From the NCBI GenBank assembly GCA_003635195.1, contig PYIY01000077.1, forward strand, positions 1 to 34,407: a stretch of 34,407 nucleotides of DNA, written 5' to 3'. The DNA is from Candidatus Poribacteria bacterium. Its GTDB lineage: Bacteria; Poribacteria; WGA-4E; WGA-3G. Under the pieces are notes generated by a model, which worked only from the letters and a program-made list of their open reading frames with translations, did not search any database and was not told the origin of the DNA. Position 1 is the stretch's first letter. Each line of letters opens with the position of its first letter. Position numbers and translations under genes: made by a program. This document shows positions 1 to 34,407 of the stretch, piece after piece.

Positions 1-336
1 GTTGAATTCGCGAACAAAGCACTCGGCGTGATTGATGTCGCATGGACACACCGTTCCGGTCCGAATATGCTTGAGATTTACGGCACAGAAGGCTCGTTTG
101 CCGCAGGGCACGGCGAAATGCATTTCCAAACCCGCAAACTCTCTGATGAAGAAAAAGCGGAATACATCGCCAACGCACCCGAAGCACCCCCCGAACCGAT
201 GCAACAGTGGATCAATGCCATCCTTCGCGATGAACCGATGACAATTACGATCCAAGATGGGCGGAATCTCACTGAGTTGATGCAAGCGTTCTATATGTCC
301 TCCGAACAAGGGCAGGCGATAGAATTTCCGCTCTGA
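1..336 (+). CDS. Gfo/Idh/MocA-family oxidoreductase, C-terminal fragment (5' end off window)
   Basis: The frame is open from base 1 to the TGA at 334-336, giving about 111 residues with no start, so the gene begins outside the window. The visible part has the usual C-terminal pattern of Gfo/Idh/MocA NAD(P)-dependent dehydrogenases: a beta-sheet stretch ending in LEIYGTEGSF, then a polar segment, then GRNLTELMQAFYMSSEQG, where the helix precedes a short hydrophobic end. Known members oxidise or reduce sugars, inositols and similar polyols. The NAD-binding Rossmann half and the catalytic Lys are not visible, so the substrate cannot be inferred. No partner gene follows; the next 320 bases are non-coding. 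Family confidence is fairly high, specific function unknown. Confidence 0.8.
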   Translation, partial: VEFANKALGVIDVAWTHRSGPNMLEIYGTEGSFAAGHGEMHFQTRKLSDEEKAEYIANAPEAPPEPMQQWINAILRDEPMTITIQDGRNLTELMQAFYMSSEQGQAIEFPL

Positions 337-374
337 TACCAAATTAACGGGATTTATCTTATTTTTGGACGATA

Positions 375-396
375 GGTGCGGTTTCCTAACCGCACC
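375..396. repeat. Perfect 9-bp inverted repeat with 4-nt loop, probable dispersed palindrome
   Basis: The arms GGTGCGGTT and AACCGCACC flank the loop TCCT. A related sequence occurs at 30771-30815, where GGTTCGGT is followed by the same TTCCTA and a distant complementary ACCGAACC. It lies just after the dehydrogenase stop and could act as a weak terminator. The lack of a T-run and the partial second copy favour a mobile palindromic repeat. Confidence 0.55.
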
Positions 397-527
397 ATAA
401 CTGTCAATTTTAGAGCAAATAACCGTTGTAGTCCCAGATCCGGTAGGGTTTTTGCTTGGGTGTTTCTTTACTGTTTCCAACTGCGCCGGGTTTTAGCCAT
501 GAACTTTGTACACGCCAGAAACCCTCT

Positions 528-600
528 TCAGTCCCGTAGGGACGATATCTGTGTAGAAGCGTTAAAACCAAAAGAACCAAGCCCCGTAGGGGCGGCATTT
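528..600. repeat. Pair of short GC-rich palindromes (CCCGTAGGG type) in the 337-658 intergenic gap
   Basis: The 322-base gap between the dehydrogenase and the next gene has no convincing coding region. It carries two related hairpin motifs, GTCCCGTAGGGACGATATCT near 533 and GCCCCGTAGGGGCGGCAT near 582. Each is a short perfect palindrome around GTA with a similar flank. The GCCCCAGCGGGGC elements at 16054 and 16105 have the same architecture. They look like small dispersed intergenic repeats rather than regulatory sites of the neighbouring genes. Confidence 0.5.
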
Positions 601-658
601 GAGGAGACGTTACCCCAAAAGGTGGTTTCCGTGTAAATCCCTAAATTGACCCTATGGT

Positions 659-934
659 ATGAAAGAAAATAAGGACGAAAAGATTACCAGTATATCTAAG
701 GCACGAACTCTGGAGGAGATAGCCGACTACTGGGACACGCATAGCTTGGCTGACCACTGGGATGAAACACATGGAGTCAATTTTGAGGTTCGGATGCAGC
801 TAAAGTGTCGTGTAACACTTACCCCAGAAATCTATGAAAAAATTGAAAAACAAGCACTGGAACAGGGAGTCTTACCGGAAACTTTGGTTAACTTGTGGTT
901 AGCTGAACGCCTCCATGCGATAGAATCATCGTAG
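659..934 (+). CDS. CopG-type antitoxin (PF12441-like), no toxin partner visible
   Basis: A 91-residue acidic protein. Residues 16-45 include LEEIADYWDTHSLADHWDET, the signature of the CopG-like antitoxin family (PF12441). Its C-terminal half, with LTPEIYEKIEKQALEQGV and then a leucine-rich helix, fits a ribbon-helix-helix fold that would bind the promoter DNA and neutralise a toxin. Family members usually sit beside a BrnT- or RelE-like toxin. Here the upstream 320 bases are repeats, and the downstream 160 bases carry no open frame of that size, so the antitoxin looks solitary. The ATG at 659 has no clear Shine-Dalgarno sequence. It may act in trans, be a relic of a lost module, or have become a plain regulator. 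Confidence 0.7.
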   Translation: MKENKDEKITSISKARTLEEIADYWDTHSLADHWDETHGVNFEVRMQLKCRVTLTPEIYEKIEKQALEQGVLPETLVNLWLAERLHAIESS

Positions 935-1095
935 GTGATAATCGCCTGACACAACTATAAGTTATACCATTCTATTTGAGTAGATTGCCTAACGAATGTT
1001 ATTCAGAAGTTCCGAAAAGGGTTTCCTCCAAGAGATATGAATATATGATTTTAGAGTTTACTTTATCTGCCCACTAACCCAAATTGAGGAATACC

Positions 1096-3591
1096 ATGCA
1101 AGACTATCAACCTATTTCTCTTTCAGAATTATGTAATGTTGATGCAGAAATTATTGGTGTTAACACAGTGCCGACCTTAGGACAGCAAACATTTCACGGG
1201 CTTCCCTTCAATATCTCTGAAGGTGAAAAATGTTTTGTGGGATTTGGGGATGGCGTAAATACAGACCCCATTCAAGTGCCTATCAGTGCAAGTCCGAAGC
1301 GAGTGATTTTTGTGCATCGCCTGCTTGAGTCGCGCATTCCTGAAGGTGAACCTATCGGCAGGCTTATTGCCAACTATGTTTTCCATTACACCGATGGTGA
1401 AACCGAGAGTGTACCCATTCGCGAACGCTTTGAGATCGGCAGTGTGCCGCAGGGATGGGGACAACAGACATTCCTTGCGATACCTGACCGGCAGGAAAGT
1501 TTGGCATCGCGGCACGAGGGACCTTGGGGATCCGCGGGTAACCGACAAACAGAGGTGAGCCAAGGGACACCGCGCGACTACTATCTCTGGATATGGAAAA
1601 ATCCGAGAGACGACGCTGAAGTGGCATCCATTGAAATCCAACCACAGGAACGGCGGTTTATTGTTGCCGCAATCACACTCGGTTACCTCGACGAAGACCC
1701 GATACCGCGCCGTCCCCGCCGCGAAGTCAAAATTACGCTGCCGCAATCTGATGATGCCGACAAACCTTTTGATATGGAAGTCAATGTTGACCGTGGCGTT
1801 GCGACCTATCCGTATCCGTTGCCCGAAAATGACCCTGATGCCTTTATTAATGACGATTTCAAGGGGTGGGGTGAATCCCAAAACAACAAAAGCAGTCCCG
1901 CGTATGTTGAAGTATCTGCTACACCCTCTGCAAGTGTTGAAATCACGAACCATGGAGAGACACTTGGCACCGTCAACTGGGGCGAAGTACAAGATAAGGG
2001 AAGTGTTCAACCCAACGAACGCGTCAAGATAGAGGTCATTGATTCTGGTAGGAACTGGGTACATACCACTGTAATTGATGAAGACACAGGCAAACCTGTA
2101 CCGTGTCGTATCCATTTCCGTTCGCCACACGGTGTCCCGTATGCCCCACATGGACACCATGCACACGTCAATTCAAACATGGGCACGTGGCACGTAGATA
2201 TCGGCGGTGATGTCCGACTCGGACAGATTAGCTACGCCTATATTGACGGCACCTGTCAGGGATGGCTGCCTCGCGGAGACGTTATCGTTGATGTTGCCCG
2301 CGGTTTTGAATACACGCCTTTACGAACCACCATCAACATAAAACCGGGACAACGCGAGTTGACATTGCGATTGAAGCGGTGGTGCGATATGAACGCCGAA
2401 CGCTATTTCAGCGGCGATACGCACGTTCACTTCCTGTCTACGCAGGGAGCACATACCGAAGCACAAGGCGAGGACCTCGGCGTTGTTAACCTCCTCCTTT
2501 CGCAGTGGGGACATCTCTTCACGAACACAGAGGAATTTATCGGGAGACCCACGACCTCTGCTGACGGACGGAGCATTGTCTATGCGACGCAGGAGAATCG
2601 CCAACATCTTCTTGGACACCTCACGCTTCTCGGTTTAAAAGAACAGGTTGCGCCGTGGTGTTCCGACGGACCCGGGGAAGCCGAACTCGGTGGGAACATG
2701 GAGGTCACGCTTTCACACTGGGCAGATGCGTGTCACGCACAGGGTGGCACCGTCGTCTTACCGCACATCCCGAACCCGAATTGTGAACCGGCGACGCTCA
2801 TTGCTACTGGACGTGTAGATGCTGTTGAGTATCTCACCAACGCTATGTATGGGCACCTTGAGTACTATCGTTACCTCAACTGCGGCTATAAATTGCCGCT
2901 CGTCGGTGGAACGGATAAGATGAGTAGCGATGTGCCGGTAGGCGTTTATCGGACTTATGTCCACATTCCTGACAACGAGGAATTTAATTACGATAACTGG
3001 TGCAAATACATGAGTGCCGGAAACACGTTCCTCAGCGGCGGTCCCATGATCCGACTCTCCGTTGATGGACACCCCATCGGTAGCACGGTTAACCTTCCGG
3101 GTAACGGTGGCACTGTGGAAGTTGAAGCCTCCGCCGATTCTATCTTCCCAATCCACACGTTACAGATTATTCAGGCCGGACATGTCGTTGCTTCTACTGA
3201 GGACAAAGATGGCACAGGGCATCTGCACCTAAAAGCCAATCTGAAAGTGGACAAACATTCGTGGATTGCGGCGCGATGCGGCGGACCTAACTATGCACAA
3301 GCCGTTCCACATTACGACGGATGGGGCCGCGGTATCATTGCGCATACCTCCCCGGTCTATATCGCGGTCGGCGGCGAGTGGTGGATGTTCGATCCAGAAA
3401 CAGCGAACTATATGTTAACTTTGATTGAAGGCGGGTTGTCCTATATTCAGCAGACAGCACGCCATCATGAACACGGCACTGTAACGCACCACCACGGCGA
3501 GGATGACCATCTGGAATTCCTCTCCCGTCCGTTCCAAGAGGCACGAGAGGCAATCCACCGCCGAATGCACCAATTGGGTATTCCGCATTAG
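1096..3591 (+). CDS. CehA/McbA-family metallohydrolase (PHP-like), 831 aa
   Basis: I chose the ATG at 1096 because GAGGA lies 5 bases upstream; the frame stays open to a TTG at 1084 without a ribosome site. Roughly residues 1-300 are beta-rich and unassigned. About residues 315-430 resemble a carboxypeptidase-regulatory or Ig-like domain (TGKPVPCRIHFRS). The catalytic part starts with GDTHVHF, giving metal-ligand candidates D441, H443 and H445. It continues with a conserved His in VLPHIPNP (H557) and with GGTD ending at D607, the arrangement of PHP-type metal sites. The tail is His-rich (HHEHG, THHHGEDDH). Family members include carbaryl and other ester or amide hydrolases, but many in this lineage are uncharacterised. 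No signal peptide is seen. The gene stands alone, so its substrate cannot be inferred. Confidence 0.75.
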   Translation: MQDYQPISLSELCNVDAEIIGVNTVPTLGQQTFHGLPFNISEGEKCFVGFGDGVNTDPIQVPISASPKRVIFVHRLLESRIPEGEPIGRLIANYVFHYTDGETESVPIRERFEIGSVPQGWGQQTFLAIPDRQESLASRHEGPWGSAGNRQTEVSQGTPRDYYLWIWKNPRDDAEVASIEIQPQERRFIVAAITLGYLDEDPIPRRPRREVKITLPQSDDADKPFDMEVNVDRGVATYPYPLPENDPDAFINDDFKGWGESQNNKSSPAYVEVSATPSASVEITNHGETLGTVNWGEVQDKGSVQPNERVKIEVIDSGRNWVHTTVIDEDTGKPVPCRIHFRSPHGVPYAPHGHHAHVNSNMGTWHVDIGGDVRLGQISYAYIDGTCQGWLPRGDVIVDVARGFEYTPLRTTINIKPGQRELTLRLKRWCDMNAERYFSGDTHVHFLSTQGAHTEAQGEDLGVVNLLLSQWGHLFTNTEEFIGRPTTSADGRSIVYATQENRQHLLGHLTLLGLKEQVAPWCSDGPGEAELGGNMEVTLSHWADACHAQGGTVVLPHIPNPNCEPATLIATGRVDAVEYLTNAMYGHLEYYRYLNCGYKLPLVGGTDKMSSDVPVGVYRTYVHIPDNEEFNYDNWCKYMSAGNTFLSGGPMIRLSVDGHPIGSTVNLPGNGGTVEVEASADSIFPIHTLQIIQAGHVVASTEDKDGTGHLHLKANLKVDKHSWIAARCGGPNYAQAVPHYDGWGRGIIAHTSPVYIAVGGEWWMFDPETANYMLTLIEGGLSYIQQTARHHEHGTVTHHHGEDDHLEFLSRPFQEAREAIHRRMHQLGIPH

Positions 3592-3669
3592 TTATCTGTC
3601 TGCCGCATTTTTCCTGTTTTCTACGAGTTTTGTGTTGGCATTACCTAACAACCTTCAAGATGATACCGT

Positions 3670-3699
3670 TTGCTATCTAAATTCTGTGTATGGTATAAT
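3670..3699 (+). promoter_or_regulatory. Probable sigma-70 promoter of the toxin-antitoxin operon
   Basis: TTGCTA at 3670-3675 and a perfect TATAAT at 3694-3699 are 18 bp apart, and TG at 3691-3692 makes an extended -10 (TGGTATAAT). A start near 3706 would give a leader of about 105 nt before the antitoxin ATG at 3813. The rest of the 3592-3812 gap shows nothing else that I can support. Confidence 0.55.
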
Positions 3700-3812
3700 A
3701 ACTGAGGTTTTGTGGCCCTGTATGCTCAACGTGCAGCAGTGAAAACCACGTTTCGGTGCCATTGATGGATTGCACAAGTGAACGAATTGAGACCTATACG
3801 GAGGAATTTGAC

Positions 3813-4163
3813 ATGGGTGCTCCTACTAAAAAGTTGAAGAAAAAGGAAATTGAATCAAAAGAGCCCCTTGAGGAGCACGCGGCTGCGCGTGGTTTGGAAG
3901 GTGCTTATGATGATGACGAACCCGAGTATACACTCGATATGCTCATCGCAGTAAATCCTGACTATAAAGGCTCTCCCGAGAAGTGTAACGCCACATCACA
4001 CCTCCCCGCGCGTGGTTTAGAAGGTGCTTATGATGATGACGAACCCGAATATACGCTCGATATGCTCGCTGCACTAAACCCTGACTATAAAGGCACTGAT
4101 AAGAAGTGTGCTTCCGAGAAACGCGAGTGTACAATAGAGAGGAAACCTAATGAAGGAGCGTGA
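3813..4163 (+). CDS. Putative antitoxin with two copies of a 29-residue motif
   Basis: A 116-residue acidic protein. The ATG at 3813 is preceded by GGAGG at 3800-3804; the frame is open further up to 3756 but without a ribosome site. After a Lys-rich start (APTKKLKKKE), two nearly identical units of 29 residues appear: ARGLEGAYDDDEPEYTL, then DML, then a short hydrophobic run and NPDYKG. They are encoded at 3885-3971 and 4008-4094, a period of 123 bp. A Lys/Arg/Glu-rich tail follows. I recognise no named domain. The 14-bp overlap with a MazF/PemK-like gene and the antitoxin-first order suggest that it neutralises that toxin. The acidic repeat with aromatic and proline residues would suit binding to a basic toxin surface. 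That role is inferred from context, not from homology. Confidence 0.6.
   Translation: MGAPTKKLKKKEIESKEPLEEHAAARGLEGAYDDDEPEYTLDMLIAVNPDYKGSPEKCNATSHLPARGLEGAYDDDEPEYTLDMLAALNPDYKGTDKKCASEKRECTIERKPNEGA
3885..4094 (+). repeat. Two in-frame tandem copies of an 87-bp coding unit (3885-3971, 4008-4094)
   Basis: The two units differ at only a few bases, mostly third codon positions (TTG/TTA, GAG/GAA, ACA/ACG). The 36 bases between them are unrelated to the unit. The high identity suggests recent duplication or ongoing homogenisation within the antitoxin gene. Confidence 0.85.
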
Positions 4164-4491
4164 TGTAATTGTTGTCTATTTAAAGGATACCGAGGGACAG
4201 CTAAAGTTGAGACCCGCGGTTTGTCTACGACAGTTGCCACACAATTATCACGCCTTTATTGCTTGTGGTCTAACGACGAGATTACAATATTGTGTTGAAG
4301 GTTTCGACGAAATTGTCACACCTCAAGACGATAATCTGGAGCGGCTTAGGGAAACCTCCCTAATTCGACTTGGCTTTCTAAGTCAAATACAGATACATGA
4401 GATCGTAGGACACATCGGCTCTATTTCGGAGGAACGGCACAGACGGCTGTTGAAAAAATTGAGCGATTATCTCGAAGAAATGAGCGAATGA
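4150..4491 (+). CDS. MazF/PemK-like toxin (endoribonuclease fold)
   Basis: A 113-residue protein starting at ATG 4150 behind GAGAGG (4137-4142), overlapping the upstream putative antitoxin by 14 bp. Features of the MazF/PemK family are an N-terminal strand (RDVIVVYLKD), the LRPAVCL segment equivalent to the RPA/RPV motif after the first loop, a central strand with a Thr-rich turn (ACGLTTRLQ), and ETSLIRLGFLSQIQ, matching the S/T-x-I-R-x-x-x-L region. The last helix (EERHRRLLKKLSDYLEE) matches the usual C-terminal helix. Known relatives cleave mRNA at short specific sites. The first residues lack the common GDI/V-W/V motif, so activity is not assured. Overlap implies translational coupling with the antitoxin. 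Confidence 0.65.
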   Translation: MKERDVIVVYLKDTEGQLKLRPAVCLRQLPHNYHAFIACGLTTRLQYCVEGFDEIVTPQDDNLERLRETSLIRLGFLSQIQIHEIVGHIGSISEERHRRLLKKLSDYLEEMSE

Positions 4492-4561
4492 TGGATAGCC
4501 TGGTAGGCTTGGATTATGACCTTTGTTCTTAACCGTGCTGATTGAAACATAGGAGACCAAC

Positions 4562-5536
4562 ATGCCAAAAGAATTAGTAGCTATCGCCCCTCGGCAACCC
4601 GTCTTGAGAGAATATGAAGATGGTCCCGTCCCTGCAGATAGTATCCGCGTCCAAGTCGAATTCGGTGCCCCCAAACGTGGCACCGAACTGACAGCGTATT
4701 ACGGATACAACAGCGCAAATTTTCCGATGGGACTTGGGAATATGTGCGTCGGAAAAATCATTGAAATCGGGGACGAGGTTGAAGGTTTTAAGATTGGGGA
4801 ACGCATCACCAGCCACGGACACCTCAAAGAGACGCACACGTGGCGCGCAGGTAGCGTCCTCAAGATGCCAGACCACATGACGTGGAAAGAGGCGGTCTGC
4901 TATGATCCATTGCACTTCGCCATGTCTGCGATTCGGGATGGAAAAGTCCGCGTTGGTGAGCGGGTCGCTGTCTTTGGACTCGGTGCCATTGGGTTGATGA
5001 CCGTGCAGATGGCGCGGATCGCAGGGGCTGATTTTGTCGCTGCCGTAGACCCGCTTGAAAGACGGCGGAAGGTCGCTGAAAAGACCGGGGCGGAGCTTGT
5101 TATTAATCCCACTGCCTCCAATACTGGCGAAGTGCTCAAAGAAGCGACCGGTGGGATTGGCGTTGATGTGGCCGTAGAAACGAGTGCAGTGTATGAGGCA
5201 CTTGATGATGCGCTTCGCAGTGTCACTTTTGAAGGCACAATCGTCTACGCTGGACGCGCAAAAGCGTGTACAGGCGGGCTTGACCTCGGTGCTGTCGCGC
5301 ATGTCAACATTCCGAACATCATCTTCGCGCGCGCCAACAGCGATCCGAACCGCGATCATCCGCGCTGGGATTTCAGACGTATCGTTGATACCTGCTGGAA
5401 ATGGCTTGAAGAAGGGCGATTTGACTGTGAAGATGTCGTTGATCCGGTGGTGCCGTTTGAAGATTCAGTCGAGGCTTACATAGAGATGGACAATCACCCT
5501 GAGCGAAGCGTCAAATTAGGTATCTCCTTTGGTTGA
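4562..5536 (+). CDS. Medium-chain dehydrogenase/reductase (alcohol dehydrogenase-like), zinc-site residues absent
   Basis: A 324-residue MDR protein with the start supported by AGGAG seven bases upstream. The N-terminal GroES-like half runs to about residue 120. The cofactor half contains GLGAIGLMTVQMAR near residue 140, the GxGxxG nucleotide fold, then an acidic residue at the end of the second strand (AAVDPLERRRK), which favours NAD(H). The catalytic-zinc pattern (Cys about 40, GHE about 65) and the four-Cys structural zinc loop are both absent: the corresponding segments read GAPKRGTELTAYYG and LGNMCVGKII. It may work as a zinc-free reductase or a threonine- or sorbitol-dehydrogenase-like relative. 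Its neighbours do not form a pathway with it, and the substrate is unknown. Confidence 0.8.
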   Translation: MPKELVAIAPRQPVLREYEDGPVPADSIRVQVEFGAPKRGTELTAYYGYNSANFPMGLGNMCVGKIIEIGDEVEGFKIGERITSHGHLKETHTWRAGSVLKMPDHMTWKEAVCYDPLHFAMSAIRDGKVRVGERVAVFGLGAIGLMTVQMARIAGADFVAAVDPLERRRKVAEKTGAELVINPTASNTGEVLKEATGGIGVDVAVETSAVYEALDDALRSVTFEGTIVYAGRAKACTGGLDLGAVAHVNIPNIIFARANSDPNRDHPRWDFRRIVDTCWKWLEEGRFDCEDVVDPVVPFEDSVEAYIEMDNHPERSVKLGISFG

Positions 5537-5579
5537 GGCACCTGTGGTCGCTATACAGAAATACGCCGTTTGTTGGTGG

Positions 5580-6470
5580 CTATTGATATGCAATCAAAAA
5601 AATGCCGAGGACCATCACAACAGCCGCGATCAGTCGGCGTTTTGTATAGGTTTCTTTTAAGGCATATCCACCGAGCAAAACAACAAAGATGACAGAACAC
5701 TGCCGAACCGCTGTTACGTAGCTCACCTTTTCTGTCATCAAAACGTAGAGGATGAGCGAATAGGAGGCTAACGAGAGGACAACGACAACAAGAGCGCGCT
5801 TCCATTCTGCTCGTCCAATCTCTACAATCTGCTGGTGTGGAAACCGGGCGAGGCAGGACAATCCATAGAGGACCTGTGAGATACTGTTCTCCATTAAATA
5901 GTAGGTCACGGCGCGCCACAAGGGAGCACCTGTCGAGTGGCGATGAAATTCAGACATCCCTTGCTTGTCTATCAGTGAGTATCCAATAACACTCCCAAGG
6001 GTTGCAAAAGCCCAAAGGGCATCGGGTTCACGAAGGAAGCGAAGGAACGCCTTGAACTGGATACGTGCTTCTCGCTGTTGGTAGAGGACTATAGATGCCA
6101 TTACGCATAAGATACCTACCAAGCCTTGCGCGGAAATTCGTTCGTTTAGAAAAAGAAAGGCAAACAGTGGCAAGAACGCTGGTGCAGCGCGCGCAATCGG
6201 ATAAACAAACGAAATCTCGCCAACCGTATAGGCGTGTGTCAAAAACAGGCGGTAGAACAGATGAACCAGTGCGGAGGCGATAATATAGAACCATACCGGT
6301 CTCGGAATTACCGGAGGCTTGATACCAAAGGCAATAAACGCTATTGCTATGGTGTAAAATCCACACCAAAAAAAGAGGATACGTGTATCTCTGCTGGATT
6401 TGCTGTAGAAATTCCATAACGCATGGCAAAATGCTGACAGCAGTATTAAGGCGATTGAAGTCGGGTGCAT
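5580..6470 (-). CDS. EamA/DMT-superfamily transporter, about ten membrane segments
   Basis: A 296-residue, strongly hydrophobic protein on the minus strand, starting MHPTSIALILLSAFCHALWN and ending in a hydrophobic helix (AVVMVLGIFLIAYQ). The length and two similar halves of about five membrane helices each fit the EamA-type drug/metabolite transporters. The typical ALWN near the N terminus, the SFVYPIARAAPAFLPL helix and the NERISAQGLVGI loop support this. In the second half, AVRQCSVIFVVLLGGYALKE and the following TKRRLIAAV match the usual closing motif. It is probably an inner-membrane exporter of a small metabolite; substrates in this family cannot be predicted. It converges with the dehydrogenase on the plus strand, with 43 bases between. 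No clear ribosome site precedes the ATG. Confidence 0.8.
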   Translation of the reverse strand: MHPTSIALILLSAFCHALWNFYSKSSRDTRILFFWCGFYTIAIAFIAFGIKPPVIPRPVWFYIIASALVHLFYRLFLTHAYTVGEISFVYPIARAAPAFLPLFAFLFLNERISAQGLVGILCVMASIVLYQQREARIQFKAFLRFLREPDALWAFATLGSVIGYSLIDKQGMSEFHRHSTGAPLWRAVTYYLMENSISQVLYGLSCLARFPHQQIVEIGRAEWKRALVVVVLSLASYSLILYVLMTEKVSYVTAVRQCSVIFVVLLGGYALKETYTKRRLIAAVVMVLGIFLIAYQ

Positions 6471-6567
6471 AAAAATGTTCTGTTCATAGTGTTATCGGGC
6501 GGTGTATGTCTACATCAGTAGATGGAGGTGATTTGGTGTTCATCCATTCTTCAAATATAGATAGAAA

Positions 6568-6596
6568 TCGTCAATATCACAAAAAAGTGCTATAAT
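6568..6596 (+). promoter_or_regulatory. Probable promoter in the 6471-6862 intergenic region
   Basis: TCGTCA at 6568-6573 (4 of 6 to the -35 consensus), a 17-bp spacer and TATAAT at 6591-6596 with a TG extension at 6588-6589. A second perfect TATAAT lies at 6800-6805, closer to the lipoprotein gene, but has no good -35. The 392-base gap is AT-rich and shows no credible gene or RNA besides these two candidates. Confidence 0.45.
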
Positions 6597-6862
6597 ATCC
6601 ATAACGAACGTCTTGAGTATCGGGCTGCTTACCTCATTATACCATAGGAGTTCTCCTTCAGACATTTCTTTATACCTTCTGCATAAGAAATACCCATCAA
6701 TTTTCTATAACAGTGCCTATTTTTCGTCAAATTCTGAAAAGAAAGAGATCTACGCTAAATTTTTTCAGTTTCATTCTTATAATTAAGAGCACAAGTGGAT
6801 ATAATATTACTTCTTCGCGTCGGGCAGGTACAATTCGTTCTACCAATATCATGGAGAAAGAA

Positions 6863-9800
6863 ATGAAAGCGTTAATTTCGATCCTCGGTTTGATTCTCGT
6901 GATGGCATCCTGTGGTCCCACTGATTCACCCTCCGAGAAAGTAGCCCGTAAAGTCACTATTGACGTTGCTTCAGAAATCGGTCATGATTTTGGTGAAGGT
7001 GGTCTCTATGCCCACAAAACGGATGATTTTTTGACATTACGCTCTTTAAGTTTTAGTGCTTCAAATAGATTCCCGGAGCGTGTACGCGTTTTGTTTACAA
7101 ATGTTGCCGCCGAGTACGAAGGTAAGATGTTTCGATATCCTCTTGCTGTCGGAAAGACCTGGGAAGATAATTGGAACTCAACGGATAAAACCACACTTGA
7201 AGGTTATGAAAAAGTAGAAATTGCGCTTGGGACTTTTCCCACCTGTCTCAAGCACAAAACGATCCTCACGGATGCGCACATCGGCAGTGAATTGGAAAAA
7301 GCACTTGTTAACGGGACGCGCTATATGTGGTTTGCCAAAAGTGTCGGGTTGGTGAAGGTTCGGTATGAACATTCCAACGGCATCGTCACTGAAGCCGAAT
7401 TAGTTGACTACAAAATATCGGGTGAAAGTGAAGCGTACTTCCCTTTGAATGTTGGTTCAACATGGACCTATAAATGGAAAAACAATTATTACAACGAAGT
7501 TTTCATTGAAACAGCGCGCATTGACATCAACCGTAACACCAGAGAAAAATTTAAAGGAGACCTCCAACTTGCTGTTAAAGTTGCGAGTGAGAGCGGTGAA
7601 GCGTTGGGCGAAAGGAATTTCTATATCGCAAAAACCGACGCGTTTTTAGGAGTAAGGCAGGTGAGTTCAAGATCCAGCATTAAGTCCACTAAACCCTTAC
7701 TATATCCTACAAGCATCTTTTCAGATAATATCAGTGCCTCCTGGCCCGAACTGTTCCGATTCCCGTTGACTGTAGGAAAAACGTGGACGGAAGAAGGTTG
7801 GTCAAATTCATACCTACAGACGACTATAGAGGATTACGAATCCGTTGAGTGTACTGCTGGGGTCTTCCAACGCTGCCTCAAGCATAAAACCGTTTTCACA
7901 GGTGCTGAGGCTGACACTGAATTGGAAAGCGCACTGATTAATGGGACCCGCTATCTCTGGTTCGCAAATGGGGTCGGACTTGTGAAGATGCGATACGAAC
8001 ATTCCAACGGCGTTATCACTGAGGCTGAATTAATAGAATATAACGTGCCGGAGAAAAGCAGAGACTATTTCCCACTAAATGTTGATACGGCGTGGACTTA
8101 TAGGTGGTATAACGATTACCAACCCCAACCCATTATTGAAAAACTGCACGTCAGGGACCCTAAAATTCTACCCGAAACACCGATTAAAAAGGCATCCTAC
8201 GTCGTAACTATTGATGATCCCTATGATCAAGGCGAAATGCGGGTTGATTATAAATTAACCCCTGAAGATCCAAATCTTGAGGAATCCCCTAAGGATCCAA
8301 ATCTTAAGGAATTGCAGTTACGCCTAAACGGCGATAGTGATTATATTGTGCAGTATAATCACTATACCCCCAAGAACGGTGAATCTAAACCAATAGATAA
8401 TCCTTTCTCACGGAGTGTAAGGGTAGAAGAACCTCGGCCTGTAGGTTTCCCGTTTTTTCAGGATTACCCGTATCCTGTTTGGAAGATTAAGTTTTTTAAA
8501 AATCGGAACAAAACACCTATTACTTTAAACTACGAGATATCGCGGAAATATGCTGAGGATTACAAGGCTTTCCAAGCGAAACGATACGGATATGGAACGT
8601 TTTCGCCAACGCGTCCCTATTTCGGGGATGGGACCATGCTTTGGGCGAGTGGGGAACTGTTCATCGTCGGTGGAAAAACCGACAATATTGAGGTGGAGTT
8701 CAAACTTCCTGAAGGATGGCGGGTATTAACGCCTTGGAAACGTATCGGGTTCACAGGACACCGGTTCTCTGTTGAAAACCAGGAGGAATTAACAGCAAAT
8801 TATCTTCTTTTTGGAGAACATGTTGAAGTCGTCGCAAAATCTGGGAAAACAGAGGTTGTGATCGGTATGGGAGCTAGCCTGAAAGCATCAAAGGATGAGA
8901 TGAAACGCACCGTTGAAAAATTTCTACGCGCGTATTCAAAACTCTTTAAGGAGGGACCGAATAATCGTGTGGTGTTTATCATAAATCCTTCTGAGACAGA
9001 TGACCTGGGGGGTGAGGGGCAAGGGAGAGGGCGAACTGTTAATATCCTGATGAATAGTACTTTGAATGAAGCAAGCGGACATCTATGGGCACCCTTTCTT
9101 GCACATGAAGTATTCCACATCTGGAACGGCCTTACTGCGCTCACTCCTTTTACATCAAAAGAGAGATGGTTTCTTGAAGGTGTGACGGATTACTATTCCG
9201 ACATTACGGCGAAGCAGATTGGCTATCTATCTGAAAGCGAATATTTGGAACGCCTTGAAAGTGCTTGCGAAAAGTATCTGTCCGTATCTCATGAGTTTGC
9301 GATAGGTGACGATTTCAGGGACAGTCGTTTGCTCTATGATGGAGGGAGCCTTGTCGCAGCATCATTAGACTTACAGATACGGCATCTTACGAAAAATAGG
9401 AAAAATTTTAATCACGTCGTGCAGCAAATGTATCGAAAGTTTCCTGACAATTCTATAGAATATACGCAGCGCGATATTATTAGAACTGTCAATAAAGTCG
9501 CCGGTAAAGATTTTGAACCGTTCTTCCAAACCTATGTTACTGGAAAAGAGCGGCTGCCGCTGTCAGAATATTTTGATAAAGCCGGTCTCAATGTTCAGGT
9601 AACTTCCGAGGAATTGCCTACTTCCGATTATGTCAAAGAAGTGCTTAAGGCGAGTTTAGGACGTGATACGAGGGTTGAAGTCTTCAGTATCAACGGTTCA
9701 CGGATTGGCAGCCTTAAAGAACTCCGGAAAATTGCCAAACACTGGAAATCTGAGGAAGCGGTAACGCTGAGTTTTGAAGAAAATGGGAAACCAGTTACAG

Positions 9801-9934
9801 GAACTGCCACCTTGACTGGTGTCTCTCATAATCCGCCGACGGAAGCTGAAGTCGTTGTGCGTATCACTAAACAGGCAGACACAACGAAGTTACAGCGCGC
9901 CATCTTGGCGGGCATTTTAGGCAAAGATAATTAA
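6863..9934 (+). CDS. Lipoprotein metallopeptidase (M1/M61-like HExxH) with duplicated N-terminal domain and C-terminal PDZ-like segment
   Basis: The start is at ATG 6863 because GGAG lies just upstream and the product then opens with a lipoprotein signal, MKALISILGLILVMASC (lipid-anchored Cys17). The frame remains open upstream to 6713 but without such support. The product is 1023 residues. Residues about 30-400 hold two copies of one domain, each with a GYE or DYE segment, CLKHKT, NGTRY-WF, RYEHSNG and YFPLNV...WTY. About residues 620-900 form a metallopeptidase: AHEVFHIWNG gives H748 and H752 as zinc ligands and E749 as catalytic base, and WFLEGVTDYY supplies E772 as the likely third ligand. 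This resembles M61/M1 gluzincins. The end (VEVFSINGSRIGSLKELR) looks PDZ-like, as in M61. It is probably an envelope-anchored protease; the cyclase gene starts 18 bases later, suggesting co-transcription. Confidence 0.75.
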   Translation: MKALISILGLILVMASCGPTDSPSEKVARKVTIDVASEIGHDFGEGGLYAHKTDDFLTLRSLSFSASNRFPERVRVLFTNVAAEYEGKMFRYPLAVGKTWEDNWNSTDKTTLEGYEKVEIALGTFPTCLKHKTILTDAHIGSELEKALVNGTRYMWFAKSVGLVKVRYEHSNGIVTEAELVDYKISGESEAYFPLNVGSTWTYKWKNNYYNEVFIETARIDINRNTREKFKGDLQLAVKVASESGEALGERNFYIAKTDAFLGVRQVSSRSSIKSTKPLLYPTSIFSDNISASWPELFRFPLTVGKTWTEEGWSNSYLQTTIEDYESVECTAGVFQRCLKHKTVFTGAEADTELESALINGTRYLWFANGVGLVKMRYEHSNGVITEAELIEYNVPEKSRDYFPLNVDTAWTYRWYNDYQPQPIIEKLHVRDPKILPETPIKKASYVVTIDDPYDQGEMRVDYKLTPEDPNLEESPKDPNLKELQLRLNGDSDYIVQYNHYTPKNGESKPIDNPFSRSVRVEEPRPVGFPFFQDYPYPVWKIKFFKNRNKTPITLNYEISRKYAEDYKAFQAKRYGYGTFSPTRPYFGDGTMLWASGELFIVGGKTDNIEVEFKLPEGWRVLTPWKRIGFTGHRFSVENQEELTANYLLFGEHVEVVAKSGKTEVVIGMGASLKASKDEMKRTVEKFLRAYSKLFKEGPNNRVVFIINPSETDDLGGEGQGRGRTVNILMNSTLNEASGHLWAPFLAHEVFHIWNGLTALTPFTSKERWFLEGVTDYYSDITAKQIGYLSESEYLERLESACEKYLSVSHEFAIGDDFRDSRLLYDGGSLVAASLDLQIRHLTKNRKNFNHVVQQMYRKFPDNSIEYTQRDIIRTVNKVAGKDFEPFFQTYVTGKERLPLSEYFDKAGLNVQVTSEELPTSDYVKEVLKASLGRDTRVEVFSINGSRIGSLKELRKIAKHWKSEEAVTLSFEENGKPVTGTATLTGVSHNPPTEAEVVVRITKQADTTKLQRAILAGILGKDN

Positions 9935-9952
9935 TGATAAGGAGGCAATACA

Positions 9953-10900
9953 ATGTTCAACAAATCAAAACGTTTCATCCTATTCGCGCTTACAATTGCG
10001 TTGATTGCGCTCACTGCGACGTTTACGCTAACGCAAGAATCGTGGTTCCCGTCCGAATGGGGTCCCGATGACCGTCGCGGTGCCGTCAACCGATTAACGC
10101 CAGAGAAAGTATTGCAAGCCGCGAGTTTGATTAAAACGGGTGAAGTCTTTCAACTCGGCAGAGTCTATGAAAGCGGTATCCCCGTCTTTGGGACACGCCA
10201 TTATAGCCTGCGAATTCCGGCGATGTCAGGCCCCCTCGGTGAGAACAAAACAACGTGGTTCGAGGAAATCTTCAGTGGCGAGATCGGACAGATCGGCACC
10301 CAATTTGACGGACTCGGACACATCGGTATCGGCGACCTCTACTACAATGGCTTAGACCAACACGATTTCGCCAAGGCCGAAGGTCTCACAGAACTCGGGG
10401 TTGAGAATGTGGGACCCATCGTAACGCGCGGCGTTCTCATTGATGTCGCTGGCTATAAAGGCGTTGAACACCTCGGCGATAGTTACGAAATTACGCGCGC
10501 GGATCTGGAGGGTGCGCTGAAAAAACAGGGTGTTCAGATTACTCCCGGCGATGTCGTTATCATTCACACCGGCTGGGGTAAATTTTGGATGACCGACAAT
10601 GATCGTTACGCCGCCACAGAACCGGGTATTGGCATGGAAGCGGGGCAATACTTCGTTGACCAGAAAATTGTGATGCTCTGTTCTGATAACTGGGGCATCG
10701 AGGTCGTCCCAAACCCTGATGAGACCCTCGCGTTTCCGGTGCATCAGTTGTTTATCGTCAAACACGGCATTTACAATCTTGAAAACATTATTACAGAGGA
10801 GTTAGCGGCGGCGAAGGTTTACGAATTCGCTTTCAGTTTTGCCCCGCTGCGTCTCAAAGGTGCAACAGGTTCTCCCGGCAACCCAATCGCCATTCGATAG
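9953..10900 (+). CDS. Cyclase-family metal-dependent hydrolase (kynurenine formamidase-like fold), exported
   Basis: A 315-residue protein behind a strong AAGGAGG, 18 bases after the peptidase gene, so probably in the same operon. Residues 1-27 form a signal peptide (KRFILFALTIALIALTATF). The mature protein has the cyclase-family (PF04199) layout: WGPDDRRGAVN near the start, a metal-site region GTQFDGLGHIG, a central PGDVVIIHTGWGKFW and a late SDNWGIEVVPNP. The usual HxGTHxDxPxH site reads QIGTQFDGLGH here, so two ligand His are Gln while the Asp and last His remain. This may be a known variant subgroup or a change in metal use. Substrates in the family include formylkynurenine and other amides or lactones; the true one is unknown. 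Confidence 0.75.
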   Translation: MFNKSKRFILFALTIALIALTATFTLTQESWFPSEWGPDDRRGAVNRLTPEKVLQAASLIKTGEVFQLGRVYESGIPVFGTRHYSLRIPAMSGPLGENKTTWFEEIFSGEIGQIGTQFDGLGHIGIGDLYYNGLDQHDFAKAEGLTELGVENVGPIVTRGVLIDVAGYKGVEHLGDSYEITRADLEGALKKQGVQITPGDVVIIHTGWGKFWMTDNDRYAATEPGIGMEAGQYFVDQKIVMLCSDNWGIEVVPNPDETLAFPVHQLFIVKHGIYNLENIITEELAAAKVYEFAFSFAPLRLKGATGSPGNPIAIR

Positions 10901-10906
10901 TCTGTC

Positions 10907-10945
10907 ATGGGACAGCAACGCTGCTGTCCCATACCCCTTCTTTTT
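10907..10945 (+). terminator. Rho-independent terminator after the cyclase gene
   Basis: ATGGGACAGCA and TGCTGTCCCAT form a perfect 11-bp stem at 10907-10932 around the loop ACGC. ACCCC and a T-rich stretch (10938-10945) follow. It begins seven bases after the cyclase stop. The stem is long enough that it might also be a dispersed palindrome used as a terminator. Confidence 0.7.
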
Positions 10946-10957
10946 CCCGACTCGCGT

Positions 10958-10975
10958 CTGCACAAATTCGTGCAG
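10958..10975 (+). promoter_or_regulatory. Dyad CTGCAC-N6-GTGCAG, candidate activator site upstream of the sigma-54 promoter
   Basis: The core TGCAC-N6-GTGCA is close to the NtrC-type dyad (TGCAC-N7-GTGCA). A second half-site, TTGTGCAGTCAA, follows near 11000. The dyad lies about 100 bp before the -24 element at 11068, the usual distance for an enhancer of a sigma-54 promoter. The assignment is positional inference; the spacing is one base shorter than the NtrC consensus. Confidence 0.4.
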
Positions 10976-11067
10976 TCAACTCACCTTTTGCCCCATTTTG
11001 TGCAGTCAATACACACGCCAAACCCACTAAATCCGTGATATTCCCCGTTCTTTTCCTTATTTTAGAT

Positions 11068-11083
11068 TGGCACAGAAATTGCT
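11068..11083 (+). promoter_or_regulatory. Sigma-54 (RpoN) type -24/-12 promoter
   Basis: TGGCACAGAAATTGCT matches the consensus TGGCAC-N5-TTGCW at every fixed position. GG is at 11069-11070 and GC at 11081-11082, the required 12-bp register. The predicted start near 11094 leaves a leader of about 26 nt to the ATG at 11120, with AAGGGGA as ribosome site. Confidence 0.75.
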
Positions 11084-11119
11084 ACCTATCTGACAACATA
11101 ACTTTAAGGGGAATTTTCC

Positions 11120-12091
11120 ATGAAACTACTACGTGTTTTCTGTTTGTGTTGCTTGAGTTTGGGATTGCTGTATCCCGTTTCTGCGAAACCACTCACAACC
11201 GAAAAAATTATCTTTTCGTCCTATCGGAATGGCAACTTTGAAATCTACATGATGAACCCTGATGGAAGTCAGCAAGTAAGATTAACCAATCACCGAGCAG
11301 ACGATTTCAATCCGGTCTGCTCACCAACAGGCGAAGAAATCCTCTTCGTTTCTGATCGAGGTGGGGAGCGTGATCTCTATATTATGCGTGCTGATGGAGG
11401 CGGGGAGCGACCCGTGTTTCGCACAGCACCCGCATATAGAGATACTCCCGCCTGGTCCCCTGATGGGAAAAAAATTGCTTATATTCAACTTGACCGTGAG
11501 ACTAAACAAAGAATCGTCTGTACTACCAAGTCAGACGGAACGTCGGTAAACCGCCTTGTTGAAATGGAAAAAGCAGATGGTGAAGTACCTGTTTGGTCCC
11601 CGGATGGAACAGAACTCGCGTTTGTTGTCGTAGATGAGATTCAGTGGGCGAGCCGCCAAATCCGATTTATCAATTTAAAAACCCGTAAGCAAGAGACATT
11701 CCTGCCGGATGATGTTCCGAGAATGATGCAACCGGCGTGGTCACCCGTTCACAACAAAATCGCCTTTGTCTGGCACAGACCTGCACTTGCACAACAGTCT
11801 ATATTCATTGTCAACCGTGATGGTAGCGGACTTCAACGGATTGTTGACGTGATTATTGCCAGAGGGATAAAAGCACTCACTTGGTCGCCATCTGGTGATG
11901 AACTTGTCTATTCCCAAGCAATTGGCGGTAAATCTCAGATTTTCAAAATCAATTTGGTGACGCGTGGCATCACGCAACTTACGCATGAGGGAAGCAATTA
12001 TGTAAGCGATTGGTTTGACCCATTGGCTTTACCTGTTTCACCGCAGCCACAATTGTTCACAACCACATGGGGTGAAATCAAAACTGAATGA
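11120..12091 (+). CDS. Exported TolB-like (PD40/WD40-like) beta-propeller protein with TTTWG C-terminal tail
   Basis: A 323-residue protein. Residues 1-22 are a signal peptide (LLRVFCLCCLSLGLLYPVSA). About five or six propeller blades follow, each with the PD40 pattern as in SSYRNGNFEIYMMNPDGS, SDRGGERDLYIMRADGG, PAWSPDGKKIAYI, PVWSPDGTELAFV and TWSPSGDELVYS. TolB proteins of this type act in the periplasm as protein-binding scaffolds. This one lacks the TolB N-terminal domain, and no tol genes are near. The last residues, LFTTTWGEIKTE, match the tails of the two LamG proteins in this window. A sigma-54 type promoter sits directly upstream, so expression is probably activator-dependent. A second such promoter follows after the stop. 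Confidence 0.8.
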   Translation: MKLLRVFCLCCLSLGLLYPVSAKPLTTEKIIFSSYRNGNFEIYMMNPDGSQQVRLTNHRADDFNPVCSPTGEEILFVSDRGGERDLYIMRADGGGERPVFRTAPAYRDTPAWSPDGKKIAYIQLDRETKQRIVCTTKSDGTSVNRLVEMEKADGEVPVWSPDGTELAFVVVDEIQWASRQIRFINLKTRKQETFLPDDVPRMMQPAWSPVHNKIAFVWHRPALAQQSIFIVNRDGSGLQRIVDVIIARGIKALTWSPSGDELVYSQAIGGKSQIFKINLVTRGITQLTHEGSNYVSDWFDPLALPVSPQPQLFTTTWGEIKTE

Positions 12092-12148
12092 TTATGTATG
12101 CCAAGAATGCTAAATCCATCTATTCTATCAATATCACCTAAGTTCTAT

Positions 12149-12164
12149 TGGCATAGAAATTGCC
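12149..12164 (+). promoter_or_regulatory. Second sigma-54 type promoter
   Basis: TGGCATAGAAATTGCC has GG at 12150-12151 and GC at 12162-12163, again 12 bp apart, and shares GAAATTGC with the site at 11068. Predicted start near 12175, which falls inside or next to the ribosome site GGAGG at 12172-12176. The leader would be very short, so the start position needs care. Confidence 0.6.
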
Positions 12165-12184
12165 ATCTAACGGAGGTATTCATT

Positions 12185-12655
12185 GTGGTGACCCGAATTT
12201 TCCAGCAGACCTTTTTGAAAAATAACAGGTTTTCATTCGCTGGACATCTCGCGTTTATCGCAAGCATATTGCTGGCAGGATGTACCGCACCCGCACATTT
12301 GGCGCAAGAATCGGCACCTACACAAGATGAGCAAATCCAGCAAACTATAGGCAGATGGAAAGGTACGCACATCTCAAAGGCTATTCAAAAATACGGATCA
12401 CCCAACGCAATGAACGCCGATGGGACAGATTGGCACGTCTACATTTGGCGAGTGCCCGTGCAGACATTTCTTGCCCCACAGCGGCACCGAATCCTTTCCC
12501 AGCGATACCCCAACGGCTTAAACGGAGTATCAGGAACAATTTTACAGACAGATTACACCTACGAGCTCACATTTTATACGCGTCCAGACGGTATAATTTC
12601 CAAAACTAACATCAAAAAAAATTATAACCCTACAAGTAAACTCAATTGGAAGTAG
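12185..12655 (+). CDS. Lipoprotein of a small tandem-duplicated family (copy 1)
   Basis: The start is GTG 12185 (or GTG 12188), eight bases after GGAGG at 12172-12176. The ATG at 12098 lies upstream of the promoter and is unlikely. The 156-residue product has a long basic start, a hydrophobic stretch and the lipobox LLAGC (HLAFIASILLAGCTAP), so it is a predicted lipoprotein. The mature part has a polar helix with WKGTHISKAIQKYGSPNAM, then a YIWRVP strand and a final strand (YELTFYTRPDGII). The arrangement W-x-G, a helix, G-x-P and an aromatic strand recalls the SmpA/OmlA (BamE-like) fold, but I cannot name the family. A close relative is encoded at 13429, and a dead N-terminal fragment lies between them. 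Confidence 0.65.
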   Translation: MVTRIFQQTFLKNNRFSFAGHLAFIASILLAGCTAPAHLAQESAPTQDEQIQQTIGRWKGTHISKAIQKYGSPNAMNADGTDWHVYIWRVPVQTFLAPQRHRILSQRYPNGLNGVSGTILQTDYTYELTFYTRPDGIISKTNIKKNYNPTSKLNWK

Positions 12656-12696
12656 AGCTATTTAGGGTATTCACTAATGAGATGGAGGTAAAACCG

Positions 12697-13275
12697 ATGT
12701 TGCGTAGAGCCTATTCTTTGAGCGTATGTGTAGCAATCGGAGTGTGGCTACTCATGGTAGGTTGCGCACCACTTCCAAAACGAATAGCGGCTACACACCT
12801 ATCTTGCGAGACATACCCAACACTCGTTGATGGCGACCTTACCACAAATAGTTTCCTGAAGGTAAAAGGCTTTGTTGAAAAGGATAACACTGCTTATAAG
12901 CACAGTCTCCGATATGGCGACTGGGTGGAAGGTAAACATAAGACTGAGGCACTAATTCAACTTGACACGCTTACGAATGTCGCTTACATCAAGGTGCATC
13001 CAGTTTCAACCATTTATCGGCTCTCGGTAGAAACATCAGCCGCAGAGATAGCGCATGGAAAAGCACCTCTCTTTGAACCAGTGATAAGTCATAAGATTGC
13101 GAGATCCGAAAACGGTGGAGTGATACGCATTGACATCGACAGACCAGTCCGGACCCTGAGAGTTGCTATCTATGTCAATCGTGATTTGGCACGTACCACA
13201 CGAGAATCAGTGACTCAGAAAACTAAAGTGTCCTTTGAGGATGTTGTGATTCGAGAAATTCGGGTTTATCGGTGA
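12697..13275 (+). CDS. Putative lipoprotein with a discoidin-like (F5/8 type C) beta domain
   Basis: ATG 12697 is preceded by GGAGG at 12684-12688; the frame is open from 12646 but without such a site. The 192-residue product starts with a signal ending in the lipobox LLMVGC. The mature part looks like one beta-sandwich. It has LVDGDLTTNS near the start, ALIQLDTLTNVAYIKVHP in the middle, a conserved RLSVETS, and ends in VIREIRVYR. This order (DG-T, hydrophobic L-D-L strand, I-x-I strand, S-x-D/E, E-I-x-V-Y) is the pattern of F5/8 type C carbohydrate- or surface-binding domains. The match is by eye and moderate. It sits between two copies of an unrelated lipoprotein family and may be co-expressed with them. 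Confidence 0.55.
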   Translation: MLRRAYSLSVCVAIGVWLLMVGCAPLPKRIAATHLSCETYPTLVDGDLTTNSFLKVKGFVEKDNTAYKHSLRYGDWVEGKHKTEALIQLDTLTNVAYIKVHPVSTIYRLSVETSAAEIAHGKAPLFEPVISHKIARSENGGVIRIDIDRPVRTLRVAIYVNRDLARTTRESVTQKTKVSFEDVVIREIRVYR

Positions 13276-13289
13276 TGCAAACCAAGGCA

Positions 13290-13426
13290 ATAGGAAAACC
13301 GTCACTTTACATTTTCTGTTTATTGTAAGCATTTTGTTGACAGGGCGTACGGCACCTGGGCATTTAATGCGGACCTCAGAACGTTCACAAGACGAGAGAA
13401 CGCAGCCGTATCACAAGGAGATTTGA
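13290..13426 (+). pseudogene. Decayed N-terminal fragment of the 12185/13429 lipoprotein family
   Basis: One frame reads through a hydrophobic segment FIVSILLTGRTAPGHLM and then SERSQDERTQ to a TGA at 13424-13426. This parallels FIASILLAGCTAPAHL and the TQDEQIQQ stretch of the gene at 12185. The lipobox Cys has become Arg (GRTAP), no start codon with a ribosome site is present, and the frame stops where the conserved W-x-G helix should begin. It is therefore a broken copy lying directly before the intact paralog. Confidence 0.65.
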
Positions 13427-13428
13427 AA

Positions 13429-13908
13429 ATGAACAAATTTACACTACTCGTATTTATCGCAAGTATCTTACTCGTTGGGTGTACGGCATCGAAGCATTTG
13501 ATGAACGCCCCCGAACCTTCACGAGAGGAGAAAGAAATACAACGGGAAGAAGTACAGCGAATCTTGCAAGTGTGGCACGGAAGGCGCATTTCAACGGCGA
13601 TTCAAAAATGGGGAACACCGCATGGAATCAGCCACACCGAAACGGGTTCAAAAATTTACATCTGGCAGACACCTTCGCTGACTTTTCTACAGCAAGCACA
13701 TCGCGAAATCATTTCCAACAAACGGTCAGTTAACCTCGGACGCCGGGTAACACAGACACCCGAGGTAACAGTTAAAATGTATCAACTTATGTTTTATACA
13801 GACCCAAAGGGTATAATTTACAAAATTTCGGCGAAAAGAGATTTGAACCCCAGTGCCGGTTCTCGGAGTTCCACTTTTTCTCAAGAGAAGCCGGGAGGCA
13901 CAAAATAA
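13429..13908 (+). CDS. Lipoprotein of the tandem-duplicated family (copy 2)
   Basis: ATG 13429 follows AAGGAG (13415-13420). The 159-residue product starts MNKFTLLVFIASILLVGC, a lipoprotein signal with acylated Cys18. It matches copy 1 along its length: the charged linker (SREEKEIQREE), WHGRRISTAIQKWGTPHGI, then YIWQTPSLTFLQ with RHRI/HREI after it, and YQLMFYTDPKGIIYKI near the end. A Ser/Pro/Gly tail is extra. The G-x-P helix and the closing strand recall the SmpA/BamE-like fold, without firm assignment. The location is probably the outer-membrane or inner-membrane leaflet, and the function is unknown. The family is arranged as intact copy, unrelated lipoprotein, dead fragment, intact copy. 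Confidence 0.65.
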   Translation: MNKFTLLVFIASILLVGCTASKHLMNAPEPSREEKEIQREEVQRILQVWHGRRISTAIQKWGTPHGISHTETGSKIYIWQTPSLTFLQQAHREIISNKRSVNLGRRVTQTPEVTVKMYQLMFYTDPKGIIYKISAKRDLNPSAGSRSSTFSQEKPGGTK

Positions 13909-13912
13909 TACG

Positions 13913-14776
13913 ATGAAACTACCGACTATTTCTATTGCATCACATCGCGTCACACGACTCATCATCGGTGGTAATCCGTATAGTGGCATTTCGCATCGCT
14001 CTGCTGCGGCATCTAAAGCGATGATAGATTACTATACGACGCAGCAGATTATTTCAGACCTTCGGCAAACAGAGGAGAACGGAATTAACACCGTCCTCGC
14101 ACGTGCCGACAGGCATATTATGCGTACCCTCAACGAATATTGGAACACAGGCGGCACCATCCAGTGGGTTGCTCAGACACCCAAAGATACAGAATACGCC
14201 GATCTCAACGAATACTTACAGATTATCGCGCGCTACAAACCGATTGCCATTTATCATCACGGCGGCACGACTGATAAGTTGTACACAGAAGGACGGCTCG
14301 GTTCATTGCACGAGAGTCTCAAACGTATCCGTGATCTCGGTTGTGCTGTCGGACTCGGCACACACGATCCGTTAGTCCTCAAGCATTGCTACACTGAAGG
14401 ATATGATGTTGACTTTTATGTCTGCGCGTTGTATAATCATACAAGGCATAGAGAACTCTATCTGCCAGATGATCGGGACGCAGCGTTTGCCGCTATACAG
14501 GCGATACCGCTGCCGATAATCGCTATCAAAGTATTAGCTGCTGGTAGAAACGAACCACGTGAAGCACTTCAACTCGCGCTTGAAAACATCAAACCGACGG
14601 ACGCGATGGCGGTTGGCATGTACACCCAATTTCAACCCGACCAGATCCATCAGAACGCACGAACTGTCGCTCAAATCATCAGAAAGTTAGAGAATGAACC
14701 GAATTGTAGAACCAGAAGTTATGGACACAGCGGAAGCCGCCGAAGCCTACGATGCGATGGAGCACGGCGAGGTTGA
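13913..14776 (+). CDS. TIM-barrel / aldo-keto reductase-like protein of unknown function
   Basis: The start at ATG 13913 gives 287 residues beginning MKLPTISIASHRVTRLIIGG. The preceding GGGAGG is 14 bases away, so the start is not firm. The strand-helix rhythm (LIIGGNPYSG, GINTVLARAD, IQWVAQTPKD, IAIYHHGGTTD, AVGLGTHDP, VDFYVCALYN, PIIAIKVLAAG, AMAVGMYTQF) is that of a TIM barrel resembling aldo/keto reductases, though the usual Asp-Tyr-Lys-His tetrad is not evident. The last 28 residues (after IIRKLENEP) overlap the methyltransferase by 83 bp. They are Arg/Ser-rich and unlike the rest, as if the true end was lost to a frameshift. No function assigned. Confidence 0.6.
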   Translation: MKLPTISIASHRVTRLIIGGNPYSGISHRSAAASKAMIDYYTTQQIISDLRQTEENGINTVLARADRHIMRTLNEYWNTGGTIQWVAQTPKDTEYADLNEYLQIIARYKPIAIYHHGGTTDKLYTEGRLGSLHESLKRIRDLGCAVGLGTHDPLVLKHCYTEGYDVDFYVCALYNHTRHRELYLPDDRDAAFAAIQAIPLPIIAIKVLAAGRNEPREALQLALENIKPTDAMAVGMYTQFQPDQIHQNARTVAQIIRKLENEPNCRTRSYGHSGSRRSLRCDGARRG

Positions 14777-15347
14777 TCAGGCTTTCGTAGACCGCGTCGT
14801 CGCACTCGGTGCCAATACTGGACATTTCCTTGATGTCGGCACCGGTCCCGCACAAATTCCTATTCTACTCGCACAACGTTGTCCCGATATCCACATCACC
14901 GCTATTGACCTGTCCGAGGAGATGCTGAAGATAGCGGAACGTCACGTCGCAAATGCCGGTCTCACGGATCGGGTAATCCTTGAACTTGTTGATGCCAAAA
15001 CCCTCCCTTACCCCGACAACACCTTTGACGGACTTATTTCCAACAGCATCGTACATCACATCCACGATGCGATGAAAGCACTCAAAGAGATGGGCAGAGT
15101 TGCCCGTCCCAAAGGCGTTGTTCTCATCCGCGACCTCATCCGTCCAGGAACACCCGCAGACGCGCAAGCCTTTGTCGATCGCTATGCCGCAGATGACACA
15201 CCTTACCAACAGAAATTATACTACGACTCCTTCCTCGCCGCCTTCACCATCGCCGAAGTCAACGAGATGCTAAGGCAAATGGACATGCCAAATGCCACCG
15301 TCATCCAAAGCACTGATCGACACTGGTCCATTGAGCGTGTTGGATGA
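14694..15347 (+). CDS. Class I SAM-dependent methyltransferase
   Basis: A 217-residue protein starting MNRIVEPEVMDTAEAAEAYD. It has the class I fold: motif I FLDVGTGPAQIPILLAQ (SAM-binding GxGxG-like loop), an acidic end of strand 2 (ITAIDLSEEML), the LVDAKTLPYPDNTFDGLIS stretch for strands 3 and 4, and the post-motif VLIRDL. Such UbiE/COQ5-like enzymes methylate small molecules; the substrate is unknown. The N terminus overlaps the previous gene by 83 bp. I keep this start because the first residues are acidic and fit the fold better than the next ATG. The last 132 bases recur 649 bp downstream at 15865-15996, the remnant of a diverged second copy. Confidence 0.8.
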   Translation: MNRIVEPEVMDTAEAAEAYDAMEHGEVDQAFVDRVVALGANTGHFLDVGTGPAQIPILLAQRCPDIHITAIDLSEEMLKIAERHVANAGLTDRVILELVDAKTLPYPDNTFDGLISNSIVHHIHDAMKALKEMGRVARPKGVVLIRDLIRPGTPADAQAFVDRYAADDTPYQQKLYYDSFLAAFTIAEVNEMLRQMDMPNATVIQSTDRHWSIERVG

Positions 15348-15399
15348 TTGTCTGAATCAAGATTTATAAAATAAGAGGGGTTCGCGCGGCTGGCACTTC

Positions 15400-15480
15400 C
15401 TATGTAATGACAGGTTCATATTCAATCACTAATGAAATCTCCTGATTGCCATTCGGTGCGTTCGTCTGCCGTTTCTTCAT
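15400..15480 (-). other. Short downstream reading frame, possible truncated partner gene (26 codons)
   Basis: On the minus strand, 13 bases after the small gene at 15676-15494, an ATG at 15480 opens 26 codons ending QEISLVIEYEPVIT and a TAG at 15400. A second ATG at 15493, exactly after the TAA, opens 23 other codons. Neither is recognisable. The position is where a toxin gene would be expected, and the duplicated methyltransferase end lies only 53 bases beyond, so this may be the start of a partner gene cut off by the rearrangement. Confidence 0.25.
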
Positions 15481-15493
15481 AATGAGTTTTCAT

Positions 15494-15676
15494 TTATTCC
15501 GCTTGTTGTGCCAGAACTTGACGACGCTCATCTACGGAAAGACGCATAAATGCCGCCTGAGGTGACTGCGGTTCCTCTACCGCCAACTCAGCCAACAAGC
15601 AGTACGCTAAGGGTAACTCCGTTTCTGGAATTTTCGTGACTAATTGCTGGACCTCAGCGTATGTGATTGTTTTCAT
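15494..15676 (-). CDS. Small antitoxin-like protein, 60 aa
   Basis: The minus-strand ATG at 15676 is preceded by AGGAG with good spacing. The frame is open further up, but that part lacks a ribosome site. The 60-residue product runs MKTITYAEVQQLVTKIP, then a Leu-rich helix (LPLAYCLLAELA) and a basic end (FMRLSVDERRQVLAQQAE). This style, a short helical protein beginning MKT-TY-EVQQLV and ending with ERR-x-L-A-QA, resembles antitoxin-like proteins commonly found before PIN or RelE toxin genes, though I cannot name the family. No intact toxin follows. A consensus promoter is present on the same strand at 15760-15789, so it is probably expressed. Confidence 0.5.
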   Translation of the reverse strand: MKTITYAEVQQLVTKIPETELPLAYCLLAELAVEEPQSPQAAFMRLSVDERRQVLAQQAE

Positions 15677-15759
15677 TTTATTCTCCTGCTGAAATAATAG
15701 GGGTCCAGCGCACAACACGTTGCAACGCAATATTTTTCAACTTTGGATAGTTCAATAGA

Positions 15760-15789
15760 ATTATACAACGATTTTTTGCAAAGTGTCAA
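15760..15789 (-). promoter_or_regulatory. Consensus sigma-70 promoter for the 60-aa gene (minus strand)
   Basis: Read on the minus strand, TTGACA (15789-15784), an 18-bp spacer and TATAAT (15765-15760): both hexamers are perfect. The start would be near 15752, leaving a leader of about 75 nt to the ATG at 15676. Confidence 0.75.
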
Positions 15790-15864
15790 CAAAAAGCAAA
15801 GGCGGTGAAAAATTAAGTTTAATATGTTTCTGAAATACCCCGCTGATATTCTTTATAATAAAAG

Positions 15865-15996
15865 TTATACTACGACTCCTTCCTCGCCGCCTTCACCATC
15901 GCCGAAGTTAACGAGATGCTAACACAGATGGGCATGCCAAGTGCCACCGTCGTCCAAAGCACTGACCGGTACTGGTCCATCGAACGTGCTGTTTAA
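15865..15996 (+). pseudogene. Duplicated 3' end of a methyltransferase gene (remnant)
   Basis: These 132 bases align without gaps to 15216-15347, the end of the methyltransferase gene, at an offset of 649 bp. The frame is intact to a TAA at 15994 and reads YYDSFLAAFTIAEVNEML, then TQMGMPSATVVQSTDRY and WSIERAV. Changes include both silent and conservative ones, so this is the tail of a diverged paralog, not a fresh copy. Upstream of 15865 the similarity stops abruptly, so the rest of the gene is gone. Confidence 0.85.
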
Positions 15997-16052
15997 TATC
16001 CCCCTGCTTCTTATGTTTGCGTAAAATTTTTATGTTTATAGTGATGCTCTTT

Positions 16053-16124
16053 AGCCCCAGCGGGGCGACATGTTTATAGTACTGTGACACCCTACCGAAT
16101 CAAGCCCAGCGGGGCGACATGTGT
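16053..16124. repeat. Two copies of a GCCCCAGCGGGGC palindromic repeat
   Basis: AGCCCCAGCGGGGCGACATG at 16053-16072 and AGCCCAGCGGGGCGACATG at 16103-16121 share the hairpin core and the flank GACATGT. ATGTTTATAGT also occurs on both sides of the first copy (16032 and 16070). They resemble the GTA-centred palindromes at 533 and 582. The gap 15997-16137 holds nothing else that I can support. Confidence 0.65.
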
Positions 16125-16137
16125 CTTGTAAAATGGC

Positions 16138-16166
16138 TTGACATTCGTCTTAGAATGTGTTAATAT
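16138..16166 (+). promoter_or_regulatory. Sigma-70 promoter of the helical-repeat cassette
   Basis: A perfect TTGACA at 16138-16143, a 17-bp spacer and TAATAT at 16161-16166 (4 of 6). The start near 16173 gives a leader of about 30 nt to the ATG at 16205. The ribosome site is weak (AAAGGATG, GAAAGAAG). Confidence 0.65.
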
Positions 16167-16204
16167 GTGATTATTGAATTTAGAACAAAGGATGTGAAAG
16201 AAGA

Positions 16205-17980
16205 ATGAACGACGGGTTTGGCGATGAACAAGACTCATCGCAGCCACCGAATGAAATAACAGGTGGTGTACCGGAATTAAACGCTGAGCAACGTGAAATT
16301 CACCAGAACCTGAAAAATATTGGAGAGGGAATGGCAGCTTTCTATCTGGATGGACTTAAAATCCTGCCTGATCCAAACCTACAAACTGCGGCGAGTCTTT
16401 TGGGGCATATTGCAAAGGAAATTGATAGAGGTTTAAAACATCTTCTCCCCTCGAAGGAGGATGTAAATAAAATAAGTCAAATGCTTGTGGGAAAGAATTT
16501 TGGTTTTGCACCACCAAGAATCTTAGCATCACTCAATTTAGATGTTGATGGTTTGCAATCGTCCACGCCGTTAACAAATCAAGACAAGGCAAGAATAGAG
16601 AATGGACTTAGAGAAAGAGAATTGCATAGACCGGAATACATCGCTTCAATTCTCACAGTACTCAATTTGGATATTGATAATTTGCCTTCGCAGCGTATTA
16701 AAAACCGTGTAGATATTGCTATCCGATGGATAGATGTTTCAACAAGATTTAACGATTTTGATCATCAACATGGTGTTGGAAAACCACCTCGGCATTTGGA
16801 AGAATTTATACCCCTTTGGGAGACTTTTGAAGGTGTTCTGGGGAATCTGGTAGGTAGTTATCTCAATTTCTTGTTTCACGTGATAGACCCAATTCTTAAA
16901 CACAAGGTGCCCAATAAGGAAATAGAGAATTCTCTACCTAACATGGTAAAACTGGATCCATTAGAAGCCGGACCAAGATATCAGTATTTCTTTGAACAGC
17001 TTCCACATCGCGGATGGTTGGAACCGCTAAGCGATATTGGGTATTTCAATCCAAAATATAATCCTCCTCCTCAGGAAATACCAGATGAGCCCGGATACTA
17101 CCGTACTCCTGTTTGGTATGCCTTGGAGTACGTCGTAAAGGTCGCCAATCAAACTAAAAATCGACGATCCGGCCGGATAGTCAAAACCTTGGTCGAAATT
17201 ATAGACGCAATTATCAAGTCTATTGATGACAACGGAGAGCGGATCGAAAATGATCGCACTGATCTACAAACTATTAAAATTATGGGCACGCTTTTTGTGG
17301 ACTTGCTAGAACCTCAGCATATCACTTTCATGGGTACTGCCTTGAAATCCAGAGGGAAATCTGGGGCAGTGGACCAAGAAATAGGTCAAACAATTCTTCC
17401 AAGGCTTTTTGAGGCAGGTAAGCAGGAATTAACCCTTAAATTGCTCAAGATAATGCTTGAGGTCAAATCCGTTGATGGACGAATCCAGCCTATAATGGAT
17501 GGATATTGGCTTGAAAGTGCACTCAAAGAACATGGACAAGCCCTCGCGAATTTATGTGGCGTTGAGGCGGCACATACTGCACTTGCACAAATCCGGGTGC
17601 TTGCGGCTGCAGATGCCTTTGCTTTTCATTTTATACAACTCGTTGAAAGCGATCTTTCGCGTCTCTCTCATGCAGATTACACAGAACTGGTAGTGAGTTT
17701 TACCAGCAATATCTTCCAATCTGTTGACCCTGAGAGTATTGAGGAAACCGTTCAAACTTTGCTGCAAGAGCCACATACCATTAGCAAACGAATTGCAGTC
17801 AAGGCGATTACGGATCATTATAGCCATTTGAAACACCTATTTTGGGAATGGGAAGGAAACCCACTTGATGAAATTGAACTGAAACCCGAAATGTATCAAT
17901 TGATTCAAACCAATAGCCATGCTTTTAGCGAAGGCGAAATGGAGCAAATATTACAATGGATAGAATCGACTCAGGACTAG
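16205..17980 (+). CDS. Large alpha-helical repeat protein, N-terminal half of a split gene (591 aa)
   Basis: The product is almost entirely helical and lacks a signal peptide, membrane segment or P-loop. An N-terminal segment (AAFYLDGLKILPDPNLQ, then GHIAKEIDRGLKHLL) is followed by a middle with PLWETFEGVLGNLVGSY and RYQYFFEQLPHRGWLEPL. The rest includes GYFNPKYNPPPQEIPDEPGY and PVWYALEYVVKVA, then helical repeats to the end (QILQWIESTQD). I know this pattern from long uncharacterised bacterial proteins in which the sequence simply continues into the part encoded by the next gene. The stop overlaps the next start by 25 bp in the -1 frame. It is probably a cytoplasmic scaffold or sensor, possibly part of a defence-type module; that role is inference from architecture and its accessory setting. 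Confidence 0.6.
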   Translation: MNDGFGDEQDSSQPPNEITGGVPELNAEQREIHQNLKNIGEGMAAFYLDGLKILPDPNLQTAASLLGHIAKEIDRGLKHLLPSKEDVNKISQMLVGKNFGFAPPRILASLNLDVDGLQSSTPLTNQDKARIENGLRERELHRPEYIASILTVLNLDIDNLPSQRIKNRVDIAIRWIDVSTRFNDFDHQHGVGKPPRHLEEFIPLWETFEGVLGNLVGSYLNFLFHVIDPILKHKVPNKEIENSLPNMVKLDPLEAGPRYQYFFEQLPHRGWLEPLSDIGYFNPKYNPPPQEIPDEPGYYRTPVWYALEYVVKVANQTKNRRSGRIVKTLVEIIDAIIKSIDDNGERIENDRTDLQTIKIMGTLFVDLLEPQHITFMGTALKSRGKSGAVDQEIGQTILPRLFEAGKQELTLKLLKIMLEVKSVDGRIQPIMDGYWLESALKEHGQALANLCGVEAAHTALAQIRVLAAADAFAFHFIQLVESDLSRLSHADYTELVVSFTSNIFQSVDPESIEETVQTLLQEPHTISKRIAVKAITDHYSHLKHLFWEWEGNPLDEIELKPEMYQLIQTNSHAFSEGEMEQILQWIESTQD

Positions 17981-19716
17981 CTTCTACAAAGGATGATGAC
18001 ATTCGCTCGAAATCTATAGCGTACAAAAGGCGAGAGTGGCTTTCTGCCCTTTTGGAAACCGGCAATGAAAAAGTTATTGCTGCCTATCAGAAGTATGAGC
18101 GGATCAATCCTGCACCGATTGAACATCCAGGGACTCTTTCCAAGATTGAATTTTGGACGGGAAGTACCAGTCCTCTAACAGTTGAAAAATTGTCCAGTCT
18201 GTCAAATGCGCAAATTGCTGAATACCTCATCAATTTCAAGGAAACAGAAGTTTTCCGAAAGTCTGACCCAACAGAGCGCGGCTTGGCACAGACGCTTGAG
18301 AGATGTGTAGAGGCAAGTCCACAAAAATTTACGGACAATCTACTACCCTTTGAAGATGCCTCAAGTTTCTACCAATCTTCGCTATTACACGGGTTCTTAA
18401 AGGCATGGCGTGATGAAAAACCGTTTGATTGGTTCGCGTTACTTAAATTCATCTGCAAGATCCTTTCGTTTGAACACTTCTGGAGTGTGCAGTACAAAGT
18501 TGGATTCAACTATAGGAATTGGATTCTTTCTACTGCCGCCGATTTGATAAGAGAGGGAACAAAAGATGATAAACGTGCATTTGATGTGCAATTTTTGACC
18601 CTTGCTGAAGAAATTCTTTTGATTCTTGTGGAGAAAGCTGAACCAAGCATTTTCGCTCCGAAAGATTCCTCTCTTGATGTCTTAAGCTCGGATAGAGGGA
18701 AAGTATTTTCAGCAATAGTGAACTACGCCTTACGGTTCGCTCGTAACAGCGAGGCTGAGGACATAGGTTGTCGATGGCCCTACGCAATCAGAGCAGATTT
18801 CACTAAAAGATTAGATCGGAGTGTTGAAACATCGCTTGAGTTTTCCTACATGCTCGGATTTTACTTGCCAAATCTGCTATACCTTGACGAGCAGTGGGTT
18901 GTCGGCAACATCGACCGTATTTTTCCACAGCAGAATGAAGATCATTGGCAAGCCGCTTTTTCTGGGTATCTCTTGGGTTCTCGCTACCCACACACGAATC
19001 TCTATGTTTGGCTTAAGGCAAATGGACACTATCGAAAGGCATTAAACGCCAATTTTACTGATAAAAAGGCACAAGGCAGACTCGTCAGACACCTTTGTGT
19101 TGGTTGGATAAAGGACTGGGAAACATTTGATGATGACACAAGTCTCATTTATCAGTTGATAAACAGTCGCAATCCAAACTTTCTTTCTGCTATAGTTCAT
19201 TTTTTCTTTAGGGAAGGTGAGGCCCTAAGTCAAAGCAGCGACTCCGAGAAAATCAAAGCTTATGAGAAGGTGAAAGCAAAGGTTAAACCTGCGTGGCGTG
19301 CCCTCTTTAAAATTCTTTTCCGAAACAGCGACGAAGTGGCATATCAGCGGATTTTAAGCCCACTATCTGCCTGGCTAGGACTCGTTGATGAAATAGATAC
19401 AGAAATTCTGGAGTCGGTAAAGGCATCCATAAAGTACATTGACAAAGCACCAGGTTATGGTATGACTTTATCACGCGTTATTGAAGCATTAACGAGGCAT
19501 GCGCTGATAACACCCCAGAAAGTGGGGAAAATTTATCTGGAAATTCCTAAGAGCGAAATGTGGTACCTACAAGGGGTGAAAAAGGGAGACATTGAAAAAA
19601 CTGTTCGTATTCTATACGAAAAAGGGCATAAGGATATCGCTGATAAAATTTGCAATCGATTCGGAGAGGCAGGAGTTGACTTCTTAAGATCTGTTTATGA
19701 GGAATATCAGCGTTAA
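17956..19716 (+). CDS. Large alpha-helical repeat protein, C-terminal half of the split gene (586 aa)
   Basis: Starts at ATG 17956, inside the previous gene, with GGAG at 17941-17944, so coupled re-initiation is plausible. The product is again helical throughout. It contains KRREWLSALLETGNEKV, NPAPIEHPGTLSKIEFW, LARFARN-type Leu/Ala helices, WPYAIRADFTKRLDRSVE, LGFYLPNLLYLDEQWV, NIDRIFPQQNEDHWQAAF and the closing GEAGVDFLRSVYEEYQR. These read as a direct continuation of the preceding protein family, including the junction. The two products together (about 1,180 residues) would equal one typical long family member. Whether this is natural gene fission, programmed -1 frameshifting or a fresh mutation cannot be decided from the sequence. 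No catalytic motif is visible. Confidence 0.6.
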   Translation: MDRIDSGLASTKDDDIRSKSIAYKRREWLSALLETGNEKVIAAYQKYERINPAPIEHPGTLSKIEFWTGSTSPLTVEKLSSLSNAQIAEYLINFKETEVFRKSDPTERGLAQTLERCVEASPQKFTDNLLPFEDASSFYQSSLLHGFLKAWRDEKPFDWFALLKFICKILSFEHFWSVQYKVGFNYRNWILSTAADLIREGTKDDKRAFDVQFLTLAEEILLILVEKAEPSIFAPKDSSLDVLSSDRGKVFSAIVNYALRFARNSEAEDIGCRWPYAIRADFTKRLDRSVETSLEFSYMLGFYLPNLLYLDEQWVVGNIDRIFPQQNEDHWQAAFSGYLLGSRYPHTNLYVWLKANGHYRKALNANFTDKKAQGRLVRHLCVGWIKDWETFDDDTSLIYQLINSRNPNFLSAIVHFFFREGEALSQSSDSEKIKAYEKVKAKVKPAWRALFKILFRNSDEVAYQRILSPLSAWLGLVDEIDTEILESVKASIKYIDKAPGYGMTLSRVIEALTRHALITPQKVGKIYLEIPKSEMWYLQGVKKGDIEKTVRILYEKGHKDIADKICNRFGEAGVDFLRSVYEEYQR

Positions 19717-19887
19717 CAGTTTTACTGATTTAGCCCATGAATTCCAGTCCGATATTTCCTGTCGGCATGGAAAGGGCACATGATCGAATGACATAAGGTA
19801 AGTCTCAATTTATTTGAGTTTTGCCATGAGTATGTGTTTGTGTAGAAGTTTCTGAACTTAACTCGGTTGAAAGGGAGAACCAGCTTA

Positions 19888-21246
19888 ATGTTGGAACAAA
19901 CACGAATCTTAAAGTTTCCTTTACCAGGCGGACATGGCTTTGCAGCAGAGGATGCAAATAATTTGAATGACAAACTCCGAGGTAAAATAGCCGAGGTAAT
20001 AGGAATGTCCAACGAGTTGAACGGTCCAGATCGCGTTGTCGATGGGGTGTTTGTTCAATCCAAGTATTATCGGAGTGCCTCTGAGACTATTGCTGCTGCG
20101 TTTGATTCGAGCTCTGGAGATTTTCGCTATAACGGTCAAGTTCTTGAAGTCCCGAAGGATCAATGGGAAGATTGCGTAAAATTCATGCGTAAGTGGATTG
20201 AGCAAGGCAAAGTTCCAGGGAAAAAGAATCCCGCGGATGCGAAGAAAATAGTCCACCAAGGTTCGGTGACCTATCAACAGGCGAAGAATATTGCACGCGC
20301 AGGAAATATTGATTCTCTTATTTTTGATGCAAAAACACAGGTTGTGACCTCAATATCTGTGTTTCCAATCTCATTTGCAGTAACCTTTGCACACAGTCGC
20401 TGGCGCGGTGAAAGCATCAAAGATGCAACAATGGCTGCGCTTGGATGCGCGGCGTTGAGTGGTAGCACAATGATTCTTACAGGAGTTTTAAGTGCTCAGT
20501 TGTTACGTACAGGGATAGGTGCATTCGGAACCACATCGGTTCGCAACGGTGTACAGTCTATATCACGCACGCCTGCTGGTAGGGAAATCGCCCGGCGAAT
20601 TGCTACGGTCTCCCTCGGAAAGTCAGTCGCTGGTGCTGCTGCCGTTAACCATGTATCAAGACTGCTTCGCACAAATGCTATCACAGCAGCGGTCGCGGCA
20701 ATTGGGACAAGCACACCCGATTTCTACCGAGCCGCTTTTAAACGCTCAATTTCATGGCAGCAGTTCGGAAAAAATACCGCAATTAACGCTGCTGGTGTTA
20801 TAACAGGCACCGCCGGATGGATTGGCGGCGCAGCTATCGGGAGTGTATTTCCCGGTCCCGGTACAGTAATTGGTGGACTGCTCGGAGGAGTCGGCTCATT
20901 GGGAGCAGGCATTGGTGGAACTACTGCAGCCAAATTTCTTGCAGATAAGTTTGTTAAGGACGATTCGGAACGTTTGATTGCACGCTTGCAGGCAGAGATT
21001 GAACAGCTTGCCTCTAAATATATGCTTACAGAAGACGAACTTGAGTATGTAATCACGAAGATTGATCAAACAATAAACCCAAAGTGGCTGCGCCGCATGT
21101 TTAAACAGAAAGATCCATCTATTTTCCTTCGCGTTGAATTTGAGTATCTATTCAAAGCAATCGTTAGGAAACGCCCGAAGGTCTCGCTTCCCTCAGTAGA
21201 ACAACTTGAAAGAGCAATAGATGAGATTCGTCTTGAGAGTACTTAG
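19888..21246 (+). CDS. Membrane-associated glycine-zipper protein, third gene of the cassette (452 aa)
   Basis: ATG 19888 follows AAGGGAG with 10 bases spacing, 171 bases after the helical-repeat gene. Residues about 1-130 are soluble, with FPLPGGHGFAAEDANNLND, SKYYRSASETIAAAFD, LEVPKDQWEDCVKFMRKWIE and then VHQGSVTYQQAKNIARAG. Residues about 150-290 are hydrophobic, alternating Ala/Gly/Ser helices. About 305-350 is a glycine zipper (GTAGWIGGAAIGS, GTVIGGLLGGVGSLGAGIG). A charged helical tail ends the protein. Similar proteins exist in many bacteria with no known function. Glycine zippers pack helices in membranes and form pores in some effectors, so a membrane-disrupting or anchoring role is possible. 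A defence or conflict role is speculation based on the neighbours. Confidence 0.6.
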   Translation: MLEQTRILKFPLPGGHGFAAEDANNLNDKLRGKIAEVIGMSNELNGPDRVVDGVFVQSKYYRSASETIAAAFDSSSGDFRYNGQVLEVPKDQWEDCVKFMRKWIEQGKVPGKKNPADAKKIVHQGSVTYQQAKNIARAGNIDSLIFDAKTQVVTSISVFPISFAVTFAHSRWRGESIKDATMAALGCAALSGSTMILTGVLSAQLLRTGIGAFGTTSVRNGVQSISRTPAGREIARRIATVSLGKSVAGAAAVNHVSRLLRTNAITAAVAAIGTSTPDFYRAAFKRSISWQQFGKNTAINAAGVITGTAGWIGGAAIGSVFPGPGTVIGGLLGGVGSLGAGIGGTTAAKFLADKFVKDDSERLIARLQAEIEQLASKYMLTEDELEYVITKIDQTINPKWLRRMFKQKDPSIFLRVEFEYLFKAIVRKRPKVSLPSVEQLERAIDEIRLEST

Positions 21247-21300
21247 TGCCATAGCGGATTGTGCGGTTGATGCGAATTTTAAGAGGAAACCTTTTCTCTT

Positions 21301-21343
21301 ATCCGCGAAATCCGTGTCATCCGTGATAATCCGCGATTCAGAC
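21301..21343. repeat. Intergenic repeat of the ATCCGCG/ATCCGTG type
   Basis: Four imperfect units ATCCGCGAA, ATCCGTGTC, ATCCGTGAT and ATCCGCGATTCAGACG follow in a row. A single related piece, AAATCCGTGATATTCC, occurs at 11028. It lies in the 239-base gap before the LamG gene and has no coding potential. It looks like a dispersed element rather than an operator. Confidence 0.55.
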
Positions 21344-21418
21344 GATCAACACCTTTCGTTCACCAACTAAATTTTCCCACCAAATCTTAATTTTTTCTAC
21401 ATTTCTTTTCCACAAATA

Positions 21419-21427
21419 TGTTATAAT
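21419..21427 (+). promoter_or_regulatory. Extended -10 promoter element of the LamG gene
   Basis: TGTTATAAT matches the extended -10 consensus TGnTATAAT exactly. No good -35 hexamer sits 17 bp upstream, as is usual for extended -10 promoters. A start near 21434 would leave about 50 nt to the ATG at 21486. Confidence 0.5.
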
Positions 21428-21485
21428 ATTGACAAATCCCCAAGATACAAATTCAAACTTTCGCGCTTACATAGGAGAAATCACA

Positions 21486-22238
21486 ATGCCCAAAATTATC
21501 TTTGTTTTGTCGCTATGTGCATTCCTGATTATTCCCAACCTTAGTATTGCTAATGTCGCAGAAGATGGACTCGTCGCTTATTGGCCCTTTGATGAAGGCG
21601 ATGGTAAAAAAGCCGAAGATGTCACCGGCAATGGACATGACGGAGAATTTAACGGAAATCCCAAGTGGATTGATGGAAAGTTCGGTACCGGACTCGAATT
21701 TGACGGTGAGGAGGACCACGTCGTTGTCGCGGATGATGCCGCTTTAGCAATTGAGGAAAATATCACCTTTATGGCGTGGTTCAGTCCAAACGATGTACTC
21801 ACCAGACGCCGCTTGATGGTTAAAAATAACTCTATCTTCGTTATTTTTGACTTCGGTAATGTGGATAGCATCGATTTCCTCGTCAAACCGAACAACACCT
21901 TTGCAGAATCCAAAACAACCGATTGGAAAATTGGCGAATGGTATCATTTCGCTGGAACATTCGATGGAAAAACAATGAAGGTCTATGTGAACGGCAAACT
22001 TGAAGGCGAAGCGGATAACGATGTACCGATTGCTCCTTCCAACTTAGAACTCTGGATCGGTGGTGACGATTTCGGCCGCCCAACGGACTTTTTCCCGGGT
22101 AAAATTGATGAAGTCCGACTCTATGAAAAAACCCTGAGCGAAGCCGACATCCAAAAGGTCATGGAGACACCACAAGATGTAGAAGCACGCGGCAAACTCA
22201 CCACAACGTGGGGACAATTGAAGGTAGGACTTTTTTAA
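21486..22238 (+). CDS. Exported LamG-like (concanavalin A-like) protein with TTTWG tail
   Basis: ATG 21486 follows TAGGAGAAATCACA. The 250-residue product has a signal peptide (IIFVLSLCAFLIIPNLSIA) and then one LamG/Laminin_G_3 jelly-roll: GLVAYWPFDEGDGKKAEDVT at the start, GNGHDGEFNGNPKWIDGKFG, LEFDGEEDHVVVADD, TFMAWFSP, the GEWYHFAGTFDGKTMKVYVN core and FPGKIDEVRLYEKTLSEADI at the end. Such domains bind carbohydrate or surface ligands outside the cytoplasm. After a short linker the chain ends KLTTTWGQLKVGLF. The tail TTTWGxLK matches those at 11120 and 30950; the extra VGLF comes from the last four codons before a TAA within a T/A-rich run. The Uma2 gene follows 45 bases later. Confidence 0.8.
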   Translation: MPKIIFVLSLCAFLIIPNLSIANVAEDGLVAYWPFDEGDGKKAEDVTGNGHDGEFNGNPKWIDGKFGTGLEFDGEEDHVVVADDAALAIEENITFMAWFSPNDVLTRRRLMVKNNSIFVIFDFGNVDSIDFLVKPNNTFAESKTTDWKIGEWYHFAGTFDGKTMKVYVNGKLEGEADNDVPIAPSNLELWIGGDDFGRPTDFFPGKIDEVRLYEKTLSEADIQKVMETPQDVEARGKLTTTWGQLKVGLF

Positions 22239-22282
22239 AAGATGTCCGCCGTTCAAATAGTTCGGTAGGAAAACAGCGCCTC

Positions 22283-22873
22283 ATGGCGGCACTTATGTCA
22301 ACGCTTACAGCACAAACCTATCTGACACCTGAAGAATATCTCGCTTGGGAACGCAAACAGCCCTTTAAAAACGAATACCACAACGGGCAGATCATCGCGA
22401 TGTCCGGGGCAAACCGCTGGCACAATTGTATCACAGTAGATATAGCTGTCCAACTTAGTAACCAATTGATGGGAAAAGAGTGTGAAGTCTATATCAGCCA
22501 GATGCGCGTACGCACTAGCCCGGAGGTCTCTTACTTCTATCCAGATGTTATTGTCGTCCGCGGTGAACCGCGTTTTGAGGATGACACTTTTGACACGCTT
22601 CTCAATCCGATTGTTGTTATAGAAGTGCTGTCCCCCTCAACAGCAGCGTTTGACAGCGGTGAAAAATTTGAACATTATAAACAACTTGCGTCCTTGCAAG
22701 AATATATCCTTATTTCACAAGGCAGCGTGCGTGTTGAACACTACAGTCGCCAAGAAACGCAATGGAATCACGACACCTTCCAACGTCTTGAGGATGTGCT
22801 ATCGCTTGCTTCAATTGAATGTGAAGTGCCTTTGCGTGCCATCTATAGACGTGTTATGCTCAACGCATCATAA
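22283..22873 (+). CDS. Uma2-family (DUF820) putative restriction-like endonuclease
   Basis: I use ATG 22283 (AGGA 13 bases upstream); ATG 22295 is a possible alternative. The product of 196 residues begins near LTAQTYLTPEEYLAWER, then EYHNGQIIAMSGANRWHN. The PD-(D/E)xK-type core follows: YFYPDVIVVRGEPRFED, then PIVVIEVLSPSTAAFDSGEK and FEHYKQLASLQEYILI, the usual Uma2 order of D, E-x-V and a later Lys/Tyr helix. Such nuclease-fold proteins are very abundant in cyanobacteria and related lineages and their function is unknown. It stands alone downstream of the LamG gene. A second member is encoded at 31772. Confidence 0.85.
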   Translation: MAALMSTLTAQTYLTPEEYLAWERKQPFKNEYHNGQIIAMSGANRWHNCITVDIAVQLSNQLMGKECEVYISQMRVRTSPEVSYFYPDVIVVRGEPRFEDDTFDTLLNPIVVIEVLSPSTAAFDSGEKFEHYKQLASLQEYILISQGSVRVEHYSRQETQWNHDTFQRLEDVLSLASIECEVPLRAIYRRVMLNAS

Positions 22874-22936
22874 AAATAGCGTATATCATGCTTAAAACAG
22901 GGTTTCGTATACATTATGCAATAGGAAGGAATTTGC

Positions 22937-24559
22937 ATGGCAACCCATCAGAAACGTCCCGTCGTTCTCATCATTCGGGACGGCTGGGGCAATAATCCGT
23001 ATCCCGAATTTAACAACGCCAATGCCGTTCATCTCGCAAAGACACCTGTAGATGATTGGCTGCGGCAGAACTACCCACACGTTCAAATCCATACCTCCGG
23101 CGAAGATGTCGGACTACCCGCTGGGGTCATCGGCAACAGCGAAGTCGGACATCAGAATATCGGGGCGGGACGTATCGTGAATCAGGAACTCCTCCGTATC
23201 AGCACTATGATCCGCTCTGGTGAGTTTGCCCAAAACGAGGTCCTTTTAAATGCAATCGGGCATGTCAAAAAGCACGGGACGCATCTGCATCTCATGGGGT
23301 TAGCAAGCGATGCCGGTGTTCACAGTTCACTTGAGCATCTCTATGGACTTCTCACACTCGCCAAGACAAATGGACTTAAGGCTAACCAAGTCTTAATTCA
23401 CAATTTCAGCGATGGACGCGACTGTCAACCCGACCTCGGTATCCAATTCTGCGAACAGATCGAAGCGAAGTTGAAAGAGATCAGCATCGGGCAGATCGCT
23501 TCCGTTATCGGGCGTTACTATGCAATGGATCGGGATGATCGATGGGAACGTGTTGAAGTGGCGTACCGCCTTTTAACCGAAGGCATCGGCGACCGCGTCA
23601 ATGCCGCGAGTGATGCTTATCACAACTATTACGAAAACCCTGAGGATGCCAATCGCAAAGGAGATGAGTTTGTCCGTCCGTCTGTAGTTATTGGAACCGA
23701 TGGCGAACCGCTGCCTCGGATCGCCGACGGGGATGCCGTTGTCTTCTATAACTTTCGAGGCGACCGACCCCGGGAACTCACCAAAGCTTTTTGCTTGGAC
23801 GCATTTCCCTTTCAGGCGGAGGGGAAAGACGGTGTAACGCGAGAAATGGGTTTTAAACGGAATTGCAAACCTGACGTTAAGTTTGTTACAATGACAGAGT
23901 ATGAGCAAGGGATGCCTATTGAAGCAGCCGTTAAAAAACCGCCCAAAATGCAGAACACGCTCGGGGCTTATGTCAGCGACGCGGGGTTAACGCAATTCCG
24001 ATGTGCAGAAACCGAAAAATTTCCGCACGTTACCTTCTTTTTTAACGACTACCGAGATGAACCCTATCAAGGCGAAGATCGGCAAATCATCGCCTCTCCG
24101 CGCGACGTAACGACCTACGACCAGAAACCCGAAATGTCCGCACCCGGCGTGACCGCAGAGATGCTACGTCGGATCGGCTCCGATAAATATGACCTGATAG
24201 TGCTCAACTACGCCAACGGCGATATGGTAGGGCATACAGGTTCTCTCCCAGCTGCTATCAAGGCTGTTGAGGCAGTTGATGCAGGCGTGGGAAGAATTGT
24301 TGATGCCGTGCTTGAAAAGGATGGCGCACTCATTGTCACCGCCGACCACGGGAATTGTGAGCAGATGATTGATCCAGAAACCGGCGGTATCCACACAGCA
24401 CATACCACATACGACGTGGACCTTATCCTTGTTGATAACCAATGCAGAGGACAACAACTCCGTGAAGGCGGACGACTTGCCGACATTGCACCGACCGCAC
24501 TCCGCCTCCTTGGTTTAGATCAACCGGCTGAGATGACCGGTGAATCGTTAATTCTATAG
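22937..24559 (+). CDS. gpmI: 2,3-bisphosphoglycerate-independent phosphoglycerate mutase
   Basis: A 540-residue protein behind GGAAGGAATTTGC. It converts 3- to 2-phosphoglycerate in glycolysis and gluconeogenesis in the cytoplasm. The alkaline-phosphatase-like phosphatase half and the transferase insert are both present. Visible motifs are IIRDGWGNNP (metal Asp), VIGNSEVGHQNIGAGRIV (catalytic Ser in GNSEVGH), SDAGVHSSLEHL, FSDGRDCQP, YYAMDRDDRWERV, NFRGDRPRELTKAF, LIVLNYANGDMVGHTG and TADHGNCEQMIDPETG. The segment FFFNDYRDEPYQGEDRQII differs from the usual FFNGGVEEPFPGEDR, and the protein is slightly longer than the common 510-515 residues. The rest is complete, so activity is likely. It is followed by a small membrane protein and prs. 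Confidence 0.92.
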   Translation: MATHQKRPVVLIIRDGWGNNPYPEFNNANAVHLAKTPVDDWLRQNYPHVQIHTSGEDVGLPAGVIGNSEVGHQNIGAGRIVNQELLRISTMIRSGEFAQNEVLLNAIGHVKKHGTHLHLMGLASDAGVHSSLEHLYGLLTLAKTNGLKANQVLIHNFSDGRDCQPDLGIQFCEQIEAKLKEISIGQIASVIGRYYAMDRDDRWERVEVAYRLLTEGIGDRVNAASDAYHNYYENPEDANRKGDEFVRPSVVIGTDGEPLPRIADGDAVVFYNFRGDRPRELTKAFCLDAFPFQAEGKDGVTREMGFKRNCKPDVKFVTMTEYEQGMPIEAAVKKPPKMQNTLGAYVSDAGLTQFRCAETEKFPHVTFFFNDYRDEPYQGEDRQIIASPRDVTTYDQKPEMSAPGVTAEMLRRIGSDKYDLIVLNYANGDMVGHTGSLPAAIKAVEAVDAGVGRIVDAVLEKDGALIVTADHGNCEQMIDPETGGIHTAHTTYDVDLILVDNQCRGQQLREGGRLADIAPTALRLLGLDQPAEMTGESLIL

Positions 24560-24593
24560 CGGCACTCACGGGTTGTAAAGAAGAGTCCCTAAA

Positions 24594-24926
24594 ATGAATG
24601 ACCAACAACTGCAATCGACTTCAGCGGATGCCGAGTTAATAGCTGAACAAGATGCGGAATCCAACACCAAGACGGTTAGGTGGTTTTTCATTGGGTTTTT
24701 TGGTGGCATACTCGGGATCCTTATTGCTTCTGTCTATGAACCCAGCCCATCCTATTCACGGTTGCTTGGAAAACCGTCTGAATATATAATTTTGTACATG
24801 GATAGGTACAAAGCGAAAAGTCGACGCACTCAAGTCATAGAATCCATAGGCGGTTTTGTTGTTGCTATAATTCTGGTGCTGCTTTGGTTTTGGCGGTTCC
24901 ACTTACTGTCCTTATTGGGATGGTAG
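24594..24926 (+). CDS. Small membrane protein with two predicted helices, unknown function
   Basis: A 110-residue protein 34 bases after gpmI. The start is uncertain because no clear ribosome site precedes the ATG at 24594. An acidic N-terminal third of about 27 residues is followed by one hydrophobic helix (WFFIGFFGGILGILIASVY), a polar loop with many Ser/Tyr/Lys, and a second helix (GGFVVAIILVLLWFWRFHLL). It is therefore probably an inner-membrane protein with both ends on the same side. I do not recognise a family. It lies between gpmI and prs and may be read with either. Confidence 0.5.
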   Translation: MNDQQLQSTSADAELIAEQDAESNTKTVRWFFIGFFGGILGILIASVYEPSPSYSRLLGKPSEYIILYMDRYKAKSRRTQVIESIGGFVVAIILVLLWFWRFHLLSLLGW

Positions 24927-25026
24927 ACAACAAGATCATTTTGATAGTGTACGCATGGTTTGTTTTTTCTACGCCAGTAAACTATATCAGATAGATAAGG
25001 ATACCCCAGCATAAGGAGGTTTTGGC

Positions 25027-26022
25027 ATGTCCACACTGATTGACCAGCAAGTTAGCGACGATTTCAGGCTATTCGCTGGAAGCGCGAATCCAGCCTTAGC
25101 AAAAGAGATCGCTGCGATTTTAGGCGTTGAACTCGGTAAAATTACAATCGGTCCGTTTCCTAACCTTGAAACCCGCGTTCAGATTGAGGAAAGTATCCGA
25201 GGCACGGATATCTATATCGTGCAGCCAACAAGTCAACCTGCCAACGAAAACCTGATGGAACTCCTCATCACCATTGACGCGATGAAACGCGCATCAGCCC
25301 GGCAGATTACGGCTATCATTCCGTATTTTGGATATTCCCGTCAAGATCATAAAACCACAGGACGCGAACCGATTAGCGCGAAGCTTGTCGCCAATCTCTT
25401 GACGACAGCAGGCGCGAGTCGGGTCATGGCCCTGGATCTCCATGTACCACAGATACAGGGTTTCTTCGATATTCCTATGGATCACCTGACTGCCGTGACG
25501 ACCTTGGTAAACTACTTCCGCGAGAAACAGGTCGAAAATGGTGTGATTGTTGCCCCTGATGCAGGGCGTGCCAAATTAGCAGAGAAATACGCCGATATGC
25601 TTCGGCTTCCGTTAGCGATCATGCACAAGCGACGCACAGGTATTGATGGACAGAGCGTTAAATTCGTCGAACTTGTTGGCGATGTCAAAGGGAAAACACC
25701 AATTATTACCGACGATGAAATACAAACGGGCGGAACTATTCGCCAACAAGCCATGGCATTAGCGGAGGCTGGCGCAGAACCTGCTTATGTGAGTATCGCA
25801 CATCCTATATTGGTCGGTCCGGCATTGGAGCGTCTTGATCACCCAGCAATTCGTGAGGTAGTCACTACCAATACAATTCCTGTTCCTGCTGAAAAGCAGT
25901 TGGATGGGAAAGTGAAGGTGCTTTCTATCGCACCACTCCTCTCCCAAGCCATATTGAGGGTACATCAACACCGATCGGTGAGTCAGGTTTTCCGGGATCA
26001 GCATCTTGATTTTCCTGTCTAA
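25027..26022 (+). CDS. prs: Ribose-phosphate pyrophosphokinase (PRPP synthetase)
   Basis: A 331-residue protein behind a strong AAGGAGG. It makes PRPP from ribose 5-phosphate and ATP for nucleotide, histidine and tryptophan synthesis. Family marks are RLFAGSANPALAKEIAAILG at the N terminus, the ribose/metal loop region YIVQPTSQPANENLMEL, the flexible-loop stretch PYFGYSRQDHKTTGREPISA, ALDLHVPQIQGFFDIP and the PRPP-binding loop IITDDEIQTGGT, where canonical proteins have a similar DD-x-I-x-TGGT. The PRPP loop reads DDEI rather than the more usual DDMI, a mild variation. Length is close to the 310-320 residues of most family members. It should form the usual oligomer. Confidence 0.93.
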   Translation: MSTLIDQQVSDDFRLFAGSANPALAKEIAAILGVELGKITIGPFPNLETRVQIEESIRGTDIYIVQPTSQPANENLMELLITIDAMKRASARQITAIIPYFGYSRQDHKTTGREPISAKLVANLLTTAGASRVMALDLHVPQIQGFFDIPMDHLTAVTTLVNYFREKQVENGVIVAPDAGRAKLAEKYADMLRLPLAIMHKRRTGIDGQSVKFVELVGDVKGKTPIITDDEIQTGGTIRQQAMALAEAGAEPAYVSIAHPILVGPALERLDHPAIREVVTTNTIPVPAEKQLDGKVKVLSIAPLLSQAILRVHQHRSVSQVFRDQHLDFPV

Positions 26023-26080
26023 TTTGTGGGTTCTTCAAATCATCTCTGAAAACTAATTCACATGATGGACAGGCGGACAC

Positions 26081-27181
26081 ATGGACAAAAAACCGATACT
26101 CTACCTTAGCCATTGTGGTTCAAGCATCGGTGGCGGTGAAAAGCAGCTCGCGTATCTCGTCACAAATATCAACCGAACGTGTTATCGTCCCCTCGTCGTT
26201 TGCCCTGATGATGGTGTGTTTGCTGAACACTTAAGGCATGCTGGCATTTCAACGGTAATCCTTGAGCTACCCCCATGGCGAAAAGTGAAATCTGTGATAG
26301 CGAGGCGCAGTGCCGCAAAGAAATTAGTCGCACTCGCCAAGACGCATAATACGCAGCTCATTCATACCTCTGATTCGTGGTTTAACCCGTATCTATGGGC
26401 CGTCAAAAATCAATTGAAAATACCTGCTGTTTCACACGTTCGGAACCTCCTCACACCCAGGCAGGTGCAAAAGTACAGATTTGACCAGATGGACAGGATT
26501 ATCGCTATCTCGGAGCAGAGCAAAACGCCATTGGTCCAAGCAGGGATTGATGCTCGCAAAACTGAGGTCATACTAAATTGTGTCGATTTGTCGGTCTTTC
26601 AACCCGCTCCTGTAACCGCACCACCAGCGAAATATGTCGTCGGTATTGTCGGCAGAATTGAACCTTTCAAACGCCAAAAAGCTTTTATTGAGATAGCCGC
26701 CAAGGTCGCTACGCGGTGCAAAAGGGTCAGATTTCATATTATCGGTGCTGCACTGGATACACCGGAGCATCGCGCCTATGAACAGGAAGTCCGACAGTTA
26801 GTCGCCAAACATCAGTTGCAAGACATCATCCACTTCACCGGGCACCGCACCGATATGCCCAAGGCAATGCTGGCACTTGATCTCCTTGTAACCCTTTCAG
26901 CGGGAAGTGTCATTGCAGAGGCGATGGCGGCTGGTAAACCCGTTATCGGCACGCCAATTGGTAGCACCACTGATATGATTGTTCACGGTGTAACGGGATA
27001 TGTTATGCCTTTAGAGCCGATAGACGAAATCGCTAACCAAATTATTGAACTCGCCGATGCGCCAACTCGGAGTTTGTCTATAGGACAGCAGGCGAGAAAA
27101 TACGCTGAGGAAGCGTTCGGCGTTAAAGCGCATGTCCGGAAAGTGCAGGATGTTTATGAGAAATTGTTAATCAAAGGTTGA
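26081..27181 (+). CDS. GT-B glycosyltransferase, family 4-like
   Basis: A 366-residue protein with the two-lobe GT-B layout. The N-terminal lobe opens LYLSHCGSSIGGGEKQLAYL, the usual acceptor-side loop, with KLVALAKTHNTQLIHTSDSW. The C-terminal lobe starts with the conserved VVGIVGRIEPFKRQKAFIEI and contains HFTGHRTDMPKAM. The donor-binding motif reads LSAGSVIAEAMAAGKPVIGT. In most GT4 enzymes this motif is E-G-F/G-x-x-x-x-E-A-x-A-x-G; here the E-G-F/G part is shortened, and only the second Glu (EAM) is kept. The substrate is unknown; a role in glycan or glycolipid synthesis is likely. AGGCGGA lies a few bases before the start, a weak ribosome site. Confidence 0.82.
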   Translation: MDKKPILYLSHCGSSIGGGEKQLAYLVTNINRTCYRPLVVCPDDGVFAEHLRHAGISTVILELPPWRKVKSVIARRSAAKKLVALAKTHNTQLIHTSDSWFNPYLWAVKNQLKIPAVSHVRNLLTPRQVQKYRFDQMDRIIAISEQSKTPLVQAGIDARKTEVILNCVDLSVFQPAPVTAPPAKYVVGIVGRIEPFKRQKAFIEIAAKVATRCKRVRFHIIGAALDTPEHRAYEQEVRQLVAKHQLQDIIHFTGHRTDMPKAMLALDLLVTLSAGSVIAEAMAAGKPVIGTPIGSTTDMIVHGVTGYVMPLEPIDEIANQIIELADAPTRSLSIGQQARKYAEEAFGVKAHVRKVQDVYEKLLIKG

Positions 27182-27261
27182 ATTTTTTAACACTCTCCGT
27201 CAAATCCCCATGCTTTCGCTTGCGGGATGTAGACGGCATCCGATTTTGTTGAAAAATAATT

Positions 27262-27290
27262 TTGACAATCTAATTAATATATGGTAAAGT
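27262..27290 (+). promoter_or_regulatory. Sigma-70 promoter driving the structured intergenic region
   Basis: TTGACA at 27262-27267, a 17-bp spacer and TAAAGT at 27285-27290, with a TGG extension at 27282-27284. The predicted start near 27297 lies about 340 bases before the next start codon, so the transcript would begin with the structured region. Confidence 0.6.
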
Positions 27291-27296
27291 ATACAG

Positions 27297-27590
27297 AGTG
27301 TTCGGCATAGGTTGTGATTGATGCGTTGTCGGAACGCTCGTCAATTGAGACAATCACGTAAAAGCCCCGCACGCCTCTATATTGACAAAGCCTTTGAGTA
27401 TCCGTTGCATGTATAGAGTAGCAGGAGTAACGTCCGCACTCGTTGAAAAATCACATGCCACATCAGATCAGGCACTTCGGTGCATAGCGTGCTTGGGCGC
27501 TATTGTGGAGCGACACTAAGCCGGTGGACTCTCAGAGAAAACCGCAGTCGCTATGAAGCACAAGTCCCTACCTTTAGGTAGTGGGTACCT
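27297..27590 (+). ncRNA. Structured non-coding RNA candidate, resembling the 3' end/guide scaffold of a TnpB (IS200/IS605) element
   Basis: The 455-base gap 27182-27636 has no convincing gene but carries a chain of hairpins. GTGATTG pairs with CAATCAC near 27315-27357 around an inner GCGTT/AACGC stem. GCAC-TTCG-GTGC is at 27472-27483, ATAGCG/CGCTAT at 27484-27503, and AGCGAC/GTCGCT at 27509-27552 with an inner CGGT/ACCG. CCCTACC-TTTA-GGTA-GGG is at 27566-27585. One frame is open from 27447 to 27579 and reads GRYCGATLSRWTL and NRSRYEAQVPTFR, a tail style I associate with TnpB proteins. This overlap of a coding tail and hairpins is how omegaRNA is organised. No zinc-ribbon or catalytic TnpB sequence precedes it, so it would be a solo remnant or a stand-alone RNA. 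The identification is tentative; the structure is not. Confidence 0.5.
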
Positions 27591-27636
27591 TGACCACTTT
27601 GATGTATAATACCCTTTCGCTTGGAGGAGTGGAACC

Positions 27637-28494
27637 ATGCTCACGCAAGAACAGTGTGATTTTTATCAAGAAAACGGTTATATCGGTGTTGAGGCAGTGC
27701 TAACAGCCGAAGAGGTCTCCGACCTCCAACGTGTCACCGATGAATTCGTTGAGAAATCGAGAGAGGTTACCGAACATACTGACATCTTTGATCTGGAACC
27801 CGGACATACCCCGGCGAACCCTCGCGTGCGTCGTATCAAAAGTCCGGCATTATACCATACCGTCTATGACCAGACCTTACGGCACCCCAACATATTGGAC
27901 ATAGTAGAACAACTTATCGGATCCGGCGTGCGATATAATGGGCATAAATTGAACATGAAGTATCCAGAGTTCGGAAGTCCAGTTGAATGGCATCAGGATT
28001 GGGCGTTTTATCCGCACACCAATGACGATCTACTTGCAGTTGGGGTCGTGATTGACGATATGACTATGGAGAACGGCGCGCTGATGATAGTTCCGGGGTC
28101 TCATAGGGGACCAACTTTAGATCATCACCAAGAGGGCGCATTTATTGGTGCCGTGACGGACCCTGATTTTACACCAGAGGGGGCTGTGCCCGTTGAATTG
28201 AAGGCGGGTGGAATCACAATCCATCATGTTCGGGCGTTACACGGTTCTGCCCCGAACACTTCTGATAAACCGAGACGCTTACTTCTTTTCCAGTATTGCG
28301 CAGTAGATGCCTGGCCCCTGAAGGGGATACCGGATTGGGACGCTTTCAACGACCTCATCATCCGTGGCGAACCGACGAATCAGCCGCGTATGGTAGCTGC
28401 ACCCGTGCGTATGCCGGAACCGTATGCAGAGTTGAAAGGCTCTATCTACGAAGTACAGTCTCTGCTTGATAACCCACTTTTTGCCAACAAGTGA
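27637..28494 (+). CDS. Phytanoyl-CoA dioxygenase (PhyH)-family Fe(II)/2-oxoglutarate oxygenase
   Basis: A 285-residue protein behind GGAGGAGTGGAACC. It starts MLTQEQCDFYQENGYIGVEA, a usual PhyH entry, and has one double-stranded beta-helix. The iron site is complete: VEWHQDWAF (H119, D121) and the distal His in VRALHGSAPNTS (H202). The Arg expected to hold 2-oxoglutarate lies in KPRRLLLFQY (R213/R214). NGALMIVPGSHRG is the usual intermediate motif. Known relatives hydroxylate many lipids and natural products; the substrate here is unknown, and no CoA-linked gene is nearby. TATAAT at 27605-27610 lies just upstream but its -35 is too close; the structured RNA region precedes it. Confidence 0.85.
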   Translation: MLTQEQCDFYQENGYIGVEAVLTAEEVSDLQRVTDEFVEKSREVTEHTDIFDLEPGHTPANPRVRRIKSPALYHTVYDQTLRHPNILDIVEQLIGSGVRYNGHKLNMKYPEFGSPVEWHQDWAFYPHTNDDLLAVGVVIDDMTMENGALMIVPGSHRGPTLDHHQEGAFIGAVTDPDFTPEGAVPVELKAGGITIHHVRALHGSAPNTSDKPRRLLLFQYCAVDAWPLKGIPDWDAFNDLIIRGEPTNQPRMVAAPVRMPEPYAELKGSIYEVQSLLDNPLFANK

Positions 28495-28647
28495 TTGGAT
28501 CGGTATCCTATGTTGTTGTGCTGAAAGGTACTTTGTAAGGTGTTATGAGGTTGAATAGAAGATGTGAGGCGTGGGGTCTCACACTTCTCATGGAGAAAGA
28601 GAGAAACTTTTCCCACTTTTAAAACGTTCTAAAGACCAAATGCCAAG

Positions 28648-28665
28648 TTAGAAAATGTTTTCTAA
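28648..28665. promoter_or_regulatory. Perfect inverted repeat TTAGAAAA-TG-TTTTCTAA, operator candidate
   Basis: The two 8-bp arms are exact complements around TG, and the site ends 27 bases before the -35 of the promoter at 28693. This is the position of an activator site for the selenoprotein gene. It could equally be a transcription-terminating hairpin for the preceding gene, but there is no GC core, so a protein-binding dyad is more likely. Confidence 0.4.
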
Positions 28666-28692
28666 AGCCTATATCACTTTTTTAGATTTAAC

Positions 28693-28722
28693 TTGACTTT
28701 TTTATCTAGGCTACTGTAAGAT
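28693..28722 (+). promoter_or_regulatory. Sigma-70 promoter of the selenoprotein gene
   Basis: TTGACT at 28693-28698 (5 of 6), an 18-bp spacer and TAAGAT at 28717-28722. Start near 28729, leaving a leader of about 120 nt. The leader contains CAAAACC-GAA-GGTTTTG (28772-28788) and an 8-bp hairpin GCGCAAAG/CTTTGTGC (28812-28831, one G-U pair) ending three bases before the ribosome site AAGGAG (28835-28840). The 354-base gap 28495-28848 has no gene. Confidence 0.55.
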
Positions 28723-28848
28723 TAATAGTGTAATTCTGAGATGAGTAGATCCAAGGCAATACATCTAAATCCAAAACCGAAGGTTTTGAGGCCTATGGAT
28801 TAACAAGAACCGCGCAAAGAATCCTTTGTGCATAAAGGAGTATAAAAA

Positions 28849-29841
28849 ATGCAGAAGTATAGAAGTTCTCTTGGCTTGCTTGTAGCGTTGCTTGTTGTAG
28901 GTGTCCTTTTTGCCTTCAACATCTATGCTGCCAAGGAAACGCAGGATAGTTCTGCTACTGAGAAAGTGACGCTCAGTGTAACCGGTATGACATGAGGTGG
29001 CTGTACCAGCGCAGTGCAGGATGCACTCAGTAAGGTTGCCGGCGTTTCTGAAGTAGTAAGCGTTTCTATGGATACTAACACCGCTGTTGTGAAGGTAGCG
29101 AAGGGAAAAGTAGCAACAGAGGCGTTAGTCAAAGCCATTGAGTCCGTTGAAGGGCGCAACTTTTCCGCTGCTCCTATTGAGGAAGTGGCACTCAGTGTAA
29201 CCGGTATGACGTGAGGTGGCTGTACCAGCGCAGTGCAGGATGCACTCAGTAAAGTTACCGGTGTTTCTGAAGTGGTAAGCGTTTCTATGGATACTAACAC
29301 CGCTGTTGTGAAAGTGCCAAGAGGAAAAGTAACACCAGAGGCGTTGGTCAAAGCCATTGAGTCCGTTGAAGGACGCAACTTTTCCGCTGCGGTCATTGAA
29401 AAAGTGACGCTCAGTGTAACCGGCATGACGTGAGGCGGCTGTGTCAGCGCAGTGCAGGATGCACTCAGTAAAGTTGCCGGTATCTCTGAAGTGGTAAGTG
29501 TTTCTATGGATACCAGTACCGCTGTTGTGAAAGTGCCAAGAGGAAAAGTAACATCAGAGGCGTTGGTCAAGGCTGTCGAATCCGTTGAAGGTCGTAATTT
29601 TGCCGCTACGGTCATTGAAGAAGTGACGCTCAGTGTCACTGGCATGGTGTGTGACGCATGTCCGAGCAAGGTACAGGATGCACTCAGTAAGGTTGCCGGT
29701 GTCTCTGAAGTGGTAAGCGTTTCTACCGACACAAACACTGCTGTCGTGAAAATTGCGCAAGGCAAGGTGACGACAGAAGCGTTAATCAAGGCTGTTGCAG
29801 CTATTGAAGGTGGTAGTTTTAAAGCGCAAGTCGCAGATTAA
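28849..29841 (+). CDS. Exported selenoprotein with four tandem heavy-metal-associated domains (three selenocysteines, one Cys)
   Basis: The frame runs from ATG 28849 (after AAAGGAG) to TAA 29839-29841, with in-frame TGA at 28993, 29212 and 29431, exactly 219 bp apart. Read as selenocysteine the product has 330 residues: a signal peptide (LLVALLVVGVLFAFNIYA), then four HMA repeats of 73 residues. The metal motif reads GMT-Sec-GGC at Sec49, Sec122 and Sec195, and GMVCDAC at Cys268. This is the GMTCxxC site of copper and mercury chaperones such as MerP and CopZ. After each TGA the hairpin AGTGCA-GGA-TGCACT starts 17 nt downstream, a bacterial SECIS-like element; it is broken in the Cys repeat. 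The domains outside the TGA are fully conserved, which argues against decay. It is probably a periplasmic soft-metal binding protein. No selA-D genes are in the window. Confidence 0.85.
29013..29027 (+). promoter_or_regulatory. SECIS-like hairpin 1
   Basis: AGTGCA pairs with TGCACT (six Watson-Crick pairs) around GGA, beginning 17 nt after the TGA at 28993-28995. The apical-loop G and the distance (about 23 nt from TGA to loop) fit the bacterial SECIS consensus used by SelB. Confidence 0.7.
29232..29246 (+). promoter_or_regulatory. SECIS-like hairpin 2
   Basis: The same 15 bases as hairpin 1 at the same distance from the TGA at 29212-29214. Confidence 0.7.
29451..29465 (+). promoter_or_regulatory. 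SECIS-like hairpin 3
   Basis: The same 15 bases again, placed 17 nt after the TGA at 29431-29433. Flanking bases differ (GGCGGCTGTGTC instead of GGTGGCTGTACC), yet the hairpin is unchanged. Confidence 0.7.
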
Positions 29842-29848
29842 AAATTAC

Positions 29849-29875
29849 GTGTGGGTGGACATCGTTCACCCACAC
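29849..29875. terminator. Bidirectional-looking terminator hairpin between convergent genes
   Basis: GTGTGGGTG and CACCCACAC form a perfect 9-bp stem around a 9-nt loop. It sits seven bases after the selenoprotein stop and 27 bases before the end of the minus-strand nuclease gene. Pyrimidine-rich TTCATCTCCTCTTCT follows on the plus strand and AAAATTAC lies on the other side, so it may serve both genes. Confidence 0.65.
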
Positions 29876-29902
29876 TTCATCTCCTCTTCTGCTGCCGTTA
29901 AC

Positions 29903-30703
29903 TTACCGGCGATGCACATCTAAGAACGTAAAGACCTTTTGAATCCGTTGCAGCTGCCTATGCAATGCAGCAGCGCGCTCAAATTCCAGTGCTTCTGAGG
30001 CGCTATCCCGTTTTCCAACCAAGCTTGCCTGCACTTTTTCATATTCCCCATCCAGCAAATTAACAATGTCTGTAATCATCTCTCCATAGCGTTCGCGCGT
30101 AATCAATGCTGCACAGGGCGCATCACACCGCTTTAAGTCATACTGAAAACAGGCGCGAAACCCCGGAACCGGTGTAATCTCGCCTTCACATGTACGAACT
30201 GGAAAAATCCGTTGTAAAACATCAATCGCTTCATCTGTCCATCGACGGCTCGACAACGGTCCAAAATATCTCGCACCATCGGGCTGGGTTTCGGATACAC
30301 GATCAAGGCGCGGAAAAGCCTCACCAACATCTATCCGAATATACCAAGATGTCCTTCCATATTTCATCGCGGTGTTATAGGAGGGTTGATATTCTTGGAT
30401 CAGTCGCGATTCAAGGAAGAGTGCTTCCTGTTCCGAACGACAAACTTGATACCGGACATCTGTTGTCCATCGGATAAGCCGTTTGATTTTGCTCGGGCGG
30501 TTCTTCGTTTTATGGAGATAAGAGCGCACCCGTTTCCGTAAACATTTCGCCTTGCCGATATAGAGGATCGTCCCTGTAGCTCCACGAAAAAAGTAAACCC
30601 CCGGGTCCATTGGGACATCGGCTACCATTTCTTGCGTCAGCATGAGTCGATTCGCGTAGGTCTGTTTTTTTAAAAATTTATCATATTTTCCTAAACGATT
30701 CAA
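29903..30703 (-). CDS. Short UvrC/Cho-like GIY-YIG nuclease
   Basis: A minus-strand product of 266 residues if started at TTG 30703, or 246 from ATG 30643; neither has a clear ribosome site, so the start is open. Residues about 35-110 form a GIY-YIG nuclease domain: DPGVYFFRGATGTILYIGKA, then CLRKRVRSYLHK and the helix with EQEALFLESRLIQEYQPSYN. A middle part (YFGPLSSRRW, then CFQYDLKRCDAPC) matches the UvrC Cys cluster. The end (ALEFERAAALHRQLQRIQKV) is a UVR-type helix. Full UvrC has about 600 residues, with a second RNase H-like nuclease domain and helix-hairpin-helix pair. Those are missing, as in Cho, which makes only the 3' incision in nucleotide excision repair. It is not followed by a partner gene. 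Confidence 0.75.
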   Translation of the reverse strand: MNRLGKYDKFLKKQTYANRLMLTQEMVADVPMDPGVYFFRGATGTILYIGKAKCLRKRVRSYLHKTKNRPSKIKRLIRWTTDVRYQVCRSEQEALFLESRLIQEYQPSYNTAMKYGRTSWYIRIDVGEAFPRLDRVSETQPDGARYFGPLSSRRWTDEAIDVLQRIFPVRTCEGEITPVPGFRACFQYDLKRCDAPCAALITRERYGEMITDIVNLLDGEYEKVQASLVGKRDSASEALEFERAAALHRQLQRIQKVFTFLDVHRR

Positions 30704-30744
30704 CGGAAAAAGACACGCAGAGCCATTCAGTTCTCGGTTTTTTA

Positions 30745-30815
30745 GTCCAATTTTGGACCCCCAGCCCGGTAGGTTCGGTTTCCTAGAAGAAATACCCCAG
30801 CAAAAACACCGAACC
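30745..30815. repeat. Inverted repeats in the 30704-30949 gap, related to the 375 palindrome
   Basis: GTCCAA-TT-TTGGAC (30745-30758) is a perfect short palindrome. GGTTCGGT (30772-30779) pairs with ACCGAACC (30808-30815) across 28 bases. The stretch GGTTCGGTTTCCTAG resembles GGTGCGGTTTCCTAACC at 375, and TTTTGGAC precedes both, so these are probably the same dispersed family. Confidence 0.45.
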
Positions 30816-30889
30816 GGATTCGTGAAAAAAAGGCGCGAAACTCAAGAATTTCTTAAAACTGAATGACTCTGAAAGACACGTCCATATCC

Positions 30890-30918
30890 TTGACACATTT
30901 TTTTCTTTCTGCTAAACT
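30890..30918 (+). promoter_or_regulatory. Sigma-70 promoter of the second LamG gene
   Basis: A perfect TTGACA at 30890-30895, a 17-bp T-rich spacer and TAAACT at 30913-30918 (4 of 6). Start near 30925, about 25 nt before the ATG at 30950, with GGAGG at 30933-30937. Confidence 0.6.
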
Positions 30919-30949
30919 TGTATATTATCAACGGAGGAAAAAAGAAGCG

Positions 30950-31693
30950 ATGAAACACATATTTTGGTTCGCACTCATTGGCTGTTTGTATATAGCGGTG
31001 TATCCACTTTCTGCCGAGTTGCTGGATGATGCTGTCGGCATCTGGCTTTTCGATGAAGGCAAAGGTGGGACCGCTGGAGATACGTCGGGCAATGGAAATG
31101 ATGGCGCGATTAACGGCGCGAAATGGGCAGAAGGCAAATTCGGGGGCGCATTGGAATTTGAACCACCGCATGTCGTGACTGTTGAACACTCTGATAGCCT
31201 CAGTTTCAAAGAAGAAATGACCATCGCAACTTGGGTCTACATGAATAAAGGCGTTTCCGATACCGCTATTCGAAAGAACGGCTCCTATCTGTTGGAAGTA
31301 CAGGCACCAAATGAGAAAGTGCCGGGCGGCTATGTCTTCGGTATCTGGTCAGGCGGTGGGTTCACCGGCGGTGTGTGGGGAACAAGCGTCATTGAACCTG
31401 AAAAGTGGTATCACATTGTTGGACTCTACAATGGCAATGAGATGCAACTTTATGTAGATGGCACGCTTGAAGCCACAACTAAACAAGATGGCGATATCGG
31501 GCAGGCAGGCGAGCTGCTTTTCGGGACGTTTGGCGGCGAGAAATTTATTGGTAGATTGGACGAAGTTATCTTCTTTAACCGCGGCATCACAGAGGCGGAG
31601 GTCGCAGAGTTGATGAAAGGTGTTGAGGTTGTCCTACCTGTTTCCCCGAACGGGTTACTCACAACAACGTGGGGACGGCTCAAGAATCGTTGA
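30950..31693 (+). CDS. Exported LamG-like protein (second copy) with TTTWG tail
   Basis: ATG 30950 is 12 bases after GGAGG; the frame is open upstream to 30863, through the promoter, so that start is rejected. The 247-residue product has a signal peptide (FWFALIGCLYIAVYPLSA) and one LamG domain: GIWLFDEGKGGTAGDTSGNG, then GAINGAKWAEGKFGGALEF, a strand MTIATWVYM, the EKWYHIVGLYNGNEMQLYVD core and FIGRLDEVIFFNRGITEAEV at the end. It resembles the protein at 21486 in overall order. The end, LPVSPNGLLTTTWGRLKNR, shares LPVSP and the TTTWG tail with the propeller protein at 11120. It is probably an exported carbohydrate- or surface-binding protein. Confidence 0.8.
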   Translation: MKHIFWFALIGCLYIAVYPLSAELLDDAVGIWLFDEGKGGTAGDTSGNGNDGAINGAKWAEGKFGGALEFEPPHVVTVEHSDSLSFKEEMTIATWVYMNKGVSDTAIRKNGSYLLEVQAPNEKVPGGYVFGIWSGGGFTGGVWGTSVIEPEKWYHIVGLYNGNEMQLYVDGTLEATTKQDGDIGQAGELLFGTFGGEKFIGRLDEVIFFNRGITEAEVAELMKGVEVVLPVSPNGLLTTTWGRLKNR

Positions 31694-31771
31694 GGCAGTT
31701 GACATACGTGCTTGCAAGTATTATCATATAAGAAATCGGAAATTATTAAATATTCTTTCGCGGAGGACATC

Positions 31772-32359
31772 ATGGCAGACACGCAACTGGATCAACCGAC
31801 ACTTACACCGCGAGCCGGGCAGCAACGCCTTTTAACGGCTGATGACTTGGCGAGACAGCCTGATGATTCTCGCTATGAGCTCGTGAAAGGAGTACTCCGC
31901 AAAATGCCGCCTGCTGGATTTGAACACGGTATCTGTGCAGCTGAAATTGGAAGCAGACTTAACGTGCATGTTAGAACACACCAATTAGGTTATGTTTGCG
32001 GGGCCGAAACAGGTTTTAAGATTGCCCAAAATCCTGATACAGTGCGCGCACCAGATGCCGCCTTTGTTCGACAGGCATCAATTGAACGTCAAGGGATCGT
32101 CAAAGGTTATTGGGAAGGAGCTCCTGATCTGGCTGTTGAAGTCATCTCCCCTGGCGATACCTACGCCGAGGTTGCTGAGAAAGTAGAAGAGTGGTTGGCT
32201 GCTGGTTGCACAATGGTGTGGGTCGTCAATCCACGCCGAGAAACGGTGGAGGTTTATCGTTCCAATGAAGATTTTGCCGTTTTACGTGGAACCGATACGC
32301 TTGATGGTGATGATGTTGTCGAAGGGTTCCAATGTCAGGTTCAAGACATTTTTGTGTGA
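31772..32359 (+). CDS. Uma2-family (DUF820) putative endonuclease, second member
   Basis: ATG 31772 follows GGAGG by five bases; the frame upstream to 31712 has no such site. The 195-residue product contains RLLTADDLARQPDDSRYELV, then GVLRKMPPAGFEHGICAAEI and GAETGFKIAQNPDTVRAPDA, where RAPD-A is the Asp of the nuclease fold. It continues with APDLAVEVISPGDTYAEVAEK, the E-x-V motif and Lys helix, and MVWVVNPRRETVEVYRS. The gene shows the full PD-(D/E)xK order of Uma2 proteins. It shares only the fold pattern with the one at 22283, so the two are distant paralogs. Function in this family is unknown. It lies 78 bases after the LamG gene and 66 bases before PhyH. Confidence 0.85.
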   Translation: MADTQLDQPTLTPRAGQQRLLTADDLARQPDDSRYELVKGVLRKMPPAGFEHGICAAEIGSRLNVHVRTHQLGYVCGAETGFKIAQNPDTVRAPDAAFVRQASIERQGIVKGYWEGAPDLAVEVISPGDTYAEVAEKVEEWLAAGCTMVWVVNPRRETVEVYRSNEDFAVLRGTDTLDGDDVVEGFQCQVQDIFV

Positions 32360-32425
32360 CTGATAGGTAAGCATTCCAGACATATCTGGCACTTGCAACC
32401 TTACAACGGGAGACAGAGCATTACA

Positions 32426-33283
32426 ATGACACGATGGCAACCAAACGCTGAACAGAAGGCACACTATGAAACTGAAGGCTACTTCATCCTTCGCAATGTT
32501 ATCTCACAAGACTTGGCTGCACAACTCCGCGGCGTGATCCGTAATCACATCATGCTACCCGATCCCGGACAGTTCGCTGATATAGATCCGATGGATCCGA
32601 TGGACGATTCGCCGCAAGGACGTATCGCACGTTATCGGAAACTCAGCAACTTCTGCGTCCAAGCACCATTGATATGGCATAATATACACGCTGCCCCCGA
32701 AATACTCAACATCGCACGCTATTTTCTCGGGGATGACATTATTATGAAATTCAATAGCTGCTTCCTCAAACCACCCCTCACCGGTAGTGCAACCCCGTGG
32801 CATCAAGACAACGGGCTCTGGCGCGACGGTGAAACGGAGCCTTTCAACTTCTGGATACCCCTTGAACCCGCAACGCGGGAAAATGGATGCATGCAGTTCA
32901 TACCCGGCAGCCACAAAACCGAGATTATTGAGCACGTCTTGTATCCCGATAGTATACACGGTGAACTACCACGCGAAGCCGTTCAGGAGATGATCGAAAA
33001 GCACGGCGTACACTATATTGAGTTAGGTACTGGAGATATCGTCATCTGGCACAGCAGTCTTTGGCACTACAGCCCACCAAACAAAACTGAGCAGAGCCGT
33101 ATTGCTATCGCAGGGGTCTATACAAATCCAGAAATCGTCAAGACAAGCAGGCGTTTCTGGCATAACTTCCGATGGGTGATGAAGGACGGGGCGGTCTGCA
33201 CACAATTCCCGCCAGAAAATGTTGAGATGAAAATTGAAGACCCCGCAAAACCGAAGCCATTCCGACCTGCTGAGGACTATTAA
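32426..33283 (+). CDS. Phytanoyl-CoA dioxygenase (PhyH)-family oxygenase, second member
   Basis: ATG 32426 follows GGGAGACAGAGCATTACA. The 285-residue product has the PhyH order: EQKAHYETEGYFILRNVIS, then a variable helix and FNSCFLKPPLTGSATPWHQD, the iron-site motif with H126 and D128 (WHQDNGLWRD). NGCMQFIPGSHKTE follows, and the distal His lies in IWHSSLWHYSPPNKTEQSR (H214), with the Arg of EQSR as likely 2-oxoglutarate ligand. The protein is a distant relative of the one at 27637. The sulfatase gene starts only 3 bases after its stop, so the two are very likely co-transcribed and possibly act on the same substrate, such as a sulfated lipid or sterol; that is inference. Confidence 0.85.
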   Translation: MTRWQPNAEQKAHYETEGYFILRNVISQDLAAQLRGVIRNHIMLPDPGQFADIDPMDPMDDSPQGRIARYRKLSNFCVQAPLIWHNIHAAPEILNIARYFLGDDIIMKFNSCFLKPPLTGSATPWHQDNGLWRDGETEPFNFWIPLEPATRENGCMQFIPGSHKTEIIEHVLYPDSIHGELPREAVQEMIEKHGVHYIELGTGDIVIWHSSLWHYSPPNKTEQSRIAIAGVYTNPEIVKTSRRFWHNFRWVMKDGAVCTQFPPENVEMKIEDPAKPKPFRPAEDY

Positions 33284-33286
33284 CCT

Positions 33287-34407
33287 ATGGCATTAAAGAA
33301 GCCAAATATCGTTGTCTATCTCTCCGATGATCACGGTTGGGAGTACCTCGGTTGCTACGGAAACGAACACATCCAAACCCCACACTTGGACACTATCGCA
33401 GAAGAAGGCATCCGTTTTACACACGCTTTCACACCGACACCGACATGTGCCCCCTCCCGTTCTACCCTCTATACCGGTCTCTATCCGGCACGGCACGGCG
33501 CAATGGGGAATCATACAGAATGTCATGTGCATCTCAAAGTGCTACCAAGCACGCTCCGCGAACTCGGTTATCGCGTCGCAATCGCTGGAAAGACGCACGT
33601 GAAACCAGAACCCCTCTTCGATTTTGAATACATTGGCGGTTTCCTTCCGAAGCGTGCCGAACATAGACGAAAATACCGAGCGGAAGGACTTGATACGGCT
33701 CCCGTTGAACGTTTTCTCTCAAGCCAACGTCAAGAAAATCCAGATCAACCCATCTGCCTTATTCTTGGTGATAGTAATCCGCACGTCACATGGGAACCCA
33801 ACAAAATTTATGACCCAGAGGCCTTGCCACTACCACCCTATATCGCCGATACGCCAATTGCTCGCAAGGCATTTGCTAACTACTCTCAAGACATCACCAC
33901 AATGGATACCCGTATCGGTGAAGTTGACAAAATGCTGGAAACACACGGATACGCCGACAATACGCTGTTCATCTACACAACTGACCACGGTTCTGAGTGG
34001 CCACACTGTAAGTGGACACTGTATGATACCGGCACGCGTCTGCCGTTCATCGCGAGATGGCGCGGCGAGATTCCTGCAGATACCGTTTCCGATGCCATGA
34101 TTTCACACGTCGATTTCTTTCCTACCCTCATAGATGTCGCAGGGGGTGAACCGCTGGATGATTTAGATGGTGAAAGTTTCAAAAGCGTCTTGCGCGGAGA
34201 GGCAACAACATTCCGCGATAAAATCTACGGCACACATACCCGCGACGGAAACATGAACGTCTTTCCGCAACGTTGCGTCCGAGATGCCCGCTACAAGTAT
34301 ATCTTGAATCTGATGCCTGAGAACAGATGGACAACCCATTTCACTGAAGTTGAAGGCATTCCAGAAAGCCACGCTGAGGTATGGAAAAGTTGGGTGAAAA
34401 AAGCCGA
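33287..34407 (+). CDS. Type I sulfatase (CxPSR), 3' end off window
   Basis: The frame opens at ATG 33287, three bases after the PhyH stop, and stays open to the window edge, giving 373 codons so far. Near the start IVVYLSDDHGWEYLGCYGN supplies the usual metal Asp pair. FTPTPTCAPSRSTLYTGLYP holds the sulfatase signature CAPSR, with Cys54 the residue normally converted to formylglycine. IAGKTHVKPEP and later FIYTTDHGSEWPHCKW give further active-site His and Asp. Members hydrolyse sulfate esters of carbohydrates or steroids. No signal peptide is seen, so it may be cytoplasmic. A formylglycine-generating enzyme would be needed and is not in the window. Confidence 0.88.
   Translation, partial: MALKKPNIVVYLSDDHGWEYLGCYGNEHIQTPHLDTIAEEGIRFTHAFTPTPTCAPSRSTLYTGLYPARHGAMGNHTECHVHLKVLPSTLRELGYRVAIAGKTHVKPEPLFDFEYIGGFLPKRAEHRRKYRAEGLDTAPVERFLSSQRQENPDQPICLILGDSNPHVTWEPNKIYDPEALPLPPYIADTPIARKAFANYSQDITTMDTRIGEVDKMLETHGYADNTLFIYTTDHGSEWPHCKWTLYDTGTRLPFIARWRGEIPADTVSDAMISHVDFFPTLIDVAGGEPLDDLDGESFKSVLRGEATTFRDKIYGTHTRDGNMNVFPQRCVRDARYKYILNLMPENRWTTHFTEVEGIPESHAEVWKSWVKKA

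What the first reader, a model, noticed from the sequence alone, without database searches (positions are those of the whole stretch)
28849..29841. A tandem-HMA selenoprotein with three selenocysteines in one exported chain
Three in-frame TGA codons, each exactly 219 bp apart, sit where the first Cys of GMTCxxC belongs. A fourth repeat has TGT at the same place. Everything else in the frame (signal peptide, four HMA domains, spacing) is intact. TGA serves as a normal stop in other genes here, so whole-genome recoding does not explain it. Selenocysteine in single HMA or MerP-like proteins has been reported from metagenomes, but three per chain in tandem repeats is unusual. It would give a strong soft-metal (Hg, Cu, Ag) site and would be split by ordinary annotation into four fragments.
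Basis: partly seen in the sequence, partly recalled or inferred. Interest (0 to 1): 0.95.

Follow-up and report, generated by a model that had tools for sequence, protein, structure and literature searches.

The report
Selenium-rich tandem metal-binding protein
A Poribacteria genome holds an intact gene for a likely exported chain of four metal-binding units, three of which would carry the rare selenium amino acid selenocysteine in their metal site, each with its own likely insertion signal; it matters because a close relative's gene has four such sites, one more than the highest number given in the table of a 2026 review of prokaryotic selenoproteins.

Summary
Window 28849-29841 is one frame of four HMA domains; its only internal stops are UGAs (28993, 29212, 29431) at the first Cys of GMxCxxC in repeats 1-3, with TGT in repeat 4. 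The genome (Candidatus Poribacteria) has tRNA-Sec beside selB, plus selA and a Sec-type selD. Tandem genes with UGAs at the same place occur in 4 of 84 Poribacteria genomes, in two genera; one (G020) has five repeats and four UGAs. Single-domain UGA-HMA lipoproteins are widespread in the family. All 117 UGA sites collected have a hairpin core at one place, 18 nt downstream; its stem is nearly frozen at synonymous positions and shows a few compensatory changes, while 3 of 12 Cys sites keep it. Selection across the gene is purifying (dN 0.03, dS 0.39). Each repeat thus carries codon plus SECIS-like hairpin, so duplicating a domain would add a selenocysteine. The likeliest function is a soft-metal trap outside the cytoplasm (inferred). 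Sec insertion and metal binding are untested. Single Sec-HMA proteins were known; an expandable multi-Sec array is a new variant.

The parts
28849..29838 (+). Tandem HMA selenoprotein gene, 330 codons, TAA stop at 29839-29841
   Evidence: orthologue 93% identical in G032, dN 0.030 and dS 0.39 over the frame
28834..28840 (+). AAAGGAG, ribosome-binding-site-like, 8 nt before the ATG
   Evidence: Read from the sequence; not tested
28849..28932 (+). Signal-peptide-like N-terminus (MQKYRSSLGLLVALLVVGVLFAFNIYAA)
   Evidence: Judged by eye from the translation; low-confidence helix in the model
28959..29177 (+). Repeat 1, HMA domain with UGA
29178..29396 (+). Repeat 2, HMA domain with UGA
29397..29615 (+). 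Repeat 3, HMA domain with UGA
29616..29834 (+). Repeat 4, HMA domain with Cys (GMVCDAC)
28993..28995 (+). Predicted Sec codon UGA 1 (residue 49)
29212..29214 (+). Predicted Sec codon UGA 2 (residue 122)
29431..29433 (+). Predicted Sec codon UGA 3 (residue 195)
29650..29652 (+). Cys codon TGT at the matching place of repeat 4
29013..29027 (+). SECIS-like hairpin 1: AGUGCA-GGA-UGCACU, loop 23 nt after UGA 1
   Evidence: family-wide counts
29232..29246 (+). SECIS-like hairpin 2, same sequence
   Evidence: family-wide counts
29451..29465 (+). SECIS-like hairpin 3, same sequence
   Evidence: family-wide counts
29670..29684 (+). Broken counterpart of the hairpin in the Cys repeat (GUA for GUG, synonymous)
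29844..29880 (+). Inverted repeat just after the stop, terminator-like; similar sequence in G032
   Evidence: 82% complementary arms; one search prints the G032 counterpart; not picked up by the terminator scan

Best explanation
The gene at 28849-29841 encodes four tandem HMA domains, and its three in-frame UGA codons are most likely read as selenocysteine, each probably directed by its own SECIS-like hairpin 18 nt downstream inside the coding sequence, to make a predicted exported protein that would hold soft metal ions such as Hg(II), Cu(I) or Ag(I) at UxxC sites. Because codon and hairpin lie in the same 219-base unit, duplicating a domain would also duplicate the signal to insert selenocysteine, so the number of Sec residues can grow (one in the single lipoproteins, three here, four in G020). 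It can also fall, when a repeat takes Cys and its hairpin decays. Shown here by sequence: the UGAs and their place, the hairpin and its conservation, the machinery genes, purifying selection, relatives, synteny. Inferred: Sec insertion at all three sites in one chain, export, the metal, the role of a metal trap, and the direction of the Sec-Cys exchange.
For: Machinery in the same genome: tRNA-Sec (C194:5450) 17 nt after the stop of selB, selA, and a UGA-containing selD. Conservation: tandem genes with UGAs at first Cys in G000, G032, G020 and G038, that is 4 of 84 Poribacteria genomes. Coding past the UGAs: window against G032, 70 synonymous and 20 nonsynonymous codon differences, dN 0.030, dS 0.39; 18 and 0 between UGA1 and UGA2, 15 and 8 between UGA2 and UGA3, 30 and 7 after UGA3. 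Hairpin: 117 of 117 UGA sites form the 4-bp core at the same place, against 278 of 5850 synonymous resamples and 3 of 12 Cys sites. The stem Val codon is GTG in 114 of 115, Ala GCA in 113 of 113 and Gln CAG in 109 of 109 distinct contexts, while other Val columns are spread over the codons, for example 33/32/30/18 at position -5. Covariation within the stem: A-U for G-C in L180 with L181 as G-U intermediate, and G-C for A-U in L182, L185, L188; 90.1% of pair cells formed against 14-47% when slid. The published bSECIS limits are met by the window's three sites. Metal fold: HMA by Pfam; model matches MerP 1osd (TM 0.91 on the target) and HMA pairs of ATP7B and CopA.
Against: No expression, mass or metal data. 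The window's hairpins are not more stable than dinucleotide shuffles (z 0.13, -0.93, -0.63). The published limits alone discriminate poorly: 2223 of 5850 synonymous resamples and 6 of 12 Cys sites also contain some hairpin that fits; the case rests on place and conservation, and the sites are related, so counts are not independent events. Covariation is modest: of 18 double-change cells, 14 are in the outer pair 20-36, which is unpaired in 61 of 108 sequences; only 4 are in the inner stem; sliding by +1 gives 34 such cells; the count of pair types is not above shuffles (134 of 500); the innermost pair fails in 10 of 108. G032's Cys repeat and two other Cys HMAs keep the core. selD's own UGA is followed by a different, weak hairpin (60-nt MFE -6.8). 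Seven genomes with UGA-HMA have no selA hit over the cut-off (G004, G012, G030, G034, G049, G051, G071), probably assembly gaps. No metal-resistance gene was found among the scanned neighbours. Reading three UGAs in series could be inefficient.
Confidence: 0.72

Rival explanations
1. The chain is a selenoprotein, but the UxxC motifs act as selenol/thiol redox centres rather than as metal sites.
For: A 2026 review holds that most uncharacterised prokaryotic selenoproteins, many with UxxC or CxxU, are likely redox proteins (PMC13188914, section 7 part 1).
Against: The units are HMA domains by Pfam and NCBIfam, with the GMTxxxC loop of MerP and CopZ, and the model's best matches are HMA structures.
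Confidence: 0.12
2. The chain is mainly a selenium store or carrier, as proposed for animal selenoprotein P, and metal binding is secondary.
For: Several Sec residues in a predicted exported chain; SelA and SelB co-occur in most sponge-symbiont bins of one study but are missing in most related references (PMC5649159, passages).
Against: The metal loop is kept, the UGAs of the four tandem genes sit only at a metal-ligand position, and the Cys repeats keep CxxC. No receptor or Sec lyase was looked for.
Confidence: 0.08
3. Only some UGAs are read; termination at the others gives short products, so the array works as a selenium-dependent switch rather than as one long chain.
For: Each UGA is also a stop codon, and serial insertion is expected to be inefficient (general knowledge, no call).
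Against: Purifying selection continues after the last UGA, through the Cys repeat (30 synonymous and 7 nonsynonymous differences); the array is longer in G020.
Confidence: 0.06
4. UGA means tryptophan or another ordinary residue here, or the gene is a pseudogene or an assembly error.
For: 15 database proteins of the single-domain kind have W at this place (GMTW), probably gene calls that read the UGA as Trp; their DNA was not seen.
Against: TGA ends other genes; UGA aligns with Cys of the metal loop; the pattern recurs in separate genomes; dN/dS is about 0.08.
Confidence: 0.02

Closest known systems
Single-domain Sec-HMA proteins (MerP-like selenoproteins of the GOS survey, PMC2398784; NCBIfam NF041115 UxxU metal-binding protein)
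   Same: HMA or MerP-type protein with predicted Sec in the metal site
   Different: The 2026 table gives NF041115 two Sec in one UxxU motif; the GOS table lists MerP without a motif. Here UxxC, one predicted Sec per domain, three or four such domains in series
MerT/CopZ fusion-like heavy-metal transport selenoprotein NF045683 and the UxxC cation-transporting ATPase (TIGR01525)
   Same: Sec in an HMA-type or metal-transport protein
   Different: By their names these are parts of membrane transporters; this chain matched only the HMA part (120.6 bits against a cut-off of 375 for NF045683)
Poribacterial paired single Sec-HMA lipoproteins (L054 6278-7110, L061, L062 and others)
   Same: Same domain, same hairpin, same place between PhyH and GIY-YIG genes
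   Different: One domain and one UGA each, with a lipobox-like Cys; the tandem gene has none and ends in a Cys repeat
N-terminal HMA arrays of copper ATPases (ATP7A/ATP7B, CopA)
   Same: Series of HMA domains
   Different: All-Cys and attached to a pump; in the model of this chain the last strand of each unit runs into the first strand of the next
Animal selenoprotein P
   Same: Several Sec residues in one exported chain (works like)
   Different: No homology claimed or tested; its SECIS elements lie in the 3' UTR (PMC5133445, abstract start in the listing), whereas here each UGA has its own hairpin

Membership tests
HMA domain (PF00403) | Score over Pfam's gathering cut-off, with the GMxCxxC loop | tested here: met
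   140.4 bits against 24.8, four stretches; model matches MerP and CopZ
Bacterial selenoprotein | Sec machinery in the same genome | tested here: met
   tRNA-Sec, selA, selB and selD all over cut-off
Bacterial selenoprotein | In-frame UGA aligned with a conserved Cys in homologues | tested here: met
   All in-frame UGAs at first Cys in four tandem genes; Cys in repeat 4 and in Cys homologues
Bacterial selenoprotein | SECIS hairpin just downstream within the published limits | tested here: met
   Limits from PMC13188914, Fig 2 legend (passage). Window sites: loop 3, stem 6, spacing 23, G first in the loop, 50-nt MFE -14.8 to -16.4. The limits alone are also met by 2223 of 5850 resamples
Bacterial selenoprotein | Sec found in the protein | not testable with these tools
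   Needs mass spectrometry or 75Se labelling
NF041115 UxxU metal-binding (seleno)protein | Two Sec in a UxxU motif (as listed in PMC13188914) | tested here: not met
   The motif is UxxC in 117 of 117 UGA sites collected. The whole chain scores 157.1 bits against 95 by summing four domains; the two single-domain relatives tested score 53.4 and 51.4
MerP (TIGR02052) | Part of a mer gene cluster | tested here: not met
   Scanned neighbours in the window include no mer gene; 127.2 bits against 92.55, summed over four domains. The genome was not searched for mer genes elsewhere
NF045683 MerT/CopZ selenoprotein | Score over the curated cut-off of 375 bits (MerT part present) | tested here: not met
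   120.6 bits, C-terminal part of the profile in the best stretch

The most novel reading that the evidence does not exclude
Poribacteria have evolved an expandable selenocysteine array: the repeat unit carries a metal-site UGA plus its own SECIS, so each domain duplication adds one selenocysteine. This has built chains with three and four Sec residues, with Cys repeats nesting among the Sec repeats of their own genus in two genera, as if Cys had replaced Sec twice. It would be a bacterial multi-Sec scavenger of mercury-class metals and would show that bacterial ribosomes read several UGAs in series.
Probability: 0.5. Interest if true: 0.87.

Novelty: new variant of a known kind. Interest (0 to 1): 0.76.

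Why it matters
In the 2026 inventory of 119 prokaryotic selenoprotein families and subfamilies the highest tabulated Sec count is 3, for an arsenite methyltransferase/AhpD domain selenoprotein (PMC13188914, section 7 parts 1 and 2; the text also mentions 'multiple' Sec in some archaeal FrhD/VhuD, with no number). G020's chain would have 4, in repeats of one domain. The family is a natural series of one to four codon-plus-hairpin modules, so it makes serial Sec insertion by a bacterial ribosome directly testable, and it shows Sec and Cys at the same site of sister repeats in one gene. Public databases hide it: pieces are filed as 'cation transporter' and 'hypothetical protein'.

Tried and rejected
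Recoding of UGA across the genome: rejected, since TGA ends other genes. Pseudogene or assembly error: rejected by orthologues and dN/dS. Metal-operon context: not found among the 20 window proteins scanned; the genome has one heavy-metal ATPase over the cut-off, with a Cys HMA, on another contig. Rfam scan of 28500-29950: only a chance match. Promoter and terminator scan: no more than expected. Multi-UGA HMA outside Poribacteria: a looser pattern matched 25 of 386 genomes (302 of the 386 outside the phylum), but of the 30 listed matches only the nine in the four known genomes show TGA-GGN-NNN-TGY; the rest look like chance, one per genome, judged by eye from the printed start of each. Domain tree (67 of 146 domains, loop residues masked): one clade of all tandem Cys repeats is rejected at p-AU 0.021, but I had seen a first tree before naming the group; one clade of all tandem domains is not rejected (0.080; 0.469 without G038's first repeat). 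Only 64 columns, and gene conversion could mimic the pattern; the database pieces were assigned to a genus by similarity. Foldseek rows for EF-G and other large proteins were read as off-target. None of the listings of paper searches, nor the passages I opened, names a tandem or multi-Sec HMA protein; only titles, abstract starts and passages were seen, apart from two parts of one review section. The Olavius symbiont paper, the review's source for several related families, is not held.

Full report
What is there. The frame 28849-29841 reads through four HMA domains with three internal TGA codons and ends in TAA. The TGAs at 28993, 29212 and 29431 occupy the first Cys of the loop in repeats 1-3 (GMTUGGC); repeat 4 has TGT in GMVCDAC. 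Repeats are 219 bases long. Pfam finds HMA in four stretches.

Whose genome. The window is contig C77 of a 6.45 Mb assembly, 93% complete.

Machinery. tRNA-Sec (anticodon tca) starts 17 nt after the stop of selB on C194. selA is on C208. selD is on C123 and itself has a UGA in CAGUASK, the UxxK motif listed for SelD; the hairpin after that UGA is weak (60-nt MFE -6.8). Of 84 Poribacteria genomes, 71 have selA over the cut-off. Seven genomes with UGA-HMA do not (G004, G012, G030, G034, G049, G051, G071; UGA); G012 and G034 have larger partial hits. Most of these are draft assemblies, so gaps are the likely cause, but this is a result against the reading.

Relatives. A strict tandem pattern occurs in 4 of 84 Poribacteria genomes: the window's, G032, G020 and, in another genus, G038. 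G020 has five repeats with four UGAs and a terminal TGT; its repeats 2, 3 and 4 are 91-96% identical, which suggests recent duplication. All in-frame TGAs of the four genes are at first-Cys codons. G040, of G038's genus, shows only a Cys-repeat piece at a contig end. Single-domain UGA-HMA lipoproteins, often as an adjacent pair, are common in the family. Protein databases hold the arrays as pieces. In one search 14 of 26 hits end exactly at GMT, where the next UGA falls; 12 of these are 66 aa long and start at the residue of the hairpin's GTG; one of them, P0094, equals the window's own piece between UGA 2 and UGA 3. Another search gave 12 clusters of 129-aa C-terminal pieces among 41 hits, two named 'cation transporter [Candidatus Poribacteria bacterium]'. 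Twelve further pieces (P0002-P0013) start the same way and carry two or three Cys repeats. If they start just after a UGA, as the start suggests, the mix of Sec and Cys repeats varies.

Position. The gene sits between a PhyH and a GIY-YIG gene, downstream of iPGM, PRPP synthetase and a glycosyltransferase. A like order, judged by protein lengths and by Pfam for members in G020, G038 and G028, surrounds the tandem gene in G032, G020 and G038 and the single-domain pair in G005 and G028 (G028 has one more gene in between). G020 has the pair and the tandem gene side by side. The window's own genome, as assembled, shows no pair.

The hairpin. From regions picked by hand out of the capped table, a motif filter gave 129 distinct HMA loop contexts: 117 UGA, from 61 genomes, and 12 Cys, six of them tandem repeats. 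The filter requires Cys or UGA at both loop positions, so it cannot show UGA elsewhere, and it drops poor matches such as L186. In all 117 UGA sites bases 19-22 after the UGA pair with bases 28-31. Resampling codons synonymously gives that core in 278 of 5850 trials; 3 of 12 Cys sites have it (1 of the 6 tandem Cys repeats). In 79 of 117 sites the best hairpin has a 3-nt loop 23 nt after UGA and 6 or 7 pairs. The Val codon of the stem is GTG in 114 of 115 and the Ala codon GCA in 113 of 113 distinct contexts, while Val at position -5 uses GTG 33, GTC 32, GTA 30, GTT 18. Compensatory changes occur: GUAC/GUAC in L180 with a G-U intermediate in L181, and a G-C for A-U closing pair in L182, L185 and L188. 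Counted on 108 distinct sequences with seven pairs, 90.1% of cells pair (shuffled 87.4, 0 of 500 as high; slid 14-47%), and 18 cells have changes on both sides against 7.3 shuffled (0 of 500). But 14 of the 18 lie in the outer pair, which 61 of 108 sequences lack, a slide of +1 gives 34 such cells, and pair types are not above shuffles (134 of 500). The inner-stem covariation is thus real but small, and the synonymous freezing is the stronger evidence. The limits of the bacterial SECIS model (PMC13188914, Fig 2 legend, passage) are met by the window's three sites; 112 of 117 sites have a 45-nt MFE of -7.5 or lower. The model alone is permissive: 2223 of 5850 resamples and 6 of 12 Cys sites contain some fitting hairpin, and the window's hairpins are no more stable than shuffles. 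In repeat 4 the Val codon is GUA and the hairpin is lost with no change in that residue.

Selection. Between the window and G032 the gene shows 70 synonymous and 20 nonsynonymous codon differences, dN 0.030, dS 0.39; after UGA3, 30 and 7. Translation beyond the UGAs is therefore under selection.

Structure and function. AlphaFold on 13 sequences, with Cys for Sec, gives mean pLDDT 83.9, pTM 0.66 and four HMA-type units, the last strand of each running into the first strand of the next (residues 106-118, 179-191, 252-264). The best structural matches are HMA pairs of ATP7B and CopA, and MerP. From established knowledge of HMA domains (no call), the two loop Cys bind Cu(I), Hg(II) or Ag(I), and Sec would be expected to bind such metals more tightly. 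With a predicted signal peptide and no attached pump, a metal trap outside the cytoplasm is the most likely role. This is inference.

Evolution. In a domain tree of 67 domains without the loop residues, the Cys repeats group with Sec repeats of the same genus (18 domains, 100/90; 14 domains, 100/99). One clade of all Cys repeats is rejected (p-AU 0.021, group named after a first tree was seen), while one clade of all tandem domains is not (0.080). Two separate Sec-Cys switches fit this, but 64 columns and possible gene conversion leave it open.

Prior knowledge. The 2026 inventory (PMC13188914, section 7 parts 1 and 2 read, passages elsewhere) covers 119 families and subfamilies with a highest tabulated count of three Sec; it includes UxxU metal-binding NF041115 and a UxxC ATPase. 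The GOS survey (PMC2398784, passages) lists MerP-like selenoproteins. SelA and SelB are typical of sponge-symbiont bins in one study (PMC5649159, passages). None of the passages or listings seen describes a tandem array.

Noticed in passing
L058 3769-5424 (-), G000:C117: A planctomycete-type cytochrome c (PSCyt1) plus WD40 protein in the same genome ends in a Sec-HMA domain (GMTUGAC) with the same hairpin; frames of similar length in the order (L189, L190, L191) have a Cys HMA.
   Followed up: partly
L054 5759-6250 (-), L061 5509-6003 (-): A 164-165-aa lipoprotein-like gene lies just downstream of the single Sec-HMA pair; the L054 copy has an HMA-like stretch (VTLSVTGM) but no Cys pair there. 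No Pfam match for either; no NCBIfam match for the L054 copy.
   Followed up: partly
L056 5933-7165 and 11642-12889: Two IS605-type TnpB genes flank the tandem gene, PhyH and glycosyltransferase block in G038. The tandem gene lies on the other strand relative to PhyH than in the window, and its N-terminus resembles that of the first single lipoprotein.
   Followed up: no
P0068-P0080, P0082, P0084 (15 proteins): Database proteins of the single-domain kind have W where the relatives have UGA (GMTW), probably gene calls that read UGA as Trp; their DNA was not seen.
   Followed up: partly
window 21429-22873, 27637-28494, 30863-33283: LamG, Uma2 and PhyH genes each occur twice in the window.
   Followed up: no
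L011 529-3159, G000:C100: Two adjacent genes with N-terminal Cys HMA domains followed by a hydrophobic stretch; the second has a long Asn/Gly-rich repeat.
   Followed up: no
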